Positions 1 through 64,000 of a stretch of 64,000 nt of DNA are shown here, piece after piece. Numbering within the stretch: position 1 is the first letter of the stretch; every line of letters begins with the position of its first letter. The notes beneath the pieces were generated by a model. That model worked only from the letters and a program-made list of their open reading frames with translations. It was not told the origin of the DNA and made no database searches. A program made the translations under genes and the position numbers. Origin of the DNA: Rhodoferax sp. PAMC 29310 (GTDB lineage Bacteria; Pseudomonadota; Gammaproteobacteria; Burkholderiales; Burkholderiaceae_C); the NCBI RefSeq assembly GCF_017948265.1, contig NZ_CP072852.1, positions 1,612,001 through 1,676,000 of the forward strand. The letters run 5' to 3'.

Positions 1-21
1 CGTCCCGCCAATAAGCTCTTA

Positions 22-46
22 GGAAACCGTACAGGCTATGGCGGTC
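22..46 (+). promoter_or_regulatory. candidate ECF-sigma-type promoter for the peroxidase gene
   Basis: GGAAAC at 22-27 is followed after 16 bases by GTC at 44-46, which resembles the GGAAC / GTC spacing of RpoE-like ECF promoters. The gene for a secreted peroxidase-like protein starts 65 bases downstream. Such short motifs occur by chance, and no second copy in the window supports it, so this is a weak candidate. Confidence 0.22.
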
Positions 47-110
47 ATGGTGTGACAACACAAGACGTTCAATCGCGCAAGGGCTTTCGCGGGAATCTAA
101 ACTATGTTCT

Positions 111-734
111 ATGAAAACAAATCGCTCTATTCATTCTGCTGTTCGCCAAGCATTGTTGACCATGCTGTTGAGCCTATTCGGAGGGTTTGGCGTGGCGACG
201 AGTGCTTCGGCTCAGCCGACTCCTACCTCGGCCCCGGCGGCTGCAGCGTGCCCTGCCCTCTTGCAGCACCAGTTTTCCAGATTGCAAGACGAGGCACCCC
301 AAAACCTGTGCCAATACGCGGGCAAAGTGGTGTTGGTGGTTAACACCGCCAGCTTCTGCGGATTCACCAGCCAGTACGAAGGCCTGGAAGCCCTGTACGC
401 CAAGTACCAAAGCAAGGGATTGGTGGTTCTGGGTTTTCCCTCCAATGATTTTGGTGCGCAGGAACCTGGCTCATCGAAAGTGATTGCCGATTTTTGTTTC
501 AACACCTACGGCGTCAAGTTCCCCATGTTTTCCAAGACCGTGGTGATAGGCGCCAAGCGAAACGCCCTGTATCAGGACTTGTTTCAAGCGACTAAGGTGG
601 CTCCGGGCTGGAACTTTCACAAATACCTGATTGACCGCCATGGCAAGGTGGTCGCCAATTACCCCAGCGAGGTCACGCCCAACAGCGCGAGCATCGTCTC
701 GGGCATTGAGAAAGCACTGAGCCAAAAACTTTAA
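111..734 (+). CDS. secreted glutathione peroxidase-like thiol peroxidase
   Basis: A 207-residue protein with an N-terminal signal peptide (about residues 1-35, cleavage near SASA-Q), so it probably acts in the periplasm. The rest is a glutathione peroxidase/BtuE-type thioredoxin fold. The peroxidatic Cys83 lies in NTASFCGFTSQY, the FPSNDFGAQEP block is at 109-119, and the conserved Trp167 sits in GWNFHKYLIDRHG. These proteins reduce H2O2 or organic peroxides, in bacteria mostly with thioredoxin. The Gln of the usual CNQFG catalytic block is Asp here (SNDFG), so the tetrad is altered; the second Cys needed for thioredoxin recycling may be Cys129. The ATG at 111 gives a proper signal peptide; the overlapping ATG at 104 is out of frame. 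Single gene, facing ubiG. Confidence 0.88.
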   Translation: MKTNRSIHSAVRQALLTMLLSLFGGFGVATSASAQPTPTSAPAAAACPALLQHQFSRLQDEAPQNLCQYAGKVVLVVNTASFCGFTSQYEGLEALYAKYQSKGLVVLGFPSNDFGAQEPGSSKVIADFCFNTYGVKFPMFSKTVVIGAKRNALYQDLFQATKVAPGWNFHKYLIDRHGKVVANYPSEVTPNSASIVSGIEKALSQKL

Positions 735-779
735 TGGATAGAGTGATTCACCCTGGGTTGGTTCAAAGCACGACAGCTA

Positions 780-807
780 CTGAAACCCTTATTTTTCAGT
801 TTTTTTT
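780..807 (+). terminator. probable intrinsic terminator after the peroxidase gene
   Basis: CTGAAA (780-785) pairs with TTTCAG (794-799) and is followed by eight T residues (800-807). The stem is short and AT-rich. It overlaps the last codons of the convergent ubiG gene, so it is a compact shared 3' end rather than a strong terminator. Confidence 0.4.
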
Positions 808-1544
808 GCTCTGGTCGGTGTAAGCGCGCCAGCGCTAAAAGTCGCCATGTAGTTAACGCTGGTGTCTTTGCACCAAGACGCCTTGTGTATCAAAGGCAGG
901 TAGCGCATACCGCGCAGATCCGTCTGCTGCAGACCCGCCCGGCCTGCAGCCAATGCCAGCTCACTGGGCCTTACAAACTGACGCCACGCGTGCGTGCCCC
1001 GAGGAAGCACGCGTAAAACGTACTCTGCGCCCACGATGGCGAACACAAAGCTTTTCCAAGTGCGGTCAATGGTCGAAGCAAACATCAGTCCCCCAGGCGC
1101 CACGCTGCTGGCCACTCTGGAAACAAAGGCGTCCACGTCGCTCACGTGTTCGACCACCTCCAGTGCCAACACCACATCAAATCGTTCCTCCGCAGGCACC
1201 ACTGCAGCCGGTTCGCCCAGCCTGTAGTCCACCACGACATGTCGCGACTCAGCGTGCAAGCGCGCGGCAGCTATGTTGCCGGGCGAGGCATCGACACCCA
1301 CGACCTGTGCGCCCAATCGCGCTAACGGCTCCGACAGCAAGCCGCCACCGCAACCCACATCCAAGATACGTAAACCGGCCAAGGGGCTGTTGGTTTGACC
1401 CCCAAAATGAGCGGTGATTTGCTGCACGACATAGTCCAGGCGCAGCGCATTCACGACATGCAAGGGCCGCATCGGCCCTTCGCTGTTCCACCAAGTGGCG
1501 CTGAGGCGGTTAAATCGTTCAATCTCTGAAGTGATGACGGTCAT
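789..1544 (-). CDS. ubiG: ubiquinone biosynthesis O-methyltransferase UbiG
   Basis: A class I SAM-dependent methyltransferase of 251 residues that carries out the two O-methylations of the ubiquinone pathway. It starts with EIERFNRLSATWWNSEGPM, the usual UbiG opening. The SAM-binding motif ILDVGCGGGLLSEPLARLG follows at about residues 60-78, then the acidic GVDAS strand, and a VNYMATF ending typical of UbiG. An upstream in-frame start at 1628 would add 28 unrelated residues, so the ATG at 1544 is preferred. Ubiquinone is the electron acceptor of the complex I encoded later in the window, although the genes are far apart. No gph or other ubi gene adjoins it here. Confidence 0.9.
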   Translation of the reverse strand: MTVITSEIERFNRLSATWWNSEGPMRPLHVVNALRLDYVVQQITAHFGGQTNSPLAGLRILDVGCGGGLLSEPLARLGAQVVGVDASPGNIAAARLHAESRHVVVDYRLGEPAAVVPAEERFDVVLALEVVEHVSDVDAFVSRVASSVAPGGLMFASTIDRTWKSFVFAIVGAEYVLRVLPRGTHAWRQFVRPSELALAAGRAGLQQTDLRGMRYLPLIHKASWCKDTSVNYMATFSAGALTPTRAKKTEK

Positions 1545-1765
1545 GCAATTTACGATTTGAGGGGACAAGGGGTGGCGGAGGCACTGCAGTAGGCATATGT
1601 GCTTTAGCAGGTGGGAAATCGAGCCCACCGGGCGCGTGCCGAGACTATCGGCCTTTTGGGGTCATGGCGTTACGCGTTGCCTGAATAGGGCGAAAAGGTG
1701 TATGGTCAATTGGCTAAAAAGCGCTTATTTTGATTCACCCGCACACGCTCACACTTCCGCTCAAC

Positions 1766-1972
1766 ATGCCACAGCGTAATTCTCCCAACACCATCAAAAG
1801 TCTGACCGATCTTAATTACCTGACCGATGTGGTTGTTGACAAGCGCTATGGTCAACGAGCGTCTTCCAAGAAAAACCGACGCAACCGTCACTATGAAAAA
1901 CAGTTCATCCGCAATACATTAAGCCACGGTCTGCCGAATGAACAGATTGAAACGAGTGATCCTTTGAAGTAA
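1766..1972 (+). CDS. small basic protein of unknown function next to an HNH nuclease
   Basis: A possible 68-residue protein, strongly basic in the middle (SSKKNRRNRHYEKQFIRN). I do not recognise the family. The ATG at 1766 is preferred to the in-frame TTG at 1730, but neither has a clear ribosome binding site. Its stop codon lies 8 bases before the GTG of the HNH gene on the same strand, which suggests one transcript and perhaps a nucleic-acid-related role. The basic segment could contact DNA or RNA; that is inference. Small size and lack of a Shine-Dalgarno keep confidence moderate. Confidence 0.5.
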   Translation: MPQRNSPNTIKSLTDLNYLTDVVVDKRYGQRASSKKNRRNRHYEKQFIRNTLSHGLPNEQIETSDPLK

Positions 1973-1980
1973 AAAGCAAT

Positions 1981-2295
1981 GTGATTCACACCCCGTCTTT
2001 GCCGTCCCAACAGTGCGCGCTCTGTGGCCGCGCGATACCGCCTGCACAACGCGATGCCCACCACCTCATCCCCAAAAGCAAGGGCGGGCGACAAACCACG
2101 TTCATGCACCGCATCTGTCACCGTCAAATCCATGCCCTGCTGACCGAGACTGAGCTGGCTCGCCAGTACGCCACGGTAGCGGCTTTGCTGGCTCATCCTG
2201 AGCTGGCCGTGTTTGTGTCCTGGGTCAAGACCAAACCTAACGATTTCTTTGTGGGTACCGTCAAAAGTGAGCGGGTGAGAAAGCGTCGGCGCTAA
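1981..2295 (+). CDS. small HNH endonuclease family protein
   Basis: A 104-residue protein starting at GTG. It has a zinc pair Cys12-x2-Cys15, the core D-A-H27-H28-L-I-P-K-S-K-G-G, and C46-H47-x3-H51, together matching a single HNH (beta-beta-alpha-metal) nuclease module with structural zinc. The C-terminus is very basic (SERVRKRRR). Proteins with only this module are often annotated as HNH endonucleases; the substrate is unknown. No methyltransferase or restriction subunit is nearby, so it does not look like a restriction system. The upstream gene at 1766 is probably cotranscribed. It faces folB with about 30 bases between them. Confidence 0.75.
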   Translation: MIHTPSLPSQQCALCGRAIPPAQRDAHHLIPKSKGGRQTTFMHRICHRQIHALLTETELARQYATVAALLAHPELAVFVSWVKTKPNDFFVGTVKSERVRKRRR

Positions 2296-2326
2296 GGTGC
2301 TTGGGTGCTTGGGCGCAAAGCACGAA

Positions 2327-2740
2327 TCAAACCACGACAGTCGACATCGGAGCGGTCTTTCTCAACCGCTCAAAGTCACTGCCATTCAGCAACAGACGAA
2401 CGCCCAGTGCACCTGTTCCAGCGCGAACGGGCGTTTTTCGCAGGACAATTTCGACCGCATTGATTGCTGGGTACGCAGCGCAAGCTTGAGCGATACGCGT
2501 CAACAAGCGTTCCTGCGTTTCGTAATGGCCGTCAAGCGACAAGCGGTCTATTTCCCGGATCAATGGGTCATAGTCAAAAACAAACTGCATGCCGTCTTCC
2601 GCAATGAGTACCCGACTCGAATCAATCCCAAGGCGCATGTCCAACAGGTGCGCATTGGGGGCGGATTCACCCGGGCCATAGGTCCCAATATGGGTCTCGA
2701 TTTTCAAGCCTGTCAACTCAATCGTAGATTCGCAAGTCAT
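2327..2740 (-). CDS. folB: dihydroneopterin aldolase family protein (FolB-like)
   Basis: A 137-residue protein of the FolB/tunnelling fold, which cleaves 7,8-dihydroneopterin in folate synthesis. The pattern ELTGLKIETHIGTYGPGE near the N-terminus and the middle YDPLIREIDRLSLDGHYETQERL match the family, as does the late strand AVEIVLRKTPVRAGTGALG. The usual Y-E of the active site (HYETQERL, about residues 73-80) is present. It is monocistronic and diverges from the FtsX permease gene. Assignment to FolB rather than the epimerase FolX is likely but not certain. Confidence 0.8.
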   Translation of the reverse strand: MTCESTIELTGLKIETHIGTYGPGESAPNAHLLDMRLGIDSSRVLIAEDGMQFVFDYDPLIREIDRLSLDGHYETQERLLTRIAQACAAYPAINAVEIVLRKTPVRAGTGALGVRLLLNGSDFERLRKTAPMSTVVV

Positions 2741-2914
2741 CGGTATTTTCTAATTCGGTTGAAGGCTGTGGCGTGATGATCCCACAGGAAAGCAGTTGTA
2801 AAGTGAAACGATTTAACCAGACCTTGCCTAGCAAGGCATGTAGACGGTCATTGGCAGTCGGCTCCCTTGAGACATTGCAGCAGTTTTGTCTTTCTTATTT
2901 TTCTATACTGCACT

Positions 2915-5470
2915 GTGATTGCGCTCCTCAAAACGTTCTCTTGGCAAGAATTACGACACCACCCTTGGCGCAATGCCGCTGCCATGGTGGCGGTGATGCT
3001 GGGCGTGGCGCTGGCGTTTTCGGTGCATTTGATCAATGAGTCGGCGCTAGATGAGTTTTCTCAAGCGGCACGCTCAGTCAACGGCCAGCCCGATTTAGAG
3101 CTGCGCAGTGCGCAAGGGGCTTTCGATGAGGCTTTGTATGCGCGCATTGCTCAGCATCCCGATGTTCTGATTGCTTCACCCGTGCTGGAGTTAACCACCC
3201 AAGCGGTAGACCGCAACGGCGCCTCCATGGCACTGCGGGTGCTGGGTGTCGATGCGTTGCTCGTCGCCCGGGTGGCCCCCGCGTTGATGCCGCAACCGGA
3301 CAAGAATGGCGAGCGCCTGACACTCTTCGCCCCTGACACCTTGTTTTTGAACCCAGCCGCCCAGCAGCGCCTCGGTTTGAAGCCACAACTGCAGGTGGCA
3401 TTGACGCTGAAAACGGCGCGGGTTGCGGGCCAGGTGAGTGCAGGCGGTGCGCCTTTGGCAGTGATGGACTTGGGCGCCGCGCAAGATTTTTTCAACCAAG
3501 GGGGCCAATTGAGCCGCATCGACCTGAAGTTGCGCCCCGGCGTGACCCCGGCTGGGTTTGTGCAGGTCCTGCAGGCGACGCCCGACTGGCCGCGTGACGT
3601 CTTGGCCCTTGAGCCGGGCGACCGCACGAGCCAAATCAACGCCCTCTCACGCGCTTACCGGGTCAATCTGACGGTGTTGGCTATGATCGCCCTCTTCACC
3701 GGGGCCTTTTTAGTGTTTTCAGTGTTGGCGCTGAGCGTGAGTAAACGGTCACAACAATTGGCTTTGTTAGGCGTACTGGGCCTCAGCGCCCGCCAGCGAC
3801 TGGCGCTAGTGTTGTGGGAAGCGCTGGCCTTGGGACTGGTGGGCAGTGCCTTGGGCCTGGCCTTGGGCACCGCGCTGGCAGCGCTGGCGCTGCGCATTTT
3901 GGGGGGCGATCTGGGGGGGGGCTATTTCGCCGGGGTGGCACCCACGCTGCAATGGAGTGCATGGGCCGCCCTGCTCTATGGTGCGCTCGGTGTCGCAGCT
4001 GCACTGGTGGGGGCGTGGTGGCCGGCGCGTCAGGCCCAACAACTGCCCTTGGCCGCCACCCTAAAGGGACTCGGCGGCGGTGTGACCGCTGGCCGTGGCC
4101 ATTGGATCAGTCTTTTTTTTATAGCAGCTGGCGCTTTGTTGACATGGGCCCCGCCGGTATTTGGCATTCCACTGGCCGCATATATCTCAGTGGGCTGTTT
4201 GCTGGTGGGTGGCATTGGTGCCTTGCCTTGGCTGATTGCCCTGATGCTGGACCGCTTGGCGCCGTTGCTGGCGCGCCAAACCTTGCCCCTGCTGGCGGTG
4301 GAACGCGCCCGCCGTCAGCGAGAGACGGCGGCGGTGGCCGTAAGTGGCGTAGTGGCCTCACTGAGCTTGGCCGTGGCACTGACCGTGATGGTCGCCAGTT
4401 TTCGTGATTCGGTCACGCAGTGGCTGGACCGGGTGTTACCCGCCGACCTGTATGTGCGCAGCGCCAACAGCAGCGGCGCCTCCGATACGGTGTACTTCAC
4501 GCCCAAATTGGTGCAAAGCCTGGCGAAGTTGGACGGGGTGACGCGCCTGGAAACACAGCGCCAAATGTCGCTGCGGCTGCGCCCGACCCAAGCGCCGGTC
4601 GCGCTGATCGCCCGACCCCTAGAAGATCCAGCTCGTCGTCTCCCGCTGGTCAGCGGCCCGTTGTCGGTGCCCGCAGGGCACACTGCGATTTACGTGAGTG
4701 AGGCCATGGTCGACTTGTTTGACGCCCGTCCCGGCACTTCTTTCGCCCCCCTTTCAGCATCTTTTCCGGCTCTAGCGCTTGACGGACATGCGCAACGTGC
4801 TTCTTTTTTTGTAGCAGGTGTTTGGCGTGACTACGCCCGTCAGTCGGGCACCATCGCTATCGACAAAGACGACTTCGAGCGGCTAACGGGCGACACCAGA
4901 ACCAATGACATTGCCTTCTGGCTGGCAGACCCCAGCGACATCGTTCGGGTGGAAGGCGCCGTTCGCGCCCAAGTCGACGCCCAAGGACCCGGGACGGGCC
5001 AGCTGCTCGATTTTGGGTCAGCGGCTCAAATCAGAGCCACGTCGCTTCGCATCTTTGATCGCAGCTTTGCCATCACCTACTGGCTGCAAGCGGTGGCCAT
5101 TGGCATCGGACTTTTCGGCGTGGCGGCAAGCTTCAGCGCGCAGATTTTTTCTCGCCGGAAAGAATTTGGCTTGTTGGCCCACCTGGGCTTCACCCGCCAG
5201 CAGGTGTTGTCGGTTGTGGCCATGGAGGGAATGGCCTGGACCACCCTGGGGGCGCTGGCCGGGCTGCTGCTCGGGCTGGCCGTCTCGGTCATTCTGGTCA
5301 AGGTGGTGAACCCCCAAAGCTTTCACTGGACCATGGACCTCATGGTGCCGTGGGCCCGTTTATTGCTTCTTTGCCTGGCAGTGACACTGGCAGGCACGGT
5401 CACCGCTTGGTTGTCTGTGCGCGCCGCGGCGGGAAAATCGGCCATATCTGCGGTAAAAGAAGACTGGTAG
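2915..5470 (+). CDS. FtsX-type ABC transporter permease, large two-domain form
   Basis: About 851 residues with two FtsX/MacB-like halves. The order is TM1 near the N-terminus, a long periplasmic domain, three TM helices around residues 230-360, further hydrophobic segments at 385-430, a second periplasmic domain, and three TM helices at the C-terminus (YWLQAVAIGIGLFGVAASF onwards). Such permeases work with a LolD/MacB-like ATPase to move lipoproteins or lipids, or to use ATP mechanically. No ATPase gene is beside it. The GTG at 2915 begins VIALLKTFSWQELRHHPWRN; a TTG at 2867 would add 16 residues, and no clear ribosome binding site decides between them. A dispersed repeat copy is read within the gene (4768-4816). 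Confidence 0.82.
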   Translation: MIALLKTFSWQELRHHPWRNAAAMVAVMLGVALAFSVHLINESALDEFSQAARSVNGQPDLELRSAQGAFDEALYARIAQHPDVLIASPVLELTTQAVDRNGASMALRVLGVDALLVARVAPALMPQPDKNGERLTLFAPDTLFLNPAAQQRLGLKPQLQVALTLKTARVAGQVSAGGAPLAVMDLGAAQDFFNQGGQLSRIDLKLRPGVTPAGFVQVLQATPDWPRDVLALEPGDRTSQINALSRAYRVNLTVLAMIALFTGAFLVFSVLALSVSKRSQQLALLGVLGLSARQRLALVLWEALALGLVGSALGLALGTALAALALRILGGDLGGGYFAGVAPTLQWSAWAALLYGALGVAAALVGAWWPARQAQQLPLAATLKGLGGGVTAGRGHWISLFFIAAGALLTWAPPVFGIPLAAYISVGCLLVGGIGALPWLIALMLDRLAPLLARQTLPLLAVERARRQRETAAVAVSGVVASLSLAVALTVMVASFRDSVTQWLDRVLPADLYVRSANSSGASDTVYFTPKLVQSLAKLDGVTRLETQRQMSLRLRPTQAPVALIARPLEDPARRLPLVSGPLSVPAGHTAIYVSEAMVDLFDARPGTSFAPLSASFPALALDGHAQRASFFVAGVWRDYARQSGTIAIDKDDFERLTGDTRTNDIAFWLADPSDIVRVEGAVRAQVDAQGPGTGQLLDFGSAAQIRATSLRIFDRSFAITYWLQAVAIGIGLFGVAASFSAQIFSRRKEFGLLAHLGFTRQQVLSVVAMEGMAWTTLGALAGLLLGLAVSVILVKVVNPQSFHWTMDLMVPWARLLLLCLAVTLAGTVTAWLSVRAAAGKSAISAVKEDW
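4116..4136 (-). repeat. possible half copy of the dispersed repeat
   Basis: Read on the minus strand this is GCGCCAGCTGCTATAAAAAAA, close to the right half of the dispersed repeat described at 4768-4816 (GCTAT followed by an A/T tract). The left half is absent. It lies within the FtsX permease coding sequence. Confidence 0.3.
4768..4816 (+). repeat. dispersed ~48-bp repeat, copy 1 (inside FtsX permease)
   Basis: Begins GGCTCTAGCGCTTGA and ends with a GTGCTTC, T-tract, GTAGCAG segment. It aligns by eye with copies at 18579-18626, 43236-43282, 48683-48730 and 50245-50293, with consensus GGCTyyAGyCCyTGA, then ctGCGCrGsGTGC, then TATCAATTTTGwAG. Here it is translated in frame as part of the second periplasmic domain. 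Confidence 0.55.
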
Positions 5471-5584
5471 AGCGCCCTACCGGGGGGAAACCTCAGGGTA
5501 CTCCCCGGGTATCCCCCCGTAGAATTCAACTCTTGCTATCTAAACCGTTCGGGTCTCCGGCCCGACATAAAAAAGGAACTTTCC

Positions 5585-6352
5585 ATGAAAAAACTTCTGC
5601 TGGCCATCGCCATCGGTTCACTGAGCCTGACCTCCTTTGCCCAAGGCAAAGACCTCAAGGTCGCCATTGACCCCACCTACGAACCCTTTACCTTCAAAAC
5701 CGCTGACGGCACGCCCACCGGCTTTGATGTGGACATCGCCAACGCCCTGTGCACCGAGCTCAAGCGCAAGTGCGTGTTTGTGGAACAAGTCTGGGACAGC
5801 ATGATCCCTGGCCTCATGGCGCGCAAGTACGACGTCATCATCAGCTCCATGTCCATCACCGCTGACCGCTTGAAGCAAGTTGACTTCTCCGACAAGTACT
5901 ACAACACGCCAAGCCGCGTGGTGGTGAAGAAAGACGTGCCCTTCTCTGGCCCCGCTTCCATCAAGGGCAAGAACATTGGCGTGCTCAAAGGCAGCACCCA
6001 AGAGAAATACGCCATGGCTGAACTGAAGCCCGCTGGTGTGAACGTAGTCGCCTATGAAGCCCAAGACCAGGTCTACCTGGACATCCGCTCCGGTCGACTG
6101 GACGGCACCGTGGCCGACATCCTGGAAGTGGGCGGTGGTTTCCTCAGCAAGCCCGAAGGCAAGGACTACACCCTGGTGGGCCCTGAGTTGTTCATTCCCA
6201 AGTACTTTGGCACCGGCGCCGGTGTGGCTCTGCGCAAAGGCCAGGGCACGTTAAAGAACGACATCAGTGCTGCCATCAAGACCATCCGCGGTAACGGCGT
6301 CTACAAGACGATCAACGACAAGTACTTCAAGTTCGACGTTTACGGCAGCTAA
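5585..6352 (+). CDS. aotJ: basic amino acid ABC transporter, periplasmic binding protein
   Basis: A 255-residue solute-binding protein of the HisJ/ArgT/AotJ family, with a signal peptide (residues 1-19, ending TSFAQ). The mature protein begins KDLKVAIDPTYEPFTFKTADGTPTGFDVDIANALC, the classic polar amino acid binding start. DSMIPGLMARKYDVIISSMSIT (the S-M-S-I-T ligand segment) and R-x-x-x-VDFSDKYY follow. A Cys pair (about residues 56 and 63, CTELKRKC) matches the HisJ disulfide. Ribosome binding site AAGGAA lies just upstream of the ATG. First gene of a five-gene operon; arginine, ornithine, lysine or histidine are the likely ligands. Confidence 0.9.
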   Translation: MKKLLLAIAIGSLSLTSFAQGKDLKVAIDPTYEPFTFKTADGTPTGFDVDIANALCTELKRKCVFVEQVWDSMIPGLMARKYDVIISSMSITADRLKQVDFSDKYYNTPSRVVVKKDVPFSGPASIKGKNIGVLKGSTQEKYAMAELKPAGVNVVAYEAQDQVYLDIRSGRLDGTVADILEVGGGFLSKPEGKDYTLVGPELFIPKYFGTGAGVALRKGQGTLKNDISAAIKTIRGNGVYKTINDKYFKFDVYGS

Positions 6353-6370
6353 AGTCCAACACGCCCACCC

Positions 6371-7057
6371 ATGAATGACTACTACCTAGCCATCCTGCAG
6401 GGCTCCGTGCTCACGGTGGGCGTCTCGCTTTGCGCCCTGCTGGTGTCCATTGTCTTGGGCCTGGCAGGCGCAGCGGCCAAACTCTCGGGGCGACCGGTGC
6501 TGGTCGCCCTGGCCACGGTCTACACCACCGTGATTCGCGGCATCCCTGAGCTGGTGCTGATGCTGCTGGTCTTCTACGGGGGCACCATTGGGCTCAATAA
6601 CCTGATCGAATACCTGGGCAGCGACAACTACGTCGATGTCGACCCCTTCACCGCTGGTGTGATGACCATCGGCTTTATCTACGGCGCCTTCATGACCGAG
6701 ACCTTTCGCGGGGCCATACTGGCCATCCCCAAAGGTCAGATGGAGGCCGGCTGGGCCTTTGGCATGGGACGCGTGCAAACCTTTATGCGCATCACTGCCC
6801 CCCAGATGGTGCGTTATGCGCTGCCCGGCTTCACCAACAACTGGCTGGTGCTGATCAAGGCCACCGCCCTGATCAGCCTGATTGGCCTGCAAGAGATGAC
6901 TTACCTGGCCAAGCAGGCCAGCGCGGCGACCCGCTCCCCCTTTGAGTTCTTCCTGTTCACGGCCGCTTTGTTCCTGATCTACACCACCTTGTCCCTGGTG
7001 CTGCTGCGCAAACTCAACGCCCGCTTCAGTCTGGGCACCCAACGAGGGCAGCTCTGA
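6371..7057 (+). CDS. aotQ: basic amino acid ABC transporter permease (HisQ/AotQ type)
   Basis: A 228-residue inner-membrane permease with about five TM helices and the binding-protein-dependent permease (EAA) loop, FRGAILAIPKGQMEAGWAFG, at about residues 114-133. VIRGIPELVLMLLVFYGG is typical of HisQ-type subunits. It pairs with the next gene to form the heterodimeric channel. It starts 18 bases after aotJ, and its stop codon overlaps the next start by one base (TGATG), which suggests translational coupling. Confidence 0.9.
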   Translation: MNDYYLAILQGSVLTVGVSLCALLVSIVLGLAGAAAKLSGRPVLVALATVYTTVIRGIPELVLMLLVFYGGTIGLNNLIEYLGSDNYVDVDPFTAGVMTIGFIYGAFMTETFRGAILAIPKGQMEAGWAFGMGRVQTFMRITAPQMVRYALPGFTNNWLVLIKATALISLIGLQEMTYLAKQASAATRSPFEFFLFTAALFLIYTTLSLVLLRKLNARFSLGTQRGQL

Positions 7058-7770
7058 TGCAATGGGCCATCATTTTTGAGCCCCAGAACCTGGCGCTGTA
7101 CGGCACCGGCATTCTGACCACCCTGAGCCTGTTGGCCTCGTCCCTGGTCGTGGGGGCCGTCTTGGCCCTCATCTTTGCGCTGATGCTGACCGGACCCATC
7201 AAGGCCTTGCAGTGGCTGGTCAGCGGCTACACCTTTGTCATTCGCGGCACGCCGCTGCTGATTCAGGTCTACCTGATCTATTACGGCTTGGGCCAACTGG
7301 AGTGGATTCAGGCGCGCTGGGACGATGTCTGGCCCTGGACCCACTTCAAAGAGCCGTTCTTCTGCGCCTTGCTGGCGTTTAGCCTGAACACGGCCGCCTA
7401 CACGGCAGAGATGCTGGCCGGTGCCATTCGCGAAACCAGTGCCGGCGAGGTCGAGGCCGCCCAGGCCTACGGCATGAGCCGCTTCAAGGTGATGCGCTAC
7501 ATCGTGCTGCCCAGCGCCATGCGCCGCACCCTGCCGGCTTATAGCAATGAAGTCGTGATGATGCTGCATGCCACCAGTCTGGCCAGTGCTGTGCCCTCTC
7601 TGATTGATGTCACGGGCGCGGCGAGTCGCATTTACTCGGACTACTACCTGCCGTTTGAGGCCTACCTGGCCGCCGCTGGCATTTACCTGGTGGCCTCTTT
7701 CTGCCTGATCGGCTTCTTCAAATTCAGCGAGGGGCGTTTGTTGGCTTATCTGGCGCCGCGCAAACACTGA
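7057..7770 (+). CDS. aotM: basic amino acid ABC transporter permease (HisM/AotM type)
   Basis: A 237-residue second permease, with about five TM helices, the FVIRGTPLLIQVYLIYYGLG segment typical of HisM, and the EAA loop (AGAIRETSAGEVEAAQAYG, about residues 126-144) that contacts the ATPase. Starts in the TGATG overlap with aotQ. The gene order binding protein, Q, M, deacylase, ATPase is the same as in Pseudomonas aotJQMOP. Confidence 0.9.
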   Translation: MQWAIIFEPQNLALYGTGILTTLSLLASSLVVGAVLALIFALMLTGPIKALQWLVSGYTFVIRGTPLLIQVYLIYYGLGQLEWIQARWDDVWPWTHFKEPFFCALLAFSLNTAAYTAEMLAGAIRETSAGEVEAAQAYGMSRFKVMRYIVLPSAMRRTLPAYSNEVVMMLHATSLASAVPSLIDVTGAASRIYSDYYLPFEAYLAAAGIYLVASFCLIGFFKFSEGRLLAYLAPRKH

Positions 7771-7778
7771 CACCCACC

Positions 7779-8909
7779 ATGCAACGCACCGACTATTCGC
7801 TTCTTTCCAGTAGCTTGGGAAGCCAAAAAACACTCTCCAGCTTTCACTATGGCACCCCTGGTGCGCGACCCAAGGTCTACATTCAGGCCAGCTTGCATGC
7901 GGAAGAATTGCCAGGCATGTTGGCCGCGCACCACCTGCGGCCCCTGCTGGACGCGGCCGATGTGGCGGGCACCATCTTAGGTGAGGTCATTTTGGTCCCC
8001 GTGGCCAACCCGATCGGATTAGCCCAGCGCGTGGACCACAAGCCCATGGGACGGTTCGATCTGGACACCTCGGAAAACTTCAATCGCCACTACCCCGATT
8101 TCGCCAAGCTGATTGACCCCGCCGTGCTCGACGCGCTGGGAACCAACTCAGCCACGAACGTGGCGCTGGTGCGAAAGGCAATCAGCGACTACCTGATCAA
8201 CTGGCAGCCCACCACCGAGCTGGAAAGTCTGCGCCGTCAACTGCTGACCCTAGCCCATGACGCCGACTTCGCACTGGATTTGCATTGCGACTGCGAAGCG
8301 GTGGTTCATTTCTACACCGAAGAGGCCTGCTGGCCGCAGATGGAAGCGTTGGCGCACTTGGTCGGCAGCCGTGCCACTTTGCTGGCCAAGAGTGCAGGAG
8401 GGGCCTCGTTTGACGAATGCCTGTCCAGCGTCTGGTGGCAACTGTCAGAGGCGCTCACACAAAAAGGCCACGCTAAACCCCTGCCCCAGAGCTGCCACAG
8501 CACGACGATTGAGCTTCGCGGTGAACTCGACCTGAGTCATGAATTTGCGCAAGCCGATGCGCAGGCGATTTACGCGTTTCTGCAACTTCAACAAGTCATT
8601 GCATGCGACACACCGCCGCAGGTCCCTGCCTCCTTGTGCGACGCCACCCCGCTGGCCGGTTCAGAAACGATCACCGCGCCAGCACCGGGCGTGGTCGTCT
8701 TTGCGGCCCAACCCGGCCAATTGATGAAAACCGGTGACCTCGTCGCCGAGGTCATTGACCCCATTGACAACATCACCCACCGCGTGTTGGCCGGTGTCGA
8801 CGGTGTGTTGTACGCGCGGGTTGGCGACCGTTACATCACATCCGGTGGCGAATTGGCCAAGATTGCTGGCGCTACCCCGTTCAGAACGGGTCTGCTCCTG
8901 GGCGCTTAG
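7779..8909 (+). CDS. aotO: AotO-like succinylglutamate desuccinylase/aspartoacylase family protein
   Basis: A 376-residue zinc-dependent deacylase or carboxypeptidase-like protein (AstE/AspA family). The zinc motif HAEELPG (His41 and Glu44 region, in QASLHAEELPGMLAAHHL) and the later DLHCDCEAVVHFY (about residues 165-177, third ligand His) are present. NRHYPDF and the C-terminal beta domain with the A-P-A-P-G-V-V-V-F motif are as in AspA-like proteins. It lacks a signal peptide. Its place between the permeases and the ATPase matches aotO of Pseudomonas, whose role in arginine/ornithine uptake is unclear. It might remove an acyl group from an imported amino acid; that is inference. Confidence 0.82.
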   Translation: MQRTDYSLLSSSLGSQKTLSSFHYGTPGARPKVYIQASLHAEELPGMLAAHHLRPLLDAADVAGTILGEVILVPVANPIGLAQRVDHKPMGRFDLDTSENFNRHYPDFAKLIDPAVLDALGTNSATNVALVRKAISDYLINWQPTTELESLRRQLLTLAHDADFALDLHCDCEAVVHFYTEEACWPQMEALAHLVGSRATLLAKSAGGASFDECLSSVWWQLSEALTQKGHAKPLPQSCHSTTIELRGELDLSHEFAQADAQAIYAFLQLQQVIACDTPPQVPASLCDATPLAGSETITAPAPGVVVFAAQPGQLMKTGDLVAEVIDPIDNITHRVLAGVDGVLYARVGDRYITSGGELAKIAGATPFRTGLLLGA

Positions 8910-8939
8910 GCCTGCACCTGCTCTTTTGAAAAAGAATTC

Positions 8940-9716
8940 ATGACATCCCAACCCCTCAAACTCCAAGTCGACAACATCCACAAACGCTTTGGCAGCAATG
9001 AGGTACTCAAAGGCGTGTCCTTGAAGGCACGCGCCGGCGATGTGATCAGCATCATCGGAAGCTCCGGCTCGGGAAAAAGTACTTTCCTGCGTTGCATCAA
9101 CTTGCTGGAAAAGCCCAATGAGGGTCGCATCAACGTGGCCGGGGAAGACATCAAGCTCGTCCCTGGCAAAAACGGCGAACTGCACGCCGCGGACCCCAAG
9201 CAACTGCAGCGCATGCGCACCAAGCTGGCCATGGTGTTCCAGCACTTCAATTTGTGGGCCCACCTGACGGTGTTGCAAAACATCATCGAAGCACCCGTGC
9301 ATGTACTGGGCATGGAGCGCGAGGCTGCCATTAAGGTGGCGCGTAAGTACCTGGAGACAGTGGGCTTGCAAGGCAAGGAAGACAGCTACCCGGCCCACTT
9401 GAGCGGAGGCCAGCAACAGCGCGTGGCCATTGCCCGGGCGCTGGCCATGGAGCCTGAAGTGATGCTGTTTGACGAGCCCACCAGTGCGTTGGACCCGGAG
9501 TTGGTCTCGGAAGTGCTCAAGGTCATGCAAACGCTGGCCCAAGAAGGGCGCACCATGGTGGTGGTGACCCATGAGATGGGCTTTGCCCGTGAGGTGGCCA
9601 ACCACCTGATCTTCTTGCACAAAGGCTTGGTTGAGGAAGAGGGCAACCCGGCCGAGGTTTTGTCAAACCCCAAGAGCGAGCGCTTGGCGCAGTTTTTGTC
9701 GGGGAGTTTGAAGTAA
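8940..9716 (+). CDS. aotP: basic amino acid ABC transporter ATP-binding protein
   Basis: A 258-residue ATPase of the HisP/GlnQ family. Walker A is GSSGSGKST (about residues 41-49), the Q-loop is [13 protein letters not shown], the signature is LSGGQQQR (near 157), Walker B is VMLFDEP, and the switch His is in VVVTHEMGF. The W in NLWAHLTV and the long loop after Walker A are typical of HisP-like histidine/arginine transporters. The gene sits 30 bases after aotO. Its last 54 bases overlap the 3' end of the convergent chemotaxis receptor gene. Confidence 0.92.
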
Positions 9717-11315
9717 GCTGGGATAGTCCCTGACTGGCAGCAGAAACCGGGTTGCCGAATCCCTGAGGTCTCTGGCTTGGGCCTGAAGACTTTGAGCCGC
9801 TGACGCCGACTCCTCCACCGCAGCCGCGTTTTGTTGGGTCATCTGATCAAGCTGATTGACCGCAGCACTGATGCTGGCCATGCCCACACTCTGTTCGCCC
9901 GTATTGCCCCGGATTTCCCCGATGCTGGAGGCCACCTGCCGGACCGAGCCCACCATACTGCTCATGCTGTCACGGGCGTGGTTGACCTTGCGGGTTCCTT
10001 GCTCCACTTTGCTCACGGACGCTGCGATCAGGGCCTTGATGTCATGGGCCGCTGAGGCAGAGCGATTCGCCAAGGTGCGCACCTCCGCTGCCACCGCGGC
10101 AAATCCACGACCAGCTACACCGGCTCTGGCGGCCTCCACGGCGGCATTGAGCGCCAAAATATTGGTTTGAAACGCCAGACCATCAATGACACTGGTGATG
10201 TCTTCGATCTGGCGTGAGGAGGCGCTAATTTCCTGCATGGTCTGCATCACCTCGGTCATGGCTGCGTTGCCGGCCTGAGCCTGAACGCTGGCAGATTGAA
10301 CCAGCATCTCGCCCTGGCCCGCCAGTTCAAGCGACTGGTTCATGGCGGTGGAAATTTCCTCCACGGCCGCCGCCGTTTGCTGCAAAAACGACGCAGCCAT
10401 TTCGGTCCGTCTTGACAGGTCCAGGTTGCCCGCGGCAATTTGTGTGGACCCTTCGGCCACGTTTTGGCTGGCCTCCTGCACCTGAGAAACCAGCTCACCC
10501 AGGGAATGCTGCATCCGCGCCAGCGCCGACAACAACTGCCCACCCTCATCCCGTTCATGACCTTCAATCTGCATCGTCAAATCTAGCGCGGCCACCCGAT
10601 TGGCAGTGTCCACCGCCTGCTGTATCGGCCTTGTGATGCCACGCACAAGCCAAAACGACAACATCCCCCCCAGAAGAACCGCACCCAGCCCGAACAAAAT
10701 CAGGCCAAGACGTGCGTTCTGACTCAAGGTATGGACCTGCTCGGACGCCCTTGAAATATCCAACCGTCGGGCCTCGCCCAACTGATTCACCTCACTCAAC
10801 AACGCGCTGGCCGTCGGTGAAAACCGGGTGCGATAGACCATTTCGATATTCGAAGTTAAGCCGCCATCGCGTGCTTGCATTAGTGCCTTTCTGGCCTGGA
10901 CAAAGGTGGTATTCGCCAGAACCAAAGCATTGAAATCAGCAAGGTCGTTGGACGCGGTCATGGAGGTGCCCAGTGTTTCTAACAAGGTCGCCACACTCGC
11001 GCTGGTTTTCTCGATTTCTGGCGTGATGGCCTCTTCGACCTGCGGCTCTGAACTCAAGGCCAACGCTCTGGCCCGGGCCACATTGACCTCCAAATACCGC
11101 CTCAGATCGGACGTTAATCGCTCGGCGACCATGGCACCATCCACCATTTTCTCGGTCTCAACCGACACCCGCAGCAAAGACCAGACGCCCAATGCTGAAC
11201 CGACAAGCGCGACCAGCAATACGATCGACACAACTGCAAGAATGAGGCGAGAGAATGCACCAAACCTGGCTGGCGCACGAACGGATTTGGCAAACGACAT
11301 AGGTGAAAAACTCAT
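9663..11315 (-). CDS. methyl-accepting chemotaxis protein
   Basis: A 550-residue transmembrane chemoreceptor. TM1 is at about 23-46, a four-helix-bundle-like periplasmic domain at 47-202, TM2 at 203-225 and HAMP at about 226-280. The cytoplasmic signalling rod follows, with the hairpin tip [18 protein letters not shown] and [19 protein letters not shown]. The tip residues that contact CheA and CheW are intact. There is no C-terminal CheR/CheB pentapeptide. Ligand is unknown; being next to an amino acid uptake operon may hint at amino acid sensing, but the genes are convergent. An alternative start is at 11300. Confidence 0.9.
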
Positions 11316-11560
11316 TCAAACGATGTGAAGTTCCCTCGGCCAGGACAGCCCGAGAGTTGCCCAATGTTGACCTCACTTTGTGACGACACTATGACCAGCG
11401 AGTGACAGCGGGACATTCGATGCTATGGGCCCAAGGTGCGCTCTGATAACCTCCTCCCATGCACTTTAATACGCCCGACCTCAGCCACCAAGATGCGCGT
11501 CAGCAAAGCATTGAGGAGGGCCCTGGATTTCCGCGACACCGCGCAGCGGAGCTTATTACC

Positions 11561-12643
11561 ATGCCAACTGGACTGTCGCGCAGGAATTTACTGGTGACCG
11601 GTTTGGCTGCGACCTGGGCCAAAGCCCACGCGATCACCCCCCCCATGCAGGTTCGATCACGTCCACTGCTCTTTCCGCGAGATTTTGGGAGCCACCCCGA
11701 CTTTTCAATCGAGTGGTGGTACCTGACCGGTCGACTTCAATCGGACGCATTGGCTCAGGTCCTGGGCTTTCAGATCACGTTCTTTCGGTCGCGTGTGGCG
11801 TCCACCCAGTCGATGAAGTCCGCCTTTGCAGCCAAGCAACTGCTGTTTGCCCATGCTACCGTGACCGACGTGGCCAAAAAGAAGCTCTGGCACGACCAGC
11901 GTGTCGCACGGGGAGGCTTTGGCCTGGCGCAAGCCAGTGAAACTGACACAGCAGTTCACATTCACGATTGGTCCCTGGCACGATTGGCCGAACAGTACAA
12001 AACCACGGCGCGAGGCGATGATTTTCAGTTTGAATTGACCCTGCGTGAAACCCAACCCCTACTGCTTCAGGGGCAAGCAGGCTTGTCGCGCAAGGGACCA
12101 GACGCGGCGCAAACCAGTCACTACTACAGCCTGCCGCATCTTCGAGCGCAGGGCAGCGTTATGTTGCAGGGTCAACGCCATGACGTGCAAGGCACTGCGT
12201 GGCTAGACCACGAATGGAGCGACTCGCTCCTGCATCCTCAAGCGGTTGGCTGGGACTGGATTGGTATGAACTTGCTGGATGGCAGTGCATTGACTGCCTT
12301 TCGACTGCGCGCCTCAAACAGCGACAGCTTATGGGATGGTGGCTCCTGGCGAAGCCAAGGGGGCAGCGTGCAGGATTTCTCCCAGGGGTCCGTCAGTTTC
12401 GAGCCGCTTCGCCACTGGCTCAGCCCCCTCACCAAAACTCGGTACCCGGTCGAGTGGCGGGTACAAACGCCCGCTGGGCGATTCACAGTCAAGGCAATCA
12501 TTTACAACCAGGAGCTGGATAGCCGCCAATCCACCGGCGCCATTTACTGGGAGGGCCTAAGCGAGTTAATGGATGAGCAGGGAAATACCGTGGGACACGG
12601 CTACCTGGAGATGACGGGATACGCCAGCCCCTTGCGCCTCTGA
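11561..12643 (+). CDS. secreted AttH/CrtC-like (lipocalin-like) protein
   Basis: About 360 residues with a twin-arginine signal peptide (SRRNLLVTGLAA, residues 6-17), so likely exported folded. The body matches the AttH / carotenoid 1,2-hydratase (CrtC) family: FSIEWWYLTGRL near the N-terminus, FFR and AHATVTD strands, GTAWLDHEWS (about residues 207-216) and GWDWIGMNLLDGSALTAFRLR. In other bacteria AttH proteins lie beside an FtsX permease and ATPase, so this may be a partner of the permease at 2915-5470; carotenoid hydration is unlikely without crt genes. The ATG at 11561 has GGAG nine bases upstream; a start at 11459 would bury the signal peptide. Confidence 0.8.
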   Translation: MPTGLSRRNLLVTGLAATWAKAHAITPPMQVRSRPLLFPRDFGSHPDFSIEWWYLTGRLQSDALAQVLGFQITFFRSRVASTQSMKSAFAAKQLLFAHATVTDVAKKKLWHDQRVARGGFGLAQASETDTAVHIHDWSLARLAEQYKTTARGDDFQFELTLRETQPLLLQGQAGLSRKGPDAAQTSHYYSLPHLRAQGSVMLQGQRHDVQGTAWLDHEWSDSLLHPQAVGWDWIGMNLLDGSALTAFRLRASNSDSLWDGGSWRSQGGSVQDFSQGSVSFEPLRHWLSPLTKTRYPVEWRVQTPAGRFTVKAIIYNQELDSRQSTGAIYWEGLSELMDEQGNTVGHGYLEMTGYASPLRL

Positions 12644-12657
12644 GGCTGGTGCAGCAC

Positions 12658-14217
12658 TCAGTGCGCCCCGGCAGCGGCATCTGCCGCAGCTGCGCCGGTC
12701 TGCTTCGGGCGGGACAACCAGACGAACGGAATCAACGCCATAAAAATCAGCGCCGACGCGAAGAACACGTCGTTTGCGGCGAGCATATAAGACTGTTGAT
12801 CGACCAGTCGATTCACTTGGGCCAAGGCCTGATCCGGGGTCAAGCCCAGACGAGTCAGTCCGTCCAGGGTCTGCGTGGCTGCGATATTGCTGGTCGAGAT
12901 TGATTCGGCCAGTTGCGCATGGTGAATCGCCGCACGGTCTTGCCACACCGTCGTCGAAATGGACGTGCCAAACGATCCGGCCACAATGCGCACAAAACTG
13001 GACAAGCCGGAAGCCGCCGGAATCTTGTCAGGCGATATACCGGACAAAACAATCACCGACAGCGGAATAAAGAAGAACGCCATGGCAATGCCCTGCACCA
13101 GGGTCGGGGTCATGATGGTTCCAAAATCTGCCTGGGTGTTGAAGTGCGAGCGCATGAACAGCACGATCGCAAAAACCACAAAGGCGAAACTGGCCAGAAA
13201 GCGTGGGTCGACCCGGCTGACATTTCGCCCCACCAGGGGCGACAACAGAATGGCGAACACACCCACCGGCGCCAGCAACATGCCCGCGTCAATGGACGGA
13301 TAACCCATGAACTGTTGCAACCAAAGCGGCAACAACACCACGTTGCCAAAGAAAAGGCCATAGCCCACAGAAATGGCCACCGTACCCGACCAGAAGTTGC
13401 GCCGCTTGAACAGGCGCAGGTCCACAACCGGGTGTTCCTCGGTCAGCTCCCAAATCAAAAAGAAGAGAAAACCAACCAGCGCGACCACCCCCAGGCCAAT
13501 GACCTCAGAGGAGTGAAACCAGTCCAGCTCTTTGCCTTTGTCCAGCATGATTTGCAGCGCACCCACCCAGAGCACCAGCAGACCCAAACCTACGCCATCA
13601 ATGGGGAGTTTGCGCGTGACACTTTCCCGCTTGTGGTAGATCGACCAGACCATGAACGCTGAGAGAAGCCCGATCGGAATATTGATGTAAAAAATCCAGG
13701 ACCAATAAATATGGTCCGTAATCCAGCCACCCAGCAGAGGCCCCAGTACGGGTGCAACCAGTGTGGTCATGGCCCACAGCGCCATTGCCAATCCAGCCAG
13801 TGCCGGCGGGTAGCTTGAAAGAAGCAGCCCCTGAGACAGCGGAATCATTGGGCCCGCCACGAAGCCTTGCAGGGCCCGAAAAACAATCAACGTCGGCATG
13901 TTGGGTGCCAGTCCGCACAGCCACGAGGTCAATACAAACAACATCACACTGGTGACGAATAAACGCACCTGACCAAAGCGTTGTGACAGCCAACCGGTCA
14001 ACGGCAACGCAATGGCGTTCGCGACGCCAAAACTGGTGATGACCCACGTTCCTTGATTGGCACTCACACCAAGGTCACCGGCAATGGCCGGCAGGGACAC
14101 GTTGGCAATGGAAGAGTCGAGCACGTTCATGAACGTGGCCAGCGACAGGGCAATCGTGCCCCACAGACGGGCGGCGCCGTCCAGCGGCGGCGGGTTGAAG
14201 GAGGCGGGTGTGGCCAT
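12658..14217 (-). CDS. emrB: EmrB-type multidrug efflux MFS transporter (DHA2)
   Basis: A 519-residue, 14-TM major facilitator of the DHA2 family that exports hydrophobic drugs by proton antiport. Motif FMNVLDSSIANVSLPAIAGDL lies in TM1 and GWLSQRFGQVRLF follows TM2. GFVAGPMIPLSQ matches the antiporter motif C region. It begins 11 bases after the EmrA-like gene and is the last gene of a marR-outer-membrane-emrA-emrB unit. Confidence 0.9.
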   Translation of the reverse strand: MATPASFNPPPLDGAARLWGTIALSLATFMNVLDSSIANVSLPAIAGDLGVSANQGTWVITSFGVANAIALPLTGWLSQRFGQVRLFVTSVMLFVLTSWLCGLAPNMPTLIVFRALQGFVAGPMIPLSQGLLLSSYPPALAGLAMALWAMTTLVAPVLGPLLGGWITDHIYWSWIFYINIPIGLLSAFMVWSIYHKRESVTRKLPIDGVGLGLLVLWVGALQIMLDKGKELDWFHSSEVIGLGVVALVGFLFFLIWELTEEHPVVDLRLFKRRNFWSGTVAISVGYGLFFGNVVLLPLWLQQFMGYPSIDAGMLLAPVGVFAILLSPLVGRNVSRVDPRFLASFAFVVFAIVLFMRSHFNTQADFGTIMTPTLVQGIAMAFFFIPLSVIVLSGISPDKIPAASGLSSFVRIVAGSFGTSISTTVWQDRAAIHHAQLAESISTSNIAATQTLDGLTRLGLTPDQALAQVNRLVDQQSYMLAANDVFFASALIFMALIPFVWLSRPKQTGAAAADAAAGAH

Positions 14218-14228
14218 TGAGCCCTCGC

Positions 14229-15437
14229 TCAGTGCGAGCCGAGATTGGCTGCCACGATGCGGCGCACCTCAGCCGCTGCACCACTGTCCAGCGAGGCATA
14301 CACCGAGGTTTGCACCAGCGCGGATTCACGTGGGGCATCGGCCAGCATCTTGCCGTCCTGCTGACTCACGTCCACCTCGGCCTCCATGGACAAACCGACA
14401 CGCAACGGGTTTTTGACCAGTTGCTCAGCATTCAGGGTCACACGCACGGGCACCCGCTGGACCACCTTGATCCAGTTGCCTGTGGCGTTTTGCGCCGGTA
14501 ACAATGCAAACGCAGCCCCAGTACCCATGCCCATGCCGGCCACCACGCCGTCGTAGGAGACTTTGGTGCCATAAATATCGGCCGTCAGCTTGACGGGCTG
14601 TCCGATGCGGATATGGCGCAGCTGGACTTCTTTGAAATTGGCATCCACCCACACCTGATTCAGAGGCACGATAGACATCATGGGTGTTCCCGCCGCCACA
14701 CGTTGACCGAGCTGCACGGTACGACGTGCCACATAGCCATCCACCGGCGCTGGCAAATTTGCCCGCTGGGTGGCGAGCCATGCCTCCCTGACTTTGGCTG
14801 CCGCCGAAAGCACACTGGGGTGCTTTTCCACGCTGACACCTTCGGTCATGGTCTGGTTGCTGCGCAATTGTTCTTTGGCAGCAGTAACGCCCGCCTGAGC
14901 GGCGGCCAAAGCGCTGATTCCATTGCTGAGCTGGGTCTGGGCGTGATTGAGTTCCTCTTTGGACACGGCGCCGTTTCCGGCCAATCCCTGGCGCCGATTC
15001 AGATCGTCTGTGGCACGGGCGATCTCGGTCTGCGCCCGAACCACGTCAGACTCGCGCAACTTGATTTGAGCGTCGAAACTACCGTTGTTGGCGTACAGGG
15101 TGCGGACCTGGCGAACGGCTTGGCCCAAGTTCGCCTCCGCTTGATCCAGTGCGAGCTTGGCGTCTGCTGGATCAAGCTTGACCAAAGACTGACCTGCTTT
15201 AACGAAGTCCGTGTCATCCGCTAGGATGGCCACCACCGTACCCCCGATTTGCGGCGTGATCTGGATCAAATTGCCCTGCACATAGGCGTTGTCAGTGGAT
15301 TCAAAGTGACTGGCGACCCGCCACTCATAGAGGCCCCACGCAGTGGCGGACAAGGCAACTACGGTGGCCAGTGTGGCAAGCGCTTTTTTGCGAGTTCGGC
15401 TGGTCGCAGGGCGTATGGAGGGCGTGGGAGCGTTCAT
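14229..15437 (-). CDS. emrA: EmrA-type membrane fusion protein
   Basis: About 402 residues, one N-terminal membrane anchor (ALATLATVVALSATAWGLY), then a HlyD-like biotinyl-lipoyl barrel (TDNAYVQGNLIQITPQIGGTVV), a long coiled coil (about residues 100-210) and the second lipoyl half (APVDGYVARRTVQLGQRVAAG). It links EmrB to an outer-membrane channel across the periplasm. The ATG at 15437 has GAAGAG just upstream; the in-frame TTG at 15458 is less likely. Confidence 0.9.
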   Translation of the reverse strand: MNAPTPSIRPATSRTRKKALATLATVVALSATAWGLYEWRVASHFESTDNAYVQGNLIQITPQIGGTVVAILADDTDFVKAGQSLVKLDPADAKLALDQAEANLGQAVRQVRTLYANNGSFDAQIKLRESDVVRAQTEIARATDDLNRRQGLAGNGAVSKEELNHAQTQLSNGISALAAAQAGVTAAKEQLRSNQTMTEGVSVEKHPSVLSAAAKVREAWLATQRANLPAPVDGYVARRTVQLGQRVAAGTPMMSIVPLNQVWVDANFKEVQLRHIRIGQPVKLTADIYGTKVSYDGVVAGMGMGTGAAFALLPAQNATGNWIKVVQRVPVRVTLNAEQLVKNPLRVGLSMEAEVDVSQQDGKMLADAPRESALVQTSVYASLDSGAAAEVRRIVAANLGSH

Positions 15438-15467
15438 GGTCTCTTCAGTCAAAATCAATTGGGAAAA

Positions 15468-16931
15468 TTAGTTCTTTTGAGCAAGGGCTGCGGGAAGTTC
15501 GGCACGGTAGCCGCCGCCCAATGCACGCATCAAGCTCACCTGAGTGTCAATCACCCGGGCGCTCAGATCCACACCCTGTCGGCGCTGGTTAAGCACCGCA
15601 GCCTCGGTCGCAAGCACGCTGAGGTAGTTGCTCAGTCCGGCCTCATAGCGCTGCATGGCAATGCTGTAGGCTTCTTCGCTCAAGGCCAGCGCAGCCTGCT
15701 GCTCAGTCTGCTGGCGCGAGATGGCCTGAAGCGACGCCAACAAGCCAGCAACCTCGCGCACCGCATCAATCACGGCGGCGTTGTAGCTGCCAATCGCGCC
15801 ATCCAGATCAGCTTGGCGGCCTTTCAAATTGGCGCGAAGCCTGCCACCGTCAAACAAGGGCAAACGAAGTGCCGGGCCAACACCCCATTGTTCGCTACCG
15901 GCATTGACCAATCGATCCAGGCCAATGCTGGACAAACCGGCAAAAGCGACCAAATTGATGTTGGGGTAGAACTGAGCCTGCGCATTGCCTACATCCTGAC
16001 TGGCCGCCTCAACACGCCAGCGCGCGGCTGAAATGTCAGCCCGGCGTCCCAGCAGGTCCGAAGGAATCGTCGAGGCTGGCGCGACGCTGTGGGTGGTCAA
16101 TATCGACGCATCGGCAAGCACCATCGCCTGGCTGGGCTCGCCCACCAACGCCGCAAGTGCCAATCGAGCCAAAGCCAACTGCTCGCCCAAGGTCTCGATC
16201 TGCAAACGTGCTTCCGGCAAACCGCCCTCGCTTTGGCGCAGTTCGAGTCGGGTGTCCAGCCCCGCGGCGACACGGTCGCGAACCAGTGCCAGCGAATGCT
16301 CGCGTTGCGCCAAGGTCCGGCGCGCCACGCCCAGTTGATCATTCAGCCGGGCAATCTGAAAGTAAGCATGTGCCACTTGACTGGCCAGCAACACACGGGC
16401 GGCCTCGGATTCGGCCTGGGCGACTCGTACTTGTCCCAGCGCGCTGGCCAACATCGCCCGGTTTTTTCCGAAAAAGTCGATTTCCCAACTTGCACTCAAC
16501 TGGGCCGTTCCCGTATCCCGAATCGAGCCAGCCAGAGGCGCTGGCACTGCGCCGTTGGCGGTGTATTGCTGGTGCGTCAAGTCAAGCGCGGCATTGAGTT
16601 GTGGCTGGACTGCAGCGCCCGCGCCCAATGCGGCAGACTCGGCGCGAGCCACTCTCGCGGCCGCGACCTGCAAGCTGGGGTTGGCGGCCAGCGCTTTGTC
16701 CACCAGTGCGTTCAACTGGGCGTCGCCAAAGTTGCTCCACCAAGTCGAACCCACCATGGCGTCATGGGAACTGGCCCTTGGCAAGCCTACCGTACTGGCA
16801 CTGCGCATTTCTTTCAGAACGGCGACTTCGCCCATTTGGGCGCAAGCCGTCAGGCCAATGACCCCAGCAATCACTAAAACACCGGGTAGCTGCCGCAAAG
16901 GCGACTGGGTGCTCATTGGGTCAAACTTCAT
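15468..16931 (-). CDS. NodT-family outer membrane efflux lipoprotein
   Basis: A 487-residue TolC-like channel. The signal peptide ends in a lipobox (GLTAC, Cys about residue 30), so it is a lipid-anchored outer-membrane channel of the OprM/NodT class. Two OEP repeats are visible: LNALVDKALAANPSLQVAAARV near the start, and a second block from FAGLSSIGLDRLVNAG to the RYEAGLSNYLSVL segment. GGAG precedes the ATG. The first 11 bases overlap the end of the marR gene, so it is coupled to it. Confidence 0.9.
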   Translation of the reverse strand: MKFDPMSTQSPLRQLPGVLVIAGVIGLTACAQMGEVAVLKEMRSASTVGLPRASSHDAMVGSTWWSNFGDAQLNALVDKALAANPSLQVAAARVARAESAALGAGAAVQPQLNAALDLTHQQYTANGAVPAPLAGSIRDTGTAQLSASWEIDFFGKNRAMLASALGQVRVAQAESEAARVLLASQVAHAYFQIARLNDQLGVARRTLAQREHSLALVRDRVAAGLDTRLELRQSEGGLPEARLQIETLGEQLALARLALAALVGEPSQAMVLADASILTTHSVAPASTIPSDLLGRRADISAARWRVEAASQDVGNAQAQFYPNINLVAFAGLSSIGLDRLVNAGSEQWGVGPALRLPLFDGGRLRANLKGRQADLDGAIGSYNAAVIDAVREVAGLLASLQAISRQQTEQQAALALSEEAYSIAMQRYEAGLSNYLSVLATEAAVLNQRRQGVDLSARVIDTQVSLMRALGGGYRAELPAALAQKN

Positions 16932-17472
16932 TGGTTTCTCCGGAACACGAGGGGCTATCGCCGCAGGTTTGTGCGTTGCTCAAAATTCGACGTAAAAAGC
17001 CTTTTAGGGTTTCAAACTCCTCCACGGAGAAGCCTGCCAAATGCGCGTTTTGAACACGGCTCAGCACGCCAGGAATCCCCTGTGCCGTGACTTGCCCCTC
17101 TTCAGTCAACTCAATGTTGACGACACGCCGGTCTTCCACCGAGCGAATCCGGCGGCACAAGCCCTTGGCTTCGAGCCGGTCCAGCATGCGGGTCATCGCC
17201 CCGGCGTCCAGTTGACACTCACGAGCCAACTCAGCCACCGTCGATGCTTTTCCCAAATACAACTTGAACAGCGGCAGCCATTGCGCGTTGGTGAGGTCAC
17301 AACTGGCCAGTTCTTTGTCGATCTCCTGCGCAACCACCGACAACACGCGCCGCATCAAATAGCCCACGCTTTCTTCAGTGGCATAGCCCTCTGCTCGATA
17401 AAACTCGTGCCGGACAGGTGCCGTGGCCACGGGCATCTGCGCGGGATCAGGGGGTGAATTGGATGACGTCAT
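16921..17472 (-). CDS. MarR-family transcriptional regulator of the efflux operon
   Basis: A 183-residue winged-helix repressor. The core is TNAQWLPLFKLYLGKAST, then AELARECQLDAGAMTRMLDRLEAKGLCRRIRSVEDRRV, a full MarR helix-turn-helix and wing. The gene leads the operon for the outer-membrane channel, EmrA and EmrB. A 20-bp palindrome lies 14 bases upstream of its ATG, so autoregulation is likely, with release by a drug-like ligand. The C-terminus has two extra Cys (CGDSPSC), which could make it redox-sensitive; that is speculative. Confidence 0.88.
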   Translation of the reverse strand: MTSSNSPPDPAQMPVATAPVRHEFYRAEGYATEESVGYLMRRVLSVVAQEIDKELASCDLTNAQWLPLFKLYLGKASTVAELARECQLDAGAMTRMLDRLEAKGLCRRIRSVEDRRVVNIELTEEGQVTAQGIPGVLSRVQNAHLAGFSVEEFETLKGFLRRILSNAQTCGDSPSCSGETNEV

Positions 17473-17485
17473 AGGGCACGCATTA

Positions 17486-17505
17486 TTAATTGCCTAGGCA
17501 GTTAA
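17486..17505. promoter_or_regulatory. palindromic operator, probable MarR site
   Basis: TTAATTGCCTAGGCAGTTAA is an inverted repeat with a single mismatched pair. It lies between the marR start and the divergent ABC exporter, so one site could control both. Length and A/T-flanked symmetry fit a MarR operator. Confidence 0.65.
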
Positions 17506-17562
17506 TGTCAAGGCTTTGTTTGGATAGGCAGCTACTTTTGGTTTTTGACTACACTTGCGCTC

Positions 17563-19338
17563 ATGACAACCGTCTCACCCGCCAAAGCATCACCCCGTTC
17601 CCTGTCTGGCTTGCTGCCGTTTTTGCGCCCTTACCGCGTTCGCATCGGACTGGCCATCGTCTTTCTGGTCATGGCAGCCGTGGCCACCCTCGCCTTCCCG
17701 ATTGCGCTGCGCAGTTTGATCGACGGGGGTCTGGTGCAGTCGGACAAAGGGGCTCAGGTGATGGCTCTACGGGATCATTTCGTGGCCCTGTTTGGGGTGG
17801 CGTTTGCCCTTGGGCTGTTCTCGGCCGGGCGCTTCTATATGGTCAGCTGGCTGGGCGAGCGCATCACGGCCGATCTTCGCAATGCGGTTTACGGCCATGT
17901 GCTGCATCAAAGCCCTGAGTTTTTTGAAACCACCCAGACAGGTGAAGTGCTGTCCCGGTTGACGGTGGACACCACGCTGGTTCAGACCGTGGTGGGCTCA
18001 TCTCTGAGCATGGGCTTGCGAAACATGGTGATGGGTATCGGCGCCCTGGGCATGCTGGTCTGGACCAACCCCTATGTGATGTTTCAGGTATCGGGCGTGC
18101 TGGTACTAATTGTGGTGCCCTCGGTCTTGTTTGGGCGGCGGGTACGCAAGCTTTCCCGCGCCAGCCAGGACCGCATGGCGGACTCCAGCGCCATTGCGGC
18201 CGAAGTACTTAACGCCATTCCGGTCGTGCAAAGCTATACCGCCGAAGATCGAGAAGGTGCGCGCTTCAATGCATCCACCAACGAGGCGTTCACCACCGCC
18301 GTGCGTCGCACCAAAGCCCGCTCCATCCTGGTGGCGTTCATCATCATCGCTACCTCTGCCGCCCTGCTATGGGGCCTCTACCAAGGCACTCAAGCGGTGA
18401 TGGCGGGACGCATTACTGCCGGCCATCTGGGGCAAACGGTGGTGTACGTGATCATATTGGCCAGCGCTTTTGCAATCTTGGGCGAGGTTTATGGTGACCT
18501 GCTTCGCGCTGCTGGGGCAACGGAGCGGTTGATGGAGTTGCTGGGCAGTCAATCCCCCATCGTTTCACCCTCAAATCCGGCTCCAGTCCTGATTCCACCT
18601 GCCGGGAGCGCTATCAGTTTTGAAAAAATTGATTTCAATTACCCTTCACGTCCGAACCAGACCGCCTTGCAACAATTTTCACTGCGTATCCAACCAGGGC
18701 AAACCGTGGCCATCGTGGGCCCGAGTGGCGCCGGTAAAAGCACAGTATTCCAATTGTTGCTGCGCTTTTATGACCCTCGCGCCGGCCGCATCGTGCTGGA
18801 CGGCGTACCCACCAGCGAAATGAGTCTGCACGACCTGCGCCAGCGTATTGGCATCGTGCCGCAAGACGCGGTGATCTTCTCCAGCAGTGCGCTGGAAAAC
18901 ATTCGTTATGGCCGCCCCGACGCCAGCGACGCCGAAGTGAAAGCCGCTGCCCAAGCTGCGTTTGCAGATGAGTTCATCAACGCCTTGCCCGAGGGCTACG
19001 ACACATTCCTGGGCGAGCGCGGGGTGCGCCTGAGCGGCGGCCAGCGCCAACGCATCGCGATTGCCCGCGCCATGCTGAAAAACTCGCCGCTGCTGCTGCT
19101 GGACGAGGCCACCAGCGCCTTGGACGCAGAGAGCGAACGCATGGTGCAAGCCGCGTTGGAGTCCGCCATGCGGGACCGCACGACGCTGGTCATCGCGCAT
19201 CGCTTAGCCACGGTGCAGAAAGCCGATCACATCGTGGTGTTGGATCACGGCCAGTTGGTCGAACAAGGCACCCATGCGGAGTTGGTTGCTCAAGGCGGGG
19301 TTTATGCAGGCTTGGCCGCCTTGCAATTTGAGGCCTAG
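17563..19338 (+). CDS. half-size ABC exporter (MsbA/ABCB type)
   Basis: About 591 residues, a fused six-TM domain (1-320) and nucleotide-binding domain. The TM domain shows QTGEVLSRLTVDTTLVQTVV (coupling region). The NBD has Walker A GPSGAGKST, signature LSGGQRQR, Walker B LLLLDEATSALD and H-loop VIAHRLATV. It exports lipids or drugs as a homodimer. The linker between the two domains carries a copy of the dispersed repeat (18579-18626). The ATG at 17563 is preferred over the TTG at 17545. It is divergent from the marR operon and shares the palindromic control region. Confidence 0.9.
   Translation: MTTVSPAKASPRSLSGLLPFLRPYRVRIGLAIVFLVMAAVATLAFPIALRSLIDGGLVQSDKGAQVMALRDHFVALFGVAFALGLFSAGRFYMVSWLGERITADLRNAVYGHVLHQSPEFFETTQTGEVLSRLTVDTTLVQTVVGSSLSMGLRNMVMGIGALGMLVWTNPYVMFQVSGVLVLIVVPSVLFGRRVRKLSRASQDRMADSSAIAAEVLNAIPVVQSYTAEDREGARFNASTNEAFTTAVRRTKARSILVAFIIIATSAALLWGLYQGTQAVMAGRITAGHLGQTVVYVIILASAFAILGEVYGDLLRAAGATERLMELLGSQSPIVSPSNPAPVLIPPAGSAISFEKIDFNYPSRPNQTALQQFSLRIQPGQTVAIVGPSGAGKSTVFQLLLRFYDPRAGRIVLDGVPTSEMSLHDLRQRIGIVPQDAVIFSSSALENIRYGRPDASDAEVKAAAQAAFADEFINALPEGYDTFLGERGVRLSGGQRQRIAIARAMLKNSPLLLLDEATSALDAESERMVQAALESAMRDRTTLVIAHRLATVQKADHIVVLDHGQLVEQGTHAELVAQGGVYAGLAALQFEA
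18579..18626 (+). repeat. dispersed ~48-bp repeat, copy 2 (inside ABC exporter linker)
   Basis: GGCTCCAGTCCTGATTCC at the left and GCGCTATCAGTTTTGAAA at the right align with copy 1. It is translated in frame as the Pro/Ala-rich linker joining the TM and ATPase domains of the exporter, where an insertion would be tolerated. Confidence 0.55.
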
Positions 19339-19414
19339 TTCGTTTCATTTAGTCCCGTGTATTGAACTGAGGCGCCATCGCTTGTAAACTTCAATTTTGA
19401 GATAGGAGTTTCTG

Positions 19415-19612
19415 ATGAATGTTTCCTCTGTCAAATCCACTTCCATCGACTCAACCCAAAGCCAACAGCGTGTTGCCAGCGTTCAAAAGGAGCAGCAACG
19501 GGACGATCAAGCGAAGGAGGCGGCGGCCAGCGCTGCGGAAAAAGCACCTCCCCGTCCCGTGATCAACACGCAAGGACAAACCACGGGTCAGGTGCTAAAC
19601 GTCACCGCCTGA
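19415..19612 (+). CDS. small hydrophilic protein A, shared C-terminal motif
   Basis: A 65-residue protein with no signal peptide or TM helix. It is rich in Gln, Ser, Lys and Ala. The ribosome binding site GATAGGAG precedes the ATG. Its C-terminus, PVINTQGQTTGQVLNVTA, resembles the C-terminus of the next gene product: PV-N-(S/T)-QG-x-x-TG-x-hydrophobic-hydrophobic-A. I do not recognise the family. The conserved tail suggests a binding or localisation signal rather than a catalytic domain. Confidence 0.6.
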   Translation: MNVSSVKSTSIDSTQSQQRVASVQKEQQRDDQAKEAAASAAEKAPPRPVINTQGQTTGQVLNVTA

Positions 19613-19640
19613 CCCACGTTTTACTGACTCCGGGTTCAAC

Positions 19641-20045
19641 ATGGCCTTGATCAGCGCAACCAATACTGCAACCCCTTCGCTTCAATCAGTTCTCACCAAG
19701 AACCGATTGGCTCAGGCTCGCCAGCAAGCCAATCAGGCCGAAGCCAACGCCGAGGATTTGCGCGCACGGGCCAATGAGGCGGAGCAAGAGGCAGCACAAA
19801 GCCAAGGGCGTGTTCAGGCCTTGAGCAGGCAGCAACAGCAAAATGACCCGACCTACCGTCAGAAAGCATCTCGCTCGGAAGGCGGGTTTTCACCCCAGAC
19901 CCAGGAAGTACTGGTGACTTCCTACGCCGCCAGCGCAACGAATCGAACAGCGACCAACAGCGCACTCAAGTCAGACGCATTTGCGATTCCAGTCACCAAC
20001 TCACAGGGCGACCTCACGGGTCGCATCGTGGACCTCCGGGCATGA
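19641..20045 (+). CDS. small coiled-coil protein B, shared C-terminal motif
   Basis: A 134-residue protein, 28 bases after gene A on the same strand. Residues about 20-70 are predicted to form a coiled coil (Gln/Ala/Glu/Arg-rich). The C-terminal PVTNSQGDLTGRIVDLRA repeats the motif of gene A. Start at ATG 19641 has no strong ribosome binding site, so it may depend on translation of gene A. Function unknown; the pair looks like a paralogous unit and may be conserved in related genera. Confidence 0.6.
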   Translation: MALISATNTATPSLQSVLTKNRLAQARQQANQAEANAEDLRARANEAEQEAAQSQGRVQALSRQQQQNDPTYRQKASRSEGGFSPQTQEVLVTSYAASATNRTATNSALKSDAFAIPVTNSQGDLTGRIVDLRA

Positions 20046-20120
20046 AAAAGCAGGGTTCACACCTTGCCTTTTGTTACTACACCCGGTCAAGCGGCGCGGC
20101 ATTCACGTCGCCCAAGTTCC

Positions 20121-23100
20121 TTACGCCAAATGACGAAGCTCTCGCAAACCCACTGAAACCGGCGCGAGGTCGGCCCCCATGGTTCCAATATCGACCAACA
20201 GCTGACATAGACGCGCGATGGACGCCTCATGCGTGGTGCGCCACACCGCCAGCTCTTCCTTGCGGATCAGCAACCCTTGCGTCACCTGTCCGGCTATGGA
20301 GTAGACGTCGTCTCGGGCGCTGGCGCGCGCCTGGGTTTGCCACAGGGTGTCCGTGGGCAAACGATTGATCTGCGTACGCCATTCGCTCAAACCCAACTCG
20401 GCATCAATGCCGAAATAAGTTCGAGCCGCCTGCTCCAAGCTGGTCTGGGCTTGCTGCGCAAGGTCCGCCAGATCCAGCGCAGGGAATATAAACTCCAGTG
20501 CCGTCAGGTTTTGTGCCAGTGTGGGCTCGACGTCTGCCTTTACCAATGCGTCGGTGGCCGCTTGCCAGCTCTCATTGGCATTTTGGGGCAGCCACTCAGC
20601 CAAGTTGGCACGTAACTCCCTAGCCACTGGTTGATAACGTCCGATCAAGGTTGGCAGGTCAGTATTTTGACCCCGAACCCGCAGCATCCAGCGTGAGGCG
20701 CGCTGGGTAATTGCATTGAGTTTGGCCAACAAGTCCAGCTGCAGTTTGGCATCCACCTGGTAATCCAGGTCGTCAATCTGGTCCCACAGTGGCTCCAAAT
20801 CGAACACTTCACGCGCCAAGGTAAACGCACGAATCACATCCGCGGCGGTTGCACTGGCCTCAGACGCCACAAAGTTGACGAAGGTGGCGCCGGTTCTGTT
20901 CACGACAGTGTTGGTGACATAGGTAGCGATGATCTCGCGCTTCAACGGATGAGCCGCAATGGCATCGGCGAATCGTTCGCTCAGCACCTTGGGGAAATAG
21001 GCTTTGAGAGACTGGCTGAAATAAGGGTCGTCTGGCAAGTTGCTAGCCACCAAATCATCAAACACCGACATCTTGGCATAAGCCAGAACCACGGCCCCTT
21101 CTGGTGCCGTCAGGCCTACCTTGCGTGCCTTGCGACGGGCGATTTCTTCATCAGTCGGCAAAAATTCAATCGCACGATTCAACCGCCCCTGACTCTCCAG
21201 CCACTGCATCAAGCGTTGCTGCCCATCCAGCACATAAAGTGGCCGATGGGTTGCAATGTCCAATGCTTGACTTTGATAGTAGTTATCGGCCAACACCAGC
21301 AAGCCCACTTCGTCGGTCATCGAAGCCAACAGGTCATTGCGCTGCTTCAGAGTCAAGTCGCCAGCTTCGACCACACCACCCAGCAGAATCTTGATATTGA
21401 CCTCATGGTCAGAGCAATCCACGCCGGCCGAGTTGTCAATCGCATCGGTATAGATCAGGCCGCCTTTCTGTGCAAACTCGATTCGCCCATTTTGGGTAGC
21501 TCCCAGGTTTCCACCTTCGGCCAATACTTTGCAGCACAACTCATTGCCATTGACTCGAAAACCATCACTGGCCTTGTCTCCAACTTGGCCATGAGTTTCA
21601 TAGCTGGCCTTCACGTAGGTGCCGATACCGCCGTTGTAGAGCAGGTCAACCGGCGCCTGCAAAATGGCGCGCAGCAAATCCACGGGGGGCAGTGAATTGG
21701 CATCGATGCCCAAGATGGCCTTGGCCTCGGCAGTGAGCGGAATGGATTTGGATGATCGGGAAAAGACGCCGCCACCGGCAGAAATCAGACTCTTGTCATA
21801 GTCATCCCAGCTGGAGCGTGGCAGGTCAAACAGCCGCTTGCGCTCGGCATGGGACCTCGCGACGTCCGGTGTCGGGTCGATAAAAATATGCCGGTGGTCA
21901 AACGCGACCACCAGTTGGATGTGCTCGGACAACAGCATGCCATTGCCAAACACGTCGCCTGACATATCACCGATGCCGGCCACCGTGAATGGTGTAGTCT
22001 GGGTATTGACGTCAAGTCCTCGGAAGTGGCGCTTCACGGACTCCCAAGCACCGCGGGCGGTGATGCCCATTTTCTTGTGGTCGTAGCCAACAGATCCGCC
22101 TGACGCAAAGGCATCGCCCAGCCAAAACCCATAGTCGGCCGATACCGCGTTCGCGTAGTCGGAGAATGTGGCAGTTCCTTTATCTGCAGCAACGACCAGG
22201 TAGGGATCGTCTTCATCATGGCGCACCAGGTTGATTGGCGGCACCAGCACGCCCTTGACTACGTTGTCGGTCAGGTCCAGCATGCCGGACAAAAACAGTT
22301 TGTAGCAGACAACCCCTTCAGCCATATAGGCTTCACGGTCTGTGGCCGGCGGCGCGCTCTTTAGCACGAAGCCTCCTTTGGAGCCCACTGGAACAATGAC
22401 CGTGTTTTTCACCTGCTGCGCCTTCACGAGACCCAACACCTCGGTGCGGAAGTCCTCCCGACGGTCCGACCAACGAAGCCCGCCACGGGCCACCTTGCCA
22501 CCGCGCAAATGCACGCCTTCGATGCGGGGGGAGTACACCCAAATCTCAAACATCGGTTTCGGCTCGGGCATCCCCGGCACCTCGCGGGGATTGAGCTTGA
22601 AGCTCAAGTACGGCTTGATCACACCTGGCGCACTCTGCTGCCAGGCGTTGGTGCGCATGGTGGCCAGGACCGTCGAAATGAATTGCCGAAGAATCCGATC
22701 CTCATCCAGGCTGGCGACATTGCCAAGCTGTGTTTCCAATTGCTCGGTCAATTGCTTCTGCTTCAGGTCACGATCGCCCTTCAATGAAGGATCAAATCGC
22801 GCCACAAACAACGCAGCAATAGCTTGTGCCATGTCCGCATTGTTGTTTAACGCGGCCTCAATATAGCTTTGGCTGAACGGCAGGCCCAACTGTCTGAAGT
22901 AGCGGGTGTAAGCACGCAATACTGCGATAGCGCGCTCATCCATTGTTGTGGTCAGGACCAGCTTGTTCAGGTCATCACTTTCGACCTCGGCTCGCCAGGT
23001 TTTCACGAACATGGACTCAAAGCGGGTCTTGACGGTCGCCAAATCCGTCGTCGGTGGTAGCTGTAAACCCAAGTCATGAATCCAGCGCGCCTCATTGCCA

Positions 23101-24881
23101 CTGCCAATGCGGTAAGGGTGCTCGTACAAGACCCTGGCGCCCATCCGCTCAAGCACAGGCAATGAATCCGACAGTGCAACTTTGGTGGTGTTGTAGATTT
23201 TGAAACGAAGCATGCCGGCTTCAGCATCGAGGGAGCGGTACAACCTCACCGCAAGTGGCGCCACGTGCGTCAGCCCGGCCAGTAGATCTGCATCTTCCGC
23301 AGCGACAGGCGCCGAGAAATCTTCACGGTAGGAGGTAGGAAATGCGTTGGCAAACCGGTGCGCCAAAGCCAGGCCAACACCTTCGCCATGCGCACGTAAC
23401 AATTCCGCTGTGCAATCGTCTTCCCAGCGTTGAGCCAATTTCGCAATGCGGGCTTCAAGCGCTGCGCTGTTCATATCTTTGGGCGCCTGCACCTTGGCAA
23501 TCACCAGGTAATGAATACGCGCCATAGGACTGTCTGTCAGCATTGGGGTGAACTCAATCGACGCTCCGTCCAAGGCGGTCATCAGTTCAAGTCCAACCTT
23601 GACTCGCAGTTCTGTGTTGTATCGGTCCCGCGGCACAAAAACCTGGGCCGAGGTAAATCTGCCAAACGGGTCACGACGCAGAAACAAACGAGCACGCTGA
23701 CGCTCCTGCAGCCGCAAGATACCAATCGTGTGGTCCGTCAAAGTCGGAAGATCAACCTGAAACAGCTCATCACGTGGGTATGCGTTCAGGATGGATTCGA
23801 GCGATTTTGCCGCGTGGCTGTCAGGCACAACCCCTGCGCTCACCATGACCTCTGCCGCTCGCCGACGGACCTGCGGAATTTCACTGACGTGGGCCGAGTA
23901 AGCCATCGACGTGTAGAGGCCAAGAAAGCGTGCCTCACCAACCACCTCTCCAGCTTCATCAAAGCGTTTGACGGCGATGTAGTCCAACCAAGCCGGGCGA
24001 TGGACTGTGGCACGTGTCATCGCTTTGGTCACAAGAACCAGTTCATCAGACTCAATTAGCGAAAGGGCTTCAGCGGGCAAACGACTCTCGGGTGTACGAA
24101 CCTCACCCCGCAGAATACCCAGTCCAGAGCCTTCACGGGCCACCAGACTGACGCCCTGATCGTCGCGCTTCAGGTCATAGTCTCTTGCACCCAAAAACGT
24201 GAAGTTTCGGTCTTGCAACCACGCCAAAAAATCTAGTCCCTCCTGGCGGCTTTCGTTTGACAATTTGCACAATTTGGATGCCGCACCCGCCGCTGCCAAC
24301 CTCTCGAGAATGGCGGACCAGTCCTGAACGGCGCCTCTGACATCGCCCAAAACCCGCTCTAAATCTGCTGCCAAAGCCTGCACATCCTCGGGCCTGATAA
24401 TTCGATCACACTCCACCAAAATCAAAGACTCAACGGGATGATTTTGACCATTTGCGGCCGCCGTGGCGAAGCGCGCAACACCAGACACCTTGCCCTGTTT
24501 GTCACGAACCACGCTCATGATAGGGTGAACAATCCAATGCGCTGTTCGCCCACTGCGATTGATCGCCATCGTGACCGAATCAACCAAAAAAGGCATGTTC
24601 TCGTTCACAATTTGCACAACGGTGTGCTCGCTGACGAAACCGTCCTCTGCCAAGGTCGGGTTGAAGACTCGCACACGGGGGGACTGCGTCGGTCGGGCCG
24701 CATCCAGCAAGCGCCAATGCGCATTGGCAATGGCAAATAGAGCAGAGGGCTCGCGAGCACCGATTTCGTCGGGATCAGAATTCTCGAAATAAGCCGCTAC
24801 AAAGTCTCCCTGTCGCCCAACCGCCGGCCCCGCTTGTTTCTTGGTGTAGGAAAGCAGTTCAGCAAGCGCGGGGTGGGTCAT
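20121..24881 (-). CDS. gdhB: NAD-specific glutamate dehydrogenase, large (180-kDa) class
   Basis: A 1586-residue enzyme that oxidatively deaminates glutamate to 2-oxoglutarate with NAD. Length agrees with the class found in Pseudomonas and Streptomyces. The N-terminal half holds regulatory ACT-like domains. The catalytic part, beginning near residue 795, shows ARGGLRWSDRREDFRTEVLG, VPVGSKGGFV with the glutamate-binding lysines, and GDMSGDVFGNGMLLS (the Rossmann part). It feeds NADH to respiration, so lying beside nuo genes is functionally sensible. It is monocistronic; 209 bases separate it from the DUF1178 gene, and I see no other feature in that gap. Confidence 0.93.
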   Translation of the reverse strand: MTHPALAELLSYTKKQAGPAVGRQGDFVAAYFENSDPDEIGAREPSALFAIANAHWRLLDAARPTQSPRVRVFNPTLAEDGFVSEHTVVQIVNENMPFLVDSVTMAINRSGRTAHWIVHPIMSVVRDKQGKVSGVARFATAAANGQNHPVESLILVECDRIIRPEDVQALAADLERVLGDVRGAVQDWSAILERLAAAGAASKLCKLSNESRQEGLDFLAWLQDRNFTFLGARDYDLKRDDQGVSLVAREGSGLGILRGEVRTPESRLPAEALSLIESDELVLVTKAMTRATVHRPAWLDYIAVKRFDEAGEVVGEARFLGLYTSMAYSAHVSEIPQVRRRAAEVMVSAGVVPDSHAAKSLESILNAYPRDELFQVDLPTLTDHTIGILRLQERQRARLFLRRDPFGRFTSAQVFVPRDRYNTELRVKVGLELMTALDGASIEFTPMLTDSPMARIHYLVIAKVQAPKDMNSAALEARIAKLAQRWEDDCTAELLRAHGEGVGLALAHRFANAFPTSYREDFSAPVAAEDADLLAGLTHVAPLAVRLYRSLDAEAGMLRFKIYNTTKVALSDSLPVLERMGARVLYEHPYRIGSGNEARWIHDLGLQLPPTTDLATVKTRFESMFVKTWRAEVESDDLNKLVLTTTMDERAIAVLRAYTRYFRQLGLPFSQSYIEAALNNNADMAQAIAALFVARFDPSLKGDRDLKQKQLTEQLETQLGNVASLDEDRILRQFISTVLATMRTNAWQQSAPGVIKPYLSFKLNPREVPGMPEPKPMFEIWVYSPRIEGVHLRGGKVARGGLRWSDRREDFRTEVLGLVKAQQVKNTVIVPVGSKGGFVLKSAPPATDREAYMAEGVVCYKLFLSGMLDLTDNVVKGVLVPPINLVRHDEDDPYLVVAADKGTATFSDYANAVSADYGFWLGDAFASGGSVGYDHKKMGITARGAWESVKRHFRGLDVNTQTTPFTVAGIGDMSGDVFGNGMLLSEHIQLVVAFDHRHIFIDPTPDVARSHAERKRLFDLPRSSWDDYDKSLISAGGGVFSRSSKSIPLTAEAKAILGIDANSLPPVDLLRAILQAPVDLLYNGGIGTYVKASYETHGQVGDKASDGFRVNGNELCCKVLAEGGNLGATQNGRIEFAQKGGLIYTDAIDNSAGVDCSDHEVNIKILLGGVVEAGDLTLKQRNDLLASMTDEVGLLVLADNYYQSQALDIATHRPLYVLDGQQRLMQWLESQGRLNRAIEFLPTDEEIARRKARKVGLTAPEGAVVLAYAKMSVFDDLVASNLPDDPYFSQSLKAYFPKVLSERFADAIAAHPLKREIIATYVTNTVVNRTGATFVNFVASEASATAADVIRAFTLAREVFDLEPLWDQIDDLDYQVDAKLQLDLLAKLNAITQRASRWMLRVRGQNTDLPTLIGRYQPVARELRANLAEWLPQNANESWQAATDALVKADVEPTLAQNLTALEFIFPALDLADLAQQAQTSLEQAARTYFGIDAELGLSEWRTQINRLPTDTLWQTQARASARDDVYSIAGQVTQGLLIRKEELAVWRTTHEASIARLCQLLVDIGTMGADLAPVSVGLRELRHLA

Positions 24882-25090
24882 GATGTATCCGAAGGATTAG
24901 GGTTCCTGAAATTCTAGGCTTGCTTCTCTATCCATCGGAACTCTTCACGCCAAACTCATGGCGTTATGCAACAGTTGTATTACTTCATCTCAAACCCCGT
25001 CAGTCAGCAACGAATTGGTTCCGCCCGCCGCAGCACTACAAAAGCAGAGAAGGCTCTACCAATCAATCCCAGTCACGACGGCGTCCGTGC

Positions 25091-25540
25091 TTAGTGCAAC
25101 GATCCCTTTATCTCATTGGTTTGGGGCATAGGGAGAACAGGAACGCCTTCTTCGATCAATGCTTGCGTCTCCGCAACCGTCGCTTTTCCCCGGATTCCAC
25201 GTTTAGGAATTTCACCGTAGTGAATCTTGCGTGCCACTTCCGCAAACTGCGAGCCTACATCGTCTGTATTTGCGGCCAAATGCCGCCCAAAGTCCTCCCA
25301 TGCCGCTTGCATCGCTGATGTGCGAACCACGGGGTTGGCTTGAGATATCGCTAAGTCGCCACCGGTCTGATTCGAACCAAGGTTGAGACGGGGCGCACTT
25401 AGGCGCTTGTGAATTCGAGCGTCACCGCAAAGAGGGCAAATTAAAGCGCCTGAATCAATTTGAGAAGCAAAGTCGTCCTCAGAAGAAAACCAACCTTCGA
25501 ACCGGTGTTCGAAATGGCATTGAAGGTCCAAAACTTTCAC
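25091..25540 (-). CDS. DUF1178 family protein, putative zinc-binding
   Basis: About 149 residues beginning VKVLDLQCHFEHRFEGWF, the standard start of this family, with the CPLCGD Cys pair (about residue 38) that probably binds zinc with Cys8. Function is unknown. The GTG start at 25540 overlaps the stop of the upstream nudF gene in a GTGA arrangement, so the two are translationally coupled; the longer upstream ORF start (25609) is therefore rejected. It ends the nuo-DUF2818-nudF series. Confidence 0.83.
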   Translation of the reverse strand: MKVLDLQCHFEHRFEGWFSSEDDFASQIDSGALICPLCGDARIHKRLSAPRLNLGSNQTGGDLAISQANPVVRTSAMQAAWEDFGRHLAANTDDVGSQFAEVARKIHYGEIPKRGIRGKATVAETQALIEEGVPVLPMPQTNEIKGSLH

Positions 25541-26139
25541 GAAGAGACCGGTGACGAACCCGGCATCCAACTTAGTGGCCACATCCCTGACAGGAAGTTT
25601 TGAAGCCACATCGCTCCGGCCAATGTTTTTCCATCTGTGATATTACCATCACGGCACCATTCCAGAAGTTGCTCAGGCGTTGTTGAAAATACCTCAAGAA
25701 ACTCTCCATCGTCCAAATTCTGATCGCCCAGTTTCAAACCTCGAGCAAACCAGACTTCAATGAACTCGGTGGAGTAAGCAATCACTGGGTGCAACACCCC
25801 CGCCCGAGACCACTCAAGTGCGGTGTAGCCAGTTTCCTCCAACAGCTCTCTCTGCGCGCATAGGAATGTTGCCTCGCCGCGATCAAGCTTTCCGGCCGGA
25901 AATTCAATCATCACCCGCCCAACGGGATAGCGAAACTGACGTTCCAGTACCACGCGAATGTCACCACTTTCTAATTGAAGCAATGGGATGACCATGACCG
26001 CGCCCGGATGTACGACATACTCCCGACTGGCCAAATTACCATCTGGCAACGCTACTGTGTCACGAAAGGCGTGAAGAAACTTACCGAGAAACAACTCCTG
26101 ACTGGAGACCTTTGTCTCGACCAGGTTCGAATCAGTCAT
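25537..26139 (-). CDS. nudF: ADP-ribose pyrophosphatase-like Nudix hydrolase
   Basis: A 200-residue Nudix hydrolase. The Nudix box is intact: G-x5-E-x7-R-E-L-L-E-E-T-G-Y (residues about 83-105, GKLDRGEATFLCAQRELLEE then TGY). VLERQFRYPVGRVMIEFPAGK before it is typical of NudF/ADP-ribose pyrophosphatases, which cleave ADP-ribose to AMP and ribose-5-phosphate. It starts 10 bases after the DUF2818 gene and overlaps DUF1178 by GTGA. Confidence 0.87.
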   Translation of the reverse strand: MTDSNLVETKVSSQELFLGKFLHAFRDTVALPDGNLASREYVVHPGAVMVIPLLQLESGDIRVVLERQFRYPVGRVMIEFPAGKLDRGEATFLCAQRELLEETGYTALEWSRAGVLHPVIAYSTEFIEVWFARGLKLGDQNLDDGEFLEVFSTTPEQLLEWCRDGNITDGKTLAGAMWLQNFLSGMWPLSWMPGSSPVSS

Positions 26140-26149
26140 TCAAGCACCC

Positions 26150-26452
26150 TTATGTGAGACGCTTGAGGAGGTAACGGTAACAAAACCCAGGAAATGCAAA
26201 CGTCAAAAATAGGGTTCCAGTGATCGCGTAGAACTCCCATTTCTGAGGTGAAATTTGACCCGCACTGTTTTCCAACAACAAACCCAAGGAGCCGACGCAA
26301 AAATACAAAAACATCAATTCAAGCATGCGCACGCCGAGCGACTTGTTGGCCAACCCGGGACCCACCAACCAGCGTCGCTGAGTCAAAAACGGGAGATTGG
26401 CTGCACAGAATGCCACAAGAACTAGCAGCGTGGCCGCGACCGACTGAGACAT
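26150..26452 (-). CDS. DUF2818 family small membrane protein
   Basis: A 100-residue protein with three TM helices (residues about 5-24, 42-62, 72-92). It follows nuoN by 10 bases. This family is found after nuoN in Burkholderiales, so a link with complex I assembly or activity is possible, but no function is established. Confidence 0.8.
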   Translation of the reverse strand: MSQSVAATLLVLVAFCAANLPFLTQRRWLVGPGLANKSLGVRMLELMFLYFCVGSLGLLLENSAGQISPQKWEFYAITGTLFLTFAFPGFCYRYLLKRLT

Positions 26453-26462
26453 ACGTCAGGGC

Positions 26463-27950
26463 TCAGGTTCTAAGCATTTGAATGATGGAATGCGCGCAAA
26501 GCGCCATCAATCCACCAGGCAAGATGCCCAATCCAAGGACAAGCGCACCATTGATCGTGAGCACGGCCCGCACATCCATTGGCGCAGAAATTTCAGCGCT
26601 CGACGTAGGTTCATCAAAGTACATCACTTTAATGACTCGCAGGTAGTAGAAGGCACCCACCAGCGACATGATCACCGCAAAGACGGCCAGTCCAATGTGA
26701 ACAGCCAAACCGGAGGCAATCAACGCCTGCAGAACTGACAACTTGGCATAAAACCCGACCATAGGAGGAATGCCCGCTAGCGAAAACATGCAAATCGCCA
26801 TCACCGCTGCGTAAAGTGGGCTGCGCTGATTCAGACCGGAAAAATCGGAGATTTCTTCACTTTCGAAGCCCTCGCGCGCCAACAACATGATCACGCCAAA
26901 ACTGGCTAATGTGGTCAATACGTAGGAGATCACATAGAACATCGACGAGCTGTACGCGTTTGCCGCAGAACGCATATTTCCGTCGATCACACCAGACATC
27001 AAACCCAGCAAAACAAAACCCATTTGCGAAATGGTCGAGAACGCCAACATCCGTTTGATGTTGGTCTGAGCAATTGCTGCGAGATTTCCGATCAACAGAG
27101 ATCCTACAGACAACACCATCAGCATCTGTTGCCAGTCAAAGGCAAGTGGCAACATGCCCTCTACGAGCAGGCGAATGAAAATGGCAAATGCGGCCAACTT
27201 GGGCGCCCCACCAATCAGCAAAGTCACCGCCGTAGGCGCCCCTTGATAGACGTCAGGAATCCACATATGAAAAGGAACCACCCCCAGTTTGAAAGCCAAA
27301 CCGGCGACCAAAAAAACCAGTCCCAGCATCAAAACCTGGTGGTTCACTTGACCAGAATTAATGGCGGCAAACACCTGATTCACGTTCAAAGAACCGGTAG
27401 CACCGTACATCATTGACAAGCCGTAGAGGAAGAAACCCGAAGCGAGTGCGCCCAGCACAAAATACTTCATGGCAGCCTCAGTCGCAGTCGCGTCATCACG
27501 ACGCAAGGCAACCAACGCGTAGCTTGACAATGTGAGCAGTTCCAACCCCAGGTAGATCACCAAAAAGTTGTTGCCGGAGATCATGACAAACATTCCGAGC
27601 AGCGAAAAAACGCTTAGTGAAAACAACTCTCCACCTCGCATCATGTCGCGGTCAGCCGCATACGGACGACCATAGACTAAGGTGACCATCACGGCCAAGG
27701 TCGCAAACACCTTCAACCAATTGCCCATCTGGTCGCTAACAACCATATCACCAAAGCCATAAAAGGTGACACCAGCACTGGCGTAACTGGCCTGCAGGGC
27801 CGCCACAACCGCCAAAGTCACTAAAGTCAGCACGTAGGTTCCGGTACGACGAGGGCTTTTCACGGAAAGGTCAGCAATCGCAATGACGCACCCCATTACA
27901 AGCAGGATGATCTCTGGGTAAACCGAGATCCAACTGAGTTTGTCGATCAT
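26463..27950 (-). CDS. nuoN: NADH-quinone oxidoreductase subunit N
   Basis: A 495-residue, about 14-TM antiporter-like subunit of complex I that forms part of the proton-pumping membrane arm. The Mrp-like segment [19 protein letters not shown] and [19 protein letters not shown] (key Lys in the TM helices) are present. Starts 38 bases after nuoM. Confidence 0.94.
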
Positions 27951-27988
27951 GTTCTGTCTCTTAATTCAATTTGGTCAACGCAGACTGA

Positions 27989-29464
27989 TCAATTCAGCTT
28001 GGACAACGCAACGTGTTGAAGCAAATGGGCCACTGAGGTATCCATCACATCGGTGAAAGGTTTTGGATAAATTCCCATGTACAGGACGGCAATGGCAAGC
28101 AATGAAAGCATCAAGAATTCGCGGCCGTTGATATCAACGAGCCCTTTCACGTCTTCATTGGCTACCGGTCCAAGATAGACCCGCTTGAACATCCACAAGG
28201 TGTAAGCGGCTCCGAAAATCAAGGCGCTAGCCGCTGCGAATCCTAGCCAAAAATTGGCTTTGACCGCACCCAGAATAACCATCCACTCACCAACAAAACC
28301 TGCTGTGCCAGGTAACCCGCAATTTGCCATCGCAAACAACAACGCAAAGGCGGCGAATTTCGGCATCGTATTGACGACACCACCGTAACTTGCGATTTCC
28401 CGAGAGTGGACACGGTCATACAAAACTCCAATCGACAGGAACATCGCAGCAGAAACAAAGCCGTGTGCAATCATCTGAACCAAGCCGCCAGAGACGCCCA
28501 AGTCATTGAAGATGAAAAATCCCAAAGTCACGAAACCCATGTGTGCAACTGATGAGTACGCTACGAGCTTCTTCATATCTTTCTGAACCATTGCCACCAA
28601 GCCGACATAGACAACCGCAATCAGGGACAAGGTGATCATCAGCCATGCCCACTCTCGCGAAGCGTCGGGTGCTATCGGCATCGAAAAACGAAGGAAACCA
28701 TAGGCCCCCAGTTTCAACATGATGGCCGCCAGCACTGCCGAACCACCCGTAGGTGCTTCAACGTGAACGTCTGGCAACCATGTGTGCACAGGCCACATCG
28801 GAACTTTCACAGCAAACGCTGCCAAAAATGCGAAAAACAGCAGGGTTTGCTCTTTGCCGCTCAGAGGCAATTGGTACCAATCGGCCAAGTCAAAACTACC
28901 GCCCGATTGGATATAAAGATAAATGAGCGCCACCAGCATCAACAGGGAGCCAAGCAGCGTGTAGAGAAAAAACTTAAACGCCGCGTAGATCTTGTTGGGA
29001 CCACCCCAAATACCAATGATCAAATACATCGGAATCAAGGTCGCCTCAAAGAAGACGTAAAACAACATGCCATCGAGCGCGCAGAAAACGCCAATCATCA
29101 ATCCGCTCAGAATGAGAAAGGCGCCCATGTATTGGTTGACCCGCCGGATAATCACTTCCCAACCCGCAATCACAACAACCACATTGATGAATGCAGTGAG
29201 GACAACGAACCACAGAGAAATTCCATCAACACCGAGGTGGTAGTTGATATTGAAACGCTCGATCCACGGCGCGTGTTCGACAAACTGCATGGCAGCAGTT
29301 CCCAATTCGAACCCGTTGTACAGTGGCAAGGTTACGAGAAAGCTTACCAGGGCGCCAATCAGCGCAAACCAGCGAACTACACGGGCGTGCTCGTCACGAC
29401 CCAGGACAAGCAAAACGACGCCAAAGAAGATCGGCGTCCAAATAGCCAGGCTCAACAATCCCAT
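27989..29464 (-). CDS. nuoM: NADH-quinone oxidoreductase subunit M
   Basis: A 491-residue antiporter-like pump subunit. Shows KLGAYGFLRFSMPIAPDAS and KKLVAYSSVAHMGFVTLGFF with the conserved Lys, and the early Glu in MYLIIGIWGGPNK. It is the middle pumping unit between nuoL and nuoN and sits 13 bases after nuoL. Confidence 0.95.
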   Translation of the reverse strand: MGLLSLAIWTPIFFGVVLLVLGRDEHARVVRWFALIGALVSFLVTLPLYNGFELGTAAMQFVEHAPWIERFNINYHLGVDGISLWFVVLTAFINVVVVIAGWEVIIRRVNQYMGAFLILSGLMIGVFCALDGMLFYVFFEATLIPMYLIIGIWGGPNKIYAAFKFFLYTLLGSLLMLVALIYLYIQSGGSFDLADWYQLPLSGKEQTLLFFAFLAAFAVKVPMWPVHTWLPDVHVEAPTGGSAVLAAIMLKLGAYGFLRFSMPIAPDASREWAWLMITLSLIAVVYVGLVAMVQKDMKKLVAYSSVAHMGFVTLGFFIFNDLGVSGGLVQMIAHGFVSAAMFLSIGVLYDRVHSREIASYGGVVNTMPKFAAFALLFAMANCGLPGTAGFVGEWMVILGAVKANFWLGFAAASALIFGAAYTLWMFKRVYLGPVANEDVKGLVDINGREFLMLSLLAIAVLYMGIYPKPFTDVMDTSVAHLLQHVALSKLN

Positions 29465-29477
29465 TTTTATTATTCTC

Positions 29478-31493
29478 CTACTTGAGCCAGACGAAATACG
29501 TCATAAGCACAAAGACACCCAAGATCATCACCAACGCGTAGTGATACAAGTAGCCAGATTGAGCCTTGCGCACCGCGCCAGACAAGCGACCAATCACTTT
29601 CCATGATCCGTTGACCAGTGTGCCGTCAATAATGAACTGATCACCCACCTTCCAGAGCAATGTCCCCAAAGCGCGCGCTCCACGAGCCAGAACGTTCTCA
29701 TTGATCCAATCCAGAAAATACTTGTTTTCCAGGACGTTGTAGAGAGGGAGAACACGAGATTTGATTGCTGCTGGCAATGCGGGGTTGACGATATACATGT
29801 AGTACGCCGAAACAACGCCGGACAAGGCAAGCCAAAATGGCAAGGATGTCAAACCATGCAGCGCAAGCTTCACCGGGCCATGAAACTCCTCAGCAAGCAT
29901 CATCATTCCTTTGTGAATATCGGCATTCACAAAGATCGCATCTTTCAAGAAGTCTCCGAACAGCATCGGTTGGATGGTCAAAAAACCAATGACGACAGAA
30001 GGAATGGCCAACAAAATCAAGGGCACAGTGACTACCCATGGCGACTCATGTGGGCTGTGATGAGCCTCTTGCTTTCCATGGTGATCATCGTGGTGAGCGT
30101 CAGGATTCTGGTCGTATCGCTCCTTGCCATGAAACACCAAAAAATACAACCTGAAAGAATAGAAAGCGGTAACAAATACGCCAGCCAAAACCGAAAAGTA
30201 GGCAAAGCCCGCACCAGGCAAGGTACTGGCATGCACCGCCATGATGATTTCATCTTTGGAATAGAAACCTGAGAAAAAAGGAGTACCAATCAAGGCCAAG
30301 GACCCCAAAAGCGTGGTGATCCATGTGATGGGCATGTACTTGCGAACACCGCCCATCCATCGAATATCCTGATTGTGGTGCATACCGATGATCACCGAAC
30401 CAGCCGCCAGGAACAGCAGCGCCTTGAAAAAGGCGTGGGTCATGAGGTGAAAAACAGCGACCGAATAGGCAGATGCACCAAGGGCCACCGTCATGTATCC
30501 CAACTGGGACAAGGTGGAGTAAGCAACCACACGCTTGATGTCGTTCTGGATGATCCCCAAGAAACCCATAAACAACGCAGTGATGGCTCCAATGATCAAC
30601 ACAAAATTAAGTGCTGTCTCACTGAGCTCAAACAATGGCGACATACGGGCCACCATAAAAATGCCCGCAGTCACCATGGTTGCAGCGTGAATCAAGGCTG
30701 AAATTGGGGTCGGCCCTTCCATGGAGTCCGGAAGCCATACGTGCAGCGGAAATTGTGCGGACTTACCCATCGCGCCGACGAACAGACAAATACAAATCAC
30801 GGTAATCAACATCCAGTCAGTACCTGGAAATGTCAGCAACGACAGTTCGTTTGCCTTTGCGAAAGCCTCTGCGTAATTGAGCGTGCCAGCGTTGGCAACA
30901 ATCAACCCAATTCCTAAAATGAAACCGAAGTCACCGACTCGATTGACCAAGAAGGCCTTCATGTTGGCAAAGATTGCTGTCGGTTTGTTAAACCAAAATC
31001 CAATCAAAAGATAGGACACCAACCCGACTGCTTCCCAGCCAAAAAACAGCTGGAGCATGTTGTTGCTCATAACGAGCATCAACATTGAGAAGGTGAACAA
31101 TGAGATGTATGCAAAGAAGCGGTTGTACCCCTCGTCTTCCTCCATGTATCCAATGGTGTAAATGTGAACCATCAACGAAACGAAGGTCACGACACACATC
31201 ATCATGGCAGTGAGGCCGTCAACGAGAAAACCAATTTCCATTTTCAACCCGCCTACAACCATCCAGGTGTAGAGAGTCTCGTTGAAACGCGCGCCGTCAA
31301 GGGCGACGCTTTTCAGAGTCATGGCTGACAAAATGAAAGATAGCAATACGCCGAAGATAGTCAGCGAGTGGGAAGCACGGCGACCAATCCAATTGCCACC
31401 GAATTTGGTCCCCAATACTCCGGCCAAAATCGCGCCGGCCAAAGGCGCCAACGGCACAGTTAGTAGGGTAGCTGCAGATAGGGTTTGACTCAT
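29478..31493 (-). CDS. nuoL: NADH-quinone oxidoreductase subunit L
   Basis: A 671-residue subunit at the far end of the membrane arm, with the long lateral helix in its C-terminal part. Typical blocks: GKSAQFPLHVWLPDSMEGPT, MTHAFFKALLFLAAGSVI and DIKRVVAYSTLSQLGYM. A His-rich loop (HHDDHHGKQEAHHSPHESP, about residues 467-485) lies before the C-terminal helices. Overlaps none; 4 bases after nuoK. Confidence 0.95.
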   Translation of the reverse strand: MSQTLSAATLLTVPLAPLAGAILAGVLGTKFGGNWIGRRASHSLTIFGVLLSFILSAMTLKSVALDGARFNETLYTWMVVGGLKMEIGFLVDGLTAMMMCVVTFVSLMVHIYTIGYMEEDEGYNRFFAYISLFTFSMLMLVMSNNMLQLFFGWEAVGLVSYLLIGFWFNKPTAIFANMKAFLVNRVGDFGFILGIGLIVANAGTLNYAEAFAKANELSLLTFPGTDWMLITVICICLFVGAMGKSAQFPLHVWLPDSMEGPTPISALIHAATMVTAGIFMVARMSPLFELSETALNFVLIIGAITALFMGFLGIIQNDIKRVVAYSTLSQLGYMTVALGASAYSVAVFHLMTHAFFKALLFLAAGSVIIGMHHNQDIRWMGGVRKYMPITWITTLLGSLALIGTPFFSGFYSKDEIIMAVHASTLPGAGFAYFSVLAGVFVTAFYSFRLYFLVFHGKERYDQNPDAHHDDHHGKQEAHHSPHESPWVVTVPLILLAIPSVVIGFLTIQPMLFGDFLKDAIFVNADIHKGMMMLAEEFHGPVKLALHGLTSLPFWLALSGVVSAYYMYIVNPALPAAIKSRVLPLYNVLENKYFLDWINENVLARGARALGTLLWKVGDQFIIDGTLVNGSWKVIGRLSGAVRKAQSGYLYHYALVMILGVFVLMTYFVWLK

Positions 31494-31497
31494 TTTC

Positions 31498-31806
31498 TTA
31501 ACCCTTGAGCGTATTCAATTCGTCAACGTTAATGCTTGACTTATTCCGGAACAACAAAACCAATATGGCGAGACCGATCGCAGACTCAGCCGCAGCAACA
31601 GTCAGAATAAAGAACACAAAGATCTGGCCGTGCATATCTCCCATGTAGTGAGAAAAGGCCACAAAATTGGTGTTAACTGCCAACAGCATCAACTCGATAG
31701 CCATCAGCAAAACAATCAAGTTTTTTCGGTTCAAAAAAATGCCGATGACAGACAGTGCAAACAGCATTGCCCCAAGAGATAAGAAATGTCCAAGAGTTAG
31801 TGTCAT
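31498..31806 (-). CDS. nuoK: NADH-quinone oxidoreductase subunit K
   Basis: A 102-residue, three-TM subunit. It carries the conserved membrane Glu pair ([11 protein letters not shown] and [11 protein letters not shown]) used in proton translocation. The start codon overlaps the stop of nuoJ by one base (TAATG), giving coupled translation. Confidence 0.95.
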
Positions 31807-32471
31807 TATTTTTTCTCCTCTTGAGTGGGCATCTCGACGGAAGATGGCTCCGCCTCGAGCGCCACTTTGGTAACAGGCATCTTGAGTACGGTCATGCGAT
31901 CACGGGATTTCACACGGACCTGATCCGACGGATTCACCGATTTATTGTCCTTACGACGCCGCAAAGTCAATGCGATTGCTGCAATCATTGCCACCAACAG
32001 AATCGCCGCTGCAATCTGTAGCGGATAGACGTATTCGGTATACAAAAGGATTCCAAGTTCCTTCGTGTTGTTGGTCGCAATCAAGGTTTGCCCAACGCCA
32101 ACGGATACGACCGGTTCGTCGCTCACATTGAACCCACCCATCAGAACGGCGGCCATTTCAAACGCAATCAATACCCCGACGACAGCGGCCAACGGAAAGT
32201 GACGCCAAAACCCCTGTCTGACACTGTCCATGTTGATATCCATCATCATGACAACAAATAGAAACAACACCATCACTGCGCCAACGTAAACAAGCACGAG
32301 GGTAATTGACAGGAATTCGGCCTTCAAAAGCATCCAGATCATTGCGGCCTGGAAAAAGGAAAGCACAAGAAATAATGCGGCATGCACAGGATTCCGAGCC
32401 GTAATGACTCGAAATGCTGCAAACAGCAATACCAAAGAGAAAACGTAAAAGAGACCGGTCTTGACATCCAT
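31806..32471 (-). CDS. nuoJ: NADH-quinone oxidoreductase subunit J
   Basis: A 221-residue subunit with five TM helices, followed by a charged cytoplasmic tail of about 50 residues ([20 protein letters not shown] onwards) that is longer than in E. coli. The [17 protein letters not shown] and [15 protein letters not shown] segments are typical of TM2 and TM3. TAATG overlap with nuoK; 26 bases after nuoI. Confidence 0.94.
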
Positions 32472-32497
32472 CGGTGAAAATTCTTTCTTATGCCAAA

Positions 32498-33019
32498 TCA
32501 GCGATATTTGGCGTCGGCCGCTTTGCTTGCAGCAATCTCGCCTTCATAGCGATCGCCTATGGCTAGCAACATTTCTTTTGTGAAGTAGAGATCGCCGCGC
32601 TTCTCTCCGTGGTATTCCAGGATGTGTGTCTCCACGATCGAGTCCACCGGGCAGCTTTCTTCGCAAAAACCACAAAAAATGCACTTGGTCAGATCAATGT
32701 CATATCGACTGGTACGCCGAGATCCATCATCGCGAATCTCAGATTCAATGGTAATCGCCATCGCCGGACACACTGCTTCGCACAGCTTGCAGGCAATACA
32801 ACGCTCTTCACCATTTTCGTATCGGCGCAAAGCATGTAACCCGCGAAAGCGCGGAGAAAGTGGGGTTTTCTCTTCAGGAAACTGGATGGTCACCTTCCGT
32901 CGGAACAGGTAACGGCCAGTCAATGCCATGCCTTTGAATAGCTCCAAAAGCAGGAAACTTGATAAGAAGTCTCGCAATGAAAATGCTGGCGTGGTGGAGG
33001 CTCGCGCGGTAGTAGACAT
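32498..33019 (-). CDS. nuoI: NADH-quinone oxidoreductase subunit I
   Basis: About 173 residues with two 4Fe-4S ferredoxin motifs, [12 protein letters not shown] and [12 protein letters not shown], which form the N6a/N6b clusters. The ATG at 33019 follows AAAGAG and is preferred to an in-frame TTG at 33025. Confidence 0.95.
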
Positions 33020-33031
33020 ATTCAACTCTTT

Positions 33032-34114
33032 TTACTTCCAGATATTGAAAGATGTTTGCATCCAACCACCAACGACGACCAACCAGATCAAAGTGATGGG
33101 GATGAATATCTTCCAGCCCAAACGCATGATCTGGTCATACCGAAACCGTGGGAAGGTCGCTCGTACCCAAATAAACAAACTGACGACTACACAAGTTTTG
33201 ACGCCCAACCATATCCAGCCCGGAATCCAGTTGAAAAGCGCACTGTCGATGGGAGAAATCCACCCACCCAGAAACATGATGGCGGCCAAGATTGAGATCA
33301 GCCACATATTGGCATATTCCGCGAGGTAGAACATGGCATAAGACATGCCCGAATACTCGACCATATGTCCCGCAACGATTTCCGCCTCCCCCTCAACCAC
33401 GTCAAACGGATGTCGGTTAGTCTCTGCCAAGCCGGAAATAATGTAGACAACAAATATTGGCAGCAGAGGTAGCCAGTTCCAAGACAGGAAATTCAAACCC
33501 ATCGATGAAAAGTACCCCCGTCCTTGGCCAGTCACGATGTCGGTCAAATTCATGCTCGCCGAAACCATGAGCACAATCACCAAGCAAAATCCCATGGCGA
33601 TCTCGTAACTGACCATCTGAGCTGAAGCCCGCAACGCACCCAGGAAAGAGTATTTCGAGTTGGACGCCCAACCAGCAATCACAACGCCGTAGACCTCCAT
33701 CGACGTGATGGCCATCACAAACAACAGACCGGCGTTAATGTTGGCCAATGCGATATCAGGCCCAAAAGGGATGACAGCCCAAGCAGCCATGGCCGGCATG
33801 ATTGTCAAAACAGGACCGATAAAGAACAAACCCTTGCTCGCTGCGGTGGGCATCAGCACCTCTTTCCCCAGCAGCTTCAATGCATCGGCAATGGGTTGAA
33901 GCAAACCCAACGGACCAACCCGATTTGGACCCACCCGAACTTGCATCCATCCGAGGAACTTTCGCTCCCAAAGCGTCAGGTAAGCGACTGCCCCCATCAG
34001 TGGCAAAACAACGACCACAATTTTGAGCAACGTCCAAATCACAGGCCAAGCAACGCCAGACCACCACGACGCGCCGATCAAACCTTGACCAAATGAAAAA
34101 ATGACATCAATCAT
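33032..34114 (-). CDS. nuoH: NADH-quinone oxidoreductase subunit H
   Basis: A 360-residue membrane subunit of about eight TM helices at the junction with the peripheral arm, forming the quinone cavity. [20 protein letters not shown] and [19 protein letters not shown] are the diagnostic blocks. Its ATG lies in an ATGA overlap with the nuoG stop, so the earlier in-frame start at 34159 is not used. Confidence 0.95.
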
Positions 34115-36243
34115 GCGGTCACCTCCGACGCGGAATCCGCACTGGCATCCGCGGTACATTGCAAACTTGCCGCGCGACGCACAATTCCATCAAGTTGATA
34201 AATCGAGGCAGTCGCAGGTTTGTTATGAGCTGGCGACAAGTCAATGGAAGAGACGACGACATTGCTCAGCAAGGATGCTGGTACGTGAGTACATCCCACC
34301 AAAGCCCCCCCATGAATCCGGGCCAACACATCTACCGTTGATTCGACATCGAAGCCAGGCAAATCCAGCATGTTCGCCAAAACGCGAACCACCTTCCAGG
34401 CGGGACGCGTTTCTCCCAAAGGTTTCACCACGGCGTGGAAGCCTTGAATTCGACCCTCGGCATTGACGAACGAACCAGATGTTTCAGTAAATGGTGAAAT
34501 TGGCAGCAATACATCGCTGAAGGCCATGTTGGCTTTGAACGGACTGAGCGTCACAACCATCTCCGAACTTGACAGTGCCTTGATTGCATCTGTGCCAGCG
34601 GCGGAGTCAAACTCAGGCTCGGTATTCAGCAGCAGCACCGCTTTCAAAGAACCCTTCAGCATCTGTGCGGCATTCATTCCGGAGTCGCCGGGAATAGCCC
34701 CAACCACCTGCGCACCCACCGTATTCGCTGCCTCGGACAGGTAGCCAACCGTCGCACCGGTGTGGTCGCCAAGCCAATTGGCCAAAGCCAAGATGCTTAC
34801 TGCTTTCTCGTGATGTGCCGCTGCGTTGCCCAGCAAAATAGCTTTTTGTTCGCCGCCAAGCAGCGACTGTGCGATCTTCACTTCGACATCACTTACATTG
34901 CCGTTTGCAGGAGCCTCTACTCCTTTTTCGGCGGCCACCGCACAGGCCACATCGGCCAAAGCCTGAACCCATTGACGGCTGTCAACAATCAAGCTGTGTG
35001 CGACCGGCATCGCCCAGTCCTCCATGGAATCTGCAACGCGAAGAACGCTACACCCACGGCGAGCCGATTGACGTACCCGCTGCGCCATCAGTGGATGATC
35101 CTTGCGCAAGCTCGACCCAACCACCAGTACACACTGCAACTCCGACAGACTGGCAATGCTGGTGCCAAGGTGGCGAGCGCCTGGAACGGTCCCGAATTGG
35201 GCATTGCGTTGCCGGTAGTCAATATTTTCACTTCCTAGCCCACGGACCAAGGCCGCGGTCAGGGACAGCTCTTCGATGGTGCAATGGGGGCTAACTAGCG
35301 CGCCAATCGCACCTGCGCCGTGCTCTGACTTAACCTGCTTCAAACCATTGGCAACATATTCCAACGCCGTCTGCCAATCAACGGTGGACCATACGCCACC
35401 TTGCTTGATCATTGGCGATGTCAAGCGCTCCTCGCCATTGAGCGCCTCATACGAAAACCGGTCTCTGTCCGCAATCCAGCATTCATTGACTGCATCGTTT
35501 TCAAAGGGAACGACCCGCATGACCTTGTTGCTCTTAACTTGAACCACTAAATTCGCACCCGTCGAATCATGGGGGCTTACGGATTTGCGTCGAGACAGTT
35601 CCCAAGTACGCGCGCTGTAGCGGAACGGCTTGCTGGTCAAAGCGCCGACCGGGCAAATGTCGATCATGTTGCCCGATAACTCCGAATCAACCGTCTGCCC
35701 AATGAAAGTCTCAATTTCTGCGTGTTCGCCGCGGTGGGACATGCCCAATTCCATCACTCCAGCGACCTCTTGGCCAAAGCGAACGCAACGTGTGCAATGA
35801 ATACAACGGCTCATTTCCTGCATGGAAACCAAAGGCCCAATGTCCTTCACTGCAACGACCCGTTTTTCCTCCTCGTAGCGGGAAGATGAGCCGCCATAAC
35901 CAACAGCAAGGTCTTGAAGTTGGCATTCGCCGCCTTGGTCACAAATAGGGCAATCCAACGGGTGATTGATCAGCAAAAATTCCATCACTGACTGCTGTGC
36001 CTTGATCGCCTTGTCGCTTTTGGTCCGAACGATCATGCCCTGTGTCACCGGCGTGGCGCAGGCTGGCATTGGCTTGGGCATCTTCTCTACGTCAACCAGG
36101 CACATGCGGCAATTGGCGGCGATGCTGAGTTTCTTGTGATAGCAGAAATGTGGAATGTAGGTGCCAGCTTTTTCGGCGGCATGCATGATCATGCTGCCTT
36201 CGACAATGTCAACCTTTTTTCCGTCGAGTTCAATTTCAATCAT
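34111..36243 (-). CDS. nuoG: NADH-quinone oxidoreductase subunit G
   Basis: A 710-residue iron-sulfur subunit. The N-terminal 2Fe-2S site uses Cys34, Cys45, Cys48 and Cys62. A His/Cys 4Fe-4S site ([17 protein letters not shown]) and a further 4Fe-4S site ([16 protein letters not shown] with a later CPVGALTS) follow. The C-terminal molybdopterin-oxidoreductase-like domain is catalytically inert in complex I. It overlaps nuoH by 4 bases. Confidence 0.95.
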
Positions 36244-36255
36244 CTTGGGACTCGC

Positions 36256-37608
36256 TCAAACGTATGCAGGGACCATGCAGGTCTTGTGCTCGACGTGGTA
36301 TTCAAATTCATGGCGGAAGTGCTTGATCATGGCGCGCACAGGCATGGCGGCGGCGTCACCCAAGGCGCAGATGGTTCGTCCCTGAATATTGTCAGCGACC
36401 GAATTCAACAAATCCAGATCAGAGGGACGCCCTTGCCCATTTTCGATACGGTCAACCATGCGGGACAACCAACCGGTCCCCTCACGACAGGGCGTACATT
36501 GACCACACGACTCGTGCATATAGAAGTAGCTAAGTCGTTGCAAACTTTTGACCATGCAGCGGCTGTCATCCAAAACAATGACCGCGCCTGACCCGAGCAT
36601 GGAGCCAGCTTTGGAAATGGAATCGTAGTCCATCGTACAGTCCATCATGATGCTTGCAGGGAGAATCGGCGACGACGAACCACCCGGGATGACGGCCTTC
36701 AACTGTCGCCCTTTGCGCACGCCACCTGCAATTTCGAGTAGCTTCGAAAAAGGTGTGCCCATCGGAATTTCGTAATTGCCCGGAAGCTCAACATCGCCGC
36801 TGATGGAGTAGATCTTGGTCCCACCGTTGTTGGGCTTGCCGCATTCCAGATAGGCTTGACCACCATTTCGAATGATCCAAGGCACAGCCGCGAAAGTCTC
36901 GGTGTTGTTAATCGTGGTGGGCTTTCCATACAAACCAAAACTTGCTGGAAAAGGGGGTTTAAATCGGGGTTGGCCCTTTTTGCCTTCCAACGATTCCAGC
37001 AATGCGGTTTCCTCGCCGCATATGTATGCGCCGAAGCCATGGGCTGCATGCAACTGAAAACTGAAGTTGCTGCCCAAAATATTGTCGCCCAACAAGCCAG
37101 CGGATCGAGCCTCTTCCAGCGCCTCTTCAAAGCGCTCGTAACTTTTGAAGATTTCGCCGTGAATGTAGTTGTACCCAACCGACGTGCCCATGGCATAGGC
37201 AGCGATGATCATGCCTTCAATCACAATATGAGGATTGAACTGAAGAATTTCTCGATCTTTACAGGTCCCCGGCTCTCCTTCGTCGGAGTTACACACCAAA
37301 TACTTTTGTCCCGGAAATTGACGGGGCATAAAGCTCCACTTCAATCCAGTTGGAAATCCGGCGCCACCCCGTCCGCGCAATGCAGACTCTTTCACCACAG
37401 CAATGACTTGATCCTGCGATAGCCCTTCACCACCATCTTTGGCGAGAATTTTTCGAAGCGCTTGGTACCCACCACGCGCTTCATAGTCTTTCAAACGCCA
37501 ATTGACGCCATTCAATTCAGCATAAATCTGCGGATTGATATGCCGATCGTGAAAACACGTTTGCACACCAGTTGATTGAAATTGAGCAAGTAGTTTTTCA
37601 GCAAACAT
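36256..37608 (-). CDS. nuoF: NADH-quinone oxidoreductase subunit F
   Basis: A 450-residue flavoprotein where NADH is oxidised. FMN/NADH motifs are [17 protein letters not shown] (about residues 74-90) and [14 protein letters not shown]. The 4Fe-4S site is [15 protein letters not shown] plus a later Cys (TICALGD). Start overlaps the nuoE stop by one base (TAATG). Confidence 0.95.
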
Positions 37609-38108
37609 TATTTAGCCTCCGCCGCACGGAGCCCATCGACCAGCTGATCCAGCTTGTCGTTGCTCATAAAACTGCACATGGTCCGGTCATTCACCAATAA
37701 AACCGGTGAGTCGGCACAGGCTCCCAAGCACTCGCACTGCTGTAGAGTAAACACTCCATCAGCGGTGGTTTCATTCATGTGAATGCCGAGCTTTTGCTCC
37801 AGATACTGAAGGGCTTTGCCGCCATCTCGCAGTTGACATGGCAAATTGGTGCAGACATTCAGCTTGTATTTTCCAACGGGCTTCTGGTTGTACATGTTGT
37901 AGAAGCTTGTGACTTCATGCACCGCCATTGGCGCCATGCCGAGGAAATCGGCGACGATTTTCTCACTTTCAGCACTGACGTGACCTTGGTCTTGCTGAAC
38001 GATTGCCAAGCAGGCCATTACCGCAGATTGCTTTTGGTCAGACGGGTACTTCGCGACCTCTTTCTCAAATCGCATTTGCATGGAAGGAGTCATTATTGCC
38101 GGGGTCAT
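37608..38108 (-). CDS. nuoE: NADH-quinone oxidoreductase subunit E
   Basis: A 166-residue 2Fe-2S subunit, with the ligands CTNLPC (C-x4-C) and CLGAC (C-x3-C) seen in VCTNLPCQL and [13 protein letters not shown]. It holds the N1a cluster next to the FMN. Overlaps nuoD by ATGA and nuoF by TAATG. Confidence 0.94.
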
Positions 38109-39358
38109 CTGTCAATCTCTCCAAACACAATATCCATTGTCCCGATAACTGCAACGGCGTCGGCGATCATGTGCCCCCCAGCCATCTCATTCAAAGCGGC
38201 CAAGTGCACGAAGCCTGGTGGTCGAATTTTCAATCGATAAGGCTTGTTTGCTCCGTCACTAACCAAATAAATGCCGAACTCGCCTTTAGGGTGTTCAACA
38301 GCTGCATAGGCTTCGCCTTCCGGCACATGGAAGCCTTCGGTGAACAACTTGAAATGGTGGATCAACTCCTCCATGTTCGACTTCATGGACTCCCGATCAG
38401 GCGCTGCCACCTTGTGGTTATCTGTAATCACCGGCCCTGGGTTGGCTCGAAGCCAATCCACACATTGCTTGATAATTCGATTCGACTGCTTCATTTCCTC
38501 CATGCGGACCAAATAGCGATCGTAGCAATCGCCGGTCTGGCCTACGGGGATATCGAAGTCCATTTGATCGTAAACATCATAAGGTTGCTTTTTACGCAGA
38601 TCCCACGCAATACCTGAACCGCGCAGCATAGGACCTGTAAAACCCATATTCAGCGCACGCTCTGGGGAAACGACACCGATTCCCACTGTGCGCTGCTTCC
38701 AAATTCGATTTTCAGTCAGAAGCGTGTGGTACTCCCCCAAATAGGTGGGGAACCGTTGTGTGAAATTTTCAATAAAGTCAAGCAGCGAGCCTTGACGATT
38801 GGCATTGAGTTCCGCGATACCTTTGGCATTTCGGACTTTATTGGCCTTGTATTGAGGCATCGAGTCAGGCAAGTCCCGATAGACGCCACCCGGTCGGAAA
38901 TATGCTGCGTGCATGCGAGCACCGCTGACCGCCTCGTACATATCGAACAAATCCTCACGCTCTCGAAACGTGTAGATCAAAATCGTTGAACTGCCGCAGT
39001 CATTTCCATGCGAACCCAACCACATCAGGTGGTTGAGCAAGCGGGTAATCTCCGCAAACATCACCCGGATGTATTGAGCCCGAACAGGAACATCAATTCC
39101 CAGTAACTTTTCAATCGCTAGGCAGTAAGCGTGCTCATTGCACATCATGGACACATAGTCCAATCGATCCATATAAGGCAACGACTGAATAAACGTCTTG
39201 CTTTCCGCCAGCTTTTCCGTCGCGCGATGCAACAAGCCAATATGCGGATCCGCGCGTTGAATCACCTCACCGTCAAGCTCCAATACCAATCTGAGCACGC
39301 CGTGCGCGGCCGGGTGTTGTGGACCAAAGTTAAGTGTGTAGTTTTTGATTTCAGCCAT
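38105..39358 (-). CDS. nuoD: NADH-quinone oxidoreductase subunit D
   Basis: A 417-residue, 49-kDa-type subunit that lines the quinone site. The start [20 protein letters not shown] carries the conserved His pair; [13 protein letters not shown] follows. Separate from nuoC, as in Burkholderiales, not fused. The ATG at 39358 is preceded by AGG and is better than the TTG at 39364. A second quinone-site residue set lies in [11 protein letters not shown] and later. Confidence 0.94.
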
Positions 39359-39369
39359 GAGCAACCTGC

Positions 39370-39978
39370 TTAATGCAGTCCTCCATAATTATTCTCACGA
39401 ACAATACGTGGGGTCACCTCACGTGGCTCAATCGTGACGGGCTGATAAATCACGCGCTTGCTTTCGGCGTCATAACGCATTTCAACGTGGCCGGTGACCG
39501 GGAAGTCTTTCCTGAAGGGATGACCGATAAATCCATAGTCGGTCAATATTCGACGCAAGTCGTTATGCCCCTCAAAGACAATTCCAAACAGATCAAACGC
39601 TTCTCGCTCAAACCAGTTTGCAGAATTCCACAGATCATTGACGCTCGGCAAACTGGGGAACGAATCATCAGGCGCAAAAACTTTGAGTCGAATTCGCTGA
39701 TTCAAACTGACGGACAACAAGTGAATAACAACGCAAAACCGTGCTCCCTCGTAACCGCCATCTTTGTACTCTGAGTAATCGACTCCGCATAGGTCGATCA
39801 ATTGCTCAAAGGCACAGCTTGGATCGTCGCGCAACACTTTGGCCACATCCAGATAGTCCGCAGCACTGACGATTGCGGTGATCTCACCCAGGGCCACATT
39901 GATGCTTTTTAGCTTATCACCCAGCAAATTAGCAACCGTGAGCTTCAGAGCATCAACATTAACGGCATAAACAGTCAT
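39370..39978 (-). CDS. nuoC: NADH-quinone oxidoreductase subunit C
   Basis: A 202-residue, 30-kDa-type subunit. The diagnostic ERE segment is [33 protein letters not shown], with FRKDFPVTG after it (split here for length). It follows nuoB by 10 bases and precedes nuoD by 11. Confidence 0.94.
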
Positions 39979-39988
39979 CTAGACTTCC

Positions 39989-40468
39989 TCAAGCACGGGC
40001 AATAGTTTGGGTACGGCGAATTTTTTGCTGCAATTGCATGATGCCGTACAGAAGAGCCTCGGCAGTCGGCGGGCAGCCTGGAACATAAACATCAACAGGT
40101 ACAACGCGATCGCAACCACGAACAACTGAATAACTGTAGTGGTAATAGCCACCGCCATTGGCACAGGACCCCATGCTGATCACCCAACGGGGTTCAGACA
40201 TCTGGTCGTAGACCTTGCGCAACGCCGGCGCCATTTTGTTGCACAGCGTTCCGGCCACAATCATCAGATCCGATTGCCTCGGGCTTGCACGAAACACCTC
40301 GGCACCAAAGCGGCTGATGTCATAGCGCGCCGCTGCGGCATGCATCATCTCAACAGCGCAACACGCCAAGCCAAAGGTCATTGGCCAAACAGAGCCTGTT
40401 TTAGCCCAATTCATCACGGAGTCGTAACTCGTCGTGACAAAACCTTCCTTCAATACGCCTTCAATCAT
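39989..40468 (-). CDS. nuoB: NADH-quinone oxidoreductase subunit B
   Basis: About 159 residues that bind the N2 4Fe-4S cluster, the last electron carrier before quinone. Ligand region: [11 protein letters not shown] (adjacent Cys pair), [18 protein letters not shown] and YVPGCPP. The ATG at 40468 ([10 protein letters not shown]) is the usual family start; a start at 40486 would add six residues and overlap nuoA. Confidence 0.95.
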
Positions 40469-40472
40469 TGCA

Positions 40473-40832
40473 TCATTCCCAGTCAAGGGCCCCTTTTTTC
40501 CACTCGTAGATAAAACCTACAACCAGAACACTCAAGAACACCATCACAGACCAAAAACCTAGCAAGCCAACCTCTTTGAGCGACACAGCCCAAGGAAATA
40601 AGAAGGCGATTTCAAGGTCAAAAATGATGAAAAGGATCGCCACGAGGTAGTAGCGGACGTCAAACTTCATGCGAGCGTCTTCAAACGCCTCAAAACCACA
40701 TTCATACGGGGAATTTTTCGCAGGGTCAGGACGATTTGGACCGAGTATGTAGCCCAAAACCTGAGGAACAACCCCAACCGCGATACCAACCAAAATGAAC
40801 AAAAGAACGGGCAAGTACTGATCAAGGTTCAT
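40473..40832 (-). CDS. nuoA: NADH-quinone oxidoreductase subunit A
   Basis: About 119 residues, three TM helices, with the conserved loop [20 protein letters not shown] (about residues 44-63), where the quinone-site Cys lies. The ATG at 40832 ([10 protein letters not shown]) is the family start; the upstream in-frame start at 40880 would overrun toward the tRNA gene. First nuo gene, 57 bases after the tRNA. Confidence 0.94.
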
Positions 40833-40889
40833 CTGGAGGCTCTGGTCAAGGTCTTGGCTTGTTGCCGTAGCATGCAACAAGCCTATTAT

Positions 40890-40975
40890 CTGGTGCCGTC
40901 GGCGAGACTCGAACTCGCACAGCTTTCGCCACTACCCCCTCAAGATAGCGTGTCTACCAATTTCACCACGACGGC
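40890..40975 (-). tRNA. tRNA-Leu (GAG)
   Basis: An 86-base cloverleaf on the minus strand, including an encoded 3' CCA. The acceptor GCCGTCG pairs with CGACGGC, the D-arm contains AAATTGGTAGA, and the anticodon stem CTATC/GGTAG has the loop TTGAGGG, so the anticodon is GAG (about 40939-40941). The long variable arm expected for class II leucine tRNAs is present (TGGCGAAAGCT region), and the T-loop is TTCGAGT. It lies between secG and nuoA, an arrangement common in Burkholderiales. Confidence 0.96.
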
Positions 40976-41095
40976 TGCTTTCAGTTACCCCGACTGCATG
41001 AGGAACATGCGTTATCTAGCAATCGGAACAACCGCAATTTTAGCCTGAAAACACCCTGTTTCCGACTCCGGAGAGGGGGGGAATTCAATTTGTTG

Positions 41096-41452
41096 TTAGT
41101 TCGCAGGGATTTGCGCGGCACCGGTGGCGGGCACGGCAGGCACGACTGGAGCGGGTGCAGCAGGTGCGGGCGCAGTCACTCCCTCGAGCACACTTCCTGA
41201 GCTGGCCGCAGGGCGAGCGACTCCAAAGTACGCCAGCAAAAGGGTCGAAACAAAGAAAACAGTTGCCAGCACGGCGGTCGTGCGAGACAAGAAATTCGCA
41301 CTTCCTGTTGCCCCAAAAAGACTACCCGAGCCACCGCTGCCGAACGCGGCACCCATGTCGGCGCCTTTGCCATGCTGAATCAAGATAAGTCCAACCATCA
41401 CCACAGCCGAGATCATTTGCACGGCGAGCAATACTGTTAACAACGCATTCAT
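41096..41452 (-). CDS. secG: preprotein translocase subunit SecG
   Basis: A 118-residue, two-TM inner-membrane protein that assists SecYE. Conserved GLILIQHGKGADMGAAFG with the GSGSLFG loop lies between TM1 (about 2-24) and TM2 (about 55-77). The C-terminal tail is Ala/Pro/Val-rich and unusually long for the family. Follows tpiA by 37 bases. Confidence 0.92.
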   Translation of the reverse strand: MNALLTVLLAVQMISAVVMVGLILIQHGKGADMGAAFGSGGSGSLFGATGSANFLSRTTAVLATVFFVSTLLLAYFGVARPAASSGSVLEGVTAPAPAAPAPVVPAVPATGAAQIPAN

Positions 41453-41489
41453 TAATTACTCCAAAAATTCAAATAGTCCGCGCTGAATA

Positions 41490-42233
41490 TCAGCGGGCCG
41501 CGTCAATAATTGACAAAAAATCCACTGGCTTGAGGGAGGCTCCTCCCACCAATCCACCGTCTATATCCGGTTGGCTCAACAGTTGCGCCGCATTGCTTGC
41601 GTTCATGCTGCCGCCATAAAGTATCTGGATACGGTCAGCATGGGCAGAGGCTGCTTTCAGCTGCCCACGCAATACAGCGTGGACCTGCTGCGCCTGTTCG
41701 GTCGTGGCGGTTTTCCCGGTGCCAATCGCCCACACTGGCTCATAGGCCACCACAATTTCACTGATGCAATGACCGTTTGTGTGGATCACTGCGGCTAATT
41801 GTCGCTTAACAACCTCTTCAGTTTTTCCTGCTTCCCGCTCCGACAAAGTTTCTCCGACACAAACAATGGGGGTGATCCCACAAGCCAACGCCCGCTGCGC
41901 TTTTTCCGCCACCAATGCATCGGTTTCACCATGGTATTGACGACGCTCCGAGTGGCCAACAATGCAGTAACGAATCCCAAATTCTTTCAGCATGGCACCT
42001 GAGATTTCACCAGTAAATGCACCGGCCTCGTGCTGCGACATGTCTTGCGCGCCCAGATCGACGGGGCCACCCGCCAACAACAACTGGAGTTGAGACAGAT
42101 AGATGGACGGTGCACACAGCGCAACCTGACACGATGGAGATTTCAGCCCAGCCAACAACGCCTTTACAAGCGATTCGTTGGCAGTCAGGCCTCCATTCAT
42201 TTTCCAGTTGCCGGCAATGAGCTTCTTTTTCAT
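41490..42233 (-). CDS. tpiA: triosephosphate isomerase
   Basis: A 247-residue TIM barrel interconverting dihydroxyacetone phosphate and glyceraldehyde-3-phosphate. Active-site residues are visible: N-W-K (AGNWKMNG, Lys13 region), H (YCIVGHSERRQYHGE, catalytic His near 95), and E in VVAYEPVWAIGTGK. Flexible loop 6 is AIGTGKTAT. Start at 42233 lies in an ATGA overlap with the upstream oxidoreductase stop; the longer start at 42245 is less likely. Confidence 0.95.
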   Translation of the reverse strand: MKKKLIAGNWKMNGGLTANESLVKALLAGLKSPSCQVALCAPSIYLSQLQLLLAGGPVDLGAQDMSQHEAGAFTGEISGAMLKEFGIRYCIVGHSERRQYHGETDALVAEKAQRALACGITPIVCVGETLSEREAGKTEEVVKRQLAAVIHTNGHCISEIVVAYEPVWAIGTGKTATTEQAQQVHAVLRGQLKAASAHADRIQILYGGSMNASNAAQLLSQPDIDGGLVGGASLKPVDFLSIIDAAR

Positions 42234-43231
42234 GGAACACCCCAAGTCAAAACGATTTTTCCCACATGCTGGTTCGACTCCATCAAGGCATGGGCACTTG
42301 CCGCCTCGTTGGCAGGAAAAGTAGCATTGACCACAGGTCTGATTTTTCCGGCCTCAATCAATGGCCAAACCTGCTTCAAGCACGATTGTGCGATGGCGTG
42401 CTTGAACGCTATGGGACGTGCCCTGAGCGTAGAGCCCGTAATTGTCAGTCTGCGTCGCAACACCAGTCCGGCATTGATCTCGGCCTTGACACCACCCTGC
42501 ACAGCAATGATGACCAAGCGGCCGTCCTCACTCAATGACTCTACCTCTTTGGCCACATAGTCTCCGGCAACCATATCCAAAATGACATTCACGCCGACGC
42601 CATCCGTCAAGCGCTTCACCTCAACCTGGAAATCGTGGGTTTTGTAGTTGATGGCATGGTCTGCACCGAGTTCGACACAGGCAGCACATTTCTCATCACT
42701 GCCCGCCGTGACGATAACCATGGCACCCATCGCCTTGGCCAACTGAATCGCAGTCACACCGATACCGCTCGAGCCTCCCTGAATCAGCAGGGTTTCGTTC
42801 GCCTTCAAGCCGCCACGGTCGAAGACGTTGCTCCATACCGTGAAAAACGTTTCAGGCAAGGAGGCGGCCTCGACATCCGTCAAGCCTTTTGGAACGCGCA
42901 GGCATTGCATCACAGGTGCGACGCAGTACTCGGCATAGCCGCCACCAGACACCAAGGCACAAACGCGATCACCAACCTTCAAGCCCGCTTGAGCCAGTTC
43001 ATACGTATCGCCCTGCTCGATCACTCCCGCCACTTCCAGGCCTGGAAGGTCAGAAGCACCCGCAGGCGCTGGGTAGCTACCCTTGCGCTGAAGCACATCA
43101 GGCCGATTGATGCCACTGGCCGCGACGCGAATGAGCAACTCACCCGCGCCAGGTACTGGCATCGGCCGCTCCGTCATGCGCAAAACATCGGGCGCACCAA
43201 AGGTGGAGATTTCAATAGCCTTCATGGTCAT
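42230..43231 (-). CDS. zinc-independent quinone oxidoreductase (MDR family)
   Basis: A 333-residue medium-chain dehydrogenase/reductase of the NAD(P)H:quinone oxidoreductase (PIG3/QOR) type. It shows the substrate-domain block GINRPDVLQRKGSYPAPAG, the Rossmann motif LLIQGGSSGIGVTAIQLAK (about residues 149-167) and the NADPH-type SDEK after the second strand. No catalytic or structural zinc Cys cluster is present. An ATG two codons later (43225) is also possible. Coupled to tpiA by ATGA. Confidence 0.85.
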   Translation of the reverse strand: MTMKAIEISTFGAPDVLRMTERPMPVPGAGELLIRVAASGINRPDVLQRKGSYPAPAGASDLPGLEVAGVIEQGDTYELAQAGLKVGDRVCALVSGGGYAEYCVAPVMQCLRVPKGLTDVEAASLPETFFTVWSNVFDRGGLKANETLLIQGGSSGIGVTAIQLAKAMGAMVIVTAGSDEKCAACVELGADHAINYKTHDFQVEVKRLTDGVGVNVILDMVAGDYVAKEVESLSEDGRLVIIAVQGGVKAEINAGLVLRRRLTITGSTLRARPIAFKHAIAQSCLKQVWPLIEAGKIRPVVNATFPANEAASAHALMESNQHVGKIVLTWGVP

Positions 43232-43235
43232 TTCA

Positions 43236-43282
43236 AGTCATAGCCCCCGCGCAAACTGCGCAGGGTGCTATCAATTTCATTG
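43236..43282 (+). repeat. dispersed ~48-bp repeat, copy 3 (intergenic)
   Basis: The plus strand reads GTCATAGCCCCCGCGC at the left and CAGGGTGCTATCAATTTCAT at the right, aligning with copies 1 and 2. It contains a partial inverted repeat (ATAGC...GCTAT) and sits between the quinone oxidoreductase and pnp. Confidence 0.55.
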
Positions 43283-43283
43283 C

Positions 43284-45404
43284 TTACGCCTGGTCACCTG
43301 AGTTTTGAGTCGGACGATCCAGCAAAACCTTCATCGACAATTTGATGCGGCCTTTTTCATCCGTCTCCATCACTTTGACTTTAATGATCTGGCCTTCGGT
43401 CAGGTAATCAGAGACTTTCTCAACACGCTCGTGGGCGATCTGGCTGATGTGCAACAGACCATCTTTACCTGGCAACAAGTTGACCAAAGCGCCGAAGTCC
43501 AGAATCTTTGTGATTGGACCTTCGTAGATCTTGCCAATCTCGACCTCAGCCGTGATTTGCTCGATGCGACGCTTGGCTTCTTCTGCCTTGGCTGGATCTG
43601 CCGACGCAATAGTGATCGTGCCGTCTTCGTCAATATTGATTTGCGTACCGGTTTCTTCAGTCAATGCGCGAATGACCGAACCACCCTTGCCGATCACGTC
43701 ACGGATTTTTTCCGGATTGATCTTCATGGTGAACAAACGAGGCGCAAAGTTGGACACCTCGGTTTTGGCCTCTGCCATGGCATCTTGCATCTTGCCCAGA
43801 ATGTGCATGCGGGCTTCTTTGGCCTGAGCCAAAGCAACTTGCATGATTTCCTTGGTAATGCCCTGGATCTTAATGTCCATTTGCAACGCGGTAATACCGT
43901 TGGTGGTACCGGCCACTTTAAAGTCCATGTCGCCAAGGTGATCTTCGTCACCCAGGATGTCGGTCAAGACTGCAAAGCGGCTGTCTTCCTTGATCAGGCC
44001 CATGGCGATACCTGCCACGTGAGCTTTCATGGGGACGCCAGCGTCCATCATGGACAGGCATCCACCGCAAACGGAAGCCATGGAAGACGAGCCATTGGAC
44101 TCGGTGATTTCCGACACCACACGCATGGTGTAAGGGAAGTCTTCTTTGGATGGCAACACGGCGATTAAGGCACGCTTGGCCAAACGACCGTGACCAATCT
44201 CACGACGCTTGGGGGTACCGACACGGCCGGTTTCGCCGGTGGCGAACGGAGGCATGTTGTAGTGCAGCATGAAGCGGTCTTCGTAGTCACCTGACAACGC
44301 ATCAATGCGTTGTGCGTCGCGCTCGGTACCCAAGGTGGTCACGACCAACGCCTGGGTTTCACCACGGGTGAACAAAGCAGAACCGTGGGTACGTGGCAAC
44401 ACGCTATTACGAATCTCAATGGCACGAACGGTGCGTGTGTCACGGCCGTCAATGCGGGGCTCGCCAGCCAGAATCTGGCTGCGAACGATTTTGGCTTCGA
44501 TGTCGAACAACATGCCTTCAACAGCCACTGAGTCGAATGCAGCGCCATCTGCCGTCAGCGCAGCCTTGACTTCAGCGTATGCCGTGCGGCAAGCCTGGGT
44601 GCGGGCTTGTTTGTTACGAATCTGGTAGGCAGCAACAAGCTTCTCTTTGGCCAACACATCGATCTTGGCAATCAGGGGCTCATCCTTGGCGGGGGCTTTC
44701 CAGTCCCACATGGGTTTGCCAGCGTCACGAACCAATTCATGAATCGCGTTGATTGCGACGTTGCCTTGCTCATGACCGAACACGATGGCACCCAGCATAA
44801 TCTCCTCAGACAATTGCTGCGCTTCCGACTCCACCATCAAAACGGCGGCCTCGGTACCGGCAACCACCAGATCCATGATGGAATCTTTGCGTGCAGTTTG
44901 GCCGGGGTTCAACACGTACTCGCCATTCACGTAACCCACACGGGCTGCTCCGATGGGGCCGCTGAAAGGAATACCGCTAATGGACAACGCTGCACTGGTG
45001 GCAATCAATGCGGCGATATCAGCATCAACTTCAGGGTTCAACGACAGTGTGTGGATGACCACATGCACTTCATTCAGAAATCCTTCAGGAAACAGGGGGC
45101 GAATGGGGCGATCGATCAGACGGCTGGTCAATGTCTCAAATTCGCTGGGGCGGCCTTCGCGCTTGAAAAAGCTACCTGGAATTTTTCCGGCGGCATACGA
45201 TTTTTCAAGGTAATCAACGGTCAACGGGAAGAAATCCTGACCTGGCTTGCCAGTGGTTTTTGCGACCACAGTGGCCAAAACCACAGTTCCATCCATGTCC
45301 AACAGCACGGCACCCGTGGATTGACGGGCGACTTCGCCGGTCTCCATGGTGACGGTGTGCTGACCCCATTGGAAGGTCTTTGTGACTTTATTGAAAATGC
45401 TCAT
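43284..45404 (-). CDS. pnp: polyribonucleotide nucleotidyltransferase (PNPase)
   Basis: A 706-residue 3'-5' phosphorolytic exoribonuclease, core of the RNA degradosome. Two RNase PH domains ([28 protein letters not shown] in pieces, and [14 protein letters not shown]), an alpha-helical middle, then the KH ([19 protein letters not shown]) and S1 ([20 protein letters not shown]) domains. AGGAG lies seven bases before the ATG. It follows rpsO by 211 bases containing a strong terminator hairpin, which in E. coli is the site of partial read-through and RNase III processing. Confidence 0.96.
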
Positions 45405-45562
45405 TTGTTATCTCCTGGTCATATTGGGAGGTGCAGGCCACCTCGCCCGAGCCCGGATTCAACAACACAGAACACGATGCCATTCCATAGAAAATCACGA
45501 AAATTACGCAAATTACCTATGGAATGACACAGCTTCGCTCCGTTTTTGTCGTCTCCGAAGTA

Positions 45563-45598
45563 AAAAACGCCTGAGTTAGGTGGCTAACTCAGGCGTTT
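45563..45598 (-). terminator. rpsO-pnp intrinsic terminator hairpin
   Basis: The two arms (45565-45579 and 45584-45598) pair perfectly over 15 bases, AAACGCCTGAGTTAG on one side, with a 4-base loop. On the minus transcript the stem is followed by six T residues, as expected after rpsO. Confidence 0.85.
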
Positions 45599-45615
45599 GT
45601 CATTCAAGCAATCGC

Positions 45616-45882
45616 TTACTTACGCAGGCCTAACTTGGCGATGAGCGCAACGTAACGGCTTGCATCTTTGGACTTCAAGTAGTCCAACAGCTTGCGGCGA
45701 CGGCTAACCATGCGCAGCAGACCACGACGACCGTGGTGGTCTTTGGCGTGGGTCTTGAAGTGAGGCATGAGTTCGTTGATGCGCGCGGTCAACAGTGCCA
45801 CTTGCACTTCCGGGCTACCGGTGTCACCGGCTTGACGAGCGTTGTCTTTGACGACAGCGGCTTTGATGCTGGATGCGATCAT
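45616..45882 (-). CDS. rpsO: 30S ribosomal protein S15
   Basis: An 88-residue primary 16S rRNA-binding protein, with [40 protein letters not shown] (seen in part) characteristic of S15. The longer in-frame extension up to 45954 is rejected: AGGAACAAGAA precedes the ATG at 45882, and family length is 88-89. It has its own promoter region and is terminated before pnp. Confidence 0.96.
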
Positions 45883-45998
45883 TTCTTGTTCCTGATATTT
45901 ATTTACAACTTGCGTCAGGCACTGGAATTGCCCCTGACGTGCGCTCTGCGACATGCAAAGCCCGATGATTATAGCCTGTGCTGCGTTCCTGGCCCCAA

Positions 45999-47231
45999 TC
46001 AGTGAGGCGTCCCCTCTTCCGGCGACTCGTCACCTGACAGTGAATCGCCCGACATGCGCAACGCTCGCGCGGCAATGGGCGGTCCGATGGTTTCCATGAC
46101 GGCCACCGCTGCCAGCACGATAGAGCTGACGACCCCGCCATGCACAGGAAACAAAGCCACGGTGGTATTGACCAGACCAATGGCCAGGCCTGCCATTGGC
46201 AACAAAAGCAACCCGGTTGTGGTGCTCTGGCGCGTCGGTAGCCGGAACAGGTAGGAAGTCGCACCCACGCCAAACCATTTCGCCGCACTGCGGCCAATCA
46301 CGAAAATAGCCGCAGCGGGTGCGTATTGCACCATTTCCGCCACGTGCAGGTTGGCACCGGCATAGACGAACAAGGCAATAAAGAACAACTCGAACGCCGG
46401 GCCGAACTCCATATCGGAGATCAGGTCTTTGCGCTCAATCCCCCGCACCACCACGCCCAGCACCAAAGGGGCAAACAGGGTGGAAAGGTTCAACATCATG
46501 GACGCACCCAGCGTGAACACCACAGCACCAATCACCAGCGCCAAGTGGTACTGGGTCGCGCCTTTGAATTTGCGGGCGGTGTAGTGCAAAACGACACCCG
46601 CCAACCCGCCCAGCGCGGCCGAGCCCAGGAAACTGTACAAAGGCGCGCCAATGACGGTCTCCATCGGGGCCTGGCCTTCCGCATACAAGGCGGGCAACAA
46701 GGTAGCAAATACCATGAAGGCGATCACGTTGTTCAACGCCACCAAAGATTCGGCACGATCAGTGACAGGGCCCGACGCCCCCAACTCGTGCGCCACATGA
46801 ATCAAAACAGCGGGTGAGGACGAAATTGCCACGGCGGCGATCACGGCAGCCGGCAAGCCAATCACCCCCACCCAGGCCAGTCCGTAATAGACCACCGCAA
46901 AAGTCAAAGAGCTTTCGACCACCGAGATGGCCAGCAGCGACTTGTCTCGCACCAAATCCTTGATGTCCAAGGACAATCCGAGCCGGTAAAGAATCAGACC
47001 CAAGGCCACATCAACCACGATGCGCGAACTCGCCAACTCTTCGTAGCTCACCAGTCCCATGACATTGGGGCCCACCAAAAACCCGACCAGCATGAAACCC
47101 GTGATACTGGGCAACCACGATAGCCGGTGCGCCAGAAAGCCACCAATTGAGCCGCAAAACAGCAACAGGCCAAAAAAGAACAGCGTGTTGGAGCTCAACG
47201 GCCAGGTTGGAAGAAAGTCAACATAAGGCAT
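45999..47231 (-). CDS. CPA2-family cation:proton antiporter (Kef/RosB-like)
   Basis: A 410-residue membrane protein with about 12-13 TM helices. [15 protein letters not shown] in TM2 and [22 protein letters not shown] are typical, and [28 protein letters not shown] contains the ion-path region. No RCK/TrkA-N domain follows, so it is the short form. Substrate (K+ or Na+) cannot be told from the sequence. Monocistronic, 29 bases before the aminotransferase gene end. Confidence 0.85.
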
Positions 47232-47260
47232 TTTTTATTTCTTTCTGATCAATTCAATGT

Positions 47261-48445
47261 CTAAATCGCGGCATCAGAAGGCGGCAACGCCTGCTGCGCC
47301 AGCCATTTTTCAAGCCGCTGCACCCCAAAAACCAGTCGCTGCGGATCGCGCGAGGCAAAACACCAGCGAAGCCAACCGCGCGCCTCTGGGGCAAAGGCCT
47401 CCCGCGGCGCCAGCCCCAACCCAGCTTCCAGCACCAACCGCTTCGCCGTCGCCAAAGAATTATCGAAGCCTTCCAAGCGGAAGAAAGCATACATGCCCCC
47501 CGGTGCCGCAGCGACCTCCACACCCGGAATTGCCTTCAACAAGGGAATCAAGGTGTCGCGGCAGACTTTGAGTTGAGCCACTACTCTAGGGGTCACCTCA
47601 TCGGTACGTTGCAGGGCTGCCACGCCAGCCCGTTGAGTGAACACACTGGCGCACGAGGTATTGAACTCGATCAGCTTTCCCATGTGCGGCGTCATGTCAG
47701 CCGGCATGACCAGCCAGCCCAAACGCCAACCCGTCATCAAAAAACTCTTGGAAAAACTGTGCACCACAACCAGGCGGTCCTCGGGCGTCGCAATGTCCAG
47801 AAAGCTGGGGGCGCAGCCGTTGGCAGAGGGCTCATAGTCGAGGCGCTCATACACCTCGTCCGCCAAAATCCAGGTGCCCGTGCGGCGGCAATGGTCCAAC
47901 AAACGACGCTGCTCGTCGGCCGACAGCGTCCAACCAGTTGGGTTATTGGGCGCGTTGATGACCAGCAACTTGGTTGCTGGCGTGATCGCCTTGATCAATG
48001 TCTCCAGATCCAGCTGCCAGGCCCCATCGATCGGACGCAAGGGAACGCAGACCAAGCGCGCGCCCAAAATCACCGGCTGGGCGGTCAGATTGGGCCAGAC
48101 CGGCGTCACGGCCACCACTTCATCGCCCGCGTCAATCAACTGCTGCATGGCCAGCATCAAGGCATTCACCCCGCCGCTGGTTACAGCCAGTCGGTCGACG
48201 GAGACAGCGCCATGGCGAGCACTCATGTACCGCGAGATTTCCTCACGCAACTCGGGCAGCCCCAGGTTGTGCGAGTAAAAGGTTTCGCCACGCTGGATCG
48301 AGTCAATGGCGGCTTGCCGAATGAAGTCGGGGGTGACTTCGTCGCTCTCACCAAACCAGAACGCCAATACATCGGGCCGTCCCAGCCCCGCATTGGCGAC
48401 TTCCCGTATGCGGGACTCCCCCAAGTTTTGGATAGCGTTGCGCAT
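47261..48445 (-). CDS. class I/II PLP-dependent aminotransferase
   Basis: A 394-residue fold-type I aminotransferase. Motifs: VTSGGVNALMLAM (phosphate site), NAPNNPTGWTLS, ADEVYERLDY, and SFSKSFLMTGWRLGW with the Schiff-base Lys about residue 233. The C-terminal Arg binding the substrate carboxylate lies in WLRWCFAS. Substrate unknown; close to aspartate/alanine-type enzymes. The neighbour upstream is a branched-chain-type binding protein, which could hint at amino acid use. Confidence 0.87.
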   Translation of the reverse strand: MRNAIQNLGESRIREVANAGLGRPDVLAFWFGESDEVTPDFIRQAAIDSIQRGETFYSHNLGLPELREEISRYMSARHGAVSVDRLAVTSGGVNALMLAMQQLIDAGDEVVAVTPVWPNLTAQPVILGARLVCVPLRPIDGAWQLDLETLIKAITPATKLLVINAPNNPTGWTLSADEQRRLLDHCRRTGTWILADEVYERLDYEPSANGCAPSFLDIATPEDRLVVVHSFSKSFLMTGWRLGWLVMPADMTPHMGKLIEFNTSCASVFTQRAGVAALQRTDEVTPRVVAQLKVCRDTLIPLLKAIPGVEVAAAPGGMYAFFRLEGFDNSLATAKRLVLEAGLGLAPREAFAPEARGWLRWCFASRDPQRLVFGVQRLEKWLAQQALPPSDAAI

Positions 48446-48475
48446 CGTGGGTTCCAGCAGGACAGGTTCGCCCGT

Positions 48476-49750
48476 TTACGGAGCAGGCCGCTGCATCTTG
48501 CAGCTGGTGGGCAACTCGGCGTTGGCGGCGCTTACAGTCTTGATGACGCGAAACCCGTAGCCCGACCCTTCGACATCAAACTTGACCCCAGGCGTGCCCT
48601 GCCGGTCCATCAAGCCCACCACCAGTGGCTGCTGGAATTGGTGGTCAGCCGCTCGCATGGCGCCGGTTTGACCTGAAAAAGTGACTTTAGTCCTCTCCAG
48701 CTCAGCAGCGACAGCTATTGAATTCGTAGTACCGGCTTTTTCAATCGCCTGTGTCAAAGCCTCAACCATGAGTTGCATGCGCATGTGAACATAGTCATCG
48801 ACGGGTTTGGGGAATCGCTCCCGAAACGATTGGTAAAACGCCTCGCTCTGTGCTGTTTGCACGTTGGGCAGCCAGTCGGCCACGGCAACCACATTGCCAA
48901 TGCCGGCCACACCGATAGCTGCAGGTGCGCCCAGCGCATTGCCGTAAAACGTGTAGAACTTGCCCTCAAACCCAACGTCTTTGGCCGCCTTGACCAGCAA
49001 AGTCAGGTCATTGCCAAAGTTACCCGTGATCACGGCCTGGGCGCCGCTGGCCTTGATTTTGGCGGCATAGGGAAAAAAGTCTTTGACTCGTCCCAACGGG
49101 TGCAACTCTTCACCCACGACCTGCACATCAGGGCGCAATGCACCGAGTTGGCGCTTGGCTTCGCGAGCCACGGCGTGACCAAAGCTGTAATCCTGGCCAA
49201 TGATGTAGACACTTTTCAACGCCTTGTCGTCTTTCAGCACATCCATCAAGGCGGTCATGCGCATGTCAGCGTGGGCGTCAAAACGAAAGTGCCAAAAGCT
49301 GCATTTCTCATTGGTCAGCGTCGGGTCCACGGCAGAGTAGTTCAGAAACAGCACGCGTTTTCCTGGCTCGCGCTCGTTGTGCTTGTTGATCGCATCAATC
49401 AAAGCCGCCGCCGTGGCCGAGGAATTACCCTGCATCACAAACTGGGCACCCTCATCAATGGACGACTTCAGGGTCGACAAGGCCTCTTCGGCCTGGCCTT
49501 TGCTGTCAAACCGCTGCAGCACCAAGGGCCGATTGCCGGGCGCCAGCTTGACGCCGCCGCGGGCATTCACCCGCTCGACCGCCCACAACAGATTGCGAAA
49601 CACGGCCTCGCCGGTGTTGCCAAACGGACCACTCAAACCCTCAATCAGGGCGATTTTGATGGGTGCAGCGCTCGGCTGCGCCATGGCAAAAGCAGGCGCA
49701 ATTAGCGCCACAGCCAGTAATTTCAAGGCTTTGCGGGGAAAAATAAACAT
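48476..49750 (-). CDS. branched-chain amino acid-type ABC transporter binding protein
   Basis: About 424 residues, type I periplasmic binding fold (Leu/Ile/Val-binding family). Signal peptide ends PAFAMAQ (about residue 25). Mature part IKIALIEGLSGPFGNTG, and later YIIGQDYSFGHAVAREAKRQ and VITGNFGNDLTLLVKA, are typical. It has no permease or ATPase genes beside it, so it is an orphan. The ATG at 49750 follows AAGAGAT; 49786 would add an odd leader. A dispersed repeat copy (48683-48730) is translated near the C-terminus. Confidence 0.85.
   Translation of the reverse strand: MFIFPRKALKLLAVALIAPAFAMAQPSAAPIKIALIEGLSGPFGNTGEAVFRNLLWAVERVNARGGVKLAPGNRPLVLQRFDSKGQAEEALSTLKSSIDEGAQFVMQGNSSATAAALIDAINKHNEREPGKRVLFLNYSAVDPTLTNEKCSFWHFRFDAHADMRMTALMDVLKDDKALKSVYIIGQDYSFGHAVAREAKRQLGALRPDVQVVGEELHPLGRVKDFFPYAAKIKASGAQAVITGNFGNDLTLLVKAAKDVGFEGKFYTFYGNALGAPAAIGVAGIGNVVAVADWLPNVQTAQSEAFYQSFRERFPKPVDDYVHMRMQLMVEALTQAIEKAGTTNSIAVAAELERTKVTFSGQTGAMRAADHQFQQPLVVGLMDRQGTPGVKFDVEGSGYGFRVIKTVSAANAELPTSCKMQRPAP
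48683..48730 (+). repeat. dispersed ~48-bp repeat, copy 4 (inside binding protein gene)
   Basis: GACTTTAGTCCTCTCCAG at the left, and ACAGCTATTGAATTCGTAG at the right, align with copies 1-3. It lies antisense to and in frame with the binding-protein gene (the TTNSIAVAAELERTK region). Confidence 0.5.
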
Positions 49751-49762
49751 ACTAAAAAATCT

Positions 49763-49769
49763 CTTGAAA
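49763..49769 (+). promoter_or_regulatory. candidate sigma-32 -35 box for hsp20
   Basis: CTTGAAA matches the heat-shock sigma-32 -35 element. The expected -10 (CCCCATnT) about 13-15 bases later is poorly matched (CACAGATT), so this is tentative, but the gene 80 bases downstream is a small heat-shock protein. Confidence 0.3.
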
Positions 49770-49847
49770 GTCGCCAAATCATTCACAGATTTAGGACAAG
49801 CGGTGGTTCATGTCGAACGCCGCGCAGTGTACACAAGGAGTTTCACC

Positions 49848-50228
49848 ATGTTTTTTGCCACTACAAGTCCTGCTGGTTTTTCCCGTCACCTCCACTCCCC
49901 CGCAGGCCGTTCTCTGGAGCGCTTTCTGGTGGATGCCCAGCGCCGCACTCAACAGCAGCAATGCATTGCCGAGCAGGACGAGACCTCATTCACTTTGAAG
50001 TTCGACGTGCCTGGCATCGCCAAAGACCAGTTGAGCATTGGCATTGAAGGCAATACGGTACGTGTGGACAGCCGGGAAGGCGCACCCCGCAAATACCAGT
50101 TTGCCTTGGAATTGCCGCAGGACATTGACTTGAGCACCAGTGAAGCCAAGTTGGCTGACGGGGTGCTCACCCTCAAATTGGGCAAAAAAGTGCCAGTCAG
50201 CCGTGTCAGCGAGCTGGCCATCAACTAA
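49848..50228 (+). CDS. small heat-shock protein, Hsp20/alpha-crystallin family
   Basis: A 126-residue molecular chaperone that binds unfolded proteins without ATP. The alpha-crystallin domain runs from DETSFTLKFDVPGIAKDQLSI to LADGVLTLKLGKK (about 45-115), with the A-x-x-x-N-G-V-L-like motif as ADGVLTL. The C-terminal I-x-I is weak here (LAIN). AAGGAG seven bases upstream makes ATG 49848 certain; the longer ORF beginning at 49377 is read through from antisense and is not used. Divergent from the binding-protein gene. Confidence 0.9.
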   Translation: MFFATTSPAGFSRHLHSPAGRSLERFLVDAQRRTQQQQCIAEQDETSFTLKFDVPGIAKDQLSIGIEGNTVRVDSREGAPRKYQFALELPQDIDLSTSEAKLADGVLTLKLGKKVPVSRVSELAIN

Positions 50229-50244
50229 TGCGACGCAGGCAGTT

Positions 50245-50293
50245 CACTATCAATTGAATAGCTAGCCGCGCAGGAAAAAAGGGGCTACAACCC
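50245..50293 (-). repeat. dispersed ~48-bp repeat, copy 5 (intergenic)
   Basis: The minus strand reads GGGTTGTAGCCCCTTTTTTC, then TGCGCGGCTAGCTATTCAAT, aligning with copies 1-4. It lies in the convergent gap between hsp20 and tsaD and overlaps the tsaD stop region. Confidence 0.5.
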
Positions 50294-51361
50294 TATTTGG
50301 ATGGCATCCAGCGGCCAGCGGGGTTTGACGTCAAAGGCGTACACCTCGCTGGCAGCCTGCTGGCCCGATTGGAGCCGCATGGCGGCCGCCATGGCAATCA
50401 TGGCGCCGTTGTCGGTGCACAGATGCAGCTCCGGGTAGTGCACACGAATCTGGCGTTTGGTGCATTCGGCGTTCAACTGCTCCCGCAAAGAACGGTTGGC
50501 GCCCACGCCTCCCGCCACGACCAGTCGCTTCAAACCTGATTTTTTGAGCGCAATCAGTGATTTTTTGACCAACACCTCCACAATCGCCGCCTGCGTGGAG
50601 GCCGCCAGATCGGCCAAAACCTGTGCCGGCAAAGCCTCAACCGGGCAGTTTTGGGCAGCAGCCAGTTTTTTGGCCTGCACCATCACCGCCGTTTTCAGGC
50701 CAGCAAAGGAAAAATCGAGGTTGTCACTCTTTAATAGAGGACGCGGCAGCTTGAAGGCGGTGGGGTCCCCCTGCTCGGCCAGCTTGGAGAGCGCCGGGCC
50801 ACCGGGGTAGCCCAGACCTAGCAGTTTGGCGGACTTGTCAAACGCCTCGCCGGCTGCATCGTCAATCGTTTCGCCCAGCATGTCATAGCGCCCAACGCCG
50901 TCAACTCGCATCAGCTGCGTGTGCCCGCCAGACACCAACAAGGCAACAAAAGGGAACTCAGGGGGGTCAATACTCAAAAAAGGTGAGAGCAAATGACCTT
51001 CCAAATGGTGCACGCCCAACACCGGCTTACCCAACGCCGCTCCCAGCGCGCAAGCCACGCCCGCGCCCACCAGCAGGGCGCCGGCCAGGCCGGGGCCGCG
51101 GGTGAAGGCCACCACATCAATATCTGCGAGGGTTTGTTTCGACTCAGCCAGCACTTGCTCTGTCAAGGGCAGCACCCGGCGGATGTGATCCCGGCTGGCC
51201 AATTCCGGCACCACGCCGCCATAGGCCTGATGCATTTCAATCTGGCTGTACAAGGCATGAGCCAACAGGATAGGCACCTCGCTGCCACGCAGCTCCACCA
51301 GTGCCACACCGGTCTCATCACACGAGGACTCGATCCCCAAAATCCGCAAGTTTTTCGACAT
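50285..51361 (-). CDS. tsaD: tRNA N6-adenosine threonylcarbamoyltransferase TsaD
   Basis: A 358-residue ASKHA-fold enzyme that transfers threonylcarbamoyl to A37 of ANN-decoding tRNAs. Seen: [17 protein letters not shown], the metal-binding [11 protein letters not shown] (H-x3-H, about residue 110), [32 protein letters not shown], and [14 protein letters not shown]. Start at 51361 ([11 protein letters not shown]) is standard. It needs TsaB/TsaE from elsewhere. Confidence 0.95.
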
Positions 51362-51372
51362 AGGGGGCAAGT

Positions 51373-52023
51373 TTAGGGGATGGCTTGTGCGTCAACCGGC
51401 ACCGAGACCAGCAAACCCAGCCCGGTGAGATAGACCTGCATACTGGCCTGCGCCACGGCCACCAAGCCAAAGGCCGTGGGAGCCAGCAACCAGTTGCGAA
51501 TCAAACCATCGATCAAGGCATGCAAACCATGGGCCGCTGCCGCCGCAGGCAGGGACAAACTCACAGCCCGACGCACACAAGCTTTTTCCAAGCTGCGTTG
51601 CATTTGTTGCACCGCATCGTCACGACACTGACGATGGCGCTCCTGCAGCGCGAGCTGCTCTTCGACATATTCGACCTTCAGAATGGCCACCTCGAACACC
51701 CGACGGGTTTGTGCATCGGTTTCAATCTTGCGCAGCGCGTCTAGAAAAGCCCGCTGCAACTGATCCAGCGGATCGGCGTCTTCATCACACCCAATTTGGC
51801 GCAGCGCATCCTCCATGGGCATGGTGATGCGTTCCATCATGGCGTGAAACAAGTCCGTCTTGTTCTTGAAGTGCCAATAAATCGCACCCCGCGTCGCACC
51901 AGCCGCCAGGGCAATATCATTTAAAGAGCTGCGCGAAACGCCTTTCTCTGAAAAAACATGCTCTGCCGCATCCAGCAACCGGTGTCGTGTGGCCAGGGCC
52001 TCTTCTTTTGTACATCTCGCCAT
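51373..52023 (-). CDS. TetR-family repressor of the RND pump (AcrR/TtgR-like)
   Basis: A 216-residue regulator. The HTH is [31 protein letters not shown], the AcrR/TtgR signature ([12 protein letters not shown]), and the C-terminal domain is a typical drug-binding helical bundle. AAGGAGG is close upstream of the ATG at 52023; longer starts to 52221 would overlap the operator and are rejected. It is divergent from mexA-like, with a 22-bp palindrome between them, and so probably represses the pump and itself. Confidence 0.9.
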
Positions 52024-52075
52024 CGTCGCCCTCCTTCGTTGACCCATTACAAATCTGCAATAAGCCTCTATTTTC

Positions 52076-52097
52076 ATACATTCATGACTGTATGTAT
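52076..52097. promoter_or_regulatory. TetR/AcrR-type operator palindrome
   Basis: ATACATTCA and TGTATGTAT flank TGAC, forming an inverted repeat with one mismatch, similar to the known AcrR operator (TACATACATT...). It is in the divergent region between the repressor and the RND pump operon. Confidence 0.7.
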
Positions 52098-52135
52098 ACT
52101 TCGACGTCTTATTTATTACAAATGAGGGTGCCAAA

Positions 52136-53404
52136 ATGTTGGCCACCCCCATCCCTTTCCGGAACACACCCATGCACTCTTCCCGCGCCCGGCTGTCCTC
52201 TGGCTTGCCAAAAGCCCCCAAGATTCAACGCACCCTGGCGCTCAGCGCCTTGAGCCTCGCCGCCGTGCTGGTCGGCTGCGGCCCCAAAGCAGCGGCACCC
52301 GCCGGGCCTGCCGGTGGCATGCCACCCGCTCAGGTCGGGGTTGTCACCGTCACCCCCGGTGATATCGGCTTGGTCACTGAATTGCCGGGCAGGTTGGAAG
52401 CTTCCCGCGTGGCGCAGGTTCGGGCCCGAGTGGCCGGCATAGTACAAAAGCGCTTGTTTCGCGAAGGTGGCGACGTGACAGCAGGCCAATCCCTGTTTGA
52501 AATTGACGCCAGCCCCTACCAAGCCACTTACGCCAGCGCCCAAGCCAACTTGGCAAAGGCAGAGGCCAATCTGATGCAAGCCAGCGCCCAGGCCGAGCGC
52601 TACAAGCCCCTGGCCGCTGCCAAAGCGATCAGCGAGCAAGAGTTTGTAGCCGCTCAGTCCGCCCAAAAACAAGCTGAAGCAGACGTGGCTATTGGCAAGG
52701 CCGCCGTTCAAACTGCTCGCATCAACCTGAGTTACGCCGCCGTCACTGCGCCCATCTCGGGCCGCATTGGGCGCTCGCTGGTAACCGAAGGTGCGTTGGT
52801 AGGCCAGGGCGAAGCCACGCCGTTGGCCGTGATTCAGCAAACCAATCCGATGTACGTCAATTTCACCCAGTCTGCGGCTGAAGTCATGAAGCTGCAACGC
52901 GCCATGCAAGGCGGGCAACTCAAACGTGCCAACGGCACCCAAGCCGCCAGTGTGAAACTGGTGCTGGAAGACGGCACTGAATACGCCCGTGCCGGCAAAC
53001 TGCTGTTCACCGACCTGACCGTGGACGCCACCACCGGTCAAATCACTCTGCGCGCCGAAGTGCCCAATCCTGACGGTGTTTTGCTGCCCGGACTGTATGT
53101 GCGCGTGCACCTGGAGCAATCCAAAGTCAGCAACGCCATAACCCTACCCCAGCAAGCGGTGACCCGCTCCAACCAGGGTGACTCGGTCATGGTGGTCGAC
53201 GCCGAAGGCAAGGTGGCCCCGCGCCCCGTTAAGGTTGGCGCCCAACAAAACGGACAGTGGGTCATTCTTGATGGTCTAAAGGCCGGTGACCAGGTCATGG
53301 TGGACGGCTTTCAGAAACTGCGTGGCGGCGCACCGGTGAAAGCCTTGCCCTGGACCCCGTCTGGCGCGGCCAAACCAACGCCCGCCGACAAAGCAGCGAG
53401 CTAA
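52136..53404 (+). CDS. RND efflux periplasmic adaptor (AcrA/MexA type)
   Basis: A 422-residue membrane fusion lipoprotein. Lipobox LVGC (Cys about 48) follows a hydrophobic signal. The adaptor fold: GRLEASRVAQVRARVAGIV (lipoyl half), coiled hairpin about 100-175, INLSYAAVTAPISGRIGRS (second lipoyl half), and membrane-proximal domain at the C-terminus. GAGGG precedes the ATG 52136; the ATG at 52172 would give a shorter n-region. First gene of the pump operon. Confidence 0.9.
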   Translation: MLATPIPFRNTPMHSSRARLSSGLPKAPKIQRTLALSALSLAAVLVGCGPKAAAPAGPAGGMPPAQVGVVTVTPGDIGLVTELPGRLEASRVAQVRARVAGIVQKRLFREGGDVTAGQSLFEIDASPYQATYASAQANLAKAEANLMQASAQAERYKPLAAAKAISEQEFVAAQSAQKQAEADVAIGKAAVQTARINLSYAAVTAPISGRIGRSLVTEGALVGQGEATPLAVIQQTNPMYVNFTQSAAEVMKLQRAMQGGQLKRANGTQAASVKLVLEDGTEYARAGKLLFTDLTVDATTGQITLRAEVPNPDGVLLPGLYVRVHLEQSKVSNAITLPQQAVTRSNQGDSVMVVDAEGKVAPRPVKVGAQQNGQWVILDGLKAGDQVMVDGFQKLRGGAPVKALPWTPSGAAKPTPADKAAS

Positions 53405-53416
53405 GGACACCTCACC

Positions 53417-56400
53417 ATGGCTAAATTTTTCATTGACCGGCCCATCTTTGCGTGGGTGATTGCCCTGTTTGTGATGGTGCTGGGTGGTGTGTCCATCACC
53501 CAACTTCCCATCTCCCAGTACCCGCCGGTGGCGCCGCCCGCCATTGTGGTTTCCGCCGCCTACCCTGGTGCCTCCGCACAAACGCTGGAGGACAGCGTGC
53601 TCTCCGTGATTGAGCGCGAGATGAACGGCTCACCAGGTCTTATTTACATGGAGTCGGTGGCACAGGCCAATGGTTCCGGCACGATTACCCTGAGTTTCGA
53701 GCCCGGAACTGACGCCAACCTCGCTCAGGTGGATGTCCAGAACCGCCTTTCCCGCGCCACGCCCCGCCTGCCCTCTACCGTGACACAGCAAGGTGTTCGC
53801 GTGGACAAGTCACGCGGCAACTTCTTGCAGTTTGTGATGCTCTCCGGTGCGGACGCCTCCCTGGACCCAGTCGCCCTGGGCGACTTTGCCTCGCGCAGCG
53901 TGGTGCCTGAGTTGCAACGTATTCCCGGCGTCGGCCAAGTCCAGCTGTTTGGCACTGAGCGTGCCATGCGGGTGTGGATTGACCCCGCCAAATTGCTGGG
54001 TTTCAAGCTCTCCGCCGCTGATGTCACGACGGCCATCCGGGCGCAAAACGCTCAGGTCTCCGCCGGCGAAATCGGCAGTCTGCCCAACGTGGCCGGCCAG
54101 GGCATCGCGGCCACCGTGGTGGTGAACGGGCAACTGTCCAACGTCGAGCAGTTTGGCAAAGTGGTGCTGCGCGCCAATGCCGACGGCTCAACCGTGCGTC
54201 TGAAAGACGTGGCCCGGATCGAACTGGGCGCACAAGCCTATGCCACCTCAGCCCGCCTCAATGGCCAGCCGGCCACCGGCATCGGCATCCAACTCTCCCC
54301 CAGCGGCAACGCCCTGGCCACGGCCAAGGCTGTGCGCGCCAAGATGCAGGACCTAGAGCGATTTTTCCCGCAAGGCATGAGCTGGAACATCCCGTACGAC
54401 AGTTCACGCTTTGTCGACATCTCGATCAAGCAAGTGGCTGTGACGCTGCTGGAGGCTATTGGCTTGGTGTTCCTGGTGATGTTCCTCTTTTTGCAGAACA
54501 TTCGCTACACCGTGATTCCCACCATCGTGGTGCCTGTGGCGCTGTTGGGCACCTTTGCCTCGCTGCTGGCCATGGGCTTCTCCATCAACGTACTGACCAT
54601 GTTCGGCATGGTGCTGGTGATTGGCATCGTGGTAGATGACGCCATTGTGGTGGTCGAAAACGTCGAACGCATCATGAGTGAGGAAGGTCTTTCGCCGCGC
54701 GAAGCCACCCACAAAGCCATGGGTCAGATTTCAGGCGCCATCGTTGGCGTGACCGTGGTGCTGATTGCCGTGTTTGTGCCGTTGGCGTTCTTCAGTGGCT
54801 CGGTGGGCAATATCTACCGCCAGTTTGCAGCCGTGATGGGCGTCTCCATTGCGTTCTCGGCCTTTTTTGCACTGTCACTCACGCCAGCGTTATGCGCCAC
54901 TTTGCTCAAGCCCGTTGAGGCCGGCCACCACCACGAGAAAAAAGGCTTCTTCGGCTGGTTCAACCGTGGTTTCACCCGCACCACCAAAGGGTATGAGTCC
55001 GGCGTGGCCAAGTTGCTGCCGCGCGCGGGCCGTGCTTTGGTCATTTATGCGGCCATCGTCGCCGCTGCCGTGGTGGTTTATATGCGCCTGCCCACCTCGT
55101 TTCTGCCGAACGAAGATCAGGGCACCATGCTGGTGAATGTGCAACTGCCACCTGGCGCCACGCAAGAACGCACCCGGGCCGTGATGGAGCAGGTCGAAGG
55201 CTTCATGCTCAAACAACCTGAGGTCCAAAGCATGGTTGGCGTGCTGGGCTTCAGCTTTTCTGGCCAAGGCCAAAACGCAGCGCTGGCGTTTGTCACACTC
55301 AAGGACTGGGCCGAGCGCACTGCGCCCGGTAGCTCCGCCGAGGCCATTGCGGGCCGCGCTTTTGGCGCGCTGATGGGCATTCGCGATGCGTTCATCTTCC
55401 CACTGAGCCCACCGCCTATTCCCGAACTAGGGTCCTCATCAGGCTTTAGCTTCCGGCTGCAAGACCGCGCCGGCTTGGGCCGTGACGTGCTGCTGGCATC
55501 TCGCAACCAGTTGCTGGGCATGGCAGGCAAAAGCAAAGTACTGACCGGCGTTCGCCCGGACGGTCTGGAAGACGCGCCACAGTTGCAGCTTGACATTGAC
55601 CGCGACAAAGCCAGCGCCCTGGGCGTGAGCTTTGATGCCATCAACAGCGTGATCTCAACTGCATTGGGTTCCAGTTATGTGAACGACTTTCCCAACGCCG
55701 GACGACTCCAGCGCGTGGTGGTGCAGGCCGATGCACCGGCCCGCATGCAACCCGACGACCTGCTCAAGCTGAATGTGCTCAACAACCAGGGGCAAACTGT
55801 GCCTTTGTCCGCCTTTACCCGCACCAGCTGGGTCAGTGGCGCCATGCAGACGGTGCGCTACAACGGCTATTCGGCCATGCGCATCAGCGGCAGCGCAGCC
55901 ACCGGCTACAGCACGGGTGACGCCATGGCCGAGATGGAGCGCTTCGCCGCCCAGTTGCCACGAGGCATGGGGTTTGAATGGACGGGTCAGTCCCGCGAAG
56001 AAAAGCTGGCTGGCTCGCAAGCCATCATCTTGTACGGCTTTGCCATATTGGCGGTTTTCCTCTGCCTGGCGGCTTTGTATGAAAGCTGGACCATTCCTCT
56101 GTCGGTGATTCTGGTCGTGCCCTTGGGCGTGCTCGGTGTGTTGCTGGCCACCTTGCTGCGCAGTTACTCCAACGACGTTTACTTCCAGGTGGGCTTGATC
56201 ACCATCATTGGTCTTTCAGCGAAGAATGCGATTTTGATCATCGAGTTCGCCAAAGACCTGCAGGCGCAAGGCAAGAGCGTGGTCGCCTCAGCCCTGGAAG
56301 CTGCGCATTTGCGCTTTCGCCCCATCATCATGACCTCTCTGGCGTTCACGCTGGGCGTGCTGCCACTGGCCTTGGCCACAGGCGCCGGCTCAGCCAGCCA

Positions 56401-56572
56401 GCGCGCCATTGGCACGGGTGTGATCGGCGGCATGATCACTGGCACTGTCTTGGCGGTGGTGTTTGTGCCCGTCTTCTTTGTGGTGGTGCGCAGTATTTTC
56501 AAAGGCAGTGAAAGGCAGCGGCGTTTTGACGCCGAACATGGCCAACACGCAGGAGTGATTTCTCATGATTAA
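53417..56572 (+). CDS. RND multidrug efflux permease (AcrB/MexB, HAE1 family)
   Basis: A 1051-residue proton-driven pump with 12 TM helices and two large periplasmic loops. The start MAKFFIDRPIFAWVIALFVM and the TM4 segment GIVVDDAIVVVENVERIM with its Asp pair match HAE1 family members. The second half has the TM10 Lys region (GLSAKNAILIIEFAKD). A VN..GTML..QLPPGATQERT segment marks the second periplasmic domain. It exports drugs, detergents or solvents. Confidence 0.93.
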   Translation: MAKFFIDRPIFAWVIALFVMVLGGVSITQLPISQYPPVAPPAIVVSAAYPGASAQTLEDSVLSVIEREMNGSPGLIYMESVAQANGSGTITLSFEPGTDANLAQVDVQNRLSRATPRLPSTVTQQGVRVDKSRGNFLQFVMLSGADASLDPVALGDFASRSVVPELQRIPGVGQVQLFGTERAMRVWIDPAKLLGFKLSAADVTTAIRAQNAQVSAGEIGSLPNVAGQGIAATVVVNGQLSNVEQFGKVVLRANADGSTVRLKDVARIELGAQAYATSARLNGQPATGIGIQLSPSGNALATAKAVRAKMQDLERFFPQGMSWNIPYDSSRFVDISIKQVAVTLLEAIGLVFLVMFLFLQNIRYTVIPTIVVPVALLGTFASLLAMGFSINVLTMFGMVLVIGIVVDDAIVVVENVERIMSEEGLSPREATHKAMGQISGAIVGVTVVLIAVFVPLAFFSGSVGNIYRQFAAVMGVSIAFSAFFALSLTPALCATLLKPVEAGHHHEKKGFFGWFNRGFTRTTKGYESGVAKLLPRAGRALVIYAAIVAAAVVVYMRLPTSFLPNEDQGTMLVNVQLPPGATQERTRAVMEQVEGFMLKQPEVQSMVGVLGFSFSGQGQNAALAFVTLKDWAERTAPGSSAEAIAGRAFGALMGIRDAFIFPLSPPPIPELGSSSGFSFRLQDRAGLGRDVLLASRNQLLGMAGKSKVLTGVRPDGLEDAPQLQLDIDRDKASALGVSFDAINSVISTALGSSYVNDFPNAGRLQRVVVQADAPARMQPDDLLKLNVLNNQGQTVPLSAFTRTSWVSGAMQTVRYNGYSAMRISGSAATGYSTGDAMAEMERFAAQLPRGMGFEWTGQSREEKLAGSQAIILYGFAILAVFLCLAALYESWTIPLSVILVVPLGVLGVLLATLLRSYSNDVYFQVGLITIIGLSAKNAILIIEFAKDLQAQGKSVVASALEAAHLRFRPIIMTSLAFTLGVLPLALATGAGSASQRAIGTGVIGGMITGTVLAVVFVPVFFVVVRSIFKGSERQRRFDAEHGQHAGVISHD

Positions 56573-57983
56573 GTCCCCCTCACGCGCGACGCCCCGGGCA
56601 TTGGCGCCCCTGGCGGCCGCCCTGCTGCTGGCCGGTTGCAGCCTGATGCCCACTTATGAGCGCCCGGCTGCGCCCATCGAATCAACATGGCCCGAGGCAT
56701 CCGTCAACCCCAGCACGGCCGGCGCGCCCGCTGCGGCTGACTTGGCCTGGCAGACGTTTTTCACTGACGCCACCTTGAAGGAGCTGATTCAGACGGCACT
56801 CACGAACAACCGTGATCTGCGAGTGGCAGTGCTCAACATTGAACAAGCCCGCGCCCAACTCGGCATCCGCCGCGCGGATAAATTGCCAACGGTGAATGCA
56901 ACGGCTACGGGCTCCCGCGCACCTACTGGCTCAGGCGGCATCAACAGCACCTACACCGCCGGCTTCGCCGTCACCGCCTACGAGCTGGACTTTTTTGACC
57001 GTGTCGGCAGCCTGAAACAGCAGGCGCTGGCCCAGTACCTGGCCACGCAAGAAGGCAGCAAGACGGCACAAATCAGCCTGATTTCCACCGTGGCGCAAAC
57101 CTGGTTGAGCCTATTGAGCGACGAGGCCTTGCTTCAACTCTCGCGCCAGACCCTGACCACGCGCGACGACTCCCTCAAGCTGGTGCAGCTGCGCTTCAAA
57201 CACGGTGTGGTGTCTGAGCTGGACCTGCGCCTGGCCGAGTCGCTGCAGGCTGCCGCCCGAGTCACCTTGGCGCAACAGGAGCGCCAACGCACGCTGGACG
57301 AAAACGCGCTGGTCTTGCTGTTGGGCCAATCCTTGCCGCCGGCCGCCCGCGCCCAATTGGCAGGTACCAACCCAACGCCCTTGCAATTTGCCGTATTGCC
57401 TGCGGGCTTGCCCTCGGACTTGCTGACGCGCAGGCCTGACATCCGCCAAGCGGAACAGCAACTGGTGGCCAGCAACGCCAATATTGGCGCGGCCCGCGCC
57501 GCCTTTTACCCACGCATTTCCCTGACTGCGGGCGCAGGCACCGCCAGCAGCGACCTTGGCAACTTGTTCAAGGACGGGTACTGGGGCTTCACCGTGGCGC
57601 CCCAGTTAGTGCTGCCGATTTTTGATGGTGGACGCAACCAGGCCAATCTGGACGGCGCCAAAGCGGGGCGAGAAATCGCCGTGGCGCAGTACGAGAAAGC
57701 CATTCAAAGTGCTTTTCGAGAGGTGGCCGATGCCTTGGCTGCCAACGCCACCCTCGCCCGCCAGTTGCGTGCCCAGGAAGCCCAGTTGGCCGCGGAAGCC
57801 GCTCGCCATGGCTTGACGGATCTGCGTTACCAAAATGGTGCGTCCAGTCAGCTGGATTGGCTGGATGCCCAGCGCTCGCTGTTCAGTGCGCAGCAGGCAC
57901 TGGTGCAAACCCGGCTCATCTACGCCCAGAGTCAGGTCGCGCTGTACAAGGCACTGGGCGGCGGGGCACCCACCATGCCTTAA
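56565..57983 (+). CDS. RND outer membrane channel lipoprotein (OprM/NodT family)
   Basis: A 472-residue TolC-like trimer-forming channel, anchored by lipid at Cys25 (LAGC lipobox). Two repeats with the typical ends are visible: NNRDLRVAVLNIEQARAQ and the second, RPDIRQAEQQLVASNANIGAA. Its start overlaps the AcrB-like stop by 8 bases with AGGAG nine bases ahead. Last gene of the pump operon. Confidence 0.92.
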   Translation: MIKSPSRATPRALAPLAAALLLAGCSLMPTYERPAAPIESTWPEASVNPSTAGAPAAADLAWQTFFTDATLKELIQTALTNNRDLRVAVLNIEQARAQLGIRRADKLPTVNATATGSRAPTGSGGINSTYTAGFAVTAYELDFFDRVGSLKQQALAQYLATQEGSKTAQISLISTVAQTWLSLLSDEALLQLSRQTLTTRDDSLKLVQLRFKHGVVSELDLRLAESLQAAARVTLAQQERQRTLDENALVLLLGQSLPPAARAQLAGTNPTPLQFAVLPAGLPSDLLTRRPDIRQAEQQLVASNANIGAARAAFYPRISLTAGAGTASSDLGNLFKDGYWGFTVAPQLVLPIFDGGRNQANLDGAKAGREIAVAQYEKAIQSAFREVADALAANATLARQLRAQEAQLAAEAARHGLTDLRYQNGASSQLDWLDAQRSLFSAQQALVQTRLIYAQSQVALYKALGGGAPTMP

Positions 57984-58024
57984 CCACAAACGCCACTTCG
58001 GCGCGGTTCTTGCATGTGCTGGGC

Positions 58025-58651
58025 ATGCATGAATCCTTAAGAATCGTTGTAGTGGCCCCCGATCTGGCGGTGGAAGATCCGGCAGACGACCATGCCATCA
58101 GCCAGGCGGAGCGGTCGCGCAGTCTTCGCATCGGCTTGCTGGAAAACGGCTTCAATCTGGTAGCGGTGCTGCCCGCCGATGTATTCCTGCAGGAGCGAAT
58201 CAATCAGCTTCAGCCCGACCTGATCATTGTGGATGCCGAAAGCGAGGCCCGTGATGCGCTTGAGCATGTGGTCATGGCCACCCGGGACGCGCGACGCCCC
58301 ATCGTGATGTTCACCAACAACAATGACACCTCCCAGGTGCGCCATGCTGTGGCATCCGGGGTTACGGCCTACATCGTCGCCGGGCTGTCCAGCGAACGCA
58401 TTCGCCCCATTTTGGACGTCGCCATGGCCCGTTTCCAGCACGAGCAGGCTTTGCGTCAGGAGCTGGCCGACACCAAGACTGAACTCAAAGACCGCAAAAC
58501 CATTGACCGCGCCAAAGGCCTGCTCATGCAGCGCCAAAACCTGAACGAACAGCAAGCTTTCGACAAGCTGCGCAAAACCGCCATGGACAAGGGACTGAAA
58601 CTGGCCGACGTGGCCCAGCGCATGCTGGACGTGGCCGACCTGCTCGCCTGA
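58025..58651 (+). CDS. nasT: ANTAR-domain response regulator, NasT-like antiterminator
   Basis: A 208-residue protein. Residues about 1-135 form a receiver-like domain with Asp70 in LIIVDAESEARDALEHV, but lacking the Lys of a classical receiver in the later strand (SGVTAYIVAGL). A coiled linker then leads to an ANTAR domain at about 153-208 (TIDRAKGLLMQRQNLNEQQAFDKLRKTAMDKG, LKLADVAQRMLDVADLLA, given in parts). ANTAR binds paired hexaloop hairpins in leader RNA. Its matching site is in the nrt leader (61257-61327). In other bacteria NasT is held by a nitrate sensor, NasS, not seen here. Starts 41 bases after oprM; the long upstream in-frame ORF is out-of-frame with it. Confidence 0.88.
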   Translation: MHESLRIVVVAPDLAVEDPADDHAISQAERSRSLRIGLLENGFNLVAVLPADVFLQERINQLQPDLIIVDAESEARDALEHVVMATRDARRPIVMFTNNNDTSQVRHAVASGVTAYIVAGLSSERIRPILDVAMARFQHEQALRQELADTKTELKDRKTIDRAKGLLMQRQNLNEQQAFDKLRKTAMDKGLKLADVAQRMLDVADLLA

Positions 58652-58731
58652 GGTGCAACGGCGGCCGGCGGCGCATCATTTAAGTCGAAGACCTCAAGCA
58701 AATCGCGCCGCCCCGGTGGTAAGGTCACGCC

Positions 58732-59439
58732 ATGAAAACACAAATAGATCATCTGGTTGTCGTGGCCAAAACCCTGGAGTTGGGTGTGCAATGGTGCGAA
58801 GCCACCCTAGGCGTCACCCCCGGTCCCGGCGGCGAGCATGCGCAGTTTGGCACGCACAACCGCCTCATCAAAATTGCCACGCCAGCCTACCCGCTGGCCT
58901 ACCTGGAAATCATCGCCATCAATCCAACCGCCTCGCGCCCCGCCAATGCGGTTGGCAAGCGCTGGTTTGACATGGACGACGCGGCACTGCAGGCGGCCGT
59001 TGCCAAACAGCCGCGTCTGGTGCACTTCGTGGTCAATACCGACGACATGCAAGCGGCCCGAATAGCGCTGAAACGCCAAGACATCGAACCCGGTCTCGCG
59101 GTACACGCCAGCCGCCATACCCGCAAAGGGGTGCTGCAATGGCAAGTCACGGTGCGTGAAGACGGGCAACGCCTGTTTAATGGCGCACTGCCCAGCTTGA
59201 TTCAATGGGGCAAGCCTGACGCGGAAGAGCCCTTGCGCCTGCACCCGCGCAACAGCCTGCCCCGTTCTGGTATCTCGCTGCAAAGCATTGCCGTGACCCA
59301 CCCCACCGCGTCCAAACTGCAGGCTGCGTATGACGCACTGGGGCTCACCGGCATTGCCGTCGAAGAGGGTCCCGCCAACCTCATTGCCACGTTGAAGACC
59401 CCCAAAGGCTTGGTGCAACTGGAGAGCCAAGGGGTTTAA
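58732..59439 (+). CDS. VOC-family (glyoxalase-like) protein
   Basis: A 235-residue protein with a tandem beta-alpha-beta VOC fold, beginning IDHLVVVAKTLELGVQWCEATLGVTPGPGG. The conserved HAQFGTHNRLIKIA and YLEIIAINP strands are as in the glyoxalase-like domain family. Metal ligands would be His8 and Glu in YLEIIAI and HFVV; function is not known. The gene is between nasT and the riboswitch-dadA unit, on the same strand. Confidence 0.72.
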   Translation: MKTQIDHLVVVAKTLELGVQWCEATLGVTPGPGGEHAQFGTHNRLIKIATPAYPLAYLEIIAINPTASRPANAVGKRWFDMDDAALQAAVAKQPRLVHFVVNTDDMQAARIALKRQDIEPGLAVHASRHTRKGVLQWQVTVREDGQRLFNGALPSLIQWGKPDAEEPLRLHPRNSLPRSGISLQSIAVTHPTASKLQAAYDALGLTGIAVEEGPANLIATLKTPKGLVQLESQGV

Positions 59440-59504
59440 GAACCAACGCAGCCCGAAGTCTGGCGGCAGTGAAATATTTCCGCCGGTCACTTCATCCAAC
59501 CCGC

Positions 59505-59510
59505 TAGAAT
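59505..59510 (+). promoter_or_regulatory. candidate -10 box for the glycine riboswitch transcript
   Basis: TAGAAT is five bases before the first aptamer base region. A -35 at the right distance is not clear, so this is tentative. Confidence 0.25.
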
Positions 59511-59514
59511 CCTG

Positions 59515-59730
59515 TCCGGCAGGAGAGAGAGCGTCCCAGACGCTCCACCGAAGGCGCAAACTCCCATGAACGCTCAGGTACACCCTCACCGGTGACGTAC
59601 TGCCACCATTTGTAAACGCCGTCTGGAGAGCCATCGCCACCCGCAAGGTGTCGGCGATGCACCGAAGGAGCAAGCTCCGCAGTCCACTGCGGTGTGAATC
59701 TCTCAGGTACCAAGGACAGGGGGAGCGGCA
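59515..59730 (+). ncRNA. tandem glycine riboswitch upstream of dadA
   Basis: Two glycine aptamers in a row. Aptamer 1 (about 59518-59616) has GGAGAGAGAGC, CCACCGAAGGCGCAAA and GCTCAGGTAC. Aptamer 2 (about 59621-59727) has CTGGAGAGCC, CACCGAAGGAGCAAGC and TCTCAGGTACCAAGGACAGG. These are the conserved glycine-binding core elements in the right order. The region after it (59731-59811) can fold CCGGGC/GCCCTGG without a strong T-tract, so control may act on translation or be an on-switch. The gene controlled is dadA, 80 bases downstream. Confidence 0.92.
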
Positions 59731-59811
59731 TCCGGGCAGCGCCCTGGGTGCTATTTATTCCATAGTGCACTCTGCAGGTTCTGCCTGGGCTAGACCCCGA
59801 AAAGGTTATCC

Positions 59812-61089
59812 ATGCGTATCATCGTTCTTGGCAGCGGGCTTCTTGGCGTCAGTTCAGCCTATTACCTCTCCCAACAGGGTCATGAAGTCACCGTGGTGGA
59901 CCGCCAGTCCTCCCCGGCGGCGGAAACCAGTTTTGCCAACGGCGGGCAAATCTCGGTCAGCCATGCCGAGCCTTGGGCCAACCCCGGCGCGCCCATCAAG
60001 CTGCTGCAATGGCTGGGCAAAGAAGACGCGCCACTGCTGTTTCGCCTGCGGGCCGACATGCGCCAGTGGATGTGGGGATTGCAGTTTCTACGCGAGTGCA
60101 CACCGGCGCGCACCCGCCACAACATTCAGCAAATCGTGCGCCTGGGCACTTACAGCCGCGACACATTGCAGCAACTGCGCCGCGACACGGGCATTGAGTA
60201 CGACCAGCGCACGCAAGGTATTCTGCATTTTTACACCTCGCAAAAAGAGTTTGACGCCGCTCTGGCACCCACCGAGCAAATGCGCGAACTGGGGTGCGAG
60301 CGCAACATCGTGAGCGCCGACGAGGCCGTTCGTCTGGAGCCCACCCTGGGCCATATTCGCCCACAGTTGGCCGGTGCCACCTACACCGCCGAAGACGAGT
60401 CGGGTGACGCCAATCGCTTTGCCCGCGAGTTGGTCAAACTGTGCGAAGCCAATGGGGTGAAGTTTTTTATGAACCACACCATCACCGCCTTGCGCGAAGC
60501 GGGTGGACAGATTGACCACGTGGAGGCCACCGACAACGAGGGCCGCTTCCAGCGCCTGTACGCAGACTCATACGTGATGGCCATGGGGTCTTTCAGCCCG
60601 TTGTACCTGAAGCAGCTCGGCATCAAACTGCCTATTTATCCCGCCAAAGGCTATTCGGTCACCATGCCCGTGAAGGACGCCAACATGGCGCACCAGGTCA
60701 GCTTGACGGATGATGAATTCAAACTGGTTTTTTCACGCCTGACGCCGGTGAATGGCGACGGCACCGACCGCTTGCGCATTGCCGGCACGGCGGAGTTCAA
60801 TGGCTATGACCGCGACCTGAACCGCATTCGCTGCGAAGCCATCGTCCGCCGGGTGGAGCAACTGTTCCCCGGAGCCGGCGACGCCACCCAAGCCAGTTTC
60901 TGGAGCGGCCTTCGCCCCGCTACACCCAGCAACGTGCCGCTGATCGGCAAAAGCAAGCTGCCCAACCTGTTCCTCAACACCGGCCACGGCACGCTGGGCT
61001 GGACGCACGCTTGTGGCTCCGGCAAATCCATTGCCCGCATCGTGAGTGGGTTGACGCCCGAAGTGGACTTTGCGTTTACCCAAGGCTGA
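59812..61089 (+). CDS. dadA: D-amino acid dehydrogenase (DadA family)
   Basis: A 425-residue FAD-dependent oxidoreductase of the DAO fold. The FAD motif is VLGSGLLGVSSAYYLSQQGHEVTVVDR (about 4-30). Also seen: ETSFANGGQISVSHAEPWANPGAP, the YPAKGYSVTMPV strand, and the C-terminal NTGHGTLGWTHACGSGKSIA. DadA oxidises D-amino acids (chiefly D-alanine) and passes electrons to the respiratory chain. Preceded by a glycine riboswitch, which suggests the enzyme acts on glycine or a related substrate, or that glycine signals amino acid excess. AAGG seven bases before the ATG. Confidence 0.9.
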   Translation: MRIIVLGSGLLGVSSAYYLSQQGHEVTVVDRQSSPAAETSFANGGQISVSHAEPWANPGAPIKLLQWLGKEDAPLLFRLRADMRQWMWGLQFLRECTPARTRHNIQQIVRLGTYSRDTLQQLRRDTGIEYDQRTQGILHFYTSQKEFDAALAPTEQMRELGCERNIVSADEAVRLEPTLGHIRPQLAGATYTAEDESGDANRFARELVKLCEANGVKFFMNHTITALREAGGQIDHVEATDNEGRFQRLYADSYVMAMGSFSPLYLKQLGIKLPIYPAKGYSVTMPVKDANMAHQVSLTDDEFKLVFSRLTPVNGDGTDRLRIAGTAEFNGYDRDLNRIRCEAIVRRVEQLFPGAGDATQASFWSGLRPATPSNVPLIGKSKLPNLFLNTGHGTLGWTHACGSGKSIARIVSGLTPEVDFAFTQG

Positions 61090-61107
61090 GTCATGGTCGA
61101 CCTTGCC

Positions 61108-61130
61108 AGGATGGTGCACCGCACCATCCT
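61108..61130 (+). terminator. strong hairpin after dadA, possible terminator
   Basis: AGGATGGTGC (61108-61117) pairs with GCACCATCCT (61121-61130) over 10 bp with a 3-base loop. No T-tract follows, so it may be a processing or transcription-blocking element rather than a full intrinsic terminator. It is 19 bases after the dadA stop. Confidence 0.5.
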
Positions 61131-61226
61131 CGTGCTGATTCACACTTAGACAAGAAATTGACACCTAGCCCTTGTCCGATATGCGGAAGAAGCTACATAT
61201 TCGATAGCAACTCACTCTCAAAAAAG

Positions 61227-61244
61227 TTGGCACAGTGATTGCTT
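61227..61244 (+). promoter_or_regulatory. sigma-54 promoter of the nrt operon
   Basis: TTGGCACAGTGATTGCTT matches the -24/-12 consensus TGGCAC-N5-TTGC, with GG and GC separated by exactly ten bases. Transcription would begin about 12 bases after the GC, near 61254, immediately before the first leader hairpin. It implies control by an NtrC-type enhancer protein, though I saw no clear NtrC site upstream. Confidence 0.75.
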
Positions 61245-61256
61245 AGACATTGATAC

Positions 61257-61327
61257 GACCAAAGTAGGTCACCAGACGGGTTGAGTCCAAAGGCGGATTC
61301 AACCGGTCGATCCGGACAAAGGCGTCC
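61257..61327 (+). ncRNA. ANTAR antitermination leader: three hexaloop hairpins
   Basis: Hairpin 1 (61257-61270): GACC, loop AAAGTA, GGTC. Hairpin 2 (61279-61304): a 10-bp stem, loop AAAGGC. Hairpin 3 (61314-61327): GGAC, loop AAAGGC, GTCC. Each six-base loop has A at position 1 and G at position 4, the signature of ANTAR-binding sites. Hairpin 3 uses the bases of the 5' arm of the terminator (61318-61327), so it and the terminator are mutually exclusive. This suits NasT (58025-58651) as the antiterminator. Two hairpins are usual; a third is notable. Confidence 0.85.
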
Positions 61328-61381
61328 CCACCTGCACGCGGCTTGCACCAAGCCCCGCGCAGCGTGAGGACGCCTTTTTTT
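61318..61381 (+). terminator. leader terminator (attenuator) of the nrt operon
   Basis: AAAGGCGTCC (61318-61327) pairs with GGACGCCTTT (61368-61377) as the 10-bp base of a long GC-rich hairpin (inner arms CTGC-CGCG-GCTT against AAGC-CGCG-CAG), followed by a T-tract (61375-61381). It lies 36 bases before nrtA and ends the leader unless hairpin 3 forms. Confidence 0.88.
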
Positions 61382-61416
61382 GCTTTTCGTTTGTTTTTAA
61401 ACCTTGGAGAAGACAC

Positions 61417-62661
61417 ATGACTGACTTACTCGCCAATTCACTGAGCCGACGGACTGTGCTGCAATCGGCCGCCGTGGGCGCCATCGGTATCAGCCCCGCG
61501 CTGCGCTCGGTGGTGTACGCCGGTGGCTCTGACGCGCCAGAAAAAACCGAGGTCAAGATTGGATTCATTCCCCTGACCGATTGCGCCAGCGTGGTGATGG
61601 CCTCCGTGCTGGGGTTTGACAAGAAATACGGCGTCAAGATCATTCCCAGCAAGGAAGCGTCTTGGGCGGGTGTGCGCGACAAGCTGGTCAATGGCGAACT
61701 GGACTTTGCCCACGTGCTTTACGGTCTGGTCTACGGCGTTCACCTGGGCGTGAGCGGGCCCAAAAAAGACATGGCCGTGCTGATGACGCTGAACAACAAC
61801 GGCCAGGGCATCACCCTGTCCAAGGCCCTGGCCGACAAGGGCGCGGTCGATCTGGCGGGACTGGTGTCCCTGATGAAGAAAGAACCCCGCGAATACACCT
61901 TTGCCCAAACTTTCCCCACCGGCACCCACGCCATGTGGTTGTACTACTGGCTGGCCTCGGCCGGAGTGAACCCGTTCAAGGACGTGCGCTGCATTGTGGT
62001 GCCCCCGCCCCAAATGGTGGCGAATATGCGGGTCGGCAACATGGACGGCTTCAGCGTGGGTGAACCCTGGAACCACCGCGCCATCATGGACGGGATTGGT
62101 GTATCCGCTGCCACTTCGCAGGACGTCTGGAAAGACCACCCCGAGAAGGTGCTGGGCACCACGTCAGAGTTCGTCAAGAACAACCCCAACACCGCCCGCG
62201 CAGTCACCATGGCGATTCTGGAAGCCAGCCGCTGGATTGACGCCAGCCTTCAGAACAAGCTGAAGATGGCCGAAACCGTGGCGCAGAAGTCTTACATCAA
62301 CACCGGGGTCGACGCCATCAACCAGCGCATTCTGGGCCGCTACCAAAACGGCATGGGCAAAACTTGGGACGACCCCAATCACATGAAATTCTTCAACGAC
62401 GGCGCGGTGAACTTCCCCTATCTGTCAGACGGCATGTGGTTTCTAACCCAGCACAAGCGTTGGGGCTTGCTGGACGCCCACCCTGACTACCTCAAGGTGG
62501 CCAAGGAGATCAACCAGATTGACCTCTACAAGCAGGCCGCCTCAGCACTCAAGATCAACGTGCCCAAAGACGTGATGCGCACCTCCACCCTGATGGACGG
62601 CGTGGTATGGGATGGCAAGGACCCCAAAAAGTACGCCGACAGTTTCAAAGTCAAAGCCTGA
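61417..62661 (+). CDS. nrtA: nitrate ABC transporter binding protein NrtA
   Basis: A 414-residue periplasmic nitrate/nitrite-binding protein. The N-terminus has a twin-arginine signal (SRRTVLQSAAVGAIGIS, residues 9-25). EVKIGFIPLTDCASVVMA is the NrtA/CynS/Ssu-type start. The block TFPTGTHAMWLYYWLASAGV and the GEPWNHRAIMDGIG ligand-site region identify the NrtA/CmpA type. GGAGA precedes the ATG. First gene of the operon, under the sigma-54 promoter and ANTAR leader. Confidence 0.92.
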   Translation: MTDLLANSLSRRTVLQSAAVGAIGISPALRSVVYAGGSDAPEKTEVKIGFIPLTDCASVVMASVLGFDKKYGVKIIPSKEASWAGVRDKLVNGELDFAHVLYGLVYGVHLGVSGPKKDMAVLMTLNNNGQGITLSKALADKGAVDLAGLVSLMKKEPREYTFAQTFPTGTHAMWLYYWLASAGVNPFKDVRCIVVPPPQMVANMRVGNMDGFSVGEPWNHRAIMDGIGVSAATSQDVWKDHPEKVLGTTSEFVKNNPNTARAVTMAILEASRWIDASLQNKLKMAETVAQKSYINTGVDAINQRILGRYQNGMGKTWDDPNHMKFFNDGAVNFPYLSDGMWFLTQHKRWGLLDAHPDYLKVAKEINQIDLYKQAASALKINVPKDVMRTSTLMDGVVWDGKDPKKYADSFKVKA

Positions 62662-62666
62662 ACGAC

Positions 62667-62689
62667 GCGGGGAGGTGCCCCCTCCCCGC
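62667..62689 (+). repeat. nrtA-nrtB intercistronic hairpin
   Basis: GCGGGGAGG (62667-62675) and CCTCCCCGC (62681-62689) form a 9-bp perfect stem with a 5-base loop, six bases after the nrtA stop. Without a T-tract it is probably an mRNA-stabilising or processing element, which would leave more NrtA than NrtB and NrtC, as binding proteins usually require. Confidence 0.6.
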
Positions 62690-62716
62690 CGTACCTATCC
62701 TTTCAAGGAGCACACC

Positions 62717-63640
62717 ATGGTTAGCGCCGTATTTCACTCGCCCCTAGGCCCCGTGGCCGAGGGCATTGCGATCCCCAAAGAAAACTCATCCCGCGTGAGC
62801 ACTTCAAGAGAGCCCGCGGTCACTGTGGCAACCGCCACGCCGGAGCGCACACCCTTTGACTGGCGCGCCCTCGGCATGGCCGTGCTGCCGCCGCTGCTGG
62901 GCTTTGCCTTGCTGGTCGGGGTGTGGGCCCTGGTCAGCGTGGGAACGAGCAACAGCATCCCCGGACCCCTTCCAACCTTCAAGCAAGCGGTGATACTGTT
63001 CAGCGATCCGTTCTACAGCAACGGCCCCAACGACCAGGGCGTGGGCTGGAATATTTTGATGTCGCTGCAGCGCGTGGCGGTCGGGTTTGGGTTGGCGGCA
63101 CTGGTTGGCATTCCCGCCGGCTTTGTGATTGGCCGCTTTGAATTCATGAGCCGCATGTTCAACCCGTTGATCAGTCTGATGCGCCCGGTCTCGCCACTGG
63201 CTTGGTTGCCCATTGGTTTGCTGGTGTTCAAGGGCGCGGACCCGGCCGCCATCTGGACCATCTTCATCTGCTCTATCTGGCCCATGATCATCAACACCGC
63301 CGTGGGCGTGCAACGCGTGCCACAGGACTACATGAACGTCGCCCGGGTGCTGAACCTGTCCGAGTGGAAGATCGTGACCAAAATCCTGTTTCCCTCCGTC
63401 TTGCCCTACATGCTGACAGGCGTGCGCCTGGCCGTGGGCACGGCCTGGCTGGTGATCGTTGCGGCTGAGATGCTGACTGGCGGCGTAGGCATTGGCTTCT
63501 GGGTCTGGGACGAGTGGAACAACCTCAATGTGACCAACATCATCGTGGCCATCTTTGTCATTGGCGTGGTTGGCCTGGTACTGGAACATGCACTGATCAA
63601 GCTCGCCACCGCCTTCACTTTTGAGGAAGTCAAATCATGA
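62717..63640 (+). CDS. nrtB: nitrate ABC transporter permease NrtB
   Basis: A 307-residue permease with about six TM helices and the binding-protein-dependent loop ([24 protein letters not shown], in part) that contacts the ATPase. [21 protein letters not shown] is typical of NrtB/SsuC-type permeases. The first 50 residues are a poorly conserved hydrophilic extension. AAGGAG six bases ahead makes 62717 the start; the longer ORF from 62612 overlaps nrtA. Overlaps the next gene by ATGA. Confidence 0.92.
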
Positions 63641-64000
63641 ACGAAAAACTGAACACCCATTTCATTGAAATCGCCGGAGTTGAGCAGACCTTCAAAACCA
63701 AAAAGGGCCCGTTTTGCGCCCTGCGCGACATTCACCTCACGGTGGCCAAAGGCGAGTTTGTGGCCTTGATCGGGCACTCCGGTTGCGGCAAGTCCACCTT
63801 GCTCAACCTCATTGCCGGGTTGACCACACCCACCCAAGGCACGCTCTTGTGCGCCAACCGCGAGATTGCCGGACCTGGCCCGGAGCGCGCGGTGGTGTTC
63901 CAGAACCACTCCTTGCTGCCTTGGCTCACCTGCTTTGAGAACATCTACCTGGGCGTGGAGCGCGTGTTCGGCTCCGGCAACCGCACTGGCGCCGTGGCTG
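63637..64000 (+). CDS. nrtC: nitrate ABC transporter ATP-binding protein (partial)
   Basis: The first 121 codons of an ATPase. Walker A is GHSGCGKST (about residues 47-55) and the Q-loop is [21 protein letters not shown], typical of NrtC/NrtD/SsuB. It is cut off by the window edge, so it cannot be told whether it carries the NrtC C-terminal NrtA-like domain. The start is in an ATGA overlap with nrtB. Confidence 0.92.

Follow-up and report, generated by a model that had tools for sequence, protein, structure and literature searches.

The stretch of DNA analysed here (the window; 64,000 nucleotides) is part of a one-contig genome of 4.59 Mb (G000, positions 1612001-1676000), and its 3' end carries the nrtABC genes for nitrate transport, preceded by a control region in which a GCAC-N7-GTGC dyad, a sigma-54 promoter, three hairpins with AxxGxx hexaloops and an intrinsic terminator follow one another 5' of nrtA (Table 1). 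The top PDB match of the window NrtA is 2g29, also an NrtA, and its nearest named relatives come from Burkholderiales, including Comamonadaceae, with many from Rhodoferax (among the best 80 of 584 relatives, a list that may omit records very close to the window). A preliminary description of this DNA had placed a NasT-like ANTAR protein 3 kb upstream, and the gene found there does encode an ANTAR domain according to Pfam; the PDB relatives of its product are 1s8n, 6wsh, and 4akk. In the window, nasT is separated from nrtA by a glyoxalase-like gene and by a gene of the D-amino acid dehydrogenase family that has a tandem glycine riboswitch in front of it. The riboswitch (59510-59729) consists of two RF00504 matches above the gathering score, and the dehydrogenase-family gene behind it occupies 59812-61089. 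Elsewhere in the genome (L009; G000 2943000-2952000) there is a second nrtABC-like set with an NrtA relative of its own (PF13379, 283.7 bits), adjoining what appear by eye to be a NarL-type regulator and a sensor kinase.

Table 1. Features of the nasT-nrtABC region in window coordinates
Feature	Position	Strand	Characteristics
nasT-like gene	58025-58651	+	Weak receiver and ANTAR domains; Pfam ANTAR 73.3 bits; Response_reg 20.9 bits, under cut-off
NtrC-type dyad	61121-61135	+	GCAC-N7-GTGC; 106 bp 5' of promoter
Sigma-54 promoter	61227-61243	+	TTGGCACAgtgaTTGCT; -24 TTGGCACA, -12 TTGCT; exact consensus
Predicted leader RNA	61254-61381	+	About 128 nt long when terminated; predicted start 12 nt past the -12 C
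HP1, extra 5' hairpin	61257-61270	+	GACC[AAAGTA]GGTC
HP2, proposed ANTAR recruitment hairpin	61279-61304	+	10-bp stem, loop AAAGGC; GGTTGAGTCC[AAAGGC]GGATTCAACC
HP3, proposed antiterminator hairpin	61314-61327	+	GGAC[AAAGGC]GTCC
Intrinsic terminator	61318-61381	+	5' arm 61318-61327; 3' arm from 61368; U tract 61375-61381 (seven Ts)
nrtA, nitrate-binding protein with twin-arginine signal motif	61417-62661	+	Pfam NMT1_2 335.8 bits
nrtB, nitrate ABC transporter permease	62717-63640	+	NCBIfam TIGR01183 254 bits, above cut-off
nrtC, nitrate ABC transporter ATPase	63637-64000	+	Truncated by window end; whole gene L003:7638-8471

The sigma-54 promoter, also part of the preliminary description, is the sole match in the window to TGGCACRN4TTGCW at no more than one mismatch, a count which proves nothing alone, as about 3 chance matches would be expected. 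The exact pattern is found 6 times in the 4.59-Mb genome, this promoter included, vs. 0 times for the reversed pattern. A relaxed form of it recurs in front of nrtA in 74 of 80 loci from relatives (the best 80 of 584); the 6 loci in which it was not found (viz. L043, L048, L051, L061, L068, and L084) count against the assignment, and in one of these, L051, the contig ends at the nrtA-family gene and hence offers no promoter to score. NtrC binds dyads of the GCAC-N7-GTGC type, and the dyad upstream of the promoter, which is absent from the preliminary description and extends its reading of the promoter, is on its sequence a putative NtrC site. Of 75 loci, 63 have such a dyad no more than 170 bp 5' of the promoter, vs. 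a shuffle mean of 0.56 (maximum 4), and none of the 75 has one in a downstream control region. A stricter 17-bp NtrC consensus was also tried, but its best match in the window has 3 mismatches, and the GCAC-N7-GTGC core was relied upon instead. One RpoN match (214 bits) was obtained in the genome, along with one NtrC protein above the curated cut-off, so that a -24/-12 promoter, an upstream dyad, rpoN and ntrC, all characteristic of a sigma-54/NtrC regulon, are present together. In Acidovorax citrulli, which is of the same family as the window organism, the available part of one report describes an ntrC deletion that does not grow on nitrate as sole nitrogen source and in which the gene termed nasS is down and nasT is up (PMC10052978).

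The 5' end of the predicted leader is placed from promoter geometry and its 3' end is read as the end of the U tract. The minimum-free-energy fold of its first part (RNA 61253-61335) consists of exactly the three hairpins (-32.7 kcal/mol, z -3.6), with linkers of 8 nt (61271-61278) and 9 nt (61305-61313) as measured from the hexaloop stems; the stem of HP2 can be extended by 3 bp (GAC 61275-61277 with GTC 61306-61308). All three loops have A at position 1 and G at position 4 (A1-G4) and are closed by a C:G pair. Three A1-G4 hexaloop hairpins were obtained in none of 20,000 dinucleotide shuffles, and two in 16 of 20,000, when the first 110 nt of the leader, starting at the base after TTGC, were shuffled. 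The terminator (-40.3 kcal/mol, z -7.65) combines a 10-bp lower stem (AAAGGCGUCC/GGACGCCUUU) with a long upper one; a simple terminator scan restricted to loops of 3-8 reported none in the leader. Its 5' arm is made up of the loop and the 3' arm of HP3, and hence HP3 and the terminator are mutually exclusive and the ANTAR-readable loop of HP3 is hidden once the terminator forms. Both the A-x-x-G-x-x hexaloops and the incompatibility of the terminator with the last hairpin, which the preliminary description had read here, are thus borne out.

Conservation of the leader was analysed in the best 80 loci of the 584 NrtA relatives found, 74 of which are sigma-54-positive and, with the window, provide 75 leaders for comparison. 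An A1-G4 hexaloop hairpin of at least 3 bp is present in 73 of these, HP3 in 74 (the loop beginning with A in 67 and with G in 7, the latter counting against the reading), and both together in 72; as the HP1 and HP2 routines returned one identical hairpin in 11 rows, a separate HP2 is not claimed for all leaders. The terminator pairs with the 3' arm of HP3 in 70/75 leaders, and in 70 of the 72 loci that could be tested, the stretch before the T run pairs with the arm and loop of HP3, vs. 311 of 1440 shuffled cores, a soft control given that so many shuffled cores still pass. HP3 itself is nearly invariant, the combination of its 5' arm, its 3' arm and the terminator being GGAC/GTCC/GGAC in 59 leaders, GAAC/GTTC/GARC in 7 and other in 4, and the change from GGAC/GTCC to GAAC/GTTC is matched by a change in the terminator arm in 7 of 8 testable cases. 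An alignment was made from 48 of the 58 leaders with standard spacing; 94.0% of its pair cells are standard and 95.8% of the HP1 stem cells are paired, percentages that lean upward because ten of the more divergent leaders (viz. L052, L054, L058, L062, L063, L067, L070, L085, L089, and L090) were excluded. Within the 48 leaders, double-sided changes affect 10 of 16 pairs (in HP2, 7 of 8), the covariation score is 0.349 vs. 0.138, and none of 500 shuffles attains any of five covariation measures. A covariance model built from them (R1) gave, at E <= 0.01 and with strict filters, one match in the window genome and matches in 48 of 150 family genomes; in these 150 genomes, 38 of 53 matches lie no more than 800 bp 5' of an nrtA-family gene. 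A chance structure, considered as an explanation of the leader, was rejected on the basis of the shuffles, the fold energies and the covariation.

The conservation of HP1 is of a different kind. In three-hairpin leaders its stem lies a few bases past the expected start, and its loop is A1-G4 in 30 of the 41 scored leaders with a NasT neighbour, vs. 2 of 14 with an ANTAR-only match upstream (Fisher p 0.0003, which is uncorrected for the kinship of the genera and is not independent evidence because they are related), 2 of 7 without an ANTAR match in the locus, and 0 of 1 classed as other; 11 NasT leaders and 1 without a match have other spacing and were set aside from this scoring. Two loci were reclassed, viz. 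L052 of the ANTAR-only group, whose NasT is cut by the contig end, and L049 of the other class, which is a NIT-ANTAR by Pfam, and the counts then become 31/42 vs. 1/14. The remaining leaders have HP1 loops such as UUCG or GCAA. The proposal that HP1 is a conserved ANTAR ligand is hence upheld only in part, the A1-G4 loop being restricted to a portion of the relatives, and a role of HP1 in ANTAR binding appears doubtful from these sequences. HP1 may serve NasT as a landing station, in keeping with the successive-binding model as the available text of PMC8934654 presents it, or a hairpin that protects the 5' end. No three-hairpin ANTAR leader was seen in a limited search of the accessible portions of the literature on ANTAR leaders, which is no proof of absence. 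Three A1-G4 hexaloop hairpins in series were also observed at L168, L174, and L179, from other families of the order, and the three-hairpin form is therefore not confined to the family of the window organism.

Two types of regulator occur beside these leaders. Receiver-like and ANTAR domains, as expected for the NasT of a NasS-NasT system, are combined in the window protein, which is 39% identical to the NasT of locus L121 (genome G162), where a NasS adjoins it. A NasT of at least 108 bits is encoded directly upstream (within 700 bp) of an nrtA-family gene in 62 of the 72 family genomes that have NasT; the window nasT stands at 3 kb from nrtA behind unrelated genes, which counts against a role in attenuation. 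In 26 further genomes, none of which has NasT, an ANTAR match in a long frame occupies the place of NasT, so that the 102 genomes with an nrtA-family match divide into 71 with NasT, these 26, and 5 with neither. The rows compared comprise the 72 NasT proteins at >=108 bits and 28 selected ANTAR-only proteins, to the exclusion of other ANTAR-only and weaker receiver-ANTAR proteins; the 26 are those neighbours that were found rather than all such ANTAR proteins, and are counted as ANTAR matches without a domain scan. In the named loci, ten NIT-type proteins were located and eight scanned with Pfam, and these eight proteins at the place of NasT, six of them from Variovorax, are NIT-ANTAR proteins of the NasR type. 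A leader of the same kind occurs beside NasT and beside NIT-ANTAR, and this exchange of regulators at one place suggests nitrate as the signal.

The route by which nitrate would reach NasT is less evident. In Paracoccus, according to the available part of PMC3795266, NasT is held by NasS until nitrate binds. The NasS of L121 has a PF13379 score of 320 bits, adjoins NasT and shows no signal-like start by eye. A separate cytoplasmic NasS was not found in the window genome, in which only two proteins exceed 100 bits for PF13379, viz. the window NrtA and the second NrtA relative. Both of these have an N-terminal twin-arginine motif, which was read by pattern and by eye rather than with a signal predictor and which recurs in all 80 homologues of the window NrtA (best 80 of 584). 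A NasS is expected to be an NrtA-like sensor without an export signal, and the close relatives found carry the twin-arginine motif instead. With the NasS of L121 as query at E <= 1e-60, a threshold that a more divergent NasS would escape, a match was obtained in 102 of 150 family genomes, single in 100 and accompanied by a second, weaker one in two; the one close relative found in the window genome is the window NrtA, at 52% identity. Because almost all of the positive family genomes have a single match of the NasS/NrtA type, the gene termed nasS in A. citrulli is, by our own inference, probably an nrtA-type gene behind this kind of leader. The preliminary description had called the system complete, and this is too strong, because no separate cytoplasmic NasS was found to supply the nitrate input of NasT.

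A second ANTAR protein of 451 aa is encoded outside the window on the minus strand (L003:15956-17311; G000 1683958-1685310), and comprises a receiver-like domain, an ANTAR domain and two PilJ stretches by Pfam. Its second PilJ stretch weakly matches the chemotaxis transducer 6gcv (E 0.0027), which we take to be the nitrate-binding McpN. Both stretches have a G-x-x-R motif of the kind described for nitrate sensors in the available text of PMC8199190. Relatives that combine ANTAR with PilJ are present in 21 of 150 family genomes (22 counting a partial match in G303), and this architecture, receiver-ANTAR-PilJ2, may on its sequence represent a one-component ANTAR design for nitrate sensing, in addition to that of NasR.

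Comparison with known leaders places the window leader close to two Rfam families and inside neither. The covariance search called for in the preliminary description gave no match on the window leader at Rfam gathering thresholds, which counts against membership; below them, the leader aligns in register with both P11 (RF00625; 35 bits, cut-off 70) and narK RNA (RF03032; 27.4 bits, cut-off 43.2). P11, the same RNA as NalA, shares with the window leader the sigma-54 promoter, a hexaloop hairpin, a NasT regulator and the GGAC[AAAGGC]GTCC antiterminator hairpin within a terminator arm, the alignment covering model positions 1-139. The window leader differs from it in preceding nrtABC, in its extra 5' HP1 and in having no separate cytoplasmic NasS gene found in its genome; it would operate like NalA but is not assigned to that family. 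A P11 match at 126 bits in G162 (L121), examined by eye, has the hairpins CUC[AACGUG]GAG and GGAC[AAAGGC]GUCC without HP1, and provides a leader of the same kind in a genome with adjacent NasS and NasT. The narK RNA shares the promoter, a hexaloop hairpin and an AAAGnC hairpin with the window leader, and its Rfam consensus contains one hairpin and a 5' end that is promoter sequence. It has 36 matches in 35 of 200 order genomes, 30 of which were examined as loci of 3 kb. By a hand count, 23 of the 30 combine a sigma-54 match with two or more A1-G4 hexaloops behind it; an nrtA-family match is present in 24, NasT or another ANTAR protein is matched in 20, and in 7 the promoter pattern is missing or misplaced. 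Hence RF00625 and RF03032 both appear to describe this ANTAR leader, with its untranscribed sigma-54 -24/-12 promoter included.

For the experimentally studied systems, our comparisons extend to the available portions of the reports cited. The NalA leader of nirBD in Pseudomonas is sigma-54/NtrC-started, and NasT overcomes its terminator (PMC12830290). The nasF leader of Klebsiella has A1-G4 hexaloops like those of the window leader, in a two-hairpin ANTAR element for nitrate antitermination by NasR (PMC7496416); unlike NasR, which is a NIT-ANTAR protein, the window regulator is of the NasT type, and it is the Variovorax-type relatives that carry NIT-ANTAR at this place. The nasA leader of Paracoccus likewise combines hairpins with a NasT-type protein (PMC3795266, PMC5424462), but in the window genome no separate NasS gene was found to go with it. 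In the eut leaders of Enterococcus, hexaloops are bound in succession by EutV and the second hairpin opposes the terminator (PMC3369931, PMC8934654); there are two hairpins and a histidine kinase input there, as opposed to three hairpins here, and the linkers of the window leader fall inside the range of about 5-12 nt in the eut genes (PMC3369931). Within the text of these sources, the nearest precedent is Pseudomonas NalA/P11. Dual control is therefore not new as a principle, because NalA is already both sigma-54/NtrC-started and NasT-antiterminated (PMC12830290); what sets the present case apart from NalA is the third, 5' hairpin, the absence of a separate NasS among the genes found, and the NIT-ANTAR in the place of NasT in Variovorax-type relatives. 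Judged by its sequence, the leader would best be described as a sigma-54-started nitrate leader under ANTAR control, in a variant with three hairpins.

The nrtABC leader is very likely an attenuator controlled by nitrogen status and by an ANTAR protein. Its sequence, fold, conservation and gene order were observed; NtrC action, protein binding, read-through and the response to nitrate are deduced from them. When nitrogen is limiting, NtrC at or near the dyad would activate sigma-54 polymerase at the promoter, as the site, its conservation and the genes present suggest. By default the transcript would stop at 61381, the loop and 3' arm of HP3 being engaged in the terminator in the predicted fold. 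Active NasT would bind the hexaloop hairpins as they emerge, being recruited on HP1/HP2 and then moving to HP3, and by holding HP3 it would block the terminator, so that nrtA is transcribed, as expected from the work on EutV, NasR and NasT. The two-layer logic of the dual control proposed in the preliminary description is thus backed by conservation, covariation and the NtrC-type dyad, and the part of it left unsupported is the nitrate input to NasT.

It is this input that gives room to other readings. NasT might be a constitutive antiterminator, so that the operon answers to nitrogen status through sigma-54/NtrC only and not to nitrate; the lack of a separate NasS among the proteins found, the twin-arginine motifs of both high-scoring PF13379 proteins as against the NasS of L121, and the single matches of the family genomes (at a threshold that would miss a divergent NasS) all agree with this, but in relatives this place is taken by NIT-ANTAR, which is designed to sense nitrate, and an ever-overridden terminator would hardly be kept so conserved, and we regard this reading as unlikely. 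Unlikely as well is a double role for the Tat-exported NrtA, whose folded cytoplasmic precursor would act as a NasS and keep NasT until nitrate binds. Tat substrates fold before export, NrtA is the one close NasS relative found, and nrtA comes first after the leader and directly follows nasT in the 62 genomes counted above; against this, NrtA has the same signal motif by sequence in the genomes with NIT-ANTAR, in which it would not be needed for this role.

The nitrate-sensing regulator of the leader, alone or together with NasT, could instead be the receiver-ANTAR-PilJ2 protein, in view of its G-x-x-R motifs and its weak match to 6gcv. This protein is restricted to the minority of family genomes noted above and is missing from 59 of the 72 NasT genomes, which leaves a PilJ-ANTAR protein unsupported as a general partner of NasT, and it has a divergent sigma-54 leader of its own with different loops; its action on the nrtABC leader is accordingly quite improbable. 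The short transcript could also serve mainly as a small RNA in trans, with attenuation secondary, as is suggested by the predicted terminated RNA and by Rfam, where P11 is a Pseudomonas sRNA labelled as Gene. The position of the leader, most model matches being close upstream of an nrtA-family gene, its three-strand covariation and the overlap of HP3 with the terminator suit attenuation instead, and we consider a mainly trans-acting RNA highly improbable.

Beyond the attenuator itself, we tentatively raise the possibility that NasT in Burkholderiaceae (GTDB) works without a dedicated cytoplasmic NasS and takes its nitrate signal from elsewhere (e.g. from NrtA before export or from NasT itself), that the leader has been passed between NasT and NIT-ANTAR, and that HP1, A1-G4 mainly beside NasT, is an added landing station. 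These leaders represent a natural swap experiment, in which one kind of RNA switch in front of one gene is combined with NasT in some genera and with NIT-ANTAR in others. They make testable the switching of NasT where NasS is absent, and a use of extra hexaloops as loading stations by ANTAR proteins that bind in succession, a model given in the available text of PMC8934654. They also suggest that the Rfam families P11 and narK RNA belong to a single kind of ANTAR leader, in which an untranscribed promoter has been taken for conserved RNA.

A further leader lies outside the window, 5' of nirB and divergent from the gene of the receiver-ANTAR-PilJ2 protein (L003:17330-17444, plus strand), and consists of a sigma-54 promoter and three hairpins with six-base loops; the z-score of its fold is only -1.5. 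Fifteen leaders of this type were aligned (its own, 3 from named loci, and 11 of 16 fetched). A run of five Ts is missing from 10 of the 15 in the stretch examined, and a mechanism other than intrinsic termination is therefore possible. A first hairpin close to GGGYGU[RACGAN]GCRCCC recurs in these leaders 5' of nirB or narK.
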